Source: an uncultured Thermogutta sp. (GTDB lineage: Bacteria > Planctomycetota > Planctomycetia > Pirellulales > Thermoguttaceae). From it: a stretch of 59,627 nucleotides of DNA. Where the stretch lies: the NCBI GenBank assembly GCA_937128505.1, contig CAKZMM010000008.1:1-59627 (forward strand), given 5' to 3'. The notes under the pieces are model-generated. The model saw only the letters and a program-made list of their open reading frames with translations, made no database searches and was not told where the DNA came from. Made by a program: the position numbers and the translations under genes. This document shows, in pieces, positions 1 through 59,627 of the stretch (its first letter is position 1; each line of letters opens with the position of its first letter).

Positions 1-551
1 AGTCCCTCTTCAACTATTGGAGCGATTGTGTGTCACCTGAAGTTCTCAGGTGTTGCTACCGTGGTATGCAAATCGAGAAAAAGCGGCGCTATGCGCTTCG
101 GAAAAAACACGATGGGGCAAAAACCGCAGGAAAAGTTCCCCAAGATCCGGCGCCGGGAGGAATTGGCCAGTCTGCAAACACGAAGCACTCGTACGACCGA
201 TCTCCCGAGGCCTTGGGTGGGGTGTCTTCCCCCCGAGTAACGGTAAGATGTACTAATACGCGTAGGTAGTGATCTTACCTCCGTGTCTACTCCGCGAGTA
301 AAGGTAAGATCCTTCTACTTTATCGAGCATAACACCAATCAAAGGGTCTTCCCCGCGAGTGAAGGTAGGATGAATTCTGCCGTATTGGGCACCACTTTAG
401 CCCTCGGCGAAGTGTGATCTATCCCCCCAGACGCTGTGAGGGAAATTCGCAATAATCAGGACGATGGTCGCCCCCGCATTCCAATTTGCGTAACAAAACG
501 TTGAAGCTTGCCTCAAAACAGCCTTGCAACTGCCCGGTTAATCTGACCCGC
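1..551. other. Non-coding start of window, with hairpins and spaced repeats
   Basis: No credible gene is visible. The open frames in 28-269 have no recognisable motif and overlap each other in three frames. A short hairpin (CACCTGA 34-40 with TCAGGTG 46-52) and a 10-bp palindrome (147-156) are present, followed by the three spaced repeats annotated separately at 224-371. Confidence 0.6.
224..371. repeat. Three 26-bp direct repeats with exact 61-bp period (CRISPR-like)
   Basis: Copies lie at 224-249, 285-310 and 346-371. They align without gaps, and each pair differs at 4 of 26 positions. The third copy begins GTCTTCCCCGCG, which matches the start of many type I-E CRISPR repeats, and the 61-bp period equals the usual I-E repeat plus spacer. 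The two 35-bp intervals are unlike each other. An inverted repeat (GATCTTACCT 271-280 with AGGTAAGATC 302-311) links the first interval to copy 2. The copies are diverged and no cas gene is nearby, so a decayed array or an unrelated spaced repeat are both possible. Confidence 0.6.
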
Positions 552-3500
552 TTAATTTGAAGGCTTCGAGGGATCGGGAGCTGCTTCACTCGGCGGAGCA
601 AGACTTTCAGAGTCCGGGCGACTTTGCGCCGTGGCTGCCTGCCCCTCGGCGAGTTCTGAGCCGGTAGCCGCTCTCACATTGGCTTCGGAGGTCACCCCTT
701 CATCCGGTTTTTGAGCCGCCGGCGGGGCGCTGATTGTGGGCGAAGTCTCGACAGGCTGCGCTGAAGCTTTTTCCGACTCAGTACGTTGCTTTTCTTGCTG
801 CCCGGAATCTGGCTTACTCGTGGCAGCCGGTGATGCGGCCGACTGAGTCAGCCCTTGCTCCTGCGATTCCTTGATCCGGAAAAACTGCGCTAATTCCGAA
901 AAACTGCGCATGGGCCTTTTACCCCGGAGGACAGCCTCCGAAAGCCGCGGAAGTTCTTGGGCACGCTTGGTTCGCGGAGGCTGCCTTCGCTCAGGCGGCG
1001 GACTGGGGGCCGCACGTTCAGGCTCCGAAGGCATGTATCGGGCCGGTGCTGGTGGGCTTTCGGCCGGCTCAACAGAACCAGCTCCCGCGGCCTGCTCGGT
1101 CGCAGAACCGCTGACGGCGGAAGCAGCCGCTGGGACCTCAGCCTCAGGAGAAACCCTGCCCACAGGCCTCGACGATGGCGCACCGCGTTTCCCTTCCCGG
1201 GGAGCTCGACCGCCTTCCCGCCGTTTGGATTCGCCTGGGGGTCTTCCTACCTGTTTCCGCGGCTCCTGAGCGCGTCCCCGGGGCGTTCCCGGCGGAATCA
1301 TGGTCAGAGAGACTCGATTCCGTTGGCGATCCACATCCAGCACCCAGACCCGCACCCAGCAGCCGATGTCCACAACCTCGTATGGATCTTTCACATAGCG
1401 CGTCGAAAGCGCGCTGATGTGGACAAGGCCGGTAGTCGGAAGACCGAAATCCACGAATGCACCAAAGTCCACAATGTTGGCGACTTTACCGCAAAGTTCC
1501 ATCCCAGGTTTCAAATCGCTGAGCTTCAAAACCCCTTGGCGGAAAATCGGGCCCGGGAAATCTTCCCGCGGATCGTGCCCAGGTCGGGCAAGCTGCGACA
1601 AAAGATCCTTGACCAACAGTTCTCCGACCTCCAATCGCTTCGTCAGTTCGTCGAGCTTCGCATGCCGAATAACCTCGCGAAGTTTTTTTGCGCGCTCCTT
1701 GTCGCGAAGGTCCTCGACGGAAAAGCCCAGCAACTCGAGCAAGCGAGTGGCCACGGGATAGCTTTCCGGATGGATCGAGGTGCCATCCAGCGGGTTATCG
1801 CCGTCGGGAATGAAGAGGAAGCCGGCCGCCTGCACGAAGGTTGCATCTCCAATACCTGGCACTTGGCGAAGTTGCTCCCGGTTGCGGAACGGCCCGTTCT
1901 GTTGCCGATAGGCGTAAATCCCTTTCGCCGTCAGTTGGTTGAGGCCCGAAACGTACCGCAGGAGCGAAATGCTCGCCGTGTTGACGTTTACCCCGACAAA
2001 ATTGACACACGATTCCACCACTTGGTCGAGGGCGGCCCGCAATTGCACCGGCTTAATGTCATGCTGGTAAAGTCCCACGCCTAGGTTTGCCGGATCGATT
2101 TTCACCAGTTCGCTGAGGGGATCGAGCAAACGTCGCCCGATGGAAATCGCACTCCGCACCTCCGGGGGCAGATCGGGAAATTCCTCTCGACCGATCGCAC
2201 TGACCGAATAAGAGCTACTGCCGGCTTCGTCGACGATTACGTAGGAAATTTGCTTATCTTTCAGTGGGCCAGCAATCAGCCCACTAATCCAATACTCCAC
2301 CTGGCGCGAGCCGGTCCCGTTGCCAATTGCGATCAGAGTCAGCCCCAGCCGGTTCACCCAATCGCAAACCAATTCCCGCGCAGCTCCGCGCTCCGTGGAA
2401 GGCCCTACCAAAAAGATTTTGCCATGTTCCAACAGATTTCCGAATTCATCCAAGGCCACTACCGGACAACCGCTGCGAATCCCCGGATCGATCGCCAACA
2501 CTCGGCGGTTTCGTACCGGCGGCTGCAACAGCAGGTCACGCAAGTTCCGCGCAAAAACTTTCAGCACGTGCGCCTCGGCACGCTCCAGCAGTTCCCGCAT
2601 CAATTCCCGTTCCAAAGCCGGTAGCAAAAGCCGGGTCAACGCGTCGCGGAGGCAACCCCGTAAAAAGACGGCATGGGGATGATCGGCCGGGACACACATC
2701 GTCTCTGCCGCTTCATACAGAGCAGTGGTTTCATATTCGAGCTTGACGCGGAGAACACCGAGCCGTTGTCCGCGGTGAATCGCCAAGACACGATGGGCCG
2801 GTATGGTTGTGAGCTTTTCGCGGAAATCGAAATAATCGGCGAATTCTTGGCGACGCTTTTCTTGGGAATCGAGACGCCCTTTGCCCCTACCTGCTTGAGG
2901 CCTTTCCACCTTCTTTGCCGGCGGCGCTGCGGCAGTTGCAGGGGGTGCTACCCTTTCCGCGGTAGGCTCGGTGGTGGCTTCATCGGTCAAGACCGTCTCC
3001 TCGGCGAGAGCATCCCCGGCTTCCAGCGAAGCTGCCTCCTGGGTCTCCACGGGCGCCAAATCGGCTGAAGGGACCTCTCCGATCGGAGAAAGAGCCTCCT
3101 CCGCCAAAGGAGGAAAACTAGCTGCTTCTGCGATGGCCTCTGCGGCCCCATCTGTGGCTGCTTCCGCACCTTCCGCCTGCCTCTGCCTCTCTTCAGAAGG
3201 CATCTGCGGTGAGGTGATGTCCGACGAAGTGCCCGAGGAAGCCATTTCCTGTGATGTGGTGAACGCCTCGGGGGCCGTTACCCCCTCAATATGAGGAAGC
3301 TCGGGTTGCACGGCCGAATCTTGCGCAGTGACTACATTCTGCACTGTGACCACATCTGAGGCTTCGGCAGCAACTTCTGCCTCCTGGGTAGTTGGTGAAA
3401 GCTCGCCCGGGGCCAGCTCTTCCGTTGACTTACTCACGCCCGACTCTACCGGAGGAAGTTCCGTCTCGATAACCGGCTGTGCCACCCCGGGTTTTTCCTC

Positions 3501-5537
3501 GGTAACCGCCGGGGTCTCTATCTCGGGCTTATCGGAGCCGGCCTCGGACGGGGTTTCTCCGGTTGGAACATCCGTGGTGCCCGCCTGTCCCGAGTCCACA
3601 GCCATAGAAGCCAGCTCCCCGGACATGGCTTCCGGTAAGTCAGCCTGAGCTCGCTCACCCGAAAACTCCGCCGAAGCAGGTGAGTGCACTTCACTGAATT
3701 CTTCGCGAGGAGGGCCTTGGGGGGAGTGGCCGTCTGCCCCCTCGCTGCTGCCGTTACCGTTTCCTTCATCCTCGGGCTCCAAATCCGGCGGATCAATGTG
3801 CCCCCCGTTGCCATTCCCGTTACCTTCATCGTCCTCATGCTGGTCGGAATCCGGCCCCAGGACCGACCCAGCACCCTTTTCCCCACACTCAATCGGCTCC
3901 GTGCCCTTGTCGGCACAATGATCAACCGGCTCCGTGTGCTTTTCGGCACAATCAATCGCCAGACCTTCTCCTTGAGGATCTGGGTCATGGAGCCTCTCAA
4001 GCTGCCCAGTGCTGCCACTTTCTGATTCCGTGGGGCTTGCGGGGGTTTTGGGCTCAGCATCTTTCAGCGTTTGCCCGGTGGTTCCCTCTAAACTTTGGTC
4101 CCCCTGTACTGTGGCAATTGATATACCGCTATCCTCCGCGGAAATAGCGGAAATATCTGAACCAGAATGCTCCTCATCTTTTCCAATACTGTAAGGATCT
4201 GCCCCGGCTTGATCGGCGGCTGCGGACACTTCGTCACTCGCTGGGGTCTCTGCCGGCCTAACCTCAACCTCAGTAGTGCTTTGATCTGTTTCCGAGTCTT
4301 GAGGCCCAGATTTCACCCCGGGAATTGCACTCACCGAAGTTTCGGGAGAAATCACCGCTGGGAGTGTCAGCTCCCAGGCCGGCACGGCCTCCGAGGGAAA
4401 CGTGGCGGCTACCGACGAGGCGGCAACCCAATCCAGATCCCCAGAAAGCTCTGGCCCGGAAACCACATGAGAAGAGGAAACCGTGCCCGAACCCACAACC
4501 CATTCGGAGCTTAACGGTTCACAACTCCCGGTGATTAACTGAGGAGCTGCCTCTGCCTCCGACGGCACCTGGCGTCCTTCATCTCCTGGAGCCGCCGCTA
4601 TGTCCTGCAAGTCGGAGCCTGTCGGCACAGCCGATGTTTCTCCGACCGTAAATTTCGCTTCTTTTTCCGGAGCTACCGAAGGTTCCGGTTCCCCCGTCGG
4701 TGTAGCCTCTGGAGTTTTTCCCGTCGCTGCCGATGAGCCCGGTTTCTCCTGCGGCGAACTGGTCAATTGTTGACCGCCACGGGACTGGGCAGAGACCGCG
4801 GCTTTCCCCCGACGAGCTCCCCACGAACCAGGACTCGCGGTCCCGGCAGCCGGGGCCGGTTGAGCCTCCCGCGGTTTGCCAGTTGCAGTTGCCCTTTCTG
4901 AAGGAGCCATGGGTGGCGGAGGCGGGGGCGGCGCTGTTTCCGTGCGGGTGCTCACCAAAACCGCCATCTCATGGAGCATGTCCCGCAGTTTCTGCCGCAG
5001 ATCCGCTCGCTCGCTAAACTGCTCGGCTATGATGTGACCTGCTCCCGCCAGGGCGTCGGCCACATGGTGTACCCCCTTTTCCGCGCTTACAAAGTCCACC
5101 GCACGGGCATCCAGATCTGCACACTGCGGGGCGGCAGAAAGAACCTCCTCGGCCAACTTTTCCAGCCCTCTTGCCCGAGCCAGCGTGGCCAGGGTTTGCT
5201 TCTTAGGCTTGAAGGGTACATACAAGTCTTCTAGCCGGCTCGCACTATCGGCCGCCAGAATCGCCTGCTCCAATTCCGGCGTTAATTTCCCCTGGGCCTC
5301 GATCGATCGAAGAATCGTTTGCTTCCGCTCGGCTAAAAGCCTTAGGCTACTGAGTCGGGACTGAATCTGCCGAATTCGCTCCTCGTCCAGTCCCCCCGTT
5401 TGGTCGCGCCGAAACCTCGTGATAAACGGAACGGTATTGCCCCGTTCCAACAAATCGATGACCGCTGCGACCTGCCATAGCTCCGCATCGATGCCCCGGG
5501 CAATGTCCCGGATGTCTATAGCGACCGGCTTGACCAT
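552..5537 (-). CDS. tex: Tex-family RNA-binding protein with a giant low-complexity insertion
   Basis: Tex is a cytoplasmic nucleic-acid-binding accessory factor of transcription. The conserved parts are in order: the N-terminal Tex helical region (about 1-195, with FITRFRRDQTGGLDE and RLEDLYVPFKPKKQT), the remaining core from about 890 (FADYFDF, IPAHRVLAIHRG), a YqgF-like RNase H fold from about 1009 (VLAIDPGIRSG, VDEAGSSSYSVSA), a helix-hairpin-helix near 1222 (VPGIGDATFVQAAGFL) and an S1 domain at about 1340-1412 (GKVANIVDFGAFVDFG). Between the first two blocks, at residues about 200-880, lies an insertion rich in Glu, Ser, Ala, Thr and Pro. It includes a Pro run, GNGNGNGG repeats and a Cys-containing repeat. 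A second Pro/Ala/Ser/Glu-rich tail follows S1 (1413-1661). Ordinary Tex is near 770 residues, so this is more than twice the usual length. The frame is open throughout, which argues against a sequencing error. It appears monocistronic. Confidence 0.93.
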   Translation of the reverse strand: MVKPVAIDIRDIARGIDAELWQVAAVIDLLERGNTVPFITRFRRDQTGGLDEERIRQIQSRLSSLRLLAERKQTILRSIEAQGKLTPELEQAILAADSASRLEDLYVPFKPKKQTLATLARARGLEKLAEEVLSAAPQCADLDARAVDFVSAEKGVHHVADALAGAGHIIAEQFSERADLRQKLRDMLHEMAVLVSTRTETAPPPPPPPMAPSERATATGKPREAQPAPAAGTASPGSWGARRGKAAVSAQSRGGQQLTSSPQEKPGSSAATGKTPEATPTGEPEPSVAPEKEAKFTVGETSAVPTGSDLQDIAAAPGDEGRQVPSEAEAAPQLITGSCEPLSSEWVVGSGTVSSSHVVSGPELSGDLDWVAASSVAATFPSEAVPAWELTLPAVISPETSVSAIPGVKSGPQDSETDQSTTEVEVRPAETPASDEVSAAADQAGADPYSIGKDEEHSGSDISAISAEDSGISIATVQGDQSLEGTTGQTLKDAEPKTPASPTESESGSTGQLERLHDPDPQGEGLAIDCAEKHTEPVDHCADKGTEPIECGEKGAGSVLGPDSDQHEDDEGNGNGNGGHIDPPDLEPEDEGNGNGSSEGADGHSPQGPPREEFSEVHSPASAEFSGERAQADLPEAMSGELASMAVDSGQAGTTDVPTGETPSEAGSDKPEIETPAVTEEKPGVAQPVIETELPPVESGVSKSTEELAPGELSPTTQEAEVAAEASDVVTVQNVVTAQDSAVQPELPHIEGVTAPEAFTTSQEMASSGTSSDITSPQMPSEERQRQAEGAEAATDGAAEAIAEAASFPPLAEEALSPIGEVPSADLAPVETQEAASLEAGDALAEETVLTDEATTEPTAERVAPPATAAAPPAKKVERPQAGRGKGRLDSQEKRRQEFADYFDFREKLTTIPAHRVLAIHRGQRLGVLRVKLEYETTALYEAAETMCVPADHPHAVFLRGCLRDALTRLLLPALERELMRELLERAEAHVLKVFARNLRDLLLQPPVRNRRVLAIDPGIRSGCPVVALDEFGNLLEHGKIFLVGPSTERGAARELVCDWVNRLGLTLIAIGNGTGSRQVEYWISGLIAGPLKDKQISYVIVDEAGSSSYSVSAIGREEFPDLPPEVRSAISIGRRLLDPLSELVKIDPANLGVGLYQHDIKPVQLRAALDQVVESCVNFVGVNVNTASISLLRYVSGLNQLTAKGIYAYRQQNGPFRNREQLRQVPGIGDATFVQAAGFLFIPDGDNPLDGTSIHPESYPVATRLLELLGFSVEDLRDKERAKKLREVIRHAKLDELTKRLEVGELLVKDLLSQLARPGHDPREDFPGPIFRQGVLKLSDLKPGMELCGKVANIVDFGAFVDFGLPTTGLVHISALSTRYVKDPYEVVDIGCWVRVWVLDVDRQRNRVSLTMIPPGTPRGRAQEPRKQVGRPPGESKRREGGRAPREGKRGAPSSRPVGRVSPEAEVPAAASAVSGSATEQAAGAGSVEPAESPPAPARYMPSEPERAAPSPPPERRQPPRTKRAQELPRLSEAVLRGKRPMRSFSELAQFFRIKESQEQGLTQSAASPAATSKPDSGQQEKQRTESEKASAQPVETSPTISAPPAAQKPDEGVTSEANVRAATGSELAEGQAATAQSRPDSESLAPPSEAAPDPSKPSN

Positions 5538-6964
5538 ATAGGACCTTAAAATGCCTCAAAAGCAAGTTAAAGATAGAACAAAACCAATCCTAACTTTTTC
5601 GCCCTCAAAAACCCGACTTTTCCGCGAGTAAACACCAAAATTCGTGAGAACCACGGATCAATAAACGCCGCAGTTTCAAGTCGTAGAACGACAGGTTTGC
5701 CGTGCACACCAATCCCCCGCATAACCCCGCAAAGCCGCTCCGTTTCCAGACGGCCGTCCGCTACTTTTAGCCGGCAGCCGAACCGAAAACACTTATTTTC
5801 CAAAAAAAAACCAATCCGTCTACGGTAGCGAAAAGCATTCACTTGGAGGTCAATCGTTGGTGGACCCGCTCCGCCGCCTGCATCGCCACTTCAAGTCATC
5901 CCCTTTTGCCGGGTTTCGCTGGACACCACGGGCTCGAAAGTGATCCTACCGGCTGCGGTGGCTCACCGAACCCCTTCAATTCGACCTGTTTTCCTTGGCA
6001 AATGCGCAGTCTACACACGAAAACGAAGGGCCTAGGTTCCACACTGACCTTTGGCCTCGATTTCAAGGTTACCCGGTCAAACGAATTAATCGGACGAGCC
6101 GGAGTTGCCGATAGAAAAGGCACCTAAGGAATACAAAGCTCGGACGAACCCGAATTTTAAATTTCTCAGGGGTATTTCGAGCTTTTAGATCAACTTGCAA
6201 AAGTTTATGCAGACTGAGTGCACAATTTGGATCGCTTCTTTAATTTTTGTGGACCGGTTGGGCTAACAATCCACTCAGGGATAAAGCTACACCGTTGCGT
6301 AACTTGTTCCGAAAATGGCGATCGCGCCAACTTATCGACCCTAGTTTGTTAGGTTGATGACGATTGACATCTGACTATAACCAATACTTATATTTAGTGC
6401 AAACAAAAGTTATAAACCACGTTGTCCGATTCGCTATCAAAGGGAAAAACGTGGTTTCGGATAAGGATAGATAAAACGCTAGCACAAAAACCCGGCAAAC
6501 TGCGAGGGGGAAGCTATCAGAGCCAAAGCATTGCTTCATTAAAACGACAAAGATTAGAAATTTTTTAGCTACACTCCTGTGGCACAAGAGGCTGCCTGCT
6601 AACGTCGCAGGGAAAGTCGGAAAAAACAACGGACAAAACAAAATTAAACCGTAACCTTGAGAGGGGAACAAAAACCGGGAGTAAAAACCTCAGATTCCGT
6701 CCCCGCCGCGCAATCGAAGCTCTGCCGAACGGCCAAATTGATCACGTGGCCGCATCGCCGTGCGCCGCGACTCCCCATCTACCACGAGCCAAACCCAATG
6801 GAGGCACATGTTCGGTAAGGAGCTTCAACAAGTGTTTAATCGGAGTCGCGAGATTCACGCACGGCGAAAGTTCGGAAAGTCAACAAAAACAGGTACATGA
6901 CGGCTCCAAAGAACATCGGATAACTAGACTTTTCGGCAGTGAGTGCAGTAGTCAGGACCGAACG
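5538..6964. other. 1.4-kb stretch without a recognised gene
   Basis: Open frames at 5567-5842 (minus), 5843-6127 (plus) and 6375-6671 (minus) show no motif or ribosome binding site and look like chance. The part from about 6130 to 6680 is visibly richer in A and T than the flanking genes. The promoter of tex should lie at the low-coordinate end, but I cannot place it. Confidence 0.5.
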
Positions 6965-7204
6965 ATGAACGCTCCGCAACTTCGTATCTACTATGGCCCG
7001 CCTGCAAGCTGCGACCAAGAGCAACCGTATGTCGAACGCGAAGAGGTTCGCGTAGCCCTCGGCGATATCCTGCCCGCGCTGGTGGATGCCTATCAAAGTC
7101 GGCGAGCGTGGCTGCGCGATTTCCAGGATGAGGAGGTCGTAATCTCCGCCGATCTGCACGAACTGATTCTTGCTTACCGATTCTATCGGCGTCCTTCCGC
7201 TTAA
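6965..7204 (+). CDS. Small hypothetical protein (79 aa)
   Basis: A 79-residue soluble protein beginning MNAPQLRIYYGPP and ending YRFYRRPSA, with balanced charged and hydrophobic residues typical of a folded protein (EEVRVALGDILPALVDAYQ, DEEVVISADLHELILAY). No signal peptide or catalytic motif is seen. The frame stays open upstream to 6746, but that extension is low in structure, so the ATG at 6965 is preferred although no strong Shine-Dalgarno sequence precedes it. It lies between tex and argG, convergent with argG. I do not recognise its function. The coding call rests on composition alone. Confidence 0.55.
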   Translation: MNAPQLRIYYGPPASCDQEQPYVEREEVRVALGDILPALVDAYQSRRAWLRDFQDEEVVISADLHELILAYRFYRRPSA

Positions 7205-7562
7205 ACCCCGAAGGCACGCTCGGCCCATTCGCGCCTTGCCAAATTCGCGCTTTATCAGAATCCAAATCCCGGGGGCAAAAAACTCATCTTCTGACGCTGT
7301 TGCGCCCCAAGTTGCAACCGGCCGAAAAGGAAAAGGGGTTGCAACGAGAAGCTCATCCGGCAAGACTATCCCCCGGTTCGCCTTATTTTACGCTTCGGTT
7401 TGCCCCCCAACCTTACCTCCACCTTCCCTTTCGGTTCAAACTTGAAAGGGGACACGATCATCCGTGCAAAGCGGGCAAAACCCGCTAGCCTTTTGGCGTT
7501 CGCCGTTGGCTTGGTAATAGTCGCTCCGGCCCGGGCGGAAAGCATCCGCACTACGTTCGAAA
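7205..7562. other. Intergenic stretch between convergent genes
   Basis: Nothing recognisable is seen. It separates the 3' ends of the small hypothetical protein and argG, and no clear intrinsic terminator with a T tract is visible. Confidence 0.4.
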
Positions 7563-8777
7563 TCAGAAATCGCGGGGATGAATTCTGGCAAACACCCGAA
7601 TCGGCAGCCCCTGGATGCGTAAGAAACCTTCGGCATCCGTTTGATCATAATCGCCGCCGGCCTCCATCGTAGCCAAGCCCGCGTCGTAAAGGCTGCACGG
7701 ACTGCTGCGCTCCACGACGATGAGGTTCCCCTTGAAAAGCCGCAGCTTTACCTGGCCGGTGACCGGCTTTTGCGCCTCCCTGATGAACGCCATAAGCGCA
7801 TCCATCTTCGGATGGTACCAAAACCCATAGTAAACCATCTCCGCCACCTCGGGTGCCAGGCGGTCGCAAAGATGGAGCAAGTCGCGATCGAGGGTCAGTT
7901 GCTCAAGTACTCGATGAGCGAAATAAAGGATCGTCATCCCGGGCGCCTCATACACCCCCCGGCTTTTCATGCCCACGAAGCGGTTCTCTACCATATCGAT
8001 CCGCCCAATCCCATGGCGCCCTCCGATCTCGTTAAGTGTCCGCACTAATTCAAAAGCCCCGAGCCTGTGCCCGTTCACGGAGACCGGTCGCCCTTGTTCG
8101 AACGACACCTCAATCACTTCCGGCTTGTCGGGTGCTTCCTCCGGGGAAACGGTCATCCCGAATTGAACGAGGTCTACCCCGCAGACGCCGAGATCCTCCA
8201 ACTTCCCGGCTTCATAGCTGATATGCAGACAGTTTTCGTCGGAGCTGTACGGCCTTTCGACCGAAGCTTTGATGGGAATTCCGTGCTTTTCGCAGTATTC
8301 GATCATCTCGCGGCGGCCTGGGAACTGCTGGCGAAAACTCGGCATCCGCCACGGCGCAATAACCTTAATTCGGGGATTGAGGGCCTCAGCCACCAGTTGA
8401 AAACGGCATTGATCATTCCCTTTGCCGGTAGCTCCATGGGCGAAGGCATCCGCCCCTACTTCCCGCCCCACCTGGAGGCACTTGCGGGCAATAAGGGGAC
8501 GGGCAATCGACGTTCCCAGCAAATACATCCCCTCGTATTTGGCCTGCCACTGGAGAATGGGAAAGGCAAAATCGCGGCACAACTCTTCGCGCGCATCCAC
8601 AAGCCGGGCAGAAGCCGCACCCAGACGTTCTGCTTTCCGCAAGATTGCCTCGCGGTCTTCGCACGGCTGACCCAGGTCCACATACACGGCGTGCACCTGG
8701 TGCCCTTGCTCGACCAACCACCGCAGGATCACGGTTGTGTCTAACCCGCCGGAATATGCCAAAACACAACAGGCCAT
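7563..8777 (-). CDS. argG: Argininosuccinate synthase
   Basis: Joins citrulline and aspartate with ATP to make argininosuccinate, the penultimate step of arginine synthesis in the cytoplasm. The N-terminal ATP pyrophosphatase loop is AYSGGLDTT. Other family blocks are GTSIARPLIAR, HGATGKGNDQCRF, ERPYSSDENCLHISYEAG, NEIGGRHGIGRIDMVENR, KSRGVYEAPG and the C-terminal SSPCSLYDAGLATM. The start is placed at 8777 (MACCVLAYSGG). AGGGAG stands 7 bases before this ATG, and the 404-residue product matches the family length, whereas the longer frame from 8807 adds ten residues before the conserved start. It stands alone, with no other arginine genes nearby. Confidence 0.96.
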   Translation of the reverse strand: MACCVLAYSGGLDTTVILRWLVEQGHQVHAVYVDLGQPCEDREAILRKAERLGAASARLVDAREELCRDFAFPILQWQAKYEGMYLLGTSIARPLIARKCLQVGREVGADAFAHGATGKGNDQCRFQLVAEALNPRIKVIAPWRMPSFRQQFPGRREMIEYCEKHGIPIKASVERPYSSDENCLHISYEAGKLEDLGVCGVDLVQFGMTVSPEEAPDKPEVIEVSFEQGRPVSVNGHRLGAFELVRTLNEIGGRHGIGRIDMVENRFVGMKSRGVYEAPGMTILYFAHRVLEQLTLDRDLLHLCDRLAPEVAEMVYYGFWYHPKMDALMAFIREAQKPVTGQVKLRLFKGNLIVVERSSPCSLYDAGLATMEAGGDYDQTDAEGFLRIQGLPIRVFARIHPRDF

Positions 8778-9249
8778 ACCAATCTCCCTGAACAAGTTCC
8801 GTTGCATGCAAAGTAAAGCGGCTCAAAACCTCGGTCCCAATTTTGCGAAATCCTGCTCGATTTGCCTAGGGGAGGCCGCACCCGTTTTAGGGAGAGGACC
8901 GCGCGGTGGTTTACGGATCGTAGGTTTTGACGGGCCACACACCCCGAACCATAATCAAACGGAGGCTAAGGTACCCCTTTTTCGCCAAAGTTGCCCTGAT
9001 TTCGAGCTTTTTGCCGTGGCGACGCCGCAATTTAAGCACCCGAGAATACTTGAATTTTCGAGGGCGAAATCTTTTTTCCGCCCGGACGAGACGGGCATCG
9101 ATCGAGGCCATGCTCGGCGGGCAACGGGCGAATAAAAATAATAATGGATTTGGCCGCGTTTGCTCTTGCCACCATTGGCCTTGAAGCCGTGCTTTGCCGG
9201 ATGATCTTTCGAGCTCAAAAAGCGATCCTAAAGCCGGAGGGAAGAACCG
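8778..9249. other. Divergent intergenic region between argG and the glycosidase gene
   Basis: It must carry the promoters of argG (leftward) and of the glycosidase (rightward). An AT-rich run lies at about 9133-9148. No operator, ARG-box-like palindrome or riboswitch was recognised. Confidence 0.4.
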
Positions 9250-11898
9250 ATGCTACTGACCCAGGCAGCCGTTTTCGCCATGTGGTTGGGCCTCTTGATG
9301 GGGACCCCGGAGTCGAACGCAAAAACCCCCGTTGCCGAGCCACCTTTCGAGTATTTTCGGAACCCTTGGCAAGTCGTCGGTTTGAAAGATTACGAGCACG
9401 GAACAAGGATTTCGCCCGACGGCATCCTACAACTCAGTGCTGGAGCACAAGTGCGACTCCGTTTAGGTCCAGAAGCACGTCCAATATCTGCCCAAGATAC
9501 GAAAACACTTCTACATGGTTGGTTACCAATCCTGGTGACAACGGCGGATGAGGAAGGGGTCCGCTACCAGATTCATTACTTCGCTACCCCGCTAACCACC
9601 GTGAACGATTGGAATGCTGCTTTTTGCTGGCCGAGCGAGGGGGAAGATTTCCTCACTTGGATTCTCGTGCAAATGAGGCCGCTGGGGAGCGGGGCGGCAC
9701 CGGGAGTGGTTCGGGTCGAATTTTGGGACGGCCAAAAGAGTGATTCGAAAGAATTCTGCCAGGATCTCTCGGGCGATAAGCTGGCTGGCGCAGCATGGTC
9801 CATTACCTATTTGGATCCACAGGGATTGCAACCGCAGGAAATCCCCACGGCTGAACTTTGGCTTGAGCGGATGGTTCAGTTTTGGACGAAGCTCCTGCAA
9901 TCCGGGACTCAATTTGAACTACCGTGCCGAAAGACGACCGAAGCGCTTCGGGCCGCTTGCGTCTGCCAATTCCTCGTCAGTGACCATGGGCGGCTTCACG
10001 GGGGGGAGGGATTCTACGATGAATTCTACATCCGCGATGGGGCCTACCAGCTAATGCAATTGGAAGAAGCTGGGTTCTGGGACTCCGCTGCTCGAGCCGT
10101 GGAACATTTCCTGAAAGCTCAGCGGGAGGACGGCCGATTCGAAACCCAAAAAGGTCAGCTCGACGCCAACGGTCAGGCGGTTTGGGCCCTGTGGCAATAC
10201 TACTTAATGACGCGGGACAAAGCCTTCTTGGAGCGGGCATATCCGGCGATGAAGCGGGCCGTCCAATGGACTGCAAAGGCTCGGCGGCTTGAACCGCAGG
10301 ATTCCCCCTTCGTTGGTTTGCTCCCCCCAGCGGTGGCCGACGGCGAATATCTTTGGGATGGGAAGCACCGCATCGTCGGCTACGACTTTTGGAATTTGCG
10401 AGGGATCCTTTGCACGGCGGCAGCCGCGGAGGCGTTAGGTTATCAGGAGGAGGCTAAGCGGCTGACACTTGAAGCCGAGGATTACCGTCAGGCCCTCGAT
10501 GCAGCTTGGCGGCGATTGGGGCTGGAATACTTCCCCCCAAGTTGGGAAAAGGCAGGCACTCATTGGGGGAACACCGAGACGCTTTGGCCCACACCACTTT
10601 TCGAGCCTTTCGATCCCCGCGTCAGCGCTCTCATCCGCCACGTTCGTACTCAGTATGGCGGCGGCTACCACGAGGGGACAATCCGCTGGATTGGTCACCG
10701 CGAGGCAATCCACCCGTACATGGGCGCATACACCACCACGGCGATGCTCCGGCGAAACGATCGCGAGGCCGTGGTGGAGGATTTCTTCTGGTACCTTCTA
10801 CACAGCAGTAGTACCCATGCCTTTCCCGAGGGGATTTACCCGGAAAAACGTTGGGCATGGTCGAACACCATACCCCATCCCACCGGGGCCGCCAACTTCT
10901 TCCTCATGCTGCGGCATATGCTTATCGATGAAAGGCATGACGAATTGCACTTACTGGCAGCGGTCCCCGATCAGTGGCTATCGCCGGGAGAAGTGATCCG
11001 CGTCCTCAATGCACCGACGCATTTCGGCCCCGTAACCTTAGAAATCCGTGGCGAGAATACTGGCCTTAGCGGAACGATCCGGGCGGATTGGCGTGAACCG
11101 ATGCCGACGAAAGTCGTTCTTTATGTGCCGGAAGACAAACCGTGGCACGGTCAGGTGGTGATGAATAGGGCAGTGCCTGTGGAAGTTGTAGCAAGGGCCC
11201 GGCAGAAGACCCTTTGTGACTTTGCCGGGATGGTTAGCCGGTATTTGCAAAATGCTCCGCCCCGTGAGGGGCCGCGTATCGAGGGCTGGTTAGCCCTTCC
11301 GGTGCTTCCTCCTTTGAAGGCGGAGCAATGTCGCTTCCTGGATCTTCGACCGGTCGCCAATACCGATCCTTTTACCGCACCGTTTGCCGTGCCGAATCCT
11401 GGGAAATTTATCTTTGGAGAGCTGAAGACCGGGCAGCAAGTGGTCGCGGGGGTTCCGTTCGAGATCATCGATCCGCGAGCAAACCAAGGGAGGGGCCTTG
11501 TGGTGCTGCATTCCCCGAATGCCCCGACGCAGGCCGCACTACCTCAGCAAGTGGAAATTCCTGTCGGATTCCGGGGTCAGCGCATCTACTTTTTGGGACA
11601 TGTGGTGGGCTGGTCAGCTGAAGATCGAGGGGCGGGCCCACTTGGGGCCGTTGCTGAGTCGGTCATTGTGTACGAGGACGGCTCTCGACAAATAGTACCG
11701 TGGATACTCGGGGAAAGTGCCGATGATTGGGCCGCTTCCCCCGATGCTCAACAGGTGTGGGTTGGGCTCCGTGGTAACCCGTGGCATTTAAATGTCCTGG
11801 GCGTGAAACTGCGGCCGGTGGTTATCCGCAAACTTGTTTTCCGAGATTTGGACACGGTTTCCGCCCCTTTACTCGCCGCAGTAACCATTGAAAATTAA
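9250..11898 (+). CDS. Secreted six-hairpin (alpha/alpha toroid) glycosidase-like protein
   Basis: An 882-residue exported protein. A hydrophobic signal peptide (about 1-24) precedes a beta-rich N-terminal region. The middle, about 240-610, has the look of a six-hairpin glycosidase barrel: EGFYDEFYIRDGAYQ, LKAQREDGRFE, DANGQAVWALWQYY, VGYDFWNLRG, HWGNTETLWPTPLF, YTTTAMLRRND and HAFPEGIYPEKRWAW. This resembles glucoamylase, GDE and rhamnosidase-type folds. A beta-rich C-terminal half follows, with possible accessory domains. The likely role is exolytic cleavage of a polysaccharide outside the cytoplasm. The substrate and the catalytic acid/base pair cannot be fixed from the sequence alone. GGAGGG lies 8 bases before the ATG. 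It is followed by a 606-bp spacer, so probably a single-gene transcript. Confidence 0.72.
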   Translation: MLLTQAAVFAMWLGLLMGTPESNAKTPVAEPPFEYFRNPWQVVGLKDYEHGTRISPDGILQLSAGAQVRLRLGPEARPISAQDTKTLLHGWLPILVTTADEEGVRYQIHYFATPLTTVNDWNAAFCWPSEGEDFLTWILVQMRPLGSGAAPGVVRVEFWDGQKSDSKEFCQDLSGDKLAGAAWSITYLDPQGLQPQEIPTAELWLERMVQFWTKLLQSGTQFELPCRKTTEALRAACVCQFLVSDHGRLHGGEGFYDEFYIRDGAYQLMQLEEAGFWDSAARAVEHFLKAQREDGRFETQKGQLDANGQAVWALWQYYLMTRDKAFLERAYPAMKRAVQWTAKARRLEPQDSPFVGLLPPAVADGEYLWDGKHRIVGYDFWNLRGILCTAAAAEALGYQEEAKRLTLEAEDYRQALDAAWRRLGLEYFPPSWEKAGTHWGNTETLWPTPLFEPFDPRVSALIRHVRTQYGGGYHEGTIRWIGHREAIHPYMGAYTTTAMLRRNDREAVVEDFFWYLLHSSSTHAFPEGIYPEKRWAWSNTIPHPTGAANFFLMLRHMLIDERHDELHLLAAVPDQWLSPGEVIRVLNAPTHFGPVTLEIRGENTGLSGTIRADWREPMPTKVVLYVPEDKPWHGQVVMNRAVPVEVVARARQKTLCDFAGMVSRYLQNAPPREGPRIEGWLALPVLPPLKAEQCRFLDLRPVANTDPFTAPFAVPNPGKFIFGELKTGQQVVAGVPFEIIDPRANQGRGLVVLHSPNAPTQAALPQQVEIPVGFRGQRIYFLGHVVGWSAEDRGAGPLGAVAESVIVYEDGSRQIVPWILGESADDWAASPDAQQVWVGLRGNPWHLNVLGVKLRPVVIRKLVFRDLDTVSAPLLAAVTIEN

Positions 11899-11991
11899 GG
11901 GGGTTACATTTTTTGAGGACGGCTTACTCAGAGCGGCCCCAATCCGGAAAAAACGTCGGGGACCCAGGTCGGCTTTAAGGCGGAAAAAGCG

Positions 11992-12017
11992 TGCGAAAGC
12001 TTGATGCGAAAGCTTGA
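11992..12017. repeat. Exact tandem duplication, 13 bp x 2
   Basis: TGCGAAAGCTTGA occurs twice head to tail without any mismatch. Confidence 0.9.
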
Positions 12018-12053
12018 TAGGAGCGATAGCTCCATCGGATCAAGCTGCGTCGC

Positions 12054-12152
12054 CATCTCACATGACTTCAGAGTCACAAGCCGGGGAAGGGCCTTGTGGC
12101 TATTCCTAAAAAAACGTTTAAACATCTCACATGATTTTAGAACCGTAAGCCG
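12054..12152. repeat. Diverged 30-bp direct repeat pair, 69-bp offset
   Basis: Copies at 12054-12083 and 12123-12152 share 24 of 30 positions, starting with an identical 12-mer CATCTCACATGA and ending in AAGCCG. The 39-bp interval is unrelated to the repeat. Confidence 0.7.
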
Positions 12153-12504
12153 CTTTCTTTTGCAGGTTTCACTGCCACATTTGCAGGCTCTGATCCTGCG
12201 TGCAAGACGGTAACGCTTCGAAACGTAGCAATTCATCCCGAGTAGATGGACCGCCCCGTAAAATCAAAATCAATAGGGTTTGGAGGGTTTGACTGAATCG
12301 GAAAATTTTAAACCGCGCAGATTTGCTCTCTTGCTCTCGTAACCTCAAATCAGCCGGATGGAGGGGGCTGTTGGACGGCTGAAACCGCGGCCTCTGTGCA
12401 ACAAACGTCACACGGGAAAACCTCAGCGTCCATGCTAAAACTCAAGCGGTAACGCTATAAAAACCTATAAAGACAAAGACTGAGGCTGTAACGAATTCGG
12501 GGGC

Positions 12505-13911
12505 ATGACCAAAATGAGAGGATCTTGCGGGCTCACTCCGCCATTGGTTGCTAATTTTTCTCTGCCACGCGTCGCAATTTTGATACTGAGTTTTTATGCC
12601 ACGGCTTTGCACCGTGCTTGGGGGGGACCTATTGAGCCACCTGCGATGAAGATCGACCCGGATCGGGCTTACCGGGCGGGGGTTCGCCGGATCGAAGGCC
12701 AACGCCTCACGTTGTGGACCGACGTCGCTCCGCAACCCGCAGTGGAAGAGCTTTCGGAAGTTTTCGCGCAGGCTTTTGCTCAATGGTGCCAATATTTCGG
12801 TGTGGATCCCCAAGTTTACTCCTCATGGAAATGCACAGGGGTGCTGATCGGTCAAGCGGACCGGATTCGTGAAGCCGGCCTCCTCCCCTCAGAGTTACCC
12901 CCCTTTGATTTCGGCTTTTCCCGGGGGCGCGAACTGTGGATTATCAACCCACCGAGCGATTACTATCGCCGGCACTTACTCCTTCATGAAGGGGTTCATT
13001 CGTTTATGAACACTATTCTCGGGAATTGCGGGCCCACTTGGTACATGGAAGGTATCGCTGAGATGTTGGCCACGCACCGCTGGGAGAAAGGAGAACTTCA
13101 GACGAACTATTTTCCCCAAGCGGAGGGGCAACTACCGCTTTGGGGTCGGATCCGCATGGTTCGCGACGATCTGGCGGCCGGGCGGTTTGTATCCCTCGAA
13201 GAGATTCTGCATCTTAAGCCGATGGATAATCAGCGGCTGCAACTTTATGGCTGGTGCTGGGCCGCAGCAGCGTTTTTAGATCGACACCCTGATTATCAGA
13301 ACTCCTTTCGGCGACTTCCGCAGTGGGTTACCAACCGGGCATTCAATCGTCTTGTCCAGGAGTCGCTCGGGGAGGATTGGGGGAAAATCGAAGAACAATG
13401 GGCGTGGTTCATTTATAGCCTGGAATTCGGTTACGACGTCTCGCGCGAGACCCTCGACCTGACGCCCGGTAAACAACTTGTGGTCGGCCAAACGCAAGTA
13501 TCGGTGTTTGCCGACCGTGGCTGGCAAAATACCAATCTCCGGCTTCGGGCAGGCACAACATACCGAATTCAGGCTCAGGGCCGTTACCAACTGGGACAGC
13601 ATCCGGTGATCTGGTGGTGCGAACCAGGGGGTGTTTCGATTCGCTATTACCGGGGAAAACCCTTGGGAGTTTTGTTGGCGTGCATTCGCCCGGATCAAGA
13701 CCCCCGAAACTCCTTGGCAAATGCCTTCAAAAACCCGTTGATGATCGGTTTGGGGTCAACGATTCGACCCGAGCGGGAAGGAACCTTGTACTTTCGGGTT
13801 AATGACTCCGCGGGAGAACTCCACGATAATATCGGGCAATTGATCGTGAGGATCGAGGAAATTCCGATGAGCCTGACAGAAAATCAGCGGCTGATACTCG
13901 TGCCGCCCTAG
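12505..13911 (+). CDS. Secreted HEGVH metallopeptidase-like protein with C-terminal beta domain
   Basis: A 468-residue protein. An N-terminal hydrophobic stretch (about 20-36) looks like a signal peptide. The zinc-peptidase-like motif HEGVH is at 161-165, with Glu182 or Glu186 (WYMEGIAEM) as a plausible third ligand, as in gluzincins of the peptidase MA type. The C-terminal part, about 316-460, is beta-rich and contains GTLYFRVND followed by DNIGQLIVRIEEI, a pattern reminiscent of LecA/PA-IL-like carbohydrate-binding domains. A cell-surface or secreted enzyme is the likely setting. Whether it is an active protease is unproven, since only the motif is seen. The start ATG at 12505 has GGGGG close before it. 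ATG 12514 is a weaker alternative. Confidence 0.65.
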   Translation: MTKMRGSCGLTPPLVANFSLPRVAILILSFYATALHRAWGGPIEPPAMKIDPDRAYRAGVRRIEGQRLTLWTDVAPQPAVEELSEVFAQAFAQWCQYFGVDPQVYSSWKCTGVLIGQADRIREAGLLPSELPPFDFGFSRGRELWIINPPSDYYRRHLLLHEGVHSFMNTILGNCGPTWYMEGIAEMLATHRWEKGELQTNYFPQAEGQLPLWGRIRMVRDDLAAGRFVSLEEILHLKPMDNQRLQLYGWCWAAAAFLDRHPDYQNSFRRLPQWVTNRAFNRLVQESLGEDWGKIEEQWAWFIYSLEFGYDVSRETLDLTPGKQLVVGQTQVSVFADRGWQNTNLRLRAGTTYRIQAQGRYQLGQHPVIWWCEPGGVSIRYYRGKPLGVLLACIRPDQDPRNSLANAFKNPLMIGLGSTIRPEREGTLYFRVNDSAGELHDNIGQLIVRIEEIPMSLTENQRLILVPP

Positions 13912-13929
13912 CATCCCCTGCCGAACTTG

Positions 13930-13958
13930 CGGCCCTCCGCTTTGGGGCGAGGCGGAGG
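13930..13958 (+). terminator. Stem-loop downstream of the HEGVH gene
   Basis: CCCTCCGC pairs with GCGGAGGG across a short loop about 20 bases after the stop codon. No T tract follows, so it may protect the 3' end or act with Rho instead of being a classical intrinsic terminator. Confidence 0.35.
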
Positions 13959-14164
13959 GGTTAAGCCGGGGGCGTCGGACTTCCGTCTCCTGACTAGCCC
14001 CAAAGTAAATCGATTTAGGCCGAAAATAACACGTCGAAAAAAATTTGCCTCTGCTTGACTTATCGAAAACCTTTGCTTTAATACGTGGTTGGGGGGTGGG
14101 GTGGGAGTTTTTCCAGGCAGTCTTTTGGGGACGTTTTGAAACTTTTTTTCCGGGAGGGACCTGC

Positions 14165-14593
14165 ATGAAACTACCAAAGTTTGGTCGCGCATTGGCTTTT
14201 CTGCTGATTGGTATCCTTGCGTTATCCTGGGGATGTGCCCGCGAAGACACAGGTGGAAAGCTCCCCATTTCTGGTAGGGTCACCCTGAAGAACCAACCCC
14301 TCGATCAAGGCTCGATCGAGTTTCGCTCGGTCGATGCGAGCCTTCAGTTGATGACCGGTGGGCAGATCCAAAATGGGCAATTCAGCATCCCCGCAGCCAA
14401 AGGTTTGCCGCCGGGAAGATACCGGGTAAGGATTTCTGCACCTGTTGGGGGGGCAACTGTAGCTCCGGGAGAAGCACCGGGCGATTCCACCGAAGTAGCT
14501 CAGGAGCGTATTCCACCGGAATGGGGTGCTCAAAGCACTCAAGAGATCGAATTGGCGGAAGGAAAGACCAACTTCGAATTCAACATCCCGTAA
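14165..14593 (+). CDS. Small carboxypeptidase-regulatory-like lipoprotein
   Basis: A 142-residue exported protein. Residues 1-23 form a lipoprotein signal with Cys24 (LALSWGC), whose lipobox is slightly irregular with Trp at -2. The rest is one transthyretin-like beta domain: SGRVTLKNQPLDQGSIEF, then GLPPGRYRVRISAP, then KTNFEFNIP. This is the compact lipoprotein type that planctomycetes commonly encode next to DUF1559 pseudopilins, as here (243 bp upstream of one). Its function is unknown; a surface structural or binding role is usually assumed. The ATG at 14165 has GGGAGGG 5 bases upstream, so it is preferred over the open extension starting at 14045. Confidence 0.75.
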   Translation: MKLPKFGRALAFLLIGILALSWGCAREDTGGKLPISGRVTLKNQPLDQGSIEFRSVDASLQLMTGGQIQNGQFSIPAAKGLPPGRYRVRISAPVGGATVAPGEAPGDSTEVAQERIPPEWGAQSTQEIELAEGKTNFEFNIP

Positions 14594-14836
14594 TTTAGTG
14601 ATTTATTAATTGTCGATTTTTCAGCGAGTTTACAAATCCGCTTTTACCGCAAGTGTCAACTAGGTCAGTAGTTGTTTTGGAGGAAATCAGCGATTGCTCG
14701 GTCTAGGACATTGCGGAAATTCGAGGATTTCTATTCACCGCAGAGTGTCTCAATTCGTTCGCTTTGCTGGTAACTTGAATTCTCTGAGTTTCTGTTACTT
14801 CCAGTCTCATTGGTTCATTTCTTAGGAGGTTTAATC

Positions 14837-15838
14837 ATGAGGCACCGTAGATTCGGGTTTACGCTTGTGGAATTGTTAGTGGTAATTGCGATCATCGGGA
14901 TCTTGATCGCCCTACTCTTGCCTGCCGTGCAAGCGGCGCGAGAAGCTGCCCGACGCAGCCAGTGTTTGAACAACCTCAAGCAAATCGGGCTGGGAATGCA
15001 CAATTACCACGACATTCACAAGACATTGATGGTCGGCGCCTATGCTTGCTGCTGGGGAACTTGGAAGGTGGCATTGCTGCCGTTTATTGAACAGAAGAAT
15101 CTTTTCGATATTTACGAACATGCTCCGAAGGGAACCGGTTCGGATGGGTTCCCCGATCCTCCCAATCCGCGTCCGTGGCGAAATCGGTACAACCACCCGG
15201 CGAATTTGCCGGTAACCTCGGCGGATATTTCGGTTTTTCGTTGTCCGAGTGATACGGCGAATCAACCCATTTCGCCAACTTTCCAGGGTGTCACGTACAG
15301 GATTCAGTCTCACAATTACGCCGCCAATTACGGGAACACGGTCATTTGGTATACCGAAGGATCAGCGCACCCGGCCGATCCTACATTGATTCACCGCGGT
15401 GCGCCGTTCGACTATGTTCGAGCAAGCGGCTCGTGGATGGAGGTCCATCCAACCCGTGCGAGAAATTTTGCTTCCATTTTGGATGGTCTTAGCAACACCT
15501 TGATGGTTTCGGAAGTCATCATTGGTCAGGGAAGTGATTTGCGCGGGTTCAGCTGGTGGGGCGATGCTTCCGGGTTTACGACTTATCTCCCGCCGAATAG
15601 CCCCTTACCTGACCGAATTTACACGGCATCCTATTGCCGTAATCTGCCGCCGAACCCGCCTTGTGATGTCAGCACGAGCACCGACCCGACGAATTTCGCC
15701 TCCAGAAGCCGCCACCCGGGCGGTGTGCAGTCGGTGATGTGCGATGGATCGGCCCGGTTTTTCTCGGACTCCATCGACTTGGGCGTGTGGCGGGCAATTA
15801 GCACGGCACGCGGTGGCGAGGCGGTGTCGTTCCAGTAG
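14837..15838 (+). CDS. DUF1559 pseudopilin-like protein
   Basis: A 333-residue protein with a perfect type IV pilin/pseudopilin N-terminus. A short basic leader is followed by G7/F8 with Glu12 (GFTLVELLVVIAIIGILIAL), the site for prepilin peptidase cleavage and N-methylation. After the hydrophobic helix comes the DUF1559 hallmark AREAARRSQCLNNLKQIGL and a long extracytoplasmic domain with paired Cys. It closes with the family's C-terminal signature SRHPGGVQSVMCDGSARF. AGGAGGT lies 8 bases before the ATG. Planctomycetes hold large paralogous sets of these. The partner secretion machine is not known, although a giant secretin is encoded 29 kb away in this window. Confidence 0.92.
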   Translation: MRHRRFGFTLVELLVVIAIIGILIALLLPAVQAAREAARRSQCLNNLKQIGLGMHNYHDIHKTLMVGAYACCWGTWKVALLPFIEQKNLFDIYEHAPKGTGSDGFPDPPNPRPWRNRYNHPANLPVTSADISVFRCPSDTANQPISPTFQGVTYRIQSHNYAANYGNTVIWYTEGSAHPADPTLIHRGAPFDYVRASGSWMEVHPTRARNFASILDGLSNTLMVSEVIIGQGSDLRGFSWWGDASGFTTYLPPNSPLPDRIYTASYCRNLPPNPPCDVSTSTDPTNFASRSRHPGGVQSVMCDGSARFFSDSIDLGVWRAISTARGGEAVSFQ

Positions 15839-16716
15839 GCTGCTCAAATTTGTCGGCGCTTGCCGATTTGGTTCAACGCGCGACGCAGGTTTTTGCTCTT
15901 GGTGAGATAAGCCCGGCGGGCTCATCCGTAAGTGACGGCTATCGTGTCTGCGAGGTAGTCGAACTTTCTTTGTTGGGATCGAAAGAAAAGCTTAAGGATG
16001 AGAGTGAATCGCTAAGAGCCGTATGTATCAGGCTTTTACAGCCGACGCGTTTCCGGAGGAGAGCCCTGGGTTTGATGCGAGCTAGTCCCAAGACTTGGGG
16101 TCTCTCGGAGATAGGACTTTCCAGATTGCTGACAAAAAACCGCGTGGGCAAGTTATTCATGCGGGTTTTTTCCGCTGGATACATCCGAACTCCGAAACTC
16201 CGAACTTCGGCCGGCGGGAAAGGCTTGACGCCCAATTCGGAAATTTTGTAAATTACGCTTAAAGTGCGGCAAAGCCCGAAATTCAACAGCGTCGTCGGTA
16301 CGTTCGTTCCTTATCGCTTTTTCAGCGTTATTGCCGACGGCGCTGCTTTTTTGCGCACAAGGGGCAGGCCGATTACCCGCGAGGTACCTTCCTGTTAGCG
16401 CGTTGAGGATTTCTTATTTTCGGCAACCTGCTGTACGGGTAACGAAACGGGTAGCGCACGCCATAAGTAACGGGGCACGGCTGCTTTTGAGCTTTCTCGA
16501 TGGCCCCTATAATAAGCCTCAACCTTCCCTTCCAACCTCCTTATTCTGACCTTTTGGGTTCATAGGTTTTGCGCAGAAAATCGGAACACCTTCTGCCCCC
16601 TAGTGAAGGCGAAGATAAGTACGAGATGGATTTTGTTCGTTCTTACATGATCGTCGCTCTCGCCACCGCCTCAACGGCTTTCCGGTAGGTTAGTCTTCTA
16701 GGGGCCGGTGTATTTC
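15839..16716. other. 878-bp stretch without a recognised gene, ending in a strong plus-strand terminator
   Basis: The longest frame (15850-16251, plus) has no motif or ribosome binding site. A 12-bp stem followed by a T tract ends at 16352 (annotated separately). The plus strand is therefore likely transcribed here, either as a long 3' end of the DUF1559 message or as an independent non-coding RNA. Confidence 0.45.
16287..16352 (+). terminator. Long-loop intrinsic terminator
   Basis: CAGCGTCGTCGG (16287-16298) pairs with CCGACGGCGCTG (16334-16345): 11 Watson-Crick pairs and one G-U. The loop is 35 bases. C and six T residues follow at once (16346-16352). It points rightward and has no recognised gene within 440 bases upstream. 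Confidence 0.6.
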
Positions 16717-17856
16717 TCAGTCCAGAATTCTCTTAAACGATTCGCCTGGGATTTCCTGCACATAACGTGGTACCGCATAAGCGGGTAGGCGCTCTCGAAG
16801 TCGGTTGACGATCTGTCTTCCTTCCTCGATGGGAACCCAATAGTGAGCCGTGCCACTCACGCAATCTAACTGGTGAAGATAATAGGGGGTGACCCGAAGG
16901 TCGACCAATCGTTCGAACAGCTCAGCCAAATCCTCTGCGCGATCATTGATCCCGCGCAGAAGCACGGTTTGCGAAAGAAGCGGAACTCCGCTATCCACAA
17001 GTCGGGCTACGGCCTTCTCGACTTCAGGATCAATTTCCTGCGCATGATTGACGTGAAGAACGATCCACGGAACCAGTCGGGTTCCACGCAGAAGTAGCAC
17101 AAGTTCATCCGTAATTCGCTGGGGCAAGACGATTGGTATCCGGGTATGGATCCGCAGTCGCCGGACGTGGGCAATTTTAGCCAAACCAAATACGAATCGG
17201 GCCAAAACTTGGTCCGGAAGGACCAACGGGTCCCCACCGCTGAGAATAACCTCGGAAAGAGAACGGTCCTCCGCAATCTCACGCAGCACTGCTTGTTCGA
17301 TATGCTGATGGCCCAAAGCTCCTTCAAACTGCTGCTCCCGACGAAAGCAGAACCTACAGTGGACCGCACATCGGGGGGTAGCCAAGACAAGGCAACGTCC
17401 GTGGTATTTGCGCAGGATGGGTAGTGCCTTTTCCGCAATCCGCTCCTCGAGCGGATCGGGTCCAAATCCTTCGGCTGCTACCACTTCTTCACTTTGCGGC
17501 AACACCTGACGGAGAATGGGATCGGCGGGATTATCGGGGTGAATGCGTGCCAAAAATGGCTCTGGAACCAGCGTGGAAAATGACTCTTCGGCGGCCCGCT
17601 CGGCCTCCGGATCCACACTGGGTAAGCCGAAAATCTGACGCAGCCTGCCTCCATCACGGATAGAGCGTTTGAGGATCTCGCGCCACGGCCTTTCGATTTG
17701 GGCTGCAACAGTTTCAGATGAAGCGGAATCCATCGGTGGCTGCGCCGCCCCTAAATCGATTGCGGCGCGCGACAAACTCCCAAGATCCTGGGCCGGTAAT
17801 TGCAAAGCTTGTCGTGCCCCTGACGGAATTTCGGTCTTAGGGATCTGGAATGGCAT
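16717..17856 (-). CDS. epmB: EF-P (R)-beta-lysine pathway aminomutase EpmB
   Basis: A radical-SAM enzyme of the lysine 2,3-aminomutase family. EpmB converts (S)-alpha-lysine to (R)-beta-lysine, which EpmA then attaches to elongation factor P. The [4Fe-4S] cluster cysteines are C163, C167 and C170 (RCAVHCRFCFRR). The downstream core has EVILSGGDPLVL, RLRIHTRIPIVLP and HVNHAQEI, and it ends with TPYYLHQLDCVSGTAHY and PRYVQEIPGE. At 379 residues it is slightly longer than the E. coli protein and lacks the extra zinc and C-terminal regions of catabolic KamA. It is divergent from efp, only 226 bp away, and epmA follows efp, which makes the EpmB assignment firm. No good Shine-Dalgarno sequence is seen before ATG 17856. 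Confidence 0.93.
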   Translation of the reverse strand: MPFQIPKTEIPSGARQALQLPAQDLGSLSRAAIDLGAAQPPMDSASSETVAAQIERPWREILKRSIRDGGRLRQIFGLPSVDPEAERAAEESFSTLVPEPFLARIHPDNPADPILRQVLPQSEEVVAAEGFGPDPLEERIAEKALPILRKYHGRCLVLATPRCAVHCRFCFRREQQFEGALGHQHIEQAVLREIAEDRSLSEVILSGGDPLVLPDQVLARFVFGLAKIAHVRRLRIHTRIPIVLPQRITDELVLLLRGTRLVPWIVLHVNHAQEIDPEVEKAVARLVDSGVPLLSQTVLLRGINDRAEDLAELFERLVDLRVTPYYLHQLDCVSGTAHYWVPIEEGRQIVNRLRERLPAYAVPRYVQEIPGESFKRILD

Positions 17857-17990
17857 ATTCGTTAGCCCCCGTAGGAGGAAAGGTGTTCACAAGAAAGCAG
17901 ACGTTCGTTGAATCTAGAGATTATTTTTAGGGATCAAGCTACAGAATTAATCACTATATTGTAAAGTGAATCATCATTATGTAAGGTGTA

Positions 17991-18018
17991 TTGAAAGAAC
18001 TGGGCGGCGCCCTATAGG
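17991..18018 (+). promoter_or_regulatory. Candidate sigma-70-type promoter for efp
   Basis: TTGAAA at 17991-17996 and TATAGG at 18013-18018 are spaced by 16 bp and would start transcription near 18025, about 58 bases before the efp start codon. This is a pattern match only. Confidence 0.35.
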
Positions 18019-18082
18019 ATGATAAGCCAAATTGAGCATTGGTTGATCAGCGGTGCAACTTTATTCGGCCGAGGATAAAGCT

Positions 18083-18652
18083 GTGGCAAGCTATAACACT
18101 AGTGAATTTCGAAAAGGACTAAAGATTCAACTAGACGGTGAACCTTACCTGATGATTGAATGCAACTTTGTCAAGCCGGGCAAGGGACAGGCTCTTTATA
18201 AGTGCAAGCTGCGCAATTTGATTCGCAATACGGTCATCGATCGCACCTGGAAAAGCGGCGACAGCGTCGAGGCGGCCGACGTCGAGGAAATCGCGGCGCA
18301 GTTCCTCTACCGCCAAGGGGACCATTTCATCTTCATGAATTCTGAGACCTTCGAGCAGTACGATCTGACTCTCGACCAAGTCGATGAGGCTTGGAAATAC
18401 CTCAAAGAAGGTATGATCTGTAGCATGCTTCTTTTTAACAATAATCCGATTGGGGTCACGCCGCCAAACCACGTGGTCCTGCGCGTAGAGTACTGCGAAC
18501 CTGGAGTGCGGGGTAACACCGCCACCAATGTGACGAAACCTGCCCGGGTGGAAACCGGCGCTGAACTAACGGTCCCTGCCTTTATCGAGATCAACGACCT
18601 GATCAAAGTGGATACTCGCACCGGTGAGTATATCGAGCGAGTAAAAGAATGA
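18083..18652 (+). CDS. efp: Translation elongation factor P
   Basis: EF-P relieves ribosome stalling at consecutive prolines. The three-domain protein is complete: an N-terminal KOW-like domain (YNTSEFRKGLKIQLDGEPY), a middle OB fold and a C-terminal OB fold (NHVVLRVEYCEPGVRG, TGELTVPAFIEINDLIKVDTRTGEYIER-like end). The GTG at 18083 (read as Met, then ASYNTSEF) gives 189 residues, the normal length, with GAGG 9 bases upstream. The longer frame from 18053 adds ten unlikely residues. The modification loop reads VKPGKGQA, and Lys is residue 34 from this start, the position beta-lysylated in E. coli. This agrees with epmB and epmA flanking it. Confidence 0.97.
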   Translation: MASYNTSEFRKGLKIQLDGEPYLMIECNFVKPGKGQALYKCKLRNLIRNTVIDRTWKSGDSVEAADVEEIAAQFLYRQGDHFIFMNSETFEQYDLTLDQVDEAWKYLKEGMICSMLLFNNNPIGVTPPNHVVLRVEYCEPGVRGNTATNVTKPARVETGAELTVPAFIEINDLIKVDTRTGEYIERVKE

Positions 18653-18991
18653 ATTGAACAGGCGGGCGTGCTCCCCAGGTTTCGGTCCGAATTCCTTTGA
18701 TTTATGGCGGAAGGCCGTTCATGGGTTACTGGGGAAATCTCTCGCGGTGCTACCGCGCAAGTTTTTCCGATTGATTGCGCACTCTCGGAGAATACCACGT
18801 ATTGTCTAAGAATACGTTTTTTGGAAAGCATGCTTTGCCGACCGAAAAACTTTTGCCCATGACAAAAGCTTTGGCAGGTCAAGTGGGCAGCTTTCTGCAT
18901 CAAAATGATTCTTGGGCCACGGGCAGAATCGATCGCAGAATCGATCGTCGACCCCCGAAATTGTGCTTCAGATCCCAACGTTAGTCGAAAC
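18653..18991. other. Spacer between efp and epmA
   Basis: No gene is seen. The spacer includes an exact 12-bp tandem duplication just before epmA (annotated separately). No intrinsic terminator is obvious, so co-transcription of epmA with efp is possible. Confidence 0.4.
18923..18947. repeat. Exact tandem duplication, 12 bp x 2
   Basis: GCAGAATCGATC is repeated head to tail (18923-18934, 18935-18946), about 45 bp before the epmA start. Confidence 0.9.
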
Positions 18992-20050
18992 ATGGCAAGT
19001 GATCTTGGTGGCGGGGAAACATCCGACTGGCGGCCCACGGCCTCGTGGGAAAATTTGCAAAAGCGGGCAGGGTTACTGAAGGCCGTTCGCAAATTTTTTG
19101 ATCGACGAGGTTTTCTCGAAGTTCAAACACCACTTCTGTCGGCCGATACAATCGTTGACCGGCATATTGAACCGATCACCGTCCCCTGGGATCGTTGCGG
19201 CGAAGCCCGCCAAATGACGATGGGCGTGTCCGCAGGAAGCCGGAATCTGTATTCTGACGGCTCGAACCATCCCTGCTGGTATCTTCAGACTTCCCCAGAG
19301 TTTTGTATGAAGCGGCTTTTGGCTTTCGGGGGCCAAGCCATCTATCAAATTGCTCCCGCATTCCGAGCCGGAGAGCGTGGTACGCTCCATAATCCGGAAT
19401 TTACTTTGGTGGAGTGGTACCGGGTCGGCCACGATTTAGAAGAGGGAATGAACTTACTGGACGAGTTTTGCCGGGAGATTCTGGGCACCTTACCCGCCGA
19501 AAAATGTACTTATCGCGAATTGTTTGAAGAGCATATGGGCCTCAACCCGCATCAATCGAGCTGCCAAATCTTTGCCGCCACAGCCGATCGTTTAGGACTT
19601 GCTCCGCCTACGGGCTTGGAGCCGGATGACCCGGATAGTTGGCGCGATTGGTTATTCGTGGAGCTTATCCAACCAAAACTCGGAAAGAAACGTCCCACCA
19701 TCGTCTACGATTATCCGGCGACGCAGTGCGGCCTGGCAAAGCTTCGCGATGGAACTCCCCCGGTAGCCGAGCGATTTGAACTTTTTATTGAGGGTCTGGA
19801 GCTAGCAAATGGTTATCATGAGTTAGGTGATCCGGATGAAATGCAGCGACGATTCCGGACAAACAATCAGTGGCGGGCTCGCGAAGGGAAACTTCTGCTT
19901 CCTGAGTCTAGCCGCCTGTTAAGCGCGCTCTGGGAGGTAGGTTTGCCCTCGTGCACCGGTTGTGCCCTGGGGTTTGATCGCCTGGTCATGATCGCCGTAC
20001 GGGCAAGTCGGATCGATGAAGTGATTGCTTTCCCGATTGAGCGGGCATAG
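18992..20050 (+). CDS. epmA: EF-P lysine ligase EpmA (GenX/PoxA)
   Basis: A paralog of class II lysyl-tRNA synthetase that activates (R)-beta-lysine with ATP and attaches it to Lys34 of EF-P. Class II motif 1 is FFDRRGFLEVQTPLLS. Motif 2 is FRAGERGTLHNPEFTLVEWYR, given here as FRAGE and HNPEFTLVEWY. Motif 3 is GCALGFDRLVM near the end. The tRNA anticodon-binding domain of LysRS is absent, so the 352-residue product is EpmA-sized. The ATG at 18992 (MASDLGG) is preferred over the open extension to 18905. Together with epmB and efp this gives the complete EpmA/EpmB system. EpmC hydroxylase is not in the window. Confidence 0.94.
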   Translation: MASDLGGGETSDWRPTASWENLQKRAGLLKAVRKFFDRRGFLEVQTPLLSADTIVDRHIEPITVPWDRCGEARQMTMGVSAGSRNLYSDGSNHPCWYLQTSPEFCMKRLLAFGGQAIYQIAPAFRAGERGTLHNPEFTLVEWYRVGHDLEEGMNLLDEFCREILGTLPAEKCTYRELFEEHMGLNPHQSSCQIFAATADRLGLAPPTGLEPDDPDSWRDWLFVELIQPKLGKKRPTIVYDYPATQCGLAKLRDGTPPVAERFELFIEGLELANGYHELGDPDEMQRRFRTNNQWRAREGKLLLPESSRLLSALWEVGLPSCTGCALGFDRLVMIAVRASRIDEVIAFPIERA

Positions 20051-20362
20051 GAGCCGTTTTCCGCCGCCGGCTCGGGACTCCCAACCTATGGGGTGCCAAA
20101 CTATTCCTACTGTGCACATGTCGATGGTGTTCGTTAGAGGAATACCCAGCGGCTTCGGTTAAACTTTATGGGGCCTTCAGTTGATCAGTTACGATGCTTG
20201 TATCATTCGGCTTGGAAAAGCTTAACGGGTACGGTAAAGGACTTTGAAGGGAAGCATGGTCCACTCGGGGAAACAAGCTTTTTAATCGGTCAAAGCGGTT
20301 TCAAAATAGGCCAAAGCCGCTTTAAAAGAACAGAACCTTGTTTCAAGCGTTGGTATGACGCG
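20051..20362. other. Spacer downstream of epmA
   Basis: A weak stem (GAGCCG/CGGCTC at about 20051-20073, no T tract) follows epmA. A diverged repeat of about 19-bp period sits near 20287-20325. The frame open from 20168 is probably only the upstream extension of the next small gene. Confidence 0.35.
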
Positions 20363-20632
20363 ATGCCTTACGACCCTTACGATCCTTATCGTGACGCACT
20401 TGTGGTTGAAGAAGAGACGATTTGGCCACCGGAATTTTCCCAGATCGCGCCGGATTTGCGGGCGGCGGTCGATCGGCTTTTGCACCAAAATGCGCAGCGA
20501 GTCCAAAAGCTCGAATACGTTCGGTTGCCGACCGGGTTTTGCCGACGGATCACCGTAACCGCTGAGGAGCTCGCATGGGCACAGGCTGAGCTCGAGCATA
20601 AAAAAGGTGCGGTAGGAAACGCAGCCCCGTAG
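20363..20632 (+). CDS. Small hypothetical protein (89 aa)
   Basis: An 89-residue soluble protein beginning MPYDPYDPYRDALVVEEE. A predicted helical middle (PDLRAAVDRLLHQNAQRVQKL) leads into a basic and aromatic segment (VRLPTGFCRRITVTAEELAWAQAEL). No transmembrane helix, signal or enzyme motif is seen. The ATG at 20363 is chosen because sequence upstream in the same frame is poor in structure and contains local repeats. No strong Shine-Dalgarno sequence precedes it. It lies 150 bp before aroB on the same strand. I do not recognise a function. Confidence 0.6.
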   Translation: MPYDPYDPYRDALVVEEETIWPPEFSQIAPDLRAAVDRLLHQNAQRVQKLEYVRLPTGFCRRITVTAEELAWAQAELEHKKGAVGNAAP

Positions 20633-20782
20633 CGGGTTGCGCACTACGATGGCCCCAGAGATCCTCGGTTGAAACCACTTCAACCATTGGGGCTTGCGGG
20701 TAACCTGTTCGGCAATGATGGTGTGTTGAGCGAGGCTTGGGGGTAATCTCCCCAGGGCAATTTCGGCGGTTTAAGACTTTAT

Positions 20783-21907
20783 GTGAGCGGGGATCAAGCC
20801 GTGGATATTGGCTCTGAAGTCAACTCGACGATCGTGCACGTGCGTTTGGCCGAGCGAAGCTACGAGATCCATATTGGCGTCGGCAATCTGGCCCAGCTAC
20901 CGGACCTTTTGCGCACCTGTGGCAAGGTAACACAAGCCGTTGTGGTGACGGATAGCAACGTGCAGTCGCCCCATGCGGAGCAAGTGCTGGCGGATTTGCA
21001 GAGGGCCGGTATTGGTGCGGACCTCCGGGTAGTTCCTGCCGGAGAGGTGTCGAAATCCGTGGAAAATGCCCACTGGCTATGGCGGGAATTGGTTCGCCTT
21101 CGGGCGGACCGGCGGACTTTCGTGGTAGCCGTGGGGGGTGGAATGGTGGGGGATTTAGCGGGATTTGTGGCGGCAACGTTTGCCCGGGGGGTTCCGCTAT
21201 TTCAAGTGCCGACAAGCTTGCTGGCTCAGGTGGACAGCTCGGTCGGCGGAAAAGTAGCCGTCAATTTGCCCGAGGCAAAAAACATGGTCGGCGCTTTTTA
21301 CCAGCCCCGGGGGGTGCTCATCGATGTCGCCACATTGAAGACGCTCCCCGATCGCGAGTACCGCTCGGGTCTGGCGGAAGTCGTGAAATACGGGGTGATT
21401 TTGGACTGCGACTTTTTCGCCTATCTGGAAAATCATGTTTTGGGGCTTTTGGCCCGCGAGCCTCTCACGCTCCGTGATGTGGTAGCACGATGTTGCCGGT
21501 TAAAGGCGGATATCGTGGAGCAAGACGAACGCGAGGAGACGGGGCTTAGGGCAGTGCTCAACTACGGTCATACCTTCGGGCATGCCTTGGAAACTCTCGG
21601 AACATACGACGAGTGGCTCCACGGCGAGGCCGTCGCCATCGGCATGATGTGTGCTGCTCGGCTTGCTCATCGTGTGGGGTGGATCTCAGAAGATTTGGTC
21701 ATTCGCCAGAGGCAGCTCCTTGCCGCGCTGGGTTTACCCGTCGAATTGCCGAAGCTTGATCCGCAACAAATGCTCGATGCCATGAGCCGCGATAAGAAGG
21801 TGGTGCACGGAAAACTGCGATTTGTCTTGCCGCGACGACTGGGCCACGTCGAGCTTGCCGAGGATGTGCCGGCGGAGTTGGTTCGCGAAATTTTACAGGG
21901 CTCCTAA
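20783..21907 (+). CDS. aroB: 3-dehydroquinate synthase
   Basis: The second step of the shikimate pathway: an NAD- and metal-dependent cyclisation of DAHP to 3-dehydroquinate. Family blocks visible are VVAVGGGMVGDLAGFVAAT (NAD binding), VPTSLLAQVDSSVGGKVAVN, KNMVGAFYQP, GLAEVVKYG, LNYGHTFGHALE (metal-binding His) and LHGEAVAIGMM. Length is normal. The start is uncertain: GTG 20783 is given, but GTG 20801 (read MDIGSEV) has a better purine-rich stretch before it. An ATG at 20781 is followed directly by TGA and cannot be used. The TrkH gene follows after 46 bp on the same strand and may share the transcript. Confidence 0.96.
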   Translation: MSGDQAVDIGSEVNSTIVHVRLAERSYEIHIGVGNLAQLPDLLRTCGKVTQAVVVTDSNVQSPHAEQVLADLQRAGIGADLRVVPAGEVSKSVENAHWLWRELVRLRADRRTFVVAVGGGMVGDLAGFVAATFARGVPLFQVPTSLLAQVDSSVGGKVAVNLPEAKNMVGAFYQPRGVLIDVATLKTLPDREYRSGLAEVVKYGVILDCDFFAYLENHVLGLLAREPLTLRDVVARCCRLKADIVEQDEREETGLRAVLNYGHTFGHALETLGTYDEWLHGEAVAIGMMCAARLAHRVGWISEDLVIRQRQLLAALGLPVELPKLDPQQMLDAMSRDKKVVHGKLRFVLPRRLGHVELAEDVPAELVREILQGS

Positions 21908-21953
21908 ATCCGCCGAAATCGGAGTTTCCTCAAAGGAGCAAAGCCCTCAGGCC

Positions 21954-23579
21954 ATGAACACACCGCTTGTGTGCCGGATGCTGGGGCAAATCTGCCTTCT
22001 GATCACCGCGGCAATGGTGTTCAGTTTGCCGTGGGCTTTTCCCTGGTTGGGAGAGACTGCGCGCTTCGAAGCACACGGCCTACTAGCGATGCTGGGGGCC
22101 GGGTTGGTCAGCGCAAGCTTGGCGGTAGTTCTTCTGTATCTTGGGCGCAAAAGCGTTGGGCAAACGCTCTACCGCAAGGAGGCGATGGCGGTAGTCGGAC
22201 TAAGCTGGCTGTTAGCCACCGTCTTAGGGGCATTGCCCTATCTATTCAGCGGTACTTGTGTTGGCCGGGACGAAAGGGGTAATCCTCGCCCTATGAGCCT
22301 CGTGGATGCGGTGTTCGAGTCAGCCTCGGGGTTTAGCGGCACAGGGGCGAGCGTGCTGACAGACGTGGAGGATCCCGCCCTCATTCCCCGATGCGTGCTC
22401 TTTTGGCGGTCCGAGACCCACTTCTTGGGCGGGTTGGGAATCATGGTCCTTTTCGTGGCCATTCTGGGTTTCGGTTCGGCGGGAAAAGCCCTCATGATCA
22501 CCGAGGTGCCCGCCTTAACCCGAGGAAGCGCTTACGCCCTCAGTCAGCATGCTGCCTGGGCCTTTGCGGGGATTTTCATCGGGTTAAATGCGATTTTGAC
22601 GGTCGTGCTGATCCTCCTGGGGATGCGTCCCTTTGAGGCCCTCTGCCATGCCTTCGGCACGGTGGCCACCGGCGGATTCAGTACCCGAAATGCCAGCATT
22701 GGGGCTTTCAATAGCGTCCCCATTGAAATGGTCACCGTACTCTTTATGTTCCTTGGTTGCACGAACTTCGCGCTTCTTTACTTTTTGGTTCTCTTTCAAC
22801 CGAAAAAACTGTTTAATGATCCAGAATTTAGGGTTTATGCTCTAACCCTCCTGGTCGCCATTGCCGTAACGATGACGGCCGGGTTGTGGTACGGCGATTT
22901 CGCCGAGTTACTTTCTGCTTTCCGCTACAGTGCGTTTCAAGTGACATCCATCCTCACGAATACTGGGTTTGCTACGGAGGACTTCGACCGCTGGAACGGC
23001 CTGGGGCGCGGATTGCTGCTAGTCCTGATGTTCATCGGCGGCTGCGCCGGCAGCACCAGTTGCAGCATCAAAATTATTCGCCACATGCTTTTATGGAAGA
23101 TTCTAGCGTTAGATTTGGAAAAGGCCTTCCGGCCAAGCATTGTGCGCCATATCCGCTTAGGGGGCCGGGTCCTCGAAGAGCCGGAGCTTCGGCCTCAAGT
23201 GCTCGTTTATTTTGCGCTAATTCTCGTGATCTGCCTGGTCAGTTGGCTTGTGTTGATCGCGGTAGAACCAGACGAGAATTGGCTGCCTTCAGGGGTCCAG
23301 GCAATCGCCACAGAACCGGGGGCAAAAAAGCCGGGGATTGCCGCCACCTACGTGAGTGAACACAGTTACGTTCGCACGAAGCTACTGGACTGCGCCAGTG
23401 CAGTAGCGGCCACGATCAACGGGGTTGGGCCCGGTCTCGGAGTGGTAGGACCGACGCGCTCCTACACATCGCTCCACTGGATCAGCAAACTAGTACTTAC
23501 CGCACTGATGCTCTTGGGCCGGTTGGAGGTCTACCCGATTCTCGTCTTGCTGATGCCCCGATTTTGGTGGCGAAAATAA
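21954..23579 (+). CDS. trkH: TrkH-family potassium uptake channel subunit
   Basis: A polytopic membrane protein of 541 residues with the fourfold M1-P-M2 plan of the TrkH/KtrB superfamily. Filter-loop regions are visible as SASGFSGTGASVLTD, TVATGGFSTRNASIGAF, SILTNTGFATEDFDRW with GGCAGSTSCSIKIIR after it, and INGVGPGLGVVG in the last repeat. It would import K+ when coupled to a TrkA-like RCK regulator, which is not encoded nearby. ATG 21954 (MNTPLVCRML) sits directly before the first hydrophobic segment. The frame open from 21822 overlaps aroB and is not needed. GGAG occurs somewhat far upstream (about 16 bases). Confidence 0.9.
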   Translation: MNTPLVCRMLGQICLLITAAMVFSLPWAFPWLGETARFEAHGLLAMLGAGLVSASLAVVLLYLGRKSVGQTLYRKEAMAVVGLSWLLATVLGALPYLFSGTCVGRDERGNPRPMSLVDAVFESASGFSGTGASVLTDVEDPALIPRCVLFWRSETHFLGGLGIMVLFVAILGFGSAGKALMITEVPALTRGSAYALSQHAAWAFAGIFIGLNAILTVVLILLGMRPFEALCHAFGTVATGGFSTRNASIGAFNSVPIEMVTVLFMFLGCTNFALLYFLVLFQPKKLFNDPEFRVYALTLLVAIAVTMTAGLWYGDFAELLSAFRYSAFQVTSILTNTGFATEDFDRWNGLGRGLLLVLMFIGGCAGSTSCSIKIIRHMLLWKILALDLEKAFRPSIVRHIRLGGRVLEEPELRPQVLVYFALILVICLVSWLVLIAVEPDENWLPSGVQAIATEPGAKKPGIAATYVSEHSYVRTKLLDCASAVAATINGVGPGLGVVGPTRSYTSLHWISKLVLTALMLLGRLEVYPILVLLMPRFWWRK

Positions 23580-23951
23580 ACTCGCTCGGAAAGCAGGGAT
23601 TATCCGGCCTTGATGCGCAATTGCAGAATGTTTGCGCAAAGCCAGCCTACGAGCATTCTCACCGATTCATTTTTTTCCGCATTTCGTAATCCGGCTGTAA
23701 CGGCGAGCATGCTCGTTCTTGCCGCATACACGTTTCCAGTTATGAAACACGGTACGTGATGGTCGTTTAGGCGATAGTGTTTCCGCGGCGGCATGGGTTT
23801 CGATCAGACGACTGACGTAGGATACAGGTTTGACCACTCTCCTGTGACGGCGATCGCCCATCAAGTCTCGCGACTGCTTGGAATGTGGCATAATCGCATA
23901 CAGTATCCGCTTCGATTTCGCGGCGACTTCTGCCTCAACGCGATTCCTCCA
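23580..23951. other. Intergenic stretch between convergent genes
   Basis: No gene is supported. A 12-bp perfect palindrome CGAGCATGCTCG lies near 23703-23714. Confidence 0.4.
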
Positions 23952-25343
23952 TCACGGCTGAGCTAGGTGCATCAGCATTTCCACTATTTCCTCCACGAGG
24001 CGTTCGCCGGCGCCGTGCTCCGCGTAGCTATGAAGCCCCGTCCATACCTGATAACCGCCGAGGCCATAAGCTTCGCTATCCGGAACATAGCCGATCCAAT
24101 CGTTCGCCAGGGTGATAACGATCGTGTACCGGAAAGGCGATCGCCTTTTGATTTCTAACCCAAGCTTTGTAAAAAGTTCGGCGGGAATGCCGACCAAAGC
24201 CACCGGGCCGAAGGCGATTGTCTGTAAAACCGTTATGCGTTTCTCGCCTTGATGGGGCGCAAGCATTTTCCGCATGTCGCGGAAAACGGCAACGATACTG
24301 TCGGCGGCCTCCGCGACTCGTTTCCGGCAATACTCCACGACGGCTTGATCCTCGGCCGCTTCGTCAAACGTCCGTACGCGGAAGACAAATGGCCGTTTGG
24401 CCGCACGGAGCTGAGGAGCCTCGACGGGTTTCGCTTGGCTGGATGCCTGCAATATCGCCTCGGAAATCCGGCTCAAGGCCTCCTGCGGAGCCAAATCCAG
24501 TCGATGAGTGGAACCGGCCGCACCCTGGAAAAAGGCGGCAATACCGCCGAATTTCGATTCCCATTCCTGCGCAGCCAGTCCGTAAAAAGTCGGCGACCGA
24601 ACATTGCCGCTTACCGCCCCAATCGCATGCGAGGCATGGCAAAATAGCATGGCCTTGGATGAACCGTCGGCCTTTTTCCACAAAAGCACCGGCACATCGG
24701 GATCTACCGGGCCGGTCGGACGAACCGCATCGGTACGGGACCCGATCCAAAAAATGGTTCCATCGCTCAGCAGTAAGCGGCTATTTTGACCGATTTTTTC
24801 CTCCTGGACCGAGCCAAAATGCGGCACCACTTCCTCCCGCTCGGTTACGGCTTGGCACACGGCCTCGATGACTGCTTGCTGAAGGGCCTGACAGAACCGC
24901 TCATCCGCACCGTAACCGTGTACACGCACCGTACTGGGTGCATGATGGGTATGGGTGGCGGCGATCATCACCGCTTCCTCCGGCAGACCGAAGCGCCGGT
25001 TGATCTCGGCAAAGACCGGCTTCAGTAGCTCGCCACTAAGCATCAGACAATCGCAAGACACCAAAGCAGCCCGGTTTCCTACCGGATCTTCCAGCACAAT
25101 CGCCGTCGCTCGTAATTTTCCCTCTTGCCCTTGCACGTATCGCGGATGGATCCCGCCGGCAATGACCATGGAATCGTCACACCATAAATCGACGGCAGCC
25201 GTACCTACCCGCCATTGGCCGCAAGGCCGCGCCGTATCTTGCGCCAAAGCTGCTTCCACGCAGAGAGAATTCCCCACGAGCACAGCAGCAATTCCCACAG
25301 CAAGAAAAAGACCAGAAAGAGCACGCAGGAGGGAACGAGCCAT
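23952..25343 (-). CDS. Secreted neutral/alkaline ceramidase-like protein
   Basis: A 463-residue protein with a clear N-terminal signal (about 1-36, ending near EAALAQ). The body matches the neutral ceramidase N-terminal domain family: an HxH-type zinc site in ATHTHHAPS (H131, H133), an earlier His in AGGIHPRYV, FCHASHAIG, and the C-terminal block NDWIGYVPDSEAYGLGGYQ. True ceramidases are larger, with a further C-terminal Ig-like domain that is missing here, as in many bacterial relatives of unknown substrate. So amide hydrolysis is an inference, not a demonstrated activity. ATG 25343 is chosen because GGGAGG lies 8 bases upstream. GTG 25352 would add three residues. Confidence 0.75.
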   Translation of the reverse strand: MARSLLRALSGLFLAVGIAAVLVGNSLCVEAALAQDTARPCGQWRVGTAAVDLWCDDSMVIAGGIHPRYVQGQEGKLRATAIVLEDPVGNRAALVSCDCLMLSGELLKPVFAEINRRFGLPEEAVMIAATHTHHAPSTVRVHGYGADERFCQALQQAVIEAVCQAVTEREEVVPHFGSVQEEKIGQNSRLLLSDGTIFWIGSRTDAVRPTGPVDPDVPVLLWKKADGSSKAMLFCHASHAIGAVSGNVRSPTFYGLAAQEWESKFGGIAAFFQGAAGSTHRLDLAPQEALSRISEAILQASSQAKPVEAPQLRAAKRPFVFRVRTFDEAAEDQAVVEYCRKRVAEAADSIVAVFRDMRKMLAPHQGEKRITVLQTIAFGPVALVGIPAELFTKLGLEIKRRSPFRYTIVITLANDWIGYVPDSEAYGLGGYQVWTGLHSYAEHGAGERLVEEIVEMLMHLAQP

Positions 25344-26349
25344 GGTCACCACCTCCCTAGAAAAATCTTGCCACCCCGGGGTTTACAGCCCGATTATCGC
25401 GATACACGATTTCTCGCAAAACCCCAATGTTTTTAAAGTCCTAAAATCCGTGTCGACTGCGACCACGTTCTTGCGAAGAACCTATCCCCATGCCGAGAGC
25501 TATTTCAATGATGCGCACCGCGATGTCAAATAGCCATGTGCAATGAAATGACCCGTGTGATGGATAACATCAAGTCGAGGCCAAAGGTATCCCCCCGGAG
25601 ACTCCGGCCTTTGCCGCGAAGCGAGCGGGTTTAATGGCTGCTTTAAAGCGAACTTTCCGACGTAGTTCATCTTTCCGATTATTCCCTGCGACCTATTGCA
25701 CGCAAGGCTAACTCGTCAGCTCTAAGATGGGCCGCGGGAACTAGAACTCCTACACATCATAAGGCAAAAGCTCGGGTACTAAATCCGTCAAGCCACTTCA
25801 GTAGCATGACTCCGGGTCCATCCCCCTGCAAGATGATGATTCTGGCCTCCTCCCTAGTTGAGTGGCTTGACTTGAGGTCCTACCCCCTGCAAGAGGACAA
25901 CTCCCAATCTGTCAAGGCATTTAAGTCGAGGATCCTGGTGCTATCCCCTGCAAGAGAACGACTCTCTGCGATGTGGCCATGGCAGGGCCGCGATGGCGGC
26001 GGCACAGAGCGGTTCCGTATGGGCCAGCCCCCCACGTGCGAGCACGCGATTCGCAAGTCGTCCCATTTTTCAGGCGACAAAACGGCTGACATGTATCAGC
26101 GATTCGGATCCAAAGAAGAACCCACGATTAACCACGGATCAGCCCGATTCAACCGATGAGCGGTCCACACCAACTCGCGAGCCTACCGGCTTGATTTACA
26201 CCGGTCGAACGGCCTAGCCGGTCGGTTCAGATTTTTGGGCAAAACTCTGCGAACTAGGAAGCGCAGAGGCACTCCGTATCTATGCTCCCACATCCGCTCG
26301 CAGCCTTTTGCCGTCCTATACGAAACTTCATGGGTAGCCCCCGGTCGGC
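25344..26349. other. 1-kb stretch without a recognised gene
   Basis: Carries the second set of 61-bp-spaced repeats (annotated separately) and an 11-bp inverted repeat GTCAAGCCACT (25788-25798) with AGTGGCTTGAC (25861-25871). Open frames here, such as 25806-26159, are unconvincing. Confidence 0.5.
25815..25965. repeat. Three 29-bp direct repeats with exact 61-bp period
   Basis: Copies at 25815-25843, 25876-25904 and 25937-25965 align without gaps: copies 1/2 share 22 of 29 positions, 2/3 share 24 and 1/3 share 21. All contain CCCCTGCAAGA. The period is the same 61 bp as the set at 224-371, and both sets start GTC or GGTC followed by a C-rich run. Parts of the intervals also resemble one another (GTCAAGCCACTT-like words recur), which fits a degraded 61-bp tandem repeat as well as a decayed CRISPR array. 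Confidence 0.6.
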
Positions 26350-27420
26350 CTAACCCCCGCTACCGTTTCCTTCCGGCACCAAGGGCGCCGCGCCGGCAAT
26401 TCGGCTGATCCTCTCCTCTTCGTCGAGCATGGAAACTTTGCTCACCAGATTCTCCGGCACAAAAGCCAGCGTGGCGATCATCGTGGGCCCTACGGCACTT
26501 GCAATCACCGCAGCTACGAGGAACGAGTATCGCTCGCGGGTGACGATGTTTTGTGTTAGTCCGCATAAGGCAGAGATCGTGCCAAAGGTCAATCCGGTGG
26601 ACATAAGAAGCGTGTAGTACCAGCGTTCTTTAGAATCTTGTCGAAATCGGGCTATTACCGGGAAAAGCCTCGAAAATTTTCGAGGCTACTTTGCCTCCCA
26701 AGAGGATGATGAAAACAACCGGGGCGGAAATTACCGCCGGAATCGATATCAGTGAACCAGCGCGAATCAAATAGAACGGGGTCAGCAAGCCGACGGTTAA
26801 AGTTCGCAGTCGGCAGACCGAGTGATGATCCTCCGCAGCGGCTCTGGCGAGCACCATGCCGACCAGGTACGCGGGTAATACCGCTTCACTTTCCGACCAA
26901 AGCGCAAGCGCCTCCAAAGCAAAAAGGACAAAAAGTACCCACTTGGTGCGAATAGCTGCCGTTCGATGAGCATACGCTTTGGTGATCCAAGCGGTGGCTT
27001 TTGGTAGGATCAACAGTGTTGCCCTTCCAACCAGAATGAAAATTGCCGTTCGGTAGTTAAACAGCGCAAAGATCAAACCCAAGGCTTACACGGTGCCCAA
27101 ATCGTTGAGAAAACACGCACCCAGGATGCCCTTGTCAAACTCGGTCTTGTTGAAGCCGGATTCCAGCAGAACCGCATAGACTACGGCCATTGAGGTCGTC
27201 GAAATCGCTACACCGGCCAACCAGCTTGCCCGAATGTCCCAACCGAAGATAAATCGAGGCACGGCTGCGCACCGAGAAAGGGGACGAAAAACCCTAAAAG
27301 GCCGACGACGATCACCTCCTTCCCTTTGGCCAGCAAAAGGCAAAACCGTTGTGAGATTACAAGCAGATCATATAGCACAGCCAGGTTCCGCTGGGAAAAC
27401 GGGCCAGTGGTTCACCGTCG
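26350..27420 (-). pseudogene. Broken Na+/H+ antiporter (cation:proton antiporter family)
   Basis: Three consecutive minus-strand pieces together spell one transporter. A piece near 27260-27420 in one frame reads GKEVIVVGLLGFFVPFLGA. It shifts frame near 27240 into AGVAISTTSMAVVYAVLLES and CFLNDLGTV (the Asn-Asp ion-binding motif of such antiporters). An in-frame TAA at 27086-27088 interrupts it before ALGLIFALFNYRTAIFILVG. A further frameshift near 26630-26640 leads to ERWYYTLLMSTGLTFGTIS. So there are at least two frameshifts and one stop, and the N-terminal ~100 residues are missing because the next gene's 3' end abuts it at 27423. It is a non-functional remnant unless each defect is a sequence error. 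Confidence 0.78.
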
Positions 27421-27422
27421 TT

Positions 27423-28841
27423 TCAGCGGATACGTATCCGGGCATAAGAAATCACGAACGGGCTTCCCACTTGCTGGCCGAGCAGGTCAATAATTTCTGA
27501 AGGCGGGCAACCAGCACGAGGGGTCGCCGTGAAAAAAGCGTAGAAGGGGCGTTTGAAGGGCAGTCGGGTGATGGAGATGACACCCCCGTTTGAATCCAGC
27601 TCCAAGAGTCGGTTTTCGGAAATCGATTTTCCTTCGAGATCTTTTCCTGAGACGTAGCACAATACGAACAATCGCCCGTCGGGCATCACATGGAATCGCC
27701 CTGCCCCCGGAATTCCCCGTGAAGTTCCTTCGATCGCCTCGAGAAGCGCACACCGCAGGCGGACTGCTCCGTCGCGCACCTGGGCATAGTTCAGAGCGTG
27801 AGATTGATTGGCTTCGGGAAAGAATTTAGGCCGGAGTCGCTCATCAATCGCACGTTCCATCCACAGAAGGTGGACCGTACCATCGGCCCCCACCCAGAGG
27901 TCCGCGGGCTTGATCCAACCGCATGTCTTGTCTCGGTTGGCGACTTCCATCCAGGGAGCGAATTCGCGCCGTGTCAGATCGGGGCTCCAGGTGAAGAATA
28001 AGCGCCGAAAATCGTAATCCCAATCCCGGCCCGTCAATTGCCTTTTGTAGTCTCTCCATTCCGGATACGGCTCTTCAATGTCACTGACGCCACAAAAATA
28101 AAAAGCCCGATCTTTCAGCGCGACCGTAGGATAACACAATCGAATGGTTCTCGGCTGAGGATACTCGGCTCCCCAAGGCCACCTTAGTTTTCCATGAGCC
28201 GACCAATTCCCGTGCCGATCCATGAAGGCCCACTCTGCATGGGTATAACCGATATTTTGCAGGATGATGAATTCTCGATTGAGACCATCGGCCGCGAAGC
28301 TGCGATACGAGTGTTCTGTAAAAGGTGGCGAACCTTCCCATTGAGGTAAAAGAATTTCGAACGGTTTTTTCGGCGCGGCAGGATCGAAACGGAGGATACG
28401 AGGCTCAGCGGGACCTGCCGGCACATCGCGATCTTCCACCAGGGTCGGATTAGCCGACAAATAAAGCGGTCCACCATAAAAACAGGCTAAGGGGCAAGGC
28501 TCCCGAGTACGGTCCTTCGGATCGGTCTGCTGAAGCTCCCAACCTTCCTCTCCTCGCTTGAACAAAAGCCACCGACAATTATTTAGGGGCTTTGCATCCG
28601 CCAAAGTTTCCAACCCAGTTGCGAACACATCCTGACCAATTCGTACCAAGCAGGTCGAGCCGCTGCACCACATGGGACCCGCCCCATTGTGGGCCGGCTC
28701 GAAACGATACACCTCTTCCTCGGCCTCCACAACGGCGGCTAAGCCAGGTCGAGTGCCCAAGGATCCGCTTTTGTCCGCTATGGGTTGGTCCGAAACGATC
28801 CCATTGAGAAGCAAGATCACTGATAACGTGCAAACGAACAT
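27423..28841 (-). CDS. Secreted protein of unknown function, possibly a beta-propeller
   Basis: A 472-residue protein with a short signal peptide (MFVCTLSVILLLNGIVSDQ). The remainder is rich in Trp, Tyr, Arg and turn residues with repeating strand-like segments (LYLSANPTLVEDRD, EFIILQNIGYTHAEWAFMD, AFYFCGVSDIEEPYPEW, RLFFTWSPDLTRREF, DGTVHLLWMERAID, DGRLFVLCYVSGKD). This is suggestive of a BNR/sialidase-like beta-propeller, but no Asp-box is complete. The start ATG 28841 has AGGGGGG 3 bases upstream. The frame continues to 29009 but that part precedes the signal. It abuts the antiporter remnant and is divergent from the sulfatase. I do not know its substrate. Confidence 0.65.
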   Translation of the reverse strand: MFVCTLSVILLLNGIVSDQPIADKSGSLGTRPGLAAVVEAEEEVYRFEPAHNGAGPMWCSGSTCLVRIGQDVFATGLETLADAKPLNNCRWLLFKRGEEGWELQQTDPKDRTREPCPLACFYGGPLYLSANPTLVEDRDVPAGPAEPRILRFDPAAPKKPFEILLPQWEGSPPFTEHSYRSFAADGLNREFIILQNIGYTHAEWAFMDRHGNWSAHGKLRWPWGAEYPQPRTIRLCYPTVALKDRAFYFCGVSDIEEPYPEWRDYKRQLTGRDWDYDFRRLFFTWSPDLTRREFAPWMEVANRDKTCGWIKPADLWVGADGTVHLLWMERAIDERLRPKFFPEANQSHALNYAQVRDGAVRLRCALLEAIEGTSRGIPGAGRFHVMPDGRLFVLCYVSGKDLEGKSISENRLLELDSNGGVISITRLPFKRPFYAFFTATPRAGCPPSEIIDLLGQQVGSPFVISYARIRIR

Positions 28842-29484
28842 GGTCCCCCCTAAAAAGTCTCGTAAGCTGACGGTTTTAGCAGGTTTAAGGCAGACGAAAA
28901 CCGGCACGTGCCGGAATTTTCGATGCCGCCTCTTATATAGGAGCAAGATGCCAGCGTCAATGATCACAAAAAATCGTCGCTTTTCCTGCGGCCTCTGAAG
29001 CGCAGCCAATCAGAGTACCTCGATAAGCCCACAGCTTGATTCGCAACTGACGCATGGCCTCCTAAATCGCGTAACTTAAATCCCTGTGACCCATCCGAAG
29101 CCCACCCGCCAGTTAATTCAAGCCAATTTGGTGTCCGCAGAACCCGGATCTACGCGGCTCCAAACTCCGGTTCCATGGCTCATTTTCGTCACGGAAGGAG
29201 GGCCTTGATAGCGGCAAAACGCGTGAACACACTAATGGTTAAAGAATCCCCAACCCTCCGGCACCGGAACCCCAGCCGATAGGTTTTGTCTAAGGTTCAT
29301 CCAAAGCTCTGCCGCTGCATGCGCGTAGCGGCCCTTGATATGGTGTCTTCTACAAAACGGTTTAAAGTTCTAGGAATAACAACTCCGGTGGGCGGCTGAA
29401 GGCGTTTGACAAAAGCACCCGGAACTCCTGGAGGTAAGAGACCGGTTAATGCGCGGCAACTTTTCTTGCGGGGAGGTTCGAACC
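28842..29484. other. Divergent intergenic region upstream of the sulfatase
   Basis: No gene is supported. It should hold the promoters of the secreted protein (leftward) and the sulfatase (rightward). No recognisable operator was found. Confidence 0.4.
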
Positions 29485-30909
29485 ATGAGCATCAGATCAG
29501 CCGTTTGTTCGGTAATGGCTCGCAGAGTTGTATTGGGTATCCTCTTTTGCGGTATCGCGATTGCTATTCCCGGTATCGCTTCCGGCGATCAAACGACCGT
29601 CAAACCGAACATTTTGGTAATTGTGGCGGATGACCTCGGATATGCCGACTTAGGCTGCCAGGGGTGCAAGGATATTCCGACGCCGAACATCGATTCGTTG
29701 GCGGCGGCGGGAATCCGTGCGACTAATGGGTATGTGTCTAGCCCGGTTTGCAGCCCGACACGTGCCGCATTGATGACCGGCCGATATCAGCAGCGATCGG
29801 GGCATGAATTTAACCCAGGACCGCCTGCCACAGCATCGGCAGAGTTTGGTCTAGCCCCTTCAGAATTGACTCTGGCCGAAAGGTTGAAGCCGGCCGGATA
29901 CATGTGTGGAATTGTGGGCAAATGGCACCTGGGTTATAAGCGGCCTTACCACCCGGTTGATCGGGGATTTGACGAGTTTTTCGGATTCCTCGCTGGGGCA
30001 CATTCATACCTCGATACTCGGGACCAGGCCAATCCCATTCTTCGCGGGCTGGAACCGGTAGAGTCCGTCACCTATCTGACGGATATGTTGGCGGATGAAG
30101 CTGCGAACTTCGTCCGCCGTCACGCGAGTAAACCCTGGTGTCTTTTCCTCACTTTTAATGCCGTACATACGCCGATGCACACTACCGAGGCGTACATGGC
30201 GCGGGTTCAAGGGATTGAGGATCCGCTGCGGCAGCAGTTGGCCGCCATGCTCGTGGCGATGGACGACGGAGTAGGGAAAGTGCTCGACACCGTTCGTCAG
30301 CAAGGCCTCGAGGAGAAAACTCTAATTTTTTTCGTCAGCGACAACGGTGGCCCCACCCGCGCTAATGCGTCGCTGAATACGCCCCTGCGAGGATTTAAAG
30401 GGCAAGTTTATGAGGGAGGAATTCGGGTACCGTTCTTGATTCAATGGAAAGGGAAATTGCCGGCAGGTGAGGTTTATCATGAGCCGATCATGGCGATCGA
30501 CATTGTTCCCACGGCGCTAGCAGCGGCTCAAATTTCCGTAAAACCCGACGAACTCTTGGACGGGGTAAATTTGATCCCGTATTTAATGAGCGAGAAGTCG
30601 GGCTCTCCGCACGACGCACTTTATTGGCGGTTCGGAGCTCAATGGGCCATCCGATGTGGGGACTGGAAACTGCTTGACCCGGGCACCGGGACTCCGGAAC
30701 TTTACAATCTTCGCGAAGACATCAGCGAGCAAAACGACGTAGCCGCAAAGTATCCGGACAAAGTGGCCCAGTTGCGAGATCTTTACGAAAAATGGAGTAG
30801 CCAGATGTCGCCGCCCCGGTGGGGACAGCCCATTCGTCGGCCGGCCGCAGCCCGTCAGCAGCAACCGAGGGCAGCTCGACCCCGGGCAGCTAATTCGCCG
30901 AATCCCTAA
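29485..30909 (+). CDS. Secreted Cys-type sulfatase
   Basis: A 474-residue alkaline-phosphatase-superfamily sulfatase. A signal peptide spans about 1-34 (MARRVVLGILFCGIAIAIPGIASG). NILVIVADDLGYADLG gives the metal-binding Asp pair. VCSPTRAALMTGRY holds the formylglycine signature C-X-P-X-R with Cys89 as the residue to be oxidised by a formylglycine-generating enzyme. GKWHLG and DNGG follow at the expected places. The extreme C-terminus is an Arg/Ala/Gln/Pro-rich tail after the conserved end. It likely removes sulfate esters from algal or other sulfated polysaccharides outside the cytoplasm. The start ATG 29485 has GGGGAGG 8 bases before it, better than ATG 29449. No modifying enzyme lies nearby. 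Confidence 0.93.
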   Translation: MSIRSAVCSVMARRVVLGILFCGIAIAIPGIASGDQTTVKPNILVIVADDLGYADLGCQGCKDIPTPNIDSLAAAGIRATNGYVSSPVCSPTRAALMTGRYQQRSGHEFNPGPPATASAEFGLAPSELTLAERLKPAGYMCGIVGKWHLGYKRPYHPVDRGFDEFFGFLAGAHSYLDTRDQANPILRGLEPVESVTYLTDMLADEAANFVRRHASKPWCLFLTFNAVHTPMHTTEAYMARVQGIEDPLRQQLAAMLVAMDDGVGKVLDTVRQQGLEEKTLIFFVSDNGGPTRANASLNTPLRGFKGQVYEGGIRVPFLIQWKGKLPAGEVYHEPIMAIDIVPTALAAAQISVKPDELLDGVNLIPYLMSEKSGSPHDALYWRFGAQWAIRCGDWKLLDPGTGTPELYNLREDISEQNDVAAKYPDKVAQLRDLYEKWSSQMSPPRWGQPIRRPAAARQQQPRAARPRAANSPNP

Positions 30910-31773
30910 CCGCTCTTGCCCCTGCCTTCGAAGCGCTTCGTCGTATTCAAAAAAGCTTACAAGCTATGGCGGTGTTGATCCCAAAGGCTTGCCAGTCCCT
31001 CGCATACGCGGCAGCCTTGGAGGGTGAGAAGCTTTGATCCCGTGAGAAGTTGGTTTCGCGAATGGCATTGGGGGTGCAATTTTTTGCGATTTGAACAGGT
31101 AAAGAGCGAAAACCCGTAAAATTCGGCAATAGTGACCTTCTCTGCGGCCTAAACCCGGTTGCGTGCGCTATCGGGGGCTAAAGAAGCTGAAACATCCAAT
31201 GCCGTCAATAAAACTTGAGGATTATTCTCCGTCGGGTGCCCCATCGGGGGCAAAAGAAACTGGAACTAACTGGAATTGACCGAAACCGTGGGCCGCGGAA
31301 TCAGCGATGATCTGATATGCTTGCAAGAGGGCTGCGCGGATGAGAGTCCCCGTGCACCAGGTCCCCAAAGTGAGCACGACAAGGATTTTCCCCCGATTTT
31401 TCGTGCTTTTTCTTCGGGGCTGAGAGGGGCCGTGGCAACCAGCTCGACCAACCGTTGTTCTCGTTAAGTTTATGGAAGGACGGCCCTACCACCGCCCGGG
31501 GGTGCCAACCATCTCTACCAACCCTCGCAATTCGTTAGGAGCTAAAACCATTCGGAAGGAAGAGCGATCAAACCGAGGGGGCGTTCACTAAGCTTTCTGG
31601 GGTGAACGTTCCATACCAAATTTCGGGCGAACCATTCATACAAAAGTAACTGTGCGGGCTATTGTTGATGTTGTGTATCATAGAACGAACGGTTACCGCA
31701 GCATTTGCACTCTGTTGAAACCTAAAGAATCGATACACAGAGTAGATTTCTAAGGGTACTTGGGTTATTGTGC
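30910..31773. other. 864-bp stretch without a recognised gene
   Basis: Contains a diverged direct repeat pair (annotated separately) and a 12-bp palindrome CGAAGCGCTTCG (about 30929-30940) just after the sulfatase stop. Short frames in it are not supported. Confidence 0.45.
31164..31266. repeat. Diverged 30-bp direct repeat pair, 73-bp offset
   Basis: Copies at 31164-31193 and 31237-31266 share 25 of 30 positions around ATCGGGGGC. The interval is not repeated. Confidence 0.65.
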
Positions 31774-32748
31774 ATGAGTCAAAACTTTTTAGAACAGCTT
31801 TTCCGCTCCACGAGAGGGATTGAGGTCGTCTGCTTTGCGGCCAGCTATGCGATCGCTTTGGCCCTCGAGGCGACGCGTCTTTTCTTTCGAAGTACCGTCC
31901 GGAAGCTAGTCCTGATTGGTTGGGGGCTCGCCGGTCTGGCAGCACATACGCTTTATTTGGTCCACCGGGCTGCAGAGGTGCCCGCTTCGCCGCTTTCCAC
32001 AACGAAAGATTGGTACCTGCTCACAGCATGGGTCTTAGCGGGGGTATACCTTTATTTGACCTACTATCATCCACGCACCTCTTTTGGCCTTATCCTTTTA
32101 CCCGTAGTTTTGATCCTGGTAACCGCCGGTGCCGCGTTCGCCGACCCACTGGCTTATCCTCGCCCGGCTGCTTCGAGGGTTTGGGGGGTACTGCACTCGC
32201 TCTCAATCGTCCTGGCAACGGTATCAATGTTTATAGCTTTTATGGCCGGAGTGATGTATTTGCTACAATCCTGGCGATTGAAGCGAAAACTGCCTCCGCC
32301 CGAAATGGTTCGGCTCCCCTCCCTGGAGTGGCTCCGGGCGGCTAATAGTCAAGCCATAACCTTGGCCATTCTGATGTTGGCAGTGGGTATCCTTTCTGGA
32401 ATGGTGCTCAACTTGATGAATATTAGAACCCATCGGCAATTTGTGCCGTGGACGGATCCCTTGATCGTCGCCACGCTCTGCATGTTTGCTTGGCTTGCGG
32501 GAACCGTGGGAATCGGCCTGATTTACCGGCCGGCACGGGAGGGCCGTAAAGTTGCCCTACTAACTATTTTGAGTGCCATCTTTCTTGCCGCGGCTTTAAT
32601 CGTCCTACTTTCGGGCGGGACCCAACACGGAGGTGGACGTAACCCTCCCCCGAGTTCCTTAGGGCCGTCGGTACGCCCCGTGATCGTCGGGCATACAGGC
32701 TTCGGCCGTTTGTGGTCGGTGTTTGGAGGTAAGGTGCCAGGCACCTAG
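31774..32748 (+). CDS. HemX/CcsA-like membrane protein
   Basis: A 324-residue integral membrane protein with about eight hydrophobic segments. The central stretch RVWGVLHSLSIVLATVSMF followed by MAGVMYLLQSWRLKRKLPP is the pattern of HemX-type members of the cytochrome c assembly (CcsA/CcmC) superfamily. The Trp-rich WWD heme-handling motif of true cytochrome c synthases is not evident. In many bacteria HemX is encoded with hemA and influences glutamyl-tRNA reductase levels. Here hemA is the next gene on the same strand, though 883 bp away. A heme-related role is inferred from family and context. ATG 31774 (MSQNFLEQ) is used. The C-terminus after the last helix is a Gly/Pro-rich tail. Confidence 0.75.
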   Translation: MSQNFLEQLFRSTRGIEVVCFAASYAIALALEATRLFFRSTVRKLVLIGWGLAGLAAHTLYLVHRAAEVPASPLSTTKDWYLLTAWVLAGVYLYLTYYHPRTSFGLILLPVVLILVTAGAAFADPLAYPRPAASRVWGVLHSLSIVLATVSMFIAFMAGVMYLLQSWRLKRKLPPPEMVRLPSLEWLRAANSQAITLAILMLAVGILSGMVLNLMNIRTHRQFVPWTDPLIVATLCMFAWLAGTVGIGLIYRPAREGRKVALLTILSAIFLAAALIVLLSGGTQHGGGRNPPPSSLGPSVRPVIVGHTGFGRLWSVFGGKVPGT

Positions 32749-33631
32749 AGAAGTCCCGTAAGGAAAAAAGTGGAGTGCGCCGGGAAAAAAAGAAAAAACC
32801 GCTTTGGAAAAAAGAGAAGTCCGCCGGGGGAAAAGTTTGTCTAGGTAGAGGAAGTGTTCGGTGCAGCGGGATGAGTAAAAACCGATTGAACGTAGAAAGA
32901 TTGGGGTGGGGTCAAAAAAGATTGGCAAAACATGACAATGGCCCCCACGGCTTTAGCCGCGTGGTTACCCACGAGTGGAATCCCCGAATCTCGGTTCTCG
33001 GCGAGACGGTAGTTCCTGATGGGGAGATCGCCCAAGAGTTCATAATGAAAATCGTCTTTAAAAGGGATTCTCAAGGATAAGGCAGGTTTTGCAGGCTTTT
33101 TCCGCTTGTTTCTAAGGCCGCTGAGAATGACCCAATCGTGAGTTCAAGATTGTAGGAAATCTCAAAGAAAGAGAATTTCAACCAAAAGACGGGAGAGCTC
33201 ACCTAAATGTTAACCCGGATTTGACGGGAGCTTTATAGATACGAAAAGATACTAAGGGAACTGAACGGATAACCGGGAAGCAATCGTGCCGGTCCCCAGG
33301 ACTCGCGAGGATAAAAGCCCTTAGCAGGCGAAAAAAGCCGGCGGAGAAGCACAGACCGATTTGCAACAACAAGACGCCGATAACATGACGCTTAAGAATT
33401 ACGTTGGGGGGCGAGCCCACGCGGGATTCCTTGCGGGTTTTGATATCTGTTTGACATTGCGCCGGTTAAGGCAAGCTTCCTGGGGATTTGTCACGGTGCT
33501 TCCGGTTAATGCTAACTGGCTTTTTGTTCACTCAACCTCGGTCCAGAAGATGTCCCGGCACTCATCGCGGCAACGAGTGGGTTGGACGCGATGTCGGCCC
33601 CGGTAAAGCAAGTGTGAAAAACGGCGCATTA
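32749..33631. other. 883-bp purine-rich spacer between hemX-like gene and hemA
   Basis: Long A/G runs occur at about 32755-32840. A hairpin typical in shape of IS200/IS605 ends lies at 32945-32964 (annotated separately). No credible gene is seen. The frame before hemA (33488-33631) is an upstream extension. Confidence 0.45.
32945..32964. other. Hairpin resembling IS200/IS605-type end or REP palindrome
   Basis: CCACGGC and GCCGCGTGG flank TTTA, giving a stem with one bulged C around a CTTTAG core. Such CTTTAG hairpins are common at IS200/IS605 ends and in REP elements. No transposase is next to it and no second copy was seen. Confidence 0.25.
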
Positions 33632-34903
33632 ATGAATTTTCAGGTCGTCGGTTGGAGCCATCATCAAACGCCGTTACAACTCCGCGAGCGGCTGGCGTAT
33701 AGTCCTGTTCAGGCCGCTCGCAGTTTGGAAATTTTTCGGGCCCGGTTTCCAAATCAAGAAGCCGTTCTTCTTTCCACGTGTAACCGCGTGGAGTTGTACA
33801 CAGCAAGCCAGGGTTCGCCCCCCGTTTCGGCCGAGGAACTTCGGCTTTTTCTATTGGCCGACCGTCAGGTTCCCGTCAATGAATTGCTGGCTACCAGCTA
33901 TCATTACATGCAGCACGAGGCCATTAAACATTTGTTCATGGTCGCTGCAAGCCTCGATAGCATGGTCGTGGGCGAGCCACAGATCCTTGCCCAGGTAAAG
34001 CAAGCCTATCAGCTTGCCAATGAAATGACGACGACCGGCCCCGTGACGCACACCGCTTTTCAGGCGGCATTGCGTGTGGCACGGCGCATAGCTACCGAGA
34101 CGGCAATTCATCAGCGTCGGGTCAGCATTCCTAGCGTGGCAGTGGCCGATTTCGCTCGGCAGATCTTCGAACGCTTTGACGACAAAAACACTTTGGTGGT
34201 TGGGGCGGGCGAAATGGCCGAGGAAACCCTTCGTTACTTAGACGAATTCGGGGTACGCCATATCACAGTCGTTAATCGACACTACGACCGTGCCGTGGAA
34301 CTTGCCCAGCGGTGGCTTGGTCGACCTCAGCCTTGGGAGAAGCTGGCAGAAGCGATTCTTGAGGCGGATTTGGTCATCAGCACCACGAGCGCCGAAGAGC
34401 CGATCATTACGGTAGATGAATTCATGCGTTTGGAGCGGCTTCGCACCCCAAAGCCGCTATTTATCCTCGATTTGGCAGTTCCGCGGAATTTTGACCCGGC
34501 GATCGGCCGCAGACCGGGCGTCTATCTTTACTCAATCGAGGATCTCAACGAGGCCTGTGAACGGAACCGAAAGGCTCGGGACCGCGAGCTACCGATAGCC
34601 CTAAAGATTATCGAGGCGGAAACCACGCAGTTTTTCGCCGACCACTTCCTTCGCCAAACCGGACCGGTTATCCAGCGATTGCGTAGCGAATGGGAGCAAC
34701 TCAAACAGGAAGAACTGGAACGGCTTTTCAATAAGTTGTCATCTCTTGATCAGTCCGCGCGGGATGAAATTCAAAAATCGTTCGATCGTTTAGTGAATAA
34801 ACTGCTGCACCCACCGCTCGAATCGCTCCGCAACGAAAGTCGAAAGGGCTTTCCTGCAACCTTGCTCGACGCCTTGGTCAAGCTTTTCCAGCTTAAGGAT
34901 TAG
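33632..34903 (+). CDS. hemA: Glutamyl-tRNA reductase
   Basis: Reduces glutamyl-tRNA(Glu) to glutamate-1-semialdehyde with NADPH, the first committed step of tetrapyrrole synthesis by the C5 route. Catalytic Cys50 sits in STCNRVELY. VGEPQILAQVKQAY and GPVTHTAFQAALRVARRIATET belong to the catalytic domain. The NADPH-binding domain begins NTLVVGAGEMAEETLRYL. LFILDLAVPRNFDPAIG and the C-terminal helical dimerisation domain complete it. The protein has 423 residues, the usual length. ATG 33632 (MNFQVVGWSHHQTPL) starts exactly at the conserved N-terminus, so the extension to 33488 is rejected. No hemC or hemL follows. Confidence 0.96.
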   Translation: MNFQVVGWSHHQTPLQLRERLAYSPVQAARSLEIFRARFPNQEAVLLSTCNRVELYTASQGSPPVSAEELRLFLLADRQVPVNELLATSYHYMQHEAIKHLFMVAASLDSMVVGEPQILAQVKQAYQLANEMTTTGPVTHTAFQAALRVARRIATETAIHQRRVSIPSVAVADFARQIFERFDDKNTLVVGAGEMAEETLRYLDEFGVRHITVVNRHYDRAVELAQRWLGRPQPWEKLAEAILEADLVISTTSAEEPIITVDEFMRLERLRTPKPLFILDLAVPRNFDPAIGRRPGVYLYSIEDLNEACERNRKARDRELPIALKIIEAETTQFFADHFLRQTGPVIQRLRSEWEQLKQEELERLFNKLSSLDQSARDEIQKSFDRLVNKLLHPPLESLRNESRKGFPATLLDALVKLFQLKD

Positions 34904-34965
34904 TTGGGTGGCTTGCCTCGCTGAGGACCTTTGTTGGAAACTCGGCGGATTCTGAACCCGGAGCC

Positions 34966-35001
34966 GGAAATTCCCTCAAAGAAACGGGAAATTCCCTCAA
35001 A
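34966..35001. repeat. Exact 15-bp repeat, 21-bp period
   Basis: GGAAATTCCCTCAAA occurs at 34966-34980 and 34987-35001, 60 bp after hemA. Confidence 0.9.
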
Positions 35002-35060
35002 CAAAATCACCTCAATCCAGTGATGAAGGCGAGACCCTTTACGGGATATGCCACCAGATG

Positions 35061-35200
35061 ATTTCCTTTTTGCAGGAACCGGTTTCCTTTACCGGGCAAG
35101 GATCGTCCCCGCAGGAATGCACTCTCCCGTTGATCCTCTTCGCAGAAAGCGACCTTCCGTCGCTGAAAACCATCCTCATCGCAGGAAAAGGATCGTCTTT
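35061..35200. repeat. Degenerate repeat cluster built on a GCAGGAA core
   Basis: GCAG-A-A cores occur at 35072, 35111, 35142 and 35181, each preceded by a TCCT-like pyrimidine run. Offsets alternate 39, 31, 39, so that the block has an underlying 70-bp period with roughly 65-70 percent identity. It fills the space between hemA and trmO. It is weaker than the 61-bp sets. Confidence 0.4.
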
Positions 35201-35729
35201 ACTGAATGCGGTCGTCGGCCCGGGCCTCCCGGATTTTGTGTTTGAACCCTTCTAACCAACCAATCTGGGTGTTTTCTGGGTGGTCGAACTGGGGCACGTA
35301 CGGCTTGATATCCAGCAGGGGTGTCCCGTCTAGGATATCCAAATTCGCAAGAAACAGACGGGGCCCTTCAATACGCACCAACCGTACAACGGAAAGGCCG
35401 ATCGGATTCGGCCGGGTTGGAGCACGGGTGGCGAAAAGGCCACGAAGCCCAAAATCCAAGTACGGTCGGACGAGCAACTCCACCCGATTTACACGATGGA
35501 AGTGGTAAAGCAGAATGACGTGCGAGAATTCATCCAGATCCTTGAGCGCCGGGATGAACTGCGGAAAAACCTCGGCAAAGCCCTCCGCCGCCGCCTCGCT
35601 CGTGGGCTGAATCGGCATATCCCGGGGATCACGAAATGGGCTATGGATGATGCCGATCGCGCGATAAACGAATTGAAGGCCGGAGTCCTTCACATTCGCA
35701 TCTCGTATTGAAACCAACCCATAATGCAC
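35199..35729 (-). CDS. trmO: tRNA t6A37 methyltransferase TrmO (TsaA/YaeB family)
   Basis: A SAM-dependent N6-methyltransferase of the t6A base at position 37 in tRNA-Thr. The compact beta-barrel family is recognised by YRAIGIIHSPF at the start, LDEFSHVILLYHFHR in the middle, and the signature TRAPTRPNPIGLSVVRL followed by LDILDGTPLLDIKPYVPQFD. The 176-residue form lacks the C-terminal domain of E. coli TrmO, which is common outside proteobacteria. The start is GTG 35729, but GTG 35693 (read MKDSGLQFVYRAIG) fits the family N-terminus better. Neither has a strong Shine-Dalgarno sequence. Downstream lies the degenerate repeat cluster. Confidence 0.88.
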   Translation of the reverse strand: MHYGLVSIRDANVKDSGLQFVYRAIGIIHSPFRDPRDMPIQPTSEAAAEGFAEVFPQFIPALKDLDEFSHVILLYHFHRVNRVELLVRPYLDFGLRGLFATRAPTRPNPIGLSVVRLVRIEGPRLFLANLDILDGTPLLDIKPYVPQFDHPENTQIGWLEGFKHKIREARADDRIQ

Positions 35730-36110
35730 CGCGGATATCGCTCGCCCCTAAGGTGTTTCGCGGAGCATCTATTCGTTGCAACGTATTACCAGGTATTACC
35801 AGCGACTGACCGTTTCCGGTGACTTTTCGGGACAATCCAGCGAGGAATAGGGCACGATACATGCCTGACAACGAAGCTTCATCTCACGTCGCACAAGATT
35901 GAAGCAACGCCAACTACATCTTGCCAAAGGCTTGTACCCTTAAAAGCAGTATTCCGCAAAATTTTGACGGGCTTCAGCCTTTGAGGCGGCGCGGCAATTC
36001 TCTCTTGTCGCTAAGGGGCTCACCAGCCGGGATTGGAAAACTTCAATGCTCGTGACGCGCAACACTCAAACGATGCTTTCCCACTCGTAACTGTCTCCGA
36101 CGAAGAAGAC
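35730..36110. other. Intergenic stretch
   Basis: No gene is seen. It includes an exact 10-bp tandem duplication at 35783-35802 and probably the promoter of trmO. Confidence 0.4.
35783..35802. repeat. Exact tandem duplication, 10 bp x 2
   Basis: GTATTACCAG is repeated head to tail. Confidence 0.85.
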
Positions 36111-36512
36111 TTACCAGTCTTCGTCCTCATCTTCGTCCTCGTCCCAATCGTCTTCTTCGTCTTCATCCCAATCCTCATCTTCCTCCCAATCTTCGTCTTC
36201 CTCTACATCATCCCAATCGTCTTCCTCTTCATCCAAGTCTTCATCTTCGTCCCAATCTTCGTCCTCCTCGAAGTCCTCATCTTCTTCGTCGAGGTCTTCA
36301 TCCTCATCTTCAAAGTCTTCGTCTTCCTCTTCGTAATCCTCGTCGAATTCTTCTTCCTCCTCTTCCTCCTCTTCTTTCCTTTTGCAGCGGGCCGGACCCA
36401 CTCTGCAGCTACCCCTTACAGCACCCAAAGCCACACCGCTCCCGTCCTGGCCTCCGAAAACGCCTGACTGCCAACTCCACTGAGCAAGCCATGTGTAAAT
36501 CGAGGTTCGCAC
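36111..36512 (-). CDS. Extremely acidic protein with regularly spaced aromatic residues
   Basis: A 133-residue protein. Residues 1-46 are a Trp- and Gly-rich head ending in the basic cluster CKRK. Residues 47-133 are 74 Asp/Glu plus only 13 others, all hydrophobic: F, Y, F, L, F, W, L, W, V, W, W, W, W. These recur mostly every 6-7 residues in units such as EDEDEDL, DEEDEDF and EEDEDW, and the chain ends in DEDW. No Lys or Arg occurs after residue 46. The GTG start has GGAGGGG 8 bases upstream, strong support for translation. It lies 67 bp after scpB on the same strand, so it is probably in its operon. The opposite strand is also open but would encode a Phe/Val/Leu/Ile string, the expected mirror of this repeat. 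Acidic tails of this kind occur in histone chaperones and DNA mimics. The function here is unknown. Confidence 0.75.
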   Translation of the reverse strand: MRTSIYTWLAQWSWQSGVFGGQDGSGVALGAVRGSCRVGPARCKRKEEEEEEEEEFDEDYEEEDEDFEDEDEDLDEEDEDFEEDEDWDEDEDLDEEEDDWDDVEEDEDWEEDEDWDEDEEDDWDEDEDEDEDW

Positions 36513-36579
36513 GATTTTTACCCCTCCGGATCTGACAGTGATTACTCCAAACAGTTAGTCCCCTTTTGGGAACACTCCT

Positions 36580-37209
36580 TCAACCCTGATCTTTACAGAC
36601 TTGCTGGATCGACTCCTCGGTAGTTTTTTCCCGACGATAGGCCGAAATCTTAGCTACGGTCGACAAATCCTCCAAGTGCCGAAGTCCAAATACCTGAAGA
36701 AACCGCCGAGTGGTGCCGTAAAGCAGGGGTCGCCCCAATTCATTGGACCGGCCCGTAATTCGCACCAAATCCATCTCCATAAGTTGCCGTAAAACTTCCC
36801 CGCAACGTACTCCGCGGATTGCTTCAATTTCCGCTCGCAGCACGGGCTGTTGAAAAGCGACAATACAAAGTGTCTCCAAAACAGCCAGCGACAATGCGGT
36901 TCGCCACGGTCCCGGGTCCCCCCACAAACTTTCGATCCAGGCCGAAAATTGCGGTCGGCTCAGAAACTGAAAACCTCCCGCCACCGGATAGACCCGGAAA
37001 GCCATCCCCAGGGCATCATAGGTTGAATTGAGTTGAGCTACAAGTGTACGGGCCTCCGTGGCATCGGCTAAGCGCGCCCATTGAGCGAGCTTTCTTGCCG
37101 ACAAGGGTTCCCGAGCCAAAAAGAGGACGGCCTCCAACCGTTGCAAGGCCGAGGGCTCTAGTCCTGCTTTCCGGCCTTCCTCAATACTTTCGGCCCGAAG
37201 GGGCCCCAC
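36580..37209 (-). CDS. scpB: Segregation and condensation protein B
   Basis: ScpB binds the kleisin ScpA and with SMC forms the bacterial condensin-like complex that compacts and segregates chromosomes. The 209-residue protein shows the two winged-helix domains: LQRLEAVLFLAREPLSARKLAQW and VYPVAGGFQFLSRPQFSAWIE in the first, then LSLAVLETLCIVAFQQPVLRAEIEAIRGV and GRSNELGRPLLYGTTRRFLQVFGL in the second. The GTG start at 37209 is supported by AAAGGAG 9 bases upstream. scpA is not adjacent. The next gene on the strand is the acidic protein, an unusual partner. Confidence 0.92.
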   Translation of the reverse strand: MGPLRAESIEEGRKAGLEPSALQRLEAVLFLAREPLSARKLAQWARLADATEARTLVAQLNSTYDALGMAFRVYPVAGGFQFLSRPQFSAWIESLWGDPGPWRTALSLAVLETLCIVAFQQPVLRAEIEAIRGVRCGEVLRQLMEMDLVRITGRSNELGRPLLYGTTRRFLQVFGLRHLEDLSTVAKISAYRREKTTEESIQQVCKDQG

Positions 37210-38067
37210 GCACTAAACTCCTTTCCTCAAAACCATGCAGTCCCCAAAGATTACCTTTTTTCGGTCTGAAACTGGTTATGCCTCTTCATAATTTCCTCGA
37301 GAGTCCGTGGCTAACTCGGAGCAACCGCCCCGTCGAAAAGGCGAGATAGTCTATAAAGCCCTCAAACGCAAGGCAAGCCTCCTGCCCCTGAGTTAGATGA
37401 GCCCACAACCTCGATATTTCGGCAAAAATCCCAAAGCCCCTAAAAGTAAACTCCCGCCCCTTAAGCCTGAAGCAATTTTCCGTTCCTCGCGAGCGGGAAC
37501 TTGGGTTTCCTACCTACTTGTGATTAGCAGAAAAGCCCGCGGCTGCGTCAAGGGGTGTCCGCGGGGGAAATTTTCATTAACACCAGAGCGCGAGAAATCG
37601 TTTTTAACCGCAGCACCTCCGCAAGGCGCAGCAAAACCGAGAAGCAGCGAGTCGTTTTCGGCAAAAAAGTCGAGAAAATTCCTATGACTTGTAAACGAAA
37701 ATAAAGCAAGCTGCTGGCTATTACTCTTTAGACTTTTCCTTTCACCAAATCTTTCGCAGAACCGAATTATCAGGAGGTATGTACTATCCCTTGTTAGCGC
37801 ATTTTCCAACTTAGCGAATCGAAAAATTCGGCTCAAGACGCGCTATCACAGACTTTCAGAATGTAATTCGGAGCCCACTCTTGAGCCCTGCACATCGACT
37901 CCTAAGTCTCAAACCCGCCGGCTCTATTTTTTGGCGGTTCGGCATCTATTTTGCGAGCCTCGCAGGTGGGCCATTCACTGGGCCCGTTATTAACGAAAAC
38001 TTTGAGGACGGGGACACGGCCAGGAATCAGCCAAAAGCAAATTTCTTGCCAATCATTTGTCTAAGTA

Positions 38068-38089
38068 TTCCAAGATATTTCCAAGATAT
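38068..38089. repeat. Exact tandem duplication, 11 bp x 2
   Basis: TTCCAAGATAT is repeated head to tail. Confidence 0.9.
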
Positions 38090-38284
38090 TTCAACGGCTT
38101 GCGACCACTGCGCGCCCGCGATTGCCACGCTTACCCCCCTTAGGTGTCGGCGGTTGACCCGCTCACTTCATTTCACCGCTGCAGTAGGGATTCGACGCCT
38201 TTGAGCTTTGAAAATCTTCCAACCGGTTGTCGTTCCAAAATTCTTGCAGCCGGTTCGTCAACGCATGGTTGGAAAGCCCCCGCA

Positions 38285-38309
38285 GTGCAATGCAGTAGTG
38301 CAATGCAGT
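38285..38309. repeat. Exact 12-bp repeat, 13-bp period
   Basis: GTGCAATGCAGT occurs twice with one base between, about 16 bases beyond the stop codon of the leftward gene at 38326. Confidence 0.9.
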
Positions 38310-38325
38310 GCGATCTTTCGCTTCC

Positions 38326-39447
38326 TTACGGACGGTCCTTACCTAACGTATCTCGAGTCGATGCTTCTACATCGCGCAAAACGGTAAGCATGGCGGCCAA
38401 CGGATCCGCGTCAATGGCCTCGAAATGCCGCGGAATTTGAGCACCGCTACCTTGGGCAATTTCCGCCGAGAATCGATAGACACGTTTATCGTCGGCTCTG
38501 AACGCCTCCAATATGTAGTAGACAGCCCCCAGTTCTCGGAGCCGGGCTTCGATCCTTTGAATCTCCGGATGGTGGGCCGTAAAGCTGCCCGAGCGCTCTC
38601 CCCGTTGTAATTCGGGGAGGTCTCCAAGCGCCGCTTCGGGGGAAAAGGCCGAGGTAGTTTTCTCTTTGTTAATCCCCGTGGTGATAGGGTGGAGTGCAGG
38701 GGCTGAGGTGAAGGGAAGTAGGCCCGGTTCCACGTTGGAGCCCGATGCCAAAGGCCCTGCGCGAACCTCTGGGGGAATATTTGCGGGGCCGAAACCATCC
38801 GCTTTATTCACAGAAGCGCCTGCCGCCATTTGCGGCTCTCCAGACGCGGTGCCAAAGGTGCCGGAGTTGAAAACAAGTGCAGTATCCGTCGAAACTTCCC
38901 CATGAAACGCGGTGGAGGTAGTGCCCGAGGGATCTGTCGACTCCCGGCTGGCCAATACCACTTTTTCTGAATCGTGGGCTTGCGCAGGAGATCCCGGCAG
39001 CGCACGTTGGAAAGCATCTCCCCATCCTGTGGCCCACCAAAATGGGGGTTCGTGGCGGTTAGCCCCTCCGTCTTTGGGCTTTTGATCATCGAGAGGCACG
39101 CTCAGCTCGCCCTCCGCTGCCAAAAGACTAAGTTGGCTTGAATTCCCGCCTGAAGCCTCTCCGGAGGGCGCTTGCACTAACGGCTGAGAAGGATCTCCAT
39201 GCCAAGCGGGGGGCTCGGCAAACCCGAGGGTACTTTTTCGGAGCTGCCCCTCCGGAGATCCTTGAAAGAGGACCGCCCCGTAATCGGCCCAAATGCTCTG
39301 AACCTTATGCGCAAGCTGTTTAGGTTCCAAGATCGGGCCGCCAAGCAAAGCCGGTAAAAACATCCCCATCCAGGTCGCGACCGGGACAACCACGATAAGT
39401 GCTATGAAGAAACCAACTCCTCGGCCGGCCGATTGCGTGGCTGCCAT
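38326..39447 (-). CDS. Membrane-anchored protein of unknown function
   Basis: A 373-residue protein. One N-terminal transmembrane helix (about 10-35, VGFFIALIVVVPVATWMGMFLPALL) precedes a long, poorly ordered Ser/Ala/Gly/Pro-rich middle (about 80-290). A compact conserved-looking C-terminal part follows from about 295 (HPEIQRIEARLRELGAVYY, DDKRVYRFSAEIA, PRHFEAIDADPLAAMLTVL). The protein is presumably anchored in the inner membrane with the C-terminal domain outside the cytoplasm. ATG 39447 has GGAGG 9 bases upstream, so the frame extending to 39657 is rejected. I do not recognise the domain by name. Confidence 0.68.
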   Translation of the reverse strand: MAATQSAGRGVGFFIALIVVVPVATWMGMFLPALLGGPILEPKQLAHKVQSIWADYGAVLFQGSPEGQLRKSTLGFAEPPAWHGDPSQPLVQAPSGEASGGNSSQLSLLAAEGELSVPLDDQKPKDGGANRHEPPFWWATGWGDAFQRALPGSPAQAHDSEKVVLASRESTDPSGTTSTAFHGEVSTDTALVFNSGTFGTASGEPQMAAGASVNKADGFGPANIPPEVRAGPLASGSNVEPGLLPFTSAPALHPITTGINKEKTTSAFSPEAALGDLPELQRGERSGSFTAHHPEIQRIEARLRELGAVYYILEAFRADDKRVYRFSAEIAQGSGAQIPRHFEAIDADPLAAMLTVLRDVEASTRDTLGKDRP

Positions 39448-39880
39448 CGGGTCTAACCTCCGTGCGTGCTGTGTAAAGCTTTCGAATCTACGAAAGACCC
39501 GCGCAAAATCGGGGGAGCACACGGCCCCTGAGTCGCTGTGATTCGCGACTGACCGGCGGATTTCACCGGTCGGAACAATGTCCTGAACTTTTACAGTTTT
39601 GAGATCTCTTGGTGACGTGAGTCCCGCTCTTGGGCGGCAGAAGAAGGGTACTCCCAAACCGGCCGGTTTTGCGCGGCAAGCCGGGCAGTCTCATTGGTCA
39701 AAAGCAGATCATATCGGGCCTCGAAGAAATCTCACAACGTCAAAACTGTGGTGGCGTGGTGGCATGGTGGCACCCAGAGGTTTGAGGGGAGAATTCCCTT
39801 CTATCAACCCGAGGAAATCGGTGACTGAGTTAAGGCGGTAAACGGGCGGGGAGAATTTCCGCACACTTGCAACCTTCCGC

Positions 39881-39931
39881 ACTTTTCATTTGCGCTGAAA
39901 TGCTGGACTTTTTATTTGCGCTTCATGATGC
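39881..39931. repeat. Near-exact tandem duplication, about 25 bp x 2
   Basis: Two adjacent segments share ACTTTT-ATTTGCGCT and end in ATGC, with a 26-bp offset. Confidence 0.75.
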
Positions 39932-40020
39932 GGAAAAACAAGTTAGAGCTATTACCCGAGAGAAGGCTTCCCGGACTCGCCTCGTGAGGGTAACCCGGCG
40001 AATGCCGCTTGAGGTCATAG

Positions 40021-40051
40021 CATCCTGTGAATCGATATCATCCTGTGAATC
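40021..40051. repeat. Exact 13-bp repeat, 18-bp period
   Basis: CATCCTGTGAATC occurs at 40021-40033 and 40039-40051. Confidence 0.9.
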
Positions 40052-40416
40052 TAAAGGGCGTTCACGGTGTGAACTGAGGAGGTTTTTAAGCCGTTTCATC
40101 GGACGGGGCCCCCTGTCTTAAGCCGACACCCGAACGGTGTTCACATCGCAAGTCCAATGCTGTCGGGGGCAAGCGGTCTAAGCCACCGAACCGCAGCCTT
40201 AAAATAGATAGTTGCAAGTTGTAAATAGGGACGGGGCGATTATAATGAGGCTAGCTATTTTGCATAATCTAGAAGAAATAATTGCTTTAGGAAGGATATT
40301 GGTAGGAATGATATTGATTAGGCGGCTGATAGCCACCCCGGGAATACAAAAACGCATTTTTCCCCTGGCATAAAGGCTCCATTACGTTGGGCAAAATACG
40401 ATTGAATTCCTGCATC

Positions 40417-41058
40417 ATGAAGAAAGTAATAATAGCTGGAGGCCTATTGCAACTTGTCTTACCGGGGAGCCGGCAAGTTGCGGCTGAGGGGGTATGGCCG
40501 ACCAAGTTACGGTTGTCCGCAGGAGTGGCCTACCCCATGTGGGGTTGGAGTGCCCCCTCATATTGGTTTTCACGCCAACAGGAGGATCGATCGCCCCCGT
40601 TTTACGCTCTTTATCCGCCGGTATATTACGATGGAATAGTCGCGCGACCATACGGGGCCTTTCCATTCGCTTGGATCTGGCGCGGTGACATCGAATTAGA
40701 AACCCGATGGATGGGTCTACCTGACCGATCAAGCTGCTATCGCGGAGAGGGGTGGTGGCGAAATCTCTCGTTTAATTCACCGACTGTTGAATCAGCTCAA
40801 AGACAAAAAAGTAAAACGGTTTCTGGGCCTCTTTTGGTCAGAAATCCATACTTTCATGCTACCAATAATAAAGATCCGTCACGGGTGCCTCCTGAATCCG
40901 GGAAGGCAGGAAGCCAACAGGAAAAGGTGTACTGCTTAGAAGAGCAACCTGGGCAATTTCCCCTCGCACTGCGGATTCAAAATCCCCATTTTTCCCAGAA
41001 TAGGGCCTCCCAAATACAACCGGCATCGGCCCGAGAATCCGCCAAAACTCCCCGATAA
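40417..41058 (+). CDS. Secreted hypothetical protein with YPPVYYD and NPYF/NPHF motifs
   Basis: A 213-residue exported protein. The signal peptide spans about 1-23 (MKKVIIAGGLLQLVLPG). A Trp/Tyr/Pro-rich segment has ALYPPVYYDGIVARPYGAFPFAW. Later the motifs LLVRNPYFHA and LRIQNPHFSQ occur near the middle and the C-terminus. No enzyme signature is seen. Such short Tyr/Pro-rich exported proteins with NP(Y/H) motifs are, from memory, a recurring planctomycete type, perhaps cell-surface. The ATG at 40417 gives a standard signal. The upstream extension to 40387 would add ten residues. Codon use looks like its neighbours. Confidence 0.65.
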   Translation: MKKVIIAGGLLQLVLPGSRQVAAEGVWPTKLRLSAGVAYPMWGWSAPSYWFSRQQEDRSPPFYALYPPVYYDGIVARPYGAFPFAWIWRGDIELETRWMGLPDRSSCYRGEGWWRNLSFNSPTVESAQRQKSKTVSGPLLVRNPYFHATNNKDPSRVPPESGKAGSQQEKVYCLEEQPGQFPLALRIQNPHFSQNRASQIQPASARESAKTPR

Positions 41059-41809
41059 ACCCGCACTTTAATCCCCGATACCCTATTACCCCCCTGTGTT
41101 TACCCCCCTGTGTCGTTCCCACCCAATTGTTGCCCCACCCGTTGAACGATAACGGCAGTCCTGGGTTCCGCACACCGCGTTGCTACCCGCCAAAAACCAC
41201 CCGGCTTACCCCGCTCGAAATTTCGGCCCGGGGTCCAAGGCTCTAATCCTACCTTTTGATGCTGACTTCCTATCAATGAGGATGAATCGGGATTGTCACC
41301 AAATTGGAGAAGATTATGAACTCAGTTTGTTTTTTGTGGGGTTTCATAATTCTTAATCGGAGCAGTTTCCCAGAATTACGCGGTTTAACATGCGGTTTAA
41401 GTTGCTGAGATCGCGTTCGGAATAAGTAGCTTATTTTGTGATTCTTCCGGTTTGGCGAGGATTCCGTTTCAGCATTGGTACCTTCGCGACGTTGGTCTGT
41501 CAGGCACCGGTCTTGAGAGTGCTTGCCCCCAGTCCGGCGCAAGTACCCGGAGTTCTTCTCAAAAAGATTTCTTCCGTCTATTGAAGGGGTGTATGGGTCG
41601 GGAGAGCAGTAGAGACCCGCAAAACGCAAATTGGATATAATTTTTCAGATGCCCGTGGGAAGCGTTCGCGGCTTCCCGAGATTCAATAAGCCACCACAAG
41701 AAAAGGAGCTACGGTTGGGCAAGGCGAGGACTTGCCTTGCGGCTAAGAGGTTTTGATCCGGGATCAGTCAAGGCCGATTGAGCCGGAGATGTCCGTGGAG
41801 GGCTGAAAC
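41059..41809. other. 751-bp stretch without a recognised gene
   Basis: An exact 14-bp duplication lies near its start (41086-41113). Frames at 41273-41629 and 41452-41640 have no support. Confidence 0.45.
41086..41113. repeat. Exact tandem duplication, 14 bp x 2
   Basis: TTACCCCCCTGTGT is repeated head to tail, 28 bp after the preceding stop codon. Confidence 0.9.
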
Positions 41810-41998
41810 TTGTTGACCGATGAACAGGTGTGTCGGAATTGGCGACGACTCTTTGGGGGGAACGAGATCACAGAGCAAACATTCAAGAAGGCACAAAGTT
41901 TATTGGAGTGTCTGCGGCCCGAAAATCCCCTGCGCCACAGGTTGGCAAGTGAACTGGAAGAGCTTCGCAAACGACATCTGAGGGAACAACCGGTTTAG
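41810..41998 (+). CDS. Small helical hypothetical protein (62 aa)
   Basis: A 62-residue, mostly helical soluble protein: LTDEQVCRNWRRLFGGNEIT, then EQTFKKAQSLLECLRPENPLRHRLASELEELRKRHL. The start is TTG at 41810 with GGAGGG 7 bases upstream. TTG 41813 is the next possible start. The even distribution of charged and aliphatic residues and the good ribosome binding site support translation despite the short length. No known domain is recognised. It sits 302 bp before the BON-domain gene on the same strand. Confidence 0.6.
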   Translation: MLTDEQVCRNWRRLFGGNEITEQTFKKAQSLLECLRPENPLRHRLASELEELRKRHLREQPV

Positions 41999-42300
41999 GA
42001 CTGTAGCCGTAGATAATCGAATTCACGATTCGGCCGCCTCAAGTCAGCTGTACCGGGCTGCACTTTCCACTCCGAACAAAACCGCGCGTTTTTGTGCCCG
42101 CTTGTAGTTTTTAGCTCTGCAAATGGAAAAGCGTTGAGCTGATTTCGTGATGGGGGGGCGAACCGGGCACTTTCGGGACGGCAAAAATTCTAACACCGAA
42201 ACTGAGCCGTTTAGAGTTCACGAGCATGCGATGTCCCCCCGGCAAATTGCGCCTTTCCCGCATTTTTTCCCGGACGCGATCAGTGAGCGAGGATTGTGTG
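41999..42300. other. Spacer before the BON-domain gene
   Basis: Nothing recognisable beyond the ribosome binding region of the following gene. Confidence 0.35.
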
Positions 42301-43035
42301 ATGATCTATAGCGAGACTATGCCGCTTTTGAAAGGGTGTTCAACTTTTCGCGGCAAGGCCGGCAGGCGAGCGCGAACCTTTCTCGTCGCTTTTTGCACTC
42401 TTCTTTTGGGCACGGGTGAGCTATTTTTCCCCACCCCATCAGCTTTTGCCCAAATGTTTGGGCCGCGGCGTGTGGGGAGCAGCCCCATGAGGTCGGAGTC
42501 ACGCTTGCATTTAGAGGATGTGGGGGTAATCACGGGTAATGAACGGTTTTTGCGAGAAAATTGGCGTCCGGGCACTTTCATAGGAAGGACGGCGGGAAGC
42601 CCCATTTTCGGTTCGGCGGGGAGGGATGCGCGGTCGGCAACGCGGTCGGCTATACCGCCGCGGATGGAACGAGCCTTGGGCGTGAGCAGCTTATTGGCCA
42701 ACCAACCGAGCTCTATCGGCCGTATGTATCCGCCCCGTCTGTCCAAGGGCTTCGAATTCGAACTCCCGGAGACCGAGCTTCGGGCCTTAGAGCTGCAAGA
42801 TCGTATCATTCGTACTCTGGGAAACTCGGCAAATCAGACTGTGGAGGTTCAGCTCGAAGGGGAGCGGGCCATCTTACGCGGTGTGGTTGAGTCCGACCGG
42901 GCAAAAAATCTGGCGAGACTACTGGCCCTCTTTGAACCTGGTATTTCAGAGGTGGAGAACCATTTGGAGGTACGCCCCAACCCCGGCGCAGGGTTGTCCG
43001 AGGCAACGTCTCGCGAGCCGCCGGAGCGGCCGTAG
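42301..43035 (+). CDS. Exported BON-domain protein
   Basis: A 244-residue protein. The signal peptide is unusually long and basic at its start (residues 1-50, RTFLVAFCTLLLGTGELFFPTPSAFAQ). A Gly/Arg/Ser-rich unstructured part follows. A C-terminal BON-like domain (about 175-238) reads ELQDRIIRTLGNSANQTVEV, then GERAILRGVVESDRAKNLARLL, then FEPGISEVENHLEV. BON domains bind membranes or lipids and occur in envelope proteins (OsmY) and near secretins. The start ATG 42301 follows GAGG at 10 bases. Its last 230 bp overlap, tail to tail, the open frame of the lipoprotein gene on the other strand. Confidence 0.72.
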   Translation: MIYSETMPLLKGCSTFRGKAGRRARTFLVAFCTLLLGTGELFFPTPSAFAQMFGPRRVGSSPMRSESRLHLEDVGVITGNERFLRENWRPGTFIGRTAGSPIFGSAGRDARSATRSAIPPRMERALGVSSLLANQPSSIGRMYPPRLSKGFEFELPETELRALELQDRIIRTLGNSANQTVEVQLEGERAILRGVVESDRAKNLARLLALFEPGISEVENHLEVRPNPGAGLSEATSREPPERP

Positions 43036-44524
43036 TCGGCTCGTCGGTGGGCATGCTGGACGCCGACGAAAAACGAGTCGTCTGAGGATACGGGGCGGAG
43101 CTTGTCCTTTGATCAGCCATCGCTTGTGCGAGATTCTCTTGTGAGACGATTTCTCCGGTAAGTTGTGGGTTTCCCCAAGGCTTGGCATTCCGCGGGTGTT
43201 GACTCCAAGCGGCTAAAGCGTAAGGTTGATTGTGCTCAGGCGGCCGCGGTTGCAGATCGGGAAAAAGTCCGCCCCCTACACTGGAAAAATCCGAGCTCTT
43301 AAAGCCAGCCGATGGGTTGGACGGGTTTACCGACGCACTTCCCGTGGGAAGCCCGAGGGGATTGGTGCCCGGTTGAGCCGCGGATTGGGTTGGCTGCGAC
43401 TGCCCTGCATGATTTGGCGGGAAAGACGGTGCAGAGCCCGGCCCCGAGGTGGAATCTGCGGGAAGATTGAAACCCGGCACTATCAAGGCATCCACCGGTC
43501 TATTAGGCGAATCGGTGGATGAATCTTTTGTAGTGCCAGAAGTCCCGAGCATCCTTTGAGCAATCCCGACGGGCACATCAATTGTTGTTGTTTCAATTCT
43601 TTTTTGCGGTGGGTGTTGCGGGGCTTCCTGGGGCAGAGTAGGAGGTAGGTGCTCCACCGCGAATTGTCCTTGAATTGCTTGGCGCAGGGCAGCATCTCGA
43701 TCCTCCCATGACGATGAATCCGTAGCGCGTGGCGGTTGGGGCATCGTTTGGGGGCGGTCTGGGGGGAGCGATTCCCGCGCGGGGCCTGGTAAGCTCTTAT
43801 GGACCACTTTGGAAACAATCACTTCTCCGGTTTTGGCGTCCTGAAATCGGGAAACCAAACTGAGTTGTCGCCGCGGGTTACCTACCTCGTCAAACGGAAG
43901 CCAAAAGCTGTAGGAATGGCCCAGCTTGGAGCGGCTGTAATGCGTGGGGAGATGTTCAGGGAGGAAAACATATTTCCGCAAGGGCTTTAGTTCATTTTCA
44001 CCGGTCACTTCATCGTCGAAGACATACACGGTGAAGGTGCCGTCGACAACGATCGGGGAATCCTTTCCTTGTTCGTAGAACATTACTCGGCCCCCGAAGC
44101 CGCGAATAGCCGGTTGGCCCGGCTGATGGAGGACTGTATCGGTCCAAATGTCCGTCATTCGGGAGGGCGTACGCGGTTTGGGCATTTTGGGTTCGAGGCC
44201 AAGAAGCGTGTGAAGTTGCTCGGTAGTGCTTTCCAAATAAAGGTGGGTGCAGCCTGTAAGAAGAAGGCAGCTGAATAATAGCAGGATCAAACCTTGCAGT
44301 ATCCTGGCCTTACGATCACGGCGCGAGAAAAGACTTCCTAACGGATTTGCGCGGCTTAGTCGATCGGATCGTTGGGGTCGCTTGCTGGCGGAAAGAACGC
44401 GGGCAAATGCCGCGCCGCAACGCGGTGCTCGGATTGCGATTCGGCTTCGGGAATATTTCCCATCAAGGAGAGACCGATGGATGTAGTGCCGAAGATGCTT
44501 CCTATTCATCTGCTCCATGCCCAC
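42806..44524 (-). CDS. Lipoprotein with conserved extracytoplasmic domain and Pro-rich tail
   Basis: A frame of 572 residues. The lipobox LLLTGC places the lipidated Cys at residue 92, so either the N-terminal extension is real or translation starts later. No alternative start with a good ribosome site was found. After the Cys comes a compact domain (about 110-260) with GTFTVYVFDDEVTGENELK, KYVFLPEHLPTHYSRSKLG, HSYSFWLPFDEVGN and DAKTGEVIVSKVVHKSLPG. Then follows a long Pro/Ser/Gln-rich tail. The last ~76 residues are antisense to the BON gene and may be translated only because no stop intervenes. It lies downstream of the giant secretin on the same strand, so an outer-membrane partner or pilotin-like role is possible but unproven. 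Confidence 0.7.
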   Translation of the reverse strand: MGMEQMNRKHLRHYIHRSLLDGKYSRSRIAIRAPRCGAAFARVLSASKRPQRSDRLSRANPLGSLFSRRDRKARILQGLILLLFSCLLLTGCTHLYLESTTEQLHTLLGLEPKMPKPRTPSRMTDIWTDTVLHQPGQPAIRGFGGRVMFYEQGKDSPIVVDGTFTVYVFDDEVTGENELKPLRKYVFLPEHLPTHYSRSKLGHSYSFWLPFDEVGNPRRQLSLVSRFQDAKTGEVIVSKVVHKSLPGPARESLPPDRPQTMPQPPRATDSSSWEDRDAALRQAIQGQFAVEHLPPTLPQEAPQHPPQKRIETTTIDVPVGIAQRMLGTSGTTKDSSTDSPNRPVDALIVPGFNLPADSTSGPGSAPSFPPNHAGQSQPTQSAAQPGTNPLGLPTGSASVNPSNPSAGFKSSDFSSVGGGLFPDLQPRPPEHNQPYALAAWSQHPRNAKPWGNPQLTGEIVSQENLAQAMADQRTSSAPYPQTTRFSSASSMPTDEPTTAAPAARETLPRTTLRRGWGVPPNGSPPLKYQVQRGPVVSPDFLPGRTQPHRVRWPAPLRAEPPQSDLPSFPEYE

Positions 44525-44982
44525 CTTTCAACTGGGAAGCATGCTTGATGTGCCCTTGGACTCGGAACCGGGTTACGTTTGCCTTTTAATTCGGTGGCGT
44601 ACTGAGCTCGCCCTTTGACCGAGCGGCACGCGCCACTTACCGATTGACCCGGGAGCATGCACCACCCGGTGCCTGAGTTGGAAGCATGTATCGTGTTTAG
44701 CGGAAAAGGACCACGCCTGGGAAAGTTTTTTTGGTCAATCTTTCATTCAGAAAAGTGATCGTTAAAAAACTCTCGTGTATAACGCTTTTCGAGCAACAAA
44801 AACGAAAAACAATAAAAGCGGTAATGCGAAAAAACCGGCGATCACAATAGTGCGAGGAGACGAAAGTCTTGCTTTCGTGGGATTCCTATCGATTGGCGAT
44901 ACAATTCGTGCTTAGCCGCTTAGTTCACGCGATAAGATGGGGGCGTAATTCCACGAGCGCAAAACCACAGCGTACCTACTCT
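44525..44982. other. Spacer between secretin and lipoprotein genes
   Basis: AT-rich around 44750-44850. No gene and no clear terminator is visible, so read-through from the secretin gene is possible. Confidence 0.4.
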
Positions 44983-47900
44983 TCAAGTCGTTGCTGTACC
45001 CGTAGCTTGGATAGGGCAATTTGGGAACGAACGTGGCGTAAACCATTCGATGTTAAAGTTCGTATTGTATTCCGGGGCGAATCGGCCCGCAGGAATGCTC
45101 CTGCGGTCAGAATTCGCAAAGTCGGTCGTCGGTTCGACGGAAAGCCAAACGCTCGGCGCGATGCTTGCGCTTTCCAGGGGAGATGATAGAGCCGGGTTAG
45201 GCACGGGCATCTGGGAAGAGCCCTGGGGGGGTATCGGATCTTGCGGGGATAAGGGAGAATCCAAAGATGGGGCGACCGTGGGGCCTGGCAGCGTAGCCGA
45301 CTCTGAGGAAACTTCTGGGTTTTTAGACCCGCGATTTTTCGGCAAATAGGGCTTTTGTCCACGAGGATCCAGATCGGGAAAGATCACCGGTGATTCCTCG
45401 ATGAATGGGTTTTGCACGTGCTCACCCACCACCCCGACTGGACCGTAAATGTCGACGACATCCGCAATGCACCAATTCATCCGCGCCGCTTCGAGCTGCT
45501 TGATCCGTTCGGCATCTTCGGGCGTCCGGACGACATACGGCGTGAGAATGATCAGCAATTCGGAGCGGCGATCCCGGTCGGAATCATAGCGGAAAAGTTG
45601 TCCTAAGAGCGGAATGTCGGAAAGCCACGGGACGCGCCGCCGGGTGATGATCGTGTTTTTCGTGATGAGCCCGCCGATTACGATGGTTTCTCCGTGGGCG
45701 GCGCTGACGGTGGTTTGAGCTGTGGTCACATTGACGGAAGGGGATCGAATCACCGCTCCTTCAGTAATCGAGATGGGAATACCTTCCTGCTCGGGGCCCA
45801 ATTCCGATTTTTCAGCATCCACCATCATAACGACGACCCCATCGGGGCTGATCCTCGGTGTGACGGCGAGGATTAAGCCCACTGGTTCAAGCTCGACGGT
45901 ATTCATCTGTACCCGTCCGTCGAAGCGAGTTCCTACGATGCGGGGCACCCGTTTACCCACCTGGATGAAGGCGGGCTGATTGTCGAGGGTCATCACATGC
46001 GGGCGAGCGAGGACCCGCACGCGACGGGTTTCTTGCAGGGCGCGAAGCAGAACGCTGACGTTTTCGCTACTGGCCGAAAGCACCAACCCCCCGTAGCCCA
46101 ATTCGCTATTGAGGCGGCCGAGTGAAAAATGGGAAAGGGCTTGAGTCCCGATTTTGTCGGAGTTCTGAAGGGCTTTTGCACTGCCGGCATTGCCCAGGGG
46201 TTGATTATTGAAGTTGTAGCCGGGATCGTTCGTGGCGGCAATAACCGTTTCGGTGCTGCTCGTGCGTTGACCGGAAATCGGGTCGAAGAAAGTCTGCGTG
46301 GTGGTTCGGATATTGCCGAGCAAGCTGCGGTCGAAAAGTACGGAGTCTTGCAGACCCAATTCGACGCCGAATTCGTCGGTGTCGGTAAGTTCCACTTCGG
46401 CAATTAAGACTTGAATGATGACTTGCGGCGGCTGCTCATCGAGTTTTTCCACCAGCTCCATGATGTCTTGGAAGAAACGCGGTGTGGCACTGATGATCAG
46501 AGCATTACTGATGGGCTCGGGGACAACAACGACCTCGGCTTCAATTTGCTGGAAAGGACTGATGACCCCCGGTGCTGCGAGTTGGAGCTGCCGCTCGGTG
46601 CGAAGAAATTCGTTGATGGATCGTGCAACGTCGGTGGCCGGCGAATTCCGCAGTCGGTAGATCGTGTTGATCCGCTGCCGCACCTCCTCTTCATCCAACC
46701 GCAAAAGAAGTGCCTCGATGATGGCAAGATCTCCCCGGGACCCGGTGGCGATAATGCTGTTGGTGCGGACATCGACGGAAAATCGCACAGGTACAAGCGT
46801 AGTTTCTCCTTCCGCACCGGCTAGTTGAGCACCGGCGGGTTGTGGCGGGAAGAGCGTTCGCAACACAGCCGCTAAGGCGGTGGCATCGCCGTTGATGACC
46901 CGAAAGACCTTAATTTGGGCGATAGCGGTTGGTGAGTCGAGTTGTTCGATCAGCTTGGCTACAAGTTCCATGCTTTCAGGAGGTGAGGTAACCAGCAGGG
47001 AGTTCGTGTGAGGGTCGGGCACGAATTGGACGTCGGTAAGCAATCCCGAACGTAGCACTTCCTGCTTTTGTTTGTCGATTCCGAGAAGCTCAAGCACTGC
47101 CGATTTGCGAAGCGGCCCCCCAACGGCGGTATTTATGGCGGATTGAAGCGTCGAGGCTAAATCGGTTGCCAGTGTGAATTTCAGCTTAAAAAGCCGCGTC
47201 TGGAGAACGACTTGGGATTCGCCCTCCAATTGCCGGATCAGCAGCTCCACTTCCCGCATATCCGTGGGTGAGGCGCGCACGATGAGCGAATTGGTGACTA
47301 GGTCGGCGGTCACTTGGACCTCGGGCGAAAGCCCTCCGCGGCTGATAAAGGCCCCGGTGATCGTGGTCCGAGCCGTGTTGGCGTTTGCGCGTTTGAGTTG
47401 GAAAACACGGAGCTGCGTGCTCGGGGCTTCCGGTTGGTCGAGTTTGGCGATCAACTCTTTGATGGCCACCACCGCCTCGCCCCAACCGACGAGGAGTAAC
47501 GCGTTAGGCTTGACCAAGGGAGTGATACGGACTCGGCCCTGCTTTCCGCCGACAAGGTCCGTTTGAACCTCGCTGATCACCCGTGCCAAGCTCAAGCAAT
47601 TGACATGGCGGAGCCGATAGATGTCGATTTTCGGTTCGGTCAGCTCGCTCAAGCGTTCCAGCTCGGCAATGATCTGCGTGAGCTCCTCTACATCGCGTTG
47701 CCTCCCGCGGAGGATAATCACATCCAGGTCCGGGAGGGTTTCCACCTCCACATCGGCAATCGCAGGATAAGTGGGCTGAGGAGTTGGGGGGACTGTGGCC
47801 GGAGGAGCCGCCGGTTGATCGGGCTGAACACCGGGAGCAATTTGACCTGAAATTGCTCCCGGCGACGAGGCCGGGGGGCCCACCGGCGGTTGGGCGTTCA

Positions 47901-49464
47901 GCGGAATCTGGGCTACTGCCCAGGTGGGTACTGCCGGCATGCGGCTTAAATCATTTTGTGGGCTTTCGCCCCATGCGAATGCTCCCTGCTGTGAAGGTTG
48001 AAACGATGGTGCCGGAGCCGGCTCGGCTTTTTCCCCGACTAAAGGGGCCGTCACCCGCAGTAATGGGGCGAGATATTGGGCTGGCTGAACCGATGGGGCT
48101 TCCGGGACCGACCAATGCATGGCCCCTTCGGGGGGATGAGCTGCGGGGGCATCCGGCTTGGGAGTTTCATCCGGCAGCCGACCGTGCCGATAGGCCTCCA
48201 CCACTTCGCGGATCTTTTCCGGCCGAGTACGCCGCAGCGGGATAATGCGGCTTTGAACTTCAGCCATGGGTTGGGCATCCAGTGCGCGAATCAACTTCGA
48301 GAATTGATCGACAAGGGGAGCAGCTCCCCGCAGCCAAATGCCGCGGCCGGCCGCGTCGAAACCAAATAGGACTTCTCGTCCGCGAAGATCCCGAAACGAA
48401 AGCTCTCCATGGGCTGGTTGCACCGGGGATGTAGGAGTTAGTCGAGGCCCCAATAATTGCTCGAGCTGCTCACGGGCCTCGTTGGCTTGAAGCAGATTGA
48501 GCCGAATATAAGTTTGCTCGCTGGGAGCTGAGGCGCCGCCCATCGCTCCAGATGCCGCTCCGCGCGGAATGATCACCGTCACCGGTGCCTGAGAAGCGAG
48601 GGGAGATTCCGGTGCCGAGGGTTGGGGGGCCGATTCAGGGCGCGGCGGAATTGGCGCGAAACTTCCCGGCGATTGCGGCGGCATGAGCGCATCCGTCCTC
48701 GGCACGTTTGGCGGAGAAGAACTCCGCTCTGCCCTTAGCGGGGATGACGATACAGAGCCTTCTTCGAGCAAAGCCCCCCAATTCCGAAGCAGACCTTCGA
48801 TGGCCTGTTGAAGCTCCGCAGTGGCGACCACCAACAATCGGGAACTCTGGATATCGAAAGCGACACGCACTCCCGATTCCGGCGGGTAGTGACTTTTAAG
48901 TCGTTCTGCGATTGCTTGGCCAATTCCCTCCGGACACAGATAGCTTTTGACAGATAGGTTAGGTTTGGCGGGGCTCCGTGGTGGACCGGAAACACCCGGC
49001 CTATCGATCCGCTGAAGCAGCTCCGAAATTGCCGAGCGGAATTCCTCGGGAGCCTGAATCAATAACTGGTTTTGCGTGACATCGGCAACGATGTGAATTC
49101 CGGAAATCGTACCCAATAGTTGGGTAAAAAGTTCGCGTGCTTCATTCGCGGAACGATGTTGAAGCTTGAAAACGAGGTACTCTCCCGTTCGACTTTCCCC
49201 GGTTCCCAGGAATTCCGGGCCGCCGCCTTGCGAGGCCGCTGCCGCCATGCTTGGTGGAAACTGAGCATAACTTGACGAGGTAAAAACACCCAAGGTGACA
49301 AGGAGCAGCAGCACGAAGAGGTATCGCCGTGACAAGCTCGAATTTGTTGTGGCTGTCATCTGTTGGCCAAGCCGATCGTGCATATCTGGAATCAAATATG
49401 AATGACTCTCGACCGGCGCCCTTGACGAGCGGCCCGTGAACTTGCTTAAACGAGGTGTGGCCAT
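44983..49464 (-). CDS. Giant secretin with about nine N-type modules
   Basis: An outer-membrane secretin of the GspD/PilQ superfamily, 1493 residues in the frame. The signal peptide core is RRYLFVLLLLVTLGVFTSSSYA (about 47-67, quoted as RRYLFVLLLLVTLG). Starts at 49464 or Met36 (49359) are both possible. N-type (NolW/Secretin_N-like) modules of the form RLRxxxAxxLAxxI followed by xxTNSLLVxxxP recur at about 97-155, 171-229, 317-397, 403-427 plus 568-607 (split by a Pro-rich linker), 613-677, 685-748, 756-844, 851-925 and 933-1009. The secretin barrel domain is about 1013-1350 (QVLIAEVELTDTDEFGVELG, VLARPHVMTLDNQPAFIQVG, VPWLSDIPLLGQLFRY, LLIILTPYVVR). A Pro/Ser tail follows. GspD has four N modules, so this is far longer than usual. 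No other type II secretion genes are adjacent. Confidence 0.9.
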   Translation of the reverse strand: MATPRLSKFTGRSSRAPVESHSYLIPDMHDRLGQQMTATTNSSLSRRYLFVLLLLVTLGVFTSSSYAQFPPSMAAAASQGGGPEFLGTGESRTGEYLVFKLQHRSANEARELFTQLLGTISGIHIVADVTQNQLLIQAPEEFRSAISELLQRIDRPGVSGPPRSPAKPNLSVKSYLCPEGIGQAIAERLKSHYPPESGVRVAFDIQSSRLLVVATAELQQAIEGLLRNWGALLEEGSVSSSPLRAERSSSPPNVPRTDALMPPQSPGSFAPIPPRPESAPQPSAPESPLASQAPVTVIIPRGAASGAMGGASAPSEQTYIRLNLLQANEAREQLEQLLGPRLTPTSPVQPAHGELSFRDLRGREVLFGFDAAGRGIWLRGAAPLVDQFSKLIRALDAQPMAEVQSRIIPLRRTRPEKIREVVEAYRHGRLPDETPKPDAPAAHPPEGAMHWSVPEAPSVQPAQYLAPLLRVTAPLVGEKAEPAPAPSFQPSQQGAFAWGESPQNDLSRMPAVPTWAVAQIPLNAQPPVGPPASSPGAISGQIAPGVQPDQPAAPPATVPPTPQPTYPAIADVEVETLPDLDVIILRGRQRDVEELTQIIAELERLSELTEPKIDIYRLRHVNCLSLARVISEVQTDLVGGKQGRVRITPLVKPNALLLVGWGEAVVAIKELIAKLDQPEAPSTQLRVFQLKRANANTARTTITGAFISRGGLSPEVQVTADLVTNSLIVRASPTDMREVELLIRQLEGESQVVLQTRLFKLKFTLATDLASTLQSAINTAVGGPLRKSAVLELLGIDKQKQEVLRSGLLTDVQFVPDPHTNSLLVTSPPESMELVAKLIEQLDSPTAIAQIKVFRVINGDATALAAVLRTLFPPQPAGAQLAGAEGETTLVPVRFSVDVRTNSIIATGSRGDLAIIEALLLRLDEEEVRQRINTIYRLRNSPATDVARSINEFLRTERQLQLAAPGVISPFQQIEAEVVVVPEPISNALIISATPRFFQDIMELVEKLDEQPPQVIIQVLIAEVELTDTDEFGVELGLQDSVLFDRSLLGNIRTTTQTFFDPISGQRTSSTETVIAATNDPGYNFNNQPLGNAGSAKALQNSDKIGTQALSHFSLGRLNSELGYGGLVLSASSENVSVLLRALQETRRVRVLARPHVMTLDNQPAFIQVGKRVPRIVGTRFDGRVQMNTVELEPVGLILAVTPRISPDGVVVMMVDAEKSELGPEQEGIPISITEGAVIRSPSVNVTTAQTTVSAAHGETIVIGGLITKNTIITRRRVPWLSDIPLLGQLFRYDSDRDRRSELLIILTPYVVRTPEDAERIKQLEAARMNWCIADVVDIYGPVGVVGEHVQNPFIEESPVIFPDLDPRGQKPYLPKNRGSKNPEVSSESATLPGPTVAPSLDSPLSPQDPIPPQGSSQMPVPNPALSSPLESASIAPSVWLSVEPTTDFANSDRRSIPAGRFAPEYNTNFNIEWFTPRSFPNCPIQATGTATT

Positions 49465-50939
49465 ATTGGGTCAGCTGTACGATCGATGAGCCTCAAGAGG
49501 CACCTGGACGAGATATCGAACGCCCATTCACAACAAGGGTGAAAGCACGCTGGAAAAGCTCAAATTGAACGAAAAGGGTTTATAATTTTCCGAAATTATA
49601 ACCAGAATCGTCGGAGGTATAGTGCACGACCAGATGCATGCGCGAAACACACGAAAAGGATGATATCGTCTCGGCCATCAAAGACCGCGAGGTCGGCCGC
49701 TTGTCCAGGCCCCTATTAATGTTGAGGTTGTTTATGCAGTTTTCCGTCGCCGGGATCGCTCCGTATCGAAACATGACCGATGGAGTCTCATTTCATTTAG
49801 ACTCTCGGCTTATGAAAACGACCGGCAACGGTTGTGTGAGCTTGCTTTAATTGCCTGCTAAGTTTGGTTCTGCCTGATGAGTTCCGCTCGCCTCGGGGAC
49901 GGGAGAGCCGACCGGTTTGGAGCGGCTATGGTATTGCGGGGGTACAGAAGCAATCAAGATCTTTTTCGAAAGAGATCAAAATGGGGAAAATAGCATTTCT
50001 GGATTGATTTTTGATTGAGTTCAGGTTTAGAAATCTAAACGGAGAGGCGACGGACTCGATAACAAAATCATCTTCAGATCTCTGTTGGTTTGGCTCGATT
50101 CGGGCCAGGGTAAAAGCAAACAGAATCCCCGCAACTAAGGGGCCACGGCGACATCAAATATTAGCATTTTTCTTCATATTTATCAGATAAATAGGTCAAA
50201 ACGATGAACTTTTACGCTACCTAGTCCTAGCCAGTCTTACTTCTTTGAGCTCTCCTATTTCACGCCGTTCTGATGAGAAGTTACAACAGTCTGCAACCAC
50301 TCTTTATTATGGAAGGAATTACTGAGAAGGAGACCAAAACGCAATTTCGCCCAACAGGTGCGACAATTCGCGCAATTTGTTGTGGAAAACCAACCTCTCC
50401 GTGCTGTAATGTGAACAAAAGTACTTTAATGTGAACAAAAGTAGGAAGACTAATGAGGTTAATCGGTCAATCATCACAAGAAAAATGTCAGTGAACTTAG
50501 GTTTCGGAACGAATTTAACTCTCGAATTCTTGGAGTATCCGTCTATTCAAATGTTGATCGTTTTAGGGTAAGGGTGTTAAGCCGCATCGAGGCTGTCCTC
50601 CGGCGCGCATGCCGATCTGAATCACACACATCATTCAATTTCGTGAACAACACCCCAGATCGTCATTATGTTAATAAACTATTTAAGCCTCATGACAATA
50701 TTTTGCCAATAAAAAATGGGAGTTCGCATGCGTGCTCGCCCAATTTGTCGGGCGGATTACCTACACGCAGCATAGAGGGAAAGGATCAAGGGATAAATGG
50801 AAAGTTAAAAAGATAGTGAAATAAAAAGATGATGAAAATGGGTCATGACTGAGCGGCGGTTCAGAAACCACGACTTGGCAGATCAAAATTGTGAAATTGG
50901 ATACCGGAGCGTGTTCAGGATTAGGGGTACAACTGGGTT
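49465..50939. other. 1.5-kb AT-richer stretch without a recognised gene
   Basis: The longest non-coding stretch in the window. Base composition from about 49960 to 50860 is clearly richer in A and T than the genes, with stops in all frames. Short frames (for example 49638-49850, 50574-50816) lack support. One exact tandem duplication is annotated separately. It could hold remnants of older DNA, but nothing is recognisable. Confidence 0.5.
50407..50443. repeat. Exact 17-bp repeat, 20-bp period
   Basis: TAATGTGAACAAAAGTA occurs at 50407-50423 and 50427-50443. Confidence 0.9.
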
Positions 50940-51932
50940 ATGGAAGCCTTAAATAGAGGGAGTTCTCCCGAGGTTTTTGCGCCCTTATTGACCCCTTGGT
51001 ACCTTTCGGGTCCGACGGCCTCTGGTAAAACCTCCGTTGCCATCGAGTTGGCGAAAAAACTAGGCGCGGAAATTGTTTCAGCCGACTCTATGGCTTTATA
51101 CCGCGGCATGGACGTCGGCACAGCCAAGCCGAGTACCAACGAGCGACGCGAGGTCCCTCATCATTTAATCGATATGCTTGACCCCACCGAGAGCTTCAGC
51201 TTGGGGCAGTATGTTGCGGAGGCCCATCGGGTTATTCGGCAGATTGAATCCGCCCACAAACCGGTCTTAGTGGTGGGCGGCACACCACTTTATATGAAGG
51301 CTTTGTTGCGCGGGGTCTTTGTCGGGCCACCAGCCGATTTTGCATTTCGGGAAAAACTCGCGCAGGAGGCGGCACAGCAACCCCCGGGCTATCTCCACGC
51401 AAAACTCGCGCAGGTTGATGCGAAGGCAGCCGCACGCCTTCATCCGAATGATCCTCGGCGCATTATCCGGGCCCTTGAAGTGTACGAGAAGCTCGGTCGA
51501 CCACTGAGCGAACTTCAGCAGCAATTCGAAAAGGGGACCCCTGCCGCATTGTGCCGGGTCTTTGTTCTCGACCGTGCGAAGGAGGATCTGCGAAGGCGAA
51601 TCGAAGATCGCGTAGCCGAGATGTTTTGCCGCGGCTTGGTGGAAGAAGTTCGGGGTTTGCTCGCCCGGTATGGCCGGCTCAGTCCCACCGCGTCACAAGC
51701 CGTGGGCTATCGGGAGGTTCTTACGTATCTATCGAGCCGGAGCACTTTGGAGGAAACGATTCTCTTGGTCAAACGGCACACCTGGCAATTGGCTCGGCGA
51801 CAACGCATATGGTTTCGCAGCCTGTGCGAGTGTCGGTTCGTGCCGGTCAGTGCCGGGGAAAGCGCAGCGGAGATTGCAGATCGGATCTTGCAGATGGCCC
51901 AACCCGCGGAAAAAAGGCCCGGCATTAATTGA
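50940..51932 (+). CDS. miaA: tRNA dimethylallyltransferase
   Basis: Transfers the dimethylallyl group to A37 of tRNAs that read UNN codons. The P-loop is SGPTASGKTSVAIELA. It is followed by GAEIVSADSMALYRGMDVGTAKP, VPHHLIDMLDP, FSLGQYVAEAH and VVGGTPLYMKALLRG. The tRNA-binding part has HPNDPRRIIRALEVYE and TASQAVGYREVL, and the protein ends with the usual KRHTWQLARRQRIWFR. Its 330 residues are normal. ATG 50940 is used, with no strong ribosome site but no better alternative. mutS follows on the same strand 321 bp later, so these two translation/repair genes may be linked. Confidence 0.95.
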   Translation: MEALNRGSSPEVFAPLLTPWYLSGPTASGKTSVAIELAKKLGAEIVSADSMALYRGMDVGTAKPSTNERREVPHHLIDMLDPTESFSLGQYVAEAHRVIRQIESAHKPVLVVGGTPLYMKALLRGVFVGPPADFAFREKLAQEAAQQPPGYLHAKLAQVDAKAAARLHPNDPRRIIRALEVYEKLGRPLSELQQQFEKGTPAALCRVFVLDRAKEDLRRRIEDRVAEMFCRGLVEEVRGLLARYGRLSPTASQAVGYREVLTYLSSRSTLEETILLVKRHTWQLARRQRIWFRSLCECRFVPVSAGESAAEIADRILQMAQPAEKRPGIN

Positions 51933-52169
51933 AGGGCTCCTTTTCGTTCGAAATGCTGGACTCGGCTTCAGTGGTAAATTTCGCTCCAGGTTTCAGCTTT
52001 CGTGACGGTTAAAGGGAGGCTTCGGGCACTGGCGGATAATGCCCAAGGTTTCTGCCGGAGCCGGTCGCGGACCTTGATAGGAGGGAACTCTTTGCAGTGA
52101 TAGAATGAGTCAAGTTGAGACCATCTCCGGGTCGGTCTTCCACAAGGCTGCCATTTCGCGGCAGGCTGA

Positions 52170-52197
52170 TTGCATAAGGAATTTTGCATAAGGAATT
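52170..52197. repeat. Exact tandem duplication, 14 bp x 2, duplicating a Shine-Dalgarno-like core
   Basis: TTGCATAAGGAATT is repeated head to tail. The second AAGGA lies 5 bases before the ATG at 52199. Confidence 0.9.
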
Positions 52198-52198
52198 T

Positions 52199-52234
52199 AT
52201 GAATAACATCTCGGCGACGTGGTTCGCTGGATGA
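52199..52234 (+). CDS. Possible 11-residue leader peptide upstream of mutS
   Basis: The frame reads MNNISATWFAG then TGA and is preceded by AAGGA at 5 bases, a better ribosome site than that of mutS itself. It ends 19 bases before the mutS ATG, in a different frame, so it could affect translation of mutS by coupling. Length alone gives no statistical support. Confidence 0.25.
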   Translation: MNNISATWFAG

Positions 52235-52253
52235 CCAGGTGATCGAGCGAGCT

Positions 52254-54887
52254 ATGGAAAACGCAACCACTCCGATGATGAAACAGTATTTGGAGGCCAA
52301 AAGGGCTTGTCCCGATGCCCTCCTGCTGTTTCGCATGGGAGATTTCTATGAACTTTTCTATGAAGATGCGAAGATTGCTGCCCGAACCCTGAACCTCACG
52401 CTCACGAGCCGGGACAAAGGCGAGGATGCCCCGCCGATGGCCGGCTTTCCGCACCATCAATTGGAGACGTATTTGGCCCGGCTGATCTCGGCGGGATTCC
52501 GCGTCGCGGTTTGCGAGCAGGTGGAAGATCCCCGCGAAGCAAAAGGGCTTGTGCGGCGAGAAATCACGCGGGTTGTCACACCGGGGACCCTCACGGAAGA
52601 ATTGCTCCTTGATCCCCGTCAGGCCAACTATTTGGCAGCCGTTTGGCCAGGGGATACGGCGGGGATAGCGTGGGTAGAACTTTCCACGGGCGAATTCTGG
52701 GCAAGCGTCGTCCCGCGGCGAAGTATTGCGGACCATTTGGCACGCATTGGACCTTCGGAATGCTTGGTTCCGGAGGAGGCGGCAATAACACCGGAGGAAA
52801 TCCGCGGCCATTGGATGCTCACTCGGCGGCCGGATTGGGCCTTCCATGCCCCGAATGCATTAAACCGCTTGACCCAACAATTTCGCACAGTCGGAGTTGA
52901 GGGCTTCGGGTTTGATCCGGAACGGGATGGCCCGGCCCTTCAGGCGGCGGGAGCCGTTCTCGACTATCTGTTCGAAACCCAAAAAACGGCCTTAGAGCAC
53001 ATTGAGCGGGTTCGCCCGTATCGATCGGGCGATCGGCTCGAAATCGACTGCGCATCGCGGGCCAGCTTGGAAATCACCCGCACACTCCGGGACGGCCGCC
53101 GAGAAGGGAGTTTGTGGGGGGCGCTGGATCGCTGTGTGACGGTGATGGGCTCGCGTCTTCTGGCCGATTGGTTGTCAAGTCCGCTCAACGATAAGGCTAC
53201 AATCGAGCGGCGGCTTGATGCCGTCGATGAGTTTTTTCGCACCACCCCCTTGTTGGAGGGTGTGCAGGCTGATTTGAAAAATGTGTGCGATTTGCAGCGA
53301 CTCGTCAGTCGGGCGGTAACAGGCCGGGTAACCCCGCGAGACTTGCGGGCTTTGGCGCGCACTTTGGCCGCTTTGCCGGAACTGAAAGCCCGATTGGCCG
53401 CGGTGCACGCTGCTCGGCTGGTAGAATTGGCAGCGGCCATCGATCCATGCACGGATCTGCAAAGAGAGCTGGAATCGGCCCTAGTGGAAAACTGTCCCCT
53501 GTCGTGTCGGGAGGGGGGATTCATCCGCGATGGGTACCACGCGGAGTTGGATGAGTTACGGCAACTCCGTCGCGGCGGCAAGCAGTGGATTGCCCGGTAT
53601 CAGGCCGAGCAGATCGAACGCACCGGCATTCAAACGCTAAAAGTCGGGTACAACAAGGTATTCGGGTACTATCTGGAGGTTTCTCACAGTCAGCAGGATC
53701 GTGTGCCGAGCAACTACATCCGCAAACAAACGCTGAAGAATGCGGAGCGATACATCACGCCGGAGTTGAAACAGTATGAGGAAAAAGTACTGAGTGCCGA
53801 AGAACGGGCAAGGCAGCTCGAATACGAGCTTTTTGTTCGATTGCGGGATGCAGTCGCTGCGCGGCGATCGGCCCTTCAAGCCACGGCTTCGGCTTTAGCA
53901 GAGCTCGATGTGCTGAGCACCTTGGCCGATTTGGCGCGGCGTCGCCGATACTGCCGGCCGCAGGTGGTCGAAGAGCCGGTGCTGGAAATCATTGAAGGAC
54001 GCCATCCGGTGCTCGATGCCGGTCCGGAGGGAAGCAGCTTCGTGCCCAATGACACGTACGTGGGTCCGGAGGTGGGCGAAATCCTTATTATTACCGGTCC
54101 GAATATGGCCGGCAAAAGCACGTATATCCGGCAGGTGGCGTTAATCGTGCTGATGGCCCAAATCGGCAGCTTTGTCCCGGCGAAACAAGCCACGATTGGG
54201 CTGGCGGACCGCATCTTTGCCCGCGTGGGGGCCAGCGACGAACTTGCCCGGGGGCAAAGCACTTTCATGGTCGAAATGCTTGAGATGGCACGAATCCTGA
54301 ACTTAGCGAGCCCGAGGAGCTTGGTGATCCTCGACGAAGTCGGTCGGGGTACGAGCACCTACGATGGGATTTCGTTAGCTTGGGCCATCGTAGAGCACCT
54401 GCACGATCGAATCGGATGCCGCACGCTATTTGCTACGCATTATCACGAATTAACAGATTTGGCCCGGGTTTGCGAGCGCGTCAAGAATTTGAATGTTGCC
54501 GTCCGCGATTGGGCCGACGAGGTCGTGTTCCTCCATAAAATCGTCGAGGGGGCCGCGGACAAAAGCTACGGCATTCACGTAGCGCGGCTAGCCGGAATTC
54601 CTCGTGAGGTGATTTCCCGCGCTAAGCAGATCCTGGCCCAACTGGAGGCGGAGCATATCGATGGGCAGGGCCGGCCCCGCTTGGCGGGGCGCACCCGGGG
54701 AAAACCCCGGCACGACCCGTACCAATTGATGCTATTTGTTCCGTCGGCCCATCCGGTGTTGGAGGCGATCCGCTCCCTGGATATCGACCAAACCACACCA
54801 CTTCAAGCCCTTCAATACCTGCAACAGTGGAAGCAGGAGCTGATGCAGGAGCAGCGTTGCCGCATGGAATCGCAACGCGGAGTTTGA
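52254..54887 (+). CDS. mutS: DNA mismatch repair protein MutS
   Basis: Recognises mismatches and, with ATP, recruits MutL. The mismatch-reading Phe-X-Glu motif is in MGDFYELFYEDAK near the N-terminus. The connector, lever and clamp regions follow, with YQAEQIERTGIQTLKVGYNKVFGYYLEVS. The ABC-type ATPase domain has TGPNMAGKSTYIRQVA (Walker A), DELARGQSTFMVEM and LVILDEVGRGTSTYDGISLAWA (Walker B and D-loop), then LFATHYHELTDLA. The product has 877 residues from ATG 52254 (GTG 52239 would add five), a usual length for MutS1. No mutL is in the window. Expression may be influenced by the short frame just upstream. Confidence 0.97.
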   Translation: MENATTPMMKQYLEAKRACPDALLLFRMGDFYELFYEDAKIAARTLNLTLTSRDKGEDAPPMAGFPHHQLETYLARLISAGFRVAVCEQVEDPREAKGLVRREITRVVTPGTLTEELLLDPRQANYLAAVWPGDTAGIAWVELSTGEFWASVVPRRSIADHLARIGPSECLVPEEAAITPEEIRGHWMLTRRPDWAFHAPNALNRLTQQFRTVGVEGFGFDPERDGPALQAAGAVLDYLFETQKTALEHIERVRPYRSGDRLEIDCASRASLEITRTLRDGRREGSLWGALDRCVTVMGSRLLADWLSSPLNDKATIERRLDAVDEFFRTTPLLEGVQADLKNVCDLQRLVSRAVTGRVTPRDLRALARTLAALPELKARLAAVHAARLVELAAAIDPCTDLQRELESALVENCPLSCREGGFIRDGYHAELDELRQLRRGGKQWIARYQAEQIERTGIQTLKVGYNKVFGYYLEVSHSQQDRVPSNYIRKQTLKNAERYITPELKQYEEKVLSAEERARQLEYELFVRLRDAVAARRSALQATASALAELDVLSTLADLARRRRYCRPQVVEEPVLEIIEGRHPVLDAGPEGSSFVPNDTYVGPEVGEILIITGPNMAGKSTYIRQVALIVLMAQIGSFVPAKQATIGLADRIFARVGASDELARGQSTFMVEMLEMARILNLASPRSLVILDEVGRGTSTYDGISLAWAIVEHLHDRIGCRTLFATHYHELTDLARVCERVKNLNVAVRDWADEVVFLHKIVEGAADKSYGIHVARLAGIPREVISRAKQILAQLEAEHIDGQGRPRLAGRTRGKPRHDPYQLMLFVPSAHPVLEAIRSLDIDQTTPLQALQYLQQWKQELMQEQRCRMESQRGV

Positions 54888-55445
54888 CCCAGTATTTGCC
54901 CGGCCACAAAGCAGACGGAGGCAATCTCCCAATTCAGTCAATCGCGCTTTGGATGGAATTCGAAATGTCGGAAGGCTGCGGAAAACTCTATGCGGATAGA
55001 ATTCGGCGACGCAAATGCGGGAAATTCGGGGGGAGGGGCCTGTAACATGCCTTGGGATCGAATCAAAGATTCTCAAATCAAAAAGGATTGAAGCGTGCAG
55101 CTTCCGTTTTACCTCGGTCGTTTCTAACGCAGAGGGTGTTATGCACGTTTTGTGGATTGCCGGACTGAATGTCGTAGATCTTCACATCCCACCGGGGCAC
55201 AACCGTGCTCTTTGAAACGCCGTAACTGTTATTAGAATCGGGAAGTTCTATCTCTGAGCGAAATATGGATGCACAACTACCCACTCTTTGAAACGGTTCT
55301 TGGGGGTAATTCCCGCTTAGTCAGCAACCGGTGGTCGGCAAAAAAAGCGTCGCCATAGTTCGCGGAGCATTACGATAGTTTGCGGGTTGTGTCCCGATTA
55401 GACGGTCAAGGTTGAAGTCGACTGCAGGAACCGTGGACGCCGAAG
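54888..55445. other. 558-bp stretch without a recognised gene
   Basis: Nothing recognisable. Short frames in it lack motifs and ribosome sites. Confidence 0.45.
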
Positions 55446-55709
55446 ATGGCAGAAATTCGATTTCCGTCTTTACTCGCGCAATGGGCCGGTGGCATTCGTC
55501 GTTGGGAAGGCGACGGAACAACGGTGGAAGATTTAATAGCCCACGTGGATCGGCAATTCCCCGGGTTTCGGGAACGACTATGCGACGGAAATCGGCTGCG
55601 GCCGATCTATAAGCTCGTAGTGGATGGGAGAATCGCCTTTGGGGGCCTAGAGACGCCGATTGGCCCCGATAGTGTCGTTGATATACTCCCCTCTTTCGGT
55701 GGGGGATGA
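55446..55709 (+). CDS. MoaD/ThiS-like sulfur-carrier protein
   Basis: An 87-residue ubiquitin-fold protein. EIRFPSLLAQWAGG starts it, TTVEDLIAHVDRQFPGFRERL follows, and it ends VDILPSFGGG. The terminal Gly-Gly, which is adenylated and thiocarboxylated by a MoeB/ThiF-type E1 enzyme, is present at the exact C-terminus, followed by one more Gly. These carriers deliver sulfur for molybdopterin, thiamine, cysteine or tRNA thiolation. No partner gene is adjacent, so the pathway cannot be assigned. The ATG at 55446 gives the normal family length. Confidence 0.78.
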   Translation: MAEIRFPSLLAQWAGGIRRWEGDGTTVEDLIAHVDRQFPGFRERLCDGNRLRPIYKLVVDGRIAFGGLETPIGPDSVVDILPSFGGG

Positions 55710-56264
55710 TGGTCTGATTGCTAGGAGATACTTAATCTGCCTTCGCTAACGTTGTCGTTCGGCGTTATGGTTTCACGTGGTTCCTACCTTAGGGCTGATC
55801 TCAGGACTGATACTCGGTGAGGCAATTCTCTCTCAGCCCAAAGGCTCGTTTCACTTTTCTCCCGAATGGCGTCGGCCCCCCTTTAAAGTCGCAAAGCCGA
55901 GTCATTTCCAAGCCGAAAGAAACTCCGCTGCCTGAAGAGCACATATAGGATCGCAAGGGATGCCGCAAGCTTAAGCTTTTACTTGCGCTTACAAGGGGCT
56001 ACAGAATCCCGGCAATGAATGGCCGATGAGCTTGCTTATTCAAGGGGGCCGGCAGGAGCCGGGCATCAATCCTGCCGCTGGCATTACAAAGAACACCTGC
56101 GACTCCGTTATTTCCGCGGTATTGCCCCGCTTTTGCGACTCAGACTCCCGACGATGGTCGCTGCCAGCAGGAGGCCGCCTGACCACCCCCGCTTGAAGAA
56201 AGCACTTCGATCTGACGGAATGTCTTTCACCTATTTCGCGGCAAGTCCCGCGGAAAAAGCCGCG
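55710..56264. other. 555-bp stretch without a recognised gene
   Basis: The frame at 56019-56402 overlaps the end of the histidine-kinase gene antisense and has no motif. Nothing else is seen. Confidence 0.45.
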
Positions 56265-57983
56265 CTAAGAAACACTCGTCCTCGGTCCGCAGCCAGGAAG
56301 CACGGCAGGCCACTGCAAGGTGAACCGGGCTCCTTGGCCAGGTGTGCTTTCGACCAGAATTCGACCCCCGTGTTCGTTCACAATCTTTTGGCTGACCGGT
56401 AACCCTAAACCGGTACCCCGCGAGCCTTTGGTCGAAGCAAACGGGCTAAAGAGCGTTCGCATCTGTTCGCGGGAAATGCCGGGGCCATTGTCTTCCACGA
56501 TCACTTGCACGCTCTCCTCTTGCTCCAGGAGTCCCGTGCGGACCACAACCGCCCCGCCTTCGCCCCGTTCGGCGGCTGCATCCAGGGCATTCGTCACTAC
56601 GTTAAGGACGGCACGGTGGATCCCCTCCGGGTCGAAAACCAATTCCGGGATTCCCTCCCCAGGATGCCATTGGAGTTCAACCCCAAGTTCCTCGGCCCGG
56701 GATTGCATCAGCTCGATCACTTCGGAGACCACCCGGTTCAAATCCGCCACCGCCAACTCCGGCTCACGCTCCTTGCTAAAGGTGAGCATGTCCATGACCA
56801 GGGCCGAGATGCGGTTTTGGTTCTTCTCGACAATTTTCCAGCCTTTTTGCACGAGCTCTTCGTTGTGCTCGGCCAGGCCCATTTCAATAAGGTAACTGCC
56901 GCCGCGAATGCCCTGGAGAATATTTTTGATGTGGTGAGATAGAGTGGCCACCGTCTGACCGATTGCCGCCAGTCGCTCGGCCTGAAGCATGGCGGAATAA
57001 TACCGGGTATCCTCCACCGCTAAGGCCGCCTGGTGGGCCAGGGCCACCATGAGTTTCAATTGATCCTCGGTAAAGCTCTGCGTAATGCCTTGGTCTATGA
57101 CCCGATGTGGCGGGGTAAAACGATCCATATAGATCACCCCCACCAACTCATAGCGGCCCTGCATAGGCACGCAAATGGCTTCGCGGATTCCGCCCTGGAC
57201 AATGCTCCCCCCTGGATCCCAGCGCTGGTCCTGCTGCGCATCGGTGGTGAGGACCCCCTCGTTGTGTTGGAGGACATAATCGAGGATGGTCTTGCTGATT
57301 CTTAACTCATCATCCCCGGGACGCCCCTTTCGCACCCGGCGCACTTTCGGCTGCAACTGCTTCGTGTCGGGATCGACCAAGAGAATACACCCGCGGTCCG
57401 CATCGACGGATTCGAAAATTAGATCCAATATTCGATTCAACAACTGATCGATATCCGCCGTGTGGCTGACGGCCAGGGCCGCCCGGTACATCACTTGTAA
57501 ATTACGATGAGCCTGAGCCAGCCAACCGATGTCGGGCGCCTCGGCCGGCCACCGGAGGATTTGGCTCCCTTCGCCCGGGGCGATCGTGCGAACAATTTGG
57601 GAGGGGTGCATCTCTTCGCCGGCGGTGGTGATGCTGACCTTCCCCGGGCCATAAATCTGGGTTTCTTCCAGGGGTTGAGTGAAAAGTAAAAGGGTCCGGC
57701 CGACCTGAATCTGATCGCCCGTAGCCAGCCGGTGCTCGATGATCCGCTGGCCATTGACGAAGGTGCCGTTCGAGCTATTCAGATCGACGATAACGTAGGT
57801 ATCGCCTTCGCGGCGGATCTCCGCGTGCTTTCGCGATACCTCACTATCATGGAGCCGGACCGGATTGGAGGAATCCCGCCCCAGGCCGGTCACCGCCTCG
57901 GTTAGCTCGAATCGGCTTCCTTGATCCTCGCCGCGGATCACGAACAACGACGGCACGACCCACAACCCCCTGGCATTTTCCAT
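56265..57983 (-). CDS. FHA-GAF-histidine kinase
   Basis: A cytoplasmic sensor kinase of 572 residues without transmembrane segments. The FHA domain (about 12-105) has GLGRDSSNPVRLHDSEVSRKH and LNSSNGTFVNGQRI, which binds phosphothreonine. The GAF domain is about 175-325 (LNRILDLIFESVDADRGCILL, ICVPMQGRYELVGVIYMD). The HisKA domain has phospho-acceptor His350 in LSHHIKN. The ATPase domain has NVVTNALDAA (N box), DNGPGIS (G1) and GTGLGLPVS (G2). FHA fused to a histidine kinase suggests cross-talk between Ser/Thr kinase signalling and a His-Asp phosphorelay. A receiver-like gene lies 62 bp upstream on the same strand and should be its partner. Start ATG 57983 fits the FHA N-terminus. Confidence 0.92.
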   Translation of the reverse strand: MENARGLWVVPSLFVIRGEDQGSRFELTEAVTGLGRDSSNPVRLHDSEVSRKHAEIRREGDTYVIVDLNSSNGTFVNGQRIIEHRLATGDQIQVGRTLLLFTQPLEETQIYGPGKVSITTAGEEMHPSQIVRTIAPGEGSQILRWPAEAPDIGWLAQAHRNLQVMYRAALAVSHTADIDQLLNRILDLIFESVDADRGCILLVDPDTKQLQPKVRRVRKGRPGDDELRISKTILDYVLQHNEGVLTTDAQQDQRWDPGGSIVQGGIREAICVPMQGRYELVGVIYMDRFTPPHRVIDQGITQSFTEDQLKLMVALAHQAALAVEDTRYYSAMLQAERLAAIGQTVATLSHHIKNILQGIRGGSYLIEMGLAEHNEELVQKGWKIVEKNQNRISALVMDMLTFSKEREPELAVADLNRVVSEVIELMQSRAEELGVELQWHPGEGIPELVFDPEGIHRAVLNVVTNALDAAAERGEGGAVVVRTGLLEQEESVQVIVEDNGPGISREQMRTLFSPFASTKGSRGTGLGLPVSQKIVNEHGGRILVESTPGQGARFTLQWPAVLPGCGPRTSVS

Positions 57984-58045
57984 GCAACCCGCAGCCCGCT
58001 GAGCCCTACCCGGGCCATGCCGGGAAGAATTTTGGGGAATTTCGC

Positions 58046-58435
58046 TTAAGCAGCACGGGCAGCGGCCGGGCTTTCCACCTCTTGGACTAACCGTTCGATT
58101 GTACGGATGAGCGGGGGATAATGGTAGGGCTTGGTGAAGATCGCTCCGTCCAAAGAGGGGTTCGATGCGGTCAATGTGCGGGAACCGATAAAGATAACCT
58201 TTGTCGTGGCGGCTTGATACCTCGCAGCCATGGCCCGGAACCAGACTGAATAAGTGGCAAGAGCATTCTCGTCGACCACGATGACCTGAGGGAAAAATCC
58301 CTCAAATTTTGATTGGCGGGCTGCTCTTGGGGGGAGAATTTCCGCATGAAAACCGCTGTGGTCCAGAACAGCCTTGAGCGCTTCGGAGCTTTCCTCCGAC
58401 GGGTCGATGATCAGCACCTTGGGTTTGGACGTCAA
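58046..58435 (-). CDS. Single-domain receiver protein with a partly degenerate acidic pocket
   Basis: A 129-residue protein with CheY-like order: VLIIDPSEESSEALKAVL, VIVVDENALA with the phospho-acceptor Asp55, KVIFIGSR with the switch Ser85, and IFTKPYHYPPLIRTI with the conserved Lys102. The usual second acidic residue of the metal site beside Asp11 is replaced by Pro (DP instead of DD or ED), which may weaken phosphorylation unless Glu14 or Glu15 substitutes. No output domain is present. It precedes the FHA-GAF kinase by 62 bp on the same strand, so the pair forms a two-component unit. The start is ATG 58435. Confidence 0.8.
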   Translation of the reverse strand: MTSKPKVLIIDPSEESSEALKAVLDHSGFHAEILPPRAARQSKFEGFFPQVIVVDENALATYSVWFRAMAARYQAATTKVIFIGSRTLTASNPSLDGAIFTKPYHYPPLIRTIERLVQEVESPAAARAA

Positions 58436-59308
58436 AGCGATCGCCCTCCGTGGCGAAAGTGATTTTGCCCTTCGCGGTTGGCAGCAGCCTCAACTCCCTG
58501 GCGGCTCACCAACTAAAACTTTGAAGATCCCCTACTAAGATTCTGAAAAAACGGCCAATGTCGAATTTGGCACCTGAAACCTTTAAACCAATGTTGAATC
58601 CTCAAAAGTTGATCTTTGGCACAAAACGTGCGCAAAACTTGAGAGAGTCTTCTTCTCGCCCTTGAGCTTGCCTCTTCAAGTTCGTTCCATCTGCGGTCCG
58701 CAGAATACTCAACCGCAGAAAACCTGTCAAAGGCGACTTTCGCCCTCGTAGCGAAGTAGCGAATACCTATAAACCTGACATCATACATGACCATAGTAGC
58801 ATTTGCTATTTGGCAGAAGTTGAGCGATTTCACAAAAAGCTTTGAAAGGATGGGGATTTTAAACGGCAAAGATTGCAAGCTTTCTAGGCCGCTCGGCCCG
58901 GAAAATTAGGCCGGGTAGATTCGGCGTGATGAAAGAAAAAAGCAACGTGGAAAAGAATCCGACCCCATGAGGTAAAAGTACGATCGGAATGGCTGCAAGT
59001 TAATTTTGGTGGCAAAAATAAAAAAATCAGGGCCACCATATGATGGCCCTTTGACAACCAGCATCTGTCCAGGCACAGGACGGTTGCACGATCGGAGAGG
59101 CGATGCCGCTCAAGGCCGAATCATCGCCTCGCCGAGTGCCGTACTAACGGGTACTGCTAAATCGTTCGTCGGTACTTCTCCAGAATGCTGAGTATCGTGT
59201 TCACCCATCGACCGGGGACACCCCTGCTTCGTCGCGGAGGAACTGATCAGATGGGAGTTGAACGAGTTCTCAGCCAAAAACGACCCCGAAGCTGAACCAA
59301 AATAAGGG
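58436..59308. other. 873-bp stretch without a recognised gene
   Basis: The frame at 58513-58878 (minus) has no motif. It contains an exact 8-bp duplication GTAGCGAA at 58748-58763 and the leftward terminator at 59014-59050. The promoter of the receiver/kinase pair should be near 58440-58520. Confidence 0.45.
59014..59050 (-). terminator. Intrinsic terminator, leftward
   Basis: On the minus strand, AGGGCCA and TGGCCCT form a 7-bp stem extended by an inner CAT/ATG after one mismatch, followed by a T-rich run of about 12 bases (complement of 59014-59027). It would end the transcript of the small lipoprotein gene that starts at 59515, leaving a ~260-base 3' untranslated region. Confidence 0.7.
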
Positions 59309-59515
59309 TTACTGCCCTGTTGGGGCCCCGCCGCCTGCCGGCACTTGGCCGCCGGTGCCCGGGGGAGGAAGTAGGTCGCGCATTACCTCTGGCTGAGTGG
59401 TGTCTCTCAAATCCTTTTGCGATGCCGGAGTTTGGCTACCTCCACCACATCCAGCGACAAAGGCCAAGGGCAACAAGATCATTAACACAACGAGAACCGC
59501 CAGGATAGATCGCAT
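59309..59515 (-). CDS. Small lipoprotein (68 aa)
   Basis: A 68-residue exported lipoprotein. MRSILAVLVVLMILLPLAF leads to the lipobox FVAGC with Cys23, then a short hydrophilic Gly/Pro/Gln-rich tail without a fold. ATG 59515 has AGGAG 8-9 bases upstream, which favours it over 59554. Mature peptides this short are common in planctomycetes and have no known function. A leftward intrinsic terminator lies at 59014-59050. Confidence 0.72.
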   Translation of the reverse strand: MRSILAVLVVLMILLPLAFVAGCGGGSQTPASQKDLRDTTQPEVMRDLLPPPGTGGQVPAGGGAPTGQ

Positions 59516-59627
59516 TGGCCTCACTCCTTCAGTCAATCGGACATTTTGCTCCAAAAGGTTACAACTAGTTGCTATTTATCCGGAGCTCTCCTAGTAGCTC
59601 TACCCCCGCGCCCACGCCGCAAAATGT
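59516..59627. other. Upstream region of the small lipoprotein, to window end
   Basis: Contains the ribosome binding site of the lipoprotein and a palindromic CCGGAGCTCTCC-like sequence near 59580-59591. The sequence ends before any further gene can be seen. Confidence 0.35.

Follow-up and report, generated by a model that had tools for sequence, protein, structure and literature searches.

Across the planctomycete order Pirellulales, a small, extremely acidic and probably disordered protein with evenly spaced aromatic residues is encoded directly behind, and often inside the same reading frame as, one of two paralogs of the condensin subunit gene scpB, which suggests an unrecognised regulator of how these bacteria pack their DNA. 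An acidic frame follows this paralog in 50 of 55 genomes examined and the other paralog in 0 of 20, and in 22 of the 25 genomes in which the acidic frame is continuous with scpB an internal ribosome site is nevertheless kept. A free acidic protein is therefore probably general, and an ScpB-tailed form is probably made in about half of the species. We infer, with a probability of roughly 0.4, that the acidic block is a disordered polyanion with aromatic anchors that competes with DNA for basic surfaces of SMC-ScpAB.

The acidic-aromatic gene and its surroundings

The window is the whole stretch of DNA analysed, 59,627 nucleotides of contig CAKZMM010000008.1 (contig 8 of a 5.58-Mb genome, GCA_937128505.1) from an uncultured Thermogutta sp. 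A sequence-only reading had drawn attention to positions 36111-37209, which cover both scpB and the acidic gene, and had described a GTG-initiated gene with a strong ribosome site 67 bp after scpB, with 74 Asp/Glu among its last 87 residues, hydrophobic residues spaced 6-7 apart, a preceding CKRK cluster and a terminal Trp. Our analysis confirmed this observation, and indeed found it to be understated. The features are collected below.

Features of the acidic-aromatic locus and neighbouring frames in the window
Feature	Coordinates	Strand	Remarks
Acidic-aromatic protein gene	36111-36512	-	133 aa plus stop (coding 36114-36512); no Pfam or NCBIfam family at E 0.001, no PHROGs family at E 1
Start codon GTG	36510-36512	-	
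Shine-Dalgarno (SD) GGAGGGG	36521-36527	-	8 nt before the GTG
Leader	36375-36512	-	46 residues ending in CKRK, not acidic; about ribosome-tunnel length or a little more
Polyacidic block	36114-36374	-	87 residues, 74 Asp/Glu, 13 spaced hydrophobics (mostly F/Y/L first, W later); chain ends on Trp
W-D-D-V	36204-36215	-	the family's W[DE][DE]V core motif
Gap between scpB and acidic gene	36513-36579	-	67 bp
scpB paralog 1 (condensin kite subunit)	36580-37209	-	PF04079 E 8e-46; TIGR00281 96.2 bits, cut-off 89.2
Antisense hydrophobic ORF	36033-36467	+	mirror by-product of the acidic codons
ORF upstream of scpB	38326-39657	-	443 aa, no Pfam match

The 13 residues of the block that are not Asp/Glu are W6 F3 L2 Y1 V1, counted by eye. 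The gaps between these hydrophobics are 4, 7, 7, 7, 6, 6, 7, 3, 6, 6, 8 and 10, and their coefficient of variation (CV) is 0.266 against a shuffle mean of 0.824, with 0 of 5000 shuffles as low. The Asp/Glu codons use all four third bases (GAA 25, GAC 17, GAG 16, GAT 16), which points to protein-level selection and not to copying of one DNA unit, although TRF does detect imperfect repeats in this region. All four GAN codons are likewise used across the family, and as TGG requires two base changes from GAG, the Trp pattern is hard to explain by slippage. Expansion of a DNA repeat alone is rejected by these mixed third bases together with the conserved aromatic order described below. The antisense hydrophobic ORF is explained by the genetic code, since GAN codons read backwards as NTC and are never stops. 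The acidic protein contains no ScpB winged-helix domain by Pfam or NCBIfam profile search, and a sequence search of the PDB gave as best matches an origin recognition complex subunit 1 (E 0.49) and calreticulin (E 0.77), and no histone chaperone. AlphaFold2, run on the window protein with five relatives, gave no confident fold (mean pLDDT 53.7, pTM 0.17, with only residues 4-15 helical), which is consistent with disorder, although six rows are few and the protein could fold on binding. The computed pI is 4.05, the lower limit of the program.

Within 35600-37600 no promoter-like site was found, and none of the seven terminator-like sites (2.5 expected) lies in the 67-bp gap, which fits co-transcription with scpB but does not show it. 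Rfam models gave nothing in the window at gathering cut-offs. The gene hemA, and upstream of it a cytochrome-c-assembly-like gene (PF01578 below its cut-off), face the scpB unit convergently. Within the short flanks examined, hemA on the opposite strand is found in 13 of 55 loci, the window included, while trmO is present only in the window (1 of 55) and so is not a conserved downstream neighbour. A stretch of 63-104 residues of the 443-aa ORF recurs upstream of scpB in 17 of 55 loci.

Conservation behind one of two scpB paralogs

A protein-level homology search with the acidic protein found only itself in 60 genomes, probably because of composition correction, and we therefore located scpB by PF04079 and scanned the downstream frames directly for at least 55% Asp/Glu over 40 residues. 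We refer to the genomes of the same order as Pirellulales, an equation inferred from the NCBI placement of the single name Thermoguttaceae in the order Pirellulales, class Planctomycetia. PF04079 matched in 58 of 60 relatives, with two copies in 52. Of the 55 genomes assessed, with one paralog-1 copy examined in each (58 loci were scanned, three being repeat copies of the same genomes), 54 are among these 60 relatives, of which 2 had no ScpB match and 4 only a weaker, paralog-2-like one; the 55th comes from the search that gave the 13 sister-group genomes. Of the five genomes without an acidic frame after scpB-1, G057 and G023 end at a contig edge. The other three, G010, G022 and G027, lack it within 17-19 kb around scpB but carry a matching frame elsewhere: at two of these loci, L247 and L248, it has a strong SD and GTG, and at the third, L250, it is cut by a contig edge; L247 lacks W[DE][DE]V. 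In contrast, none of 20 scpB-2 loci had the frame (one of these, L102, had only 377 nt downstream). In the sister group of the class 3 of 13 passed, all in-frame tails without Trp in the stretch shown, and of 50 loci from the rest of the phylum, a few of which had under 500 nt downstream, 2 passed, both of another kind: one a moderately acidic stretch in a long frame 878 nt away and one a milder in-frame tail. Named contigs, partly from the same genomes, agree; for example, a Mariniblastus frame (L152) has YEEV and no Trp in the stretch shown, and a Rhodopirellula (L159) has an in-frame block cut by the contig end.

The block has median length 92 (58-138) and median net charge -72, and in every one of the 50 genomes it has at least one Trp. 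W[DE][DE]V occurs in 45 of 50, Phe/Tyr/Leu are more frequent in the first half in 46 of 50, and Trp in the second half in 45 of 50. Hydrophobic gaps have a CV of 0.62 against 0.90 in shuffles (minimum 0.80 in 300), and the median gap of W/F/Y/L/I is 7. Genome-wide, the pattern [DE]W[DE][DE]V[DE]3 hit 34 times in 33 of 60 genomes, with 32 hits at the scpB-1 locus and none from the reversed control. The two remaining hits are G027 contig 50, the copy away from scpB, and G057 contig 2, the tail of an ATPase with PF13514 and PF13476. At locus L234 (3879-8000, minus strand) an ATPase with PF13514 and PF13476 (SMC_N below its cut-off) has an acidic C-terminal tail containing WEEVDDD, away from scpB. 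The looser pattern [DE]3W[DE]3 also hits other proteins (36 of 40 genomes; its reversed control hit once).

It is possible, though unlikely, that the block is a generic ScpB C-terminal tail that drifted into a long low-complexity acidic stretch, useful at most for solubility or spacing and without a specific partner. Milder acidic ScpB tails do occur in the sister group (a 30-aa window at or above 50% D/E in 4 of 13) and rarely elsewhere (4 of 80 named loci, one of them a Rhodopirellula; 1 of 50 other phylum loci), and a Sumerlaeia ScpB (L200) has a strongly acidic tail without aromatics, so plain acidic ScpB tails exist outside planctomycetes. FtsK of Pirellulales also has an acidic tail beyond the gamma domain in 19 of 27 loci (L261-L287; see also L252 and L260), Tyr/Trp-bearing in several but with W[DE][DE][VI] in none, and lacking in the three genomes of the window's genus. 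Part of the acidity may therefore be a lineage habit on chromosome machines. However, a generic tail is at odds with the conserved ribosome site, the even spacing and F/Y/L-then-W order of the aromatics, the presence of W[DE][DE]V in 45 of 50, and the survival of the gene apart from scpB. A divalent-metal or polycation buffer, or a condensate-forming factor (the sequence-only reading had raised a divalent-metal buffer or a phase-separating factor), rests on composition alone, explains neither the scpB linkage, the fusions nor W[DE][DE]V, and is very unlikely.

Two copies of scpB are present in 52 of 60 relatives and 13 of 13 sister-group genomes, while other genomes of the phylum sample mostly have one. 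In contrast, scpA is single (38 of 40 with a match; one genome has it in two pieces) and SMC passes its cut-off in 22 of 25, once each among the strong matches listed. The two ScpB could, by inference, form a heterodimer. On an ScpB tree of 101 rows the 55 Pirellulales paralog-1 rows are one side of a branch (SH-aLRT 89), and paralog 2 forms its own clade.

Fusion with scpB and an internal ribosome site

In 25 of 50 genomes scpB runs into the acidic block without a stop, and in 22 of these 25 a strong SD, correctly spaced before a start codon, lies in the linker in the acidic frame. Random synonymous recoding of the same protein gives 7.88 such loci, or 5.84 (maximum 14 of 25 in 500 sets) when the start must lie 20-45 aa before the block, against 22 observed in each case; 3 of 25 fused loci lack a strong SD, and the SD position within the linker is not more clustered than in recoded controls (KS p 0.67). 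Of 48 loci with an assigned start (L002 and L082 had none and were left out), 25 are in phase, 23 do not overlap, with gaps of 3 to 1121 bp, and none overlaps out of phase; these starts were chosen with a weighting towards 31 aa before the block. Fused and separate states require 10 changes on the ScpB tree, in which 47 of 97 inner branches are weak. The free protein thus looks like the constant product, and fusion like an option that is taken and lost repeatedly. A literature search for internal initiation returned nothing.

Leader lengths were taken from the 40 of 50 loci with a strong SD, the other 10 being left out. In these the stretch between start and block is 27-51 residues (median 37.5; where several candidates existed the first ATG/GTG was taken, which favours longer leaders), with a median D/E fraction of 0.17. 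The start is GTG and not ATG in 33 of 40, even in separate genes, which may keep expression low or coupled. The leader keeps a length but hardly a sequence beyond its first residues (V/M, then mostly K/T/S/R, then mostly T/I/V). The CKRK cluster has counterparts in the two same-genus genomes (ARRRK) and in one other (AAKKKV), while 26 of 48 have at least one Lys/Arg in the last six leader residues. In yeast, acidic runs in the first 30-40 residues abort translation and proteins avoid them there, a trend also reported for other organisms (PMC9718836). We infer that the leader probably fills the ribosome exit tunnel before the acidic run arrives, although in E. coli internal runs can abort translation as well, depending on context (PMC9718836), and so a leader may not fully protect. 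This regularity bears on how cells make proteins with blocks that are about 80% Asp/Glu. As D/E runs abort translation in bacteria (PMC9718836; the EttA paper PMC11282234), the run might instead act as a translation sensor that destabilises ribosomes and tunes the output of the locus with Mg2+ or ribosome state, the peptide itself mattering little. We consider this very unlikely, as the block lies at the 3' end, after scpB, where little is left to regulate, the leader would lessen abortion near the start, and aromatic positions are ordered at the protein level.

Inferred mechanism and comparison with known systems

The comparative data establish the order-wide linkage to scpB-1, the gene's own translation signal, the fusions and the protein-level constraint on the aromatics, whereas disorder, expression as two products, binding to and function with SMC-ScpAB, and DNA-like competition are inferences from sequence. 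In our tentative main reading, the block is a DNA-like polyanion whose aromatic anchors pin it to basic surfaces and which, delivered with the kite subunit ScpB, would compete with DNA for the basic DNA-capture surfaces of SMC-ScpAB as a built-in brake or clearing device for DNA loading. The ScpB-1 domain of Pirellulales is more basic than other ScpB groups (median net charge +6, n 55, against +2, n 13; +3, n 20; +3, n 49; Mann-Whitney p 8e-6 or less, relatedness not corrected for). However, ScpB-1 of the window's own genus is not basic (+3, -5, -4), and ScpB charge does not track block charge within the order (Spearman 0.11, p 0.46), so that electrostatic pairing in cis holds at group level only. 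In 3 genomes the gene is away from scpB, and a physical link is not obligatory there.

The interpretation offered by the sequence-only reading, a DNA mimic or nucleoid-protein chaperone acting with SMC-ScpAB, is only partly supported. The genomic predictions that it had set as tests hold, in that homologues stand beside scpB in relatives and aromatic spacing stays more even than chance, and the idea of a protein working with the complex is strengthened by the 25 in-frame fusions; but the N-terminal leader is hardly conserved in sequence, and the period of 6-7 is a family median of 7 with wide spread. Sequence does not decide between DNA mimic and chaperone. The chaperone alternative is a serious rival, if less likely than the main reading: the free protein would bind HU-like or other basic proteins through charge plus aromatic anchors, in the way the APLF acidic domain binds histones, and the scpB link would reflect shared chromosome housekeeping and not direct binding to SMC-ScpAB. 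The apparent constancy of the free form and its occurrence away from scpB in 3 genomes favour this view. Against it, no Hc1-type H1-like protein was found in 25 genomes, in a search that did not extend to HU, and it does not explain the 25 fusions.

A bolder possibility, doubtful on present evidence but not excluded, is that a bacterial condensin has its own built-in DNA mimic, one reading frame yielding both a kite subunit with a polyanionic, tryptophan-studded tail and, from an internal start, the tail alone as a diffusible molecule, the pair gating DNA capture by SMC-ScpAB as a bacterial counterpart of eukaryotic acidic-aromatic chromatin chaperone domains. SMC-ScpAB is described as a three-subunit complex with ScpB as its kite subunit (PMC7055376). 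Literature searches on planctomycete ScpB, nucleoid and condensin, ScpB paralogs, acidic or disordered C-termini and SMC-directed DNA mimics found no description of this family and no reported cellular polyanion that works with the complex, in so far as titles and abstract openings of largely open-access papers reveal. An order-wide partner with fused and free forms would give a natural handle on when bacterial condensin takes up DNA, and would be a bacterial case of the acidic-plus-aromatic logic of histone chaperones and activation domains. The protein would work like these polyanions, but is not shown to belong to any of their families.

The best precedent for the mechanism is T7 gp5.9, an acidic DNA mimic that blocks the DNA-binding cleft of MukE and stops MukBEF loading (PMC7617805). 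MukE is a kite subunit and the counterpart of ScpB. In both cases a small, strongly negative protein would act on the ScpB-like subunit of a bacterial SMC complex in place of DNA, as shown for gp5.9 and inferred here. In contrast, gp5.9 is a structured phage protein used as a dimer and acts from outside, while the protein described here is host-encoded, without a confident predicted fold, Trp-rich and genetically tied to ScpB. For the aromatics, the precedent is the disordered acidic domain of the histone chaperone APLF, whose anchors Y462, F468, Y476 and W485, 6-9 residues apart, are needed for histone binding (PMC9328677). That domain is eukaryotic and binds histones, and no sequence relation was found, whereas our block is bacterial and about 80% D/E. 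Eukaryotic acidic transcription activation domains likewise combine required acidic residues with bulky hydrophobics in disordered chains that bind fuzzily, and such domains are also reported in the cohesin subunits Scc1, Scc3 and Smc3 (PMC8137143). In one model, acidity keeps the aromatics exposed. These domains contact Mediator, a eukaryotic complex. Finally, the family resembles ScpB C-terminal tails in the 25 of 50 genomes in which the block is in frame with ScpB, and milder acidic tails occur in the sister group, but in the window and 24 others it is a separate frame, and 22 of 25 fused copies keep a strong internal start.
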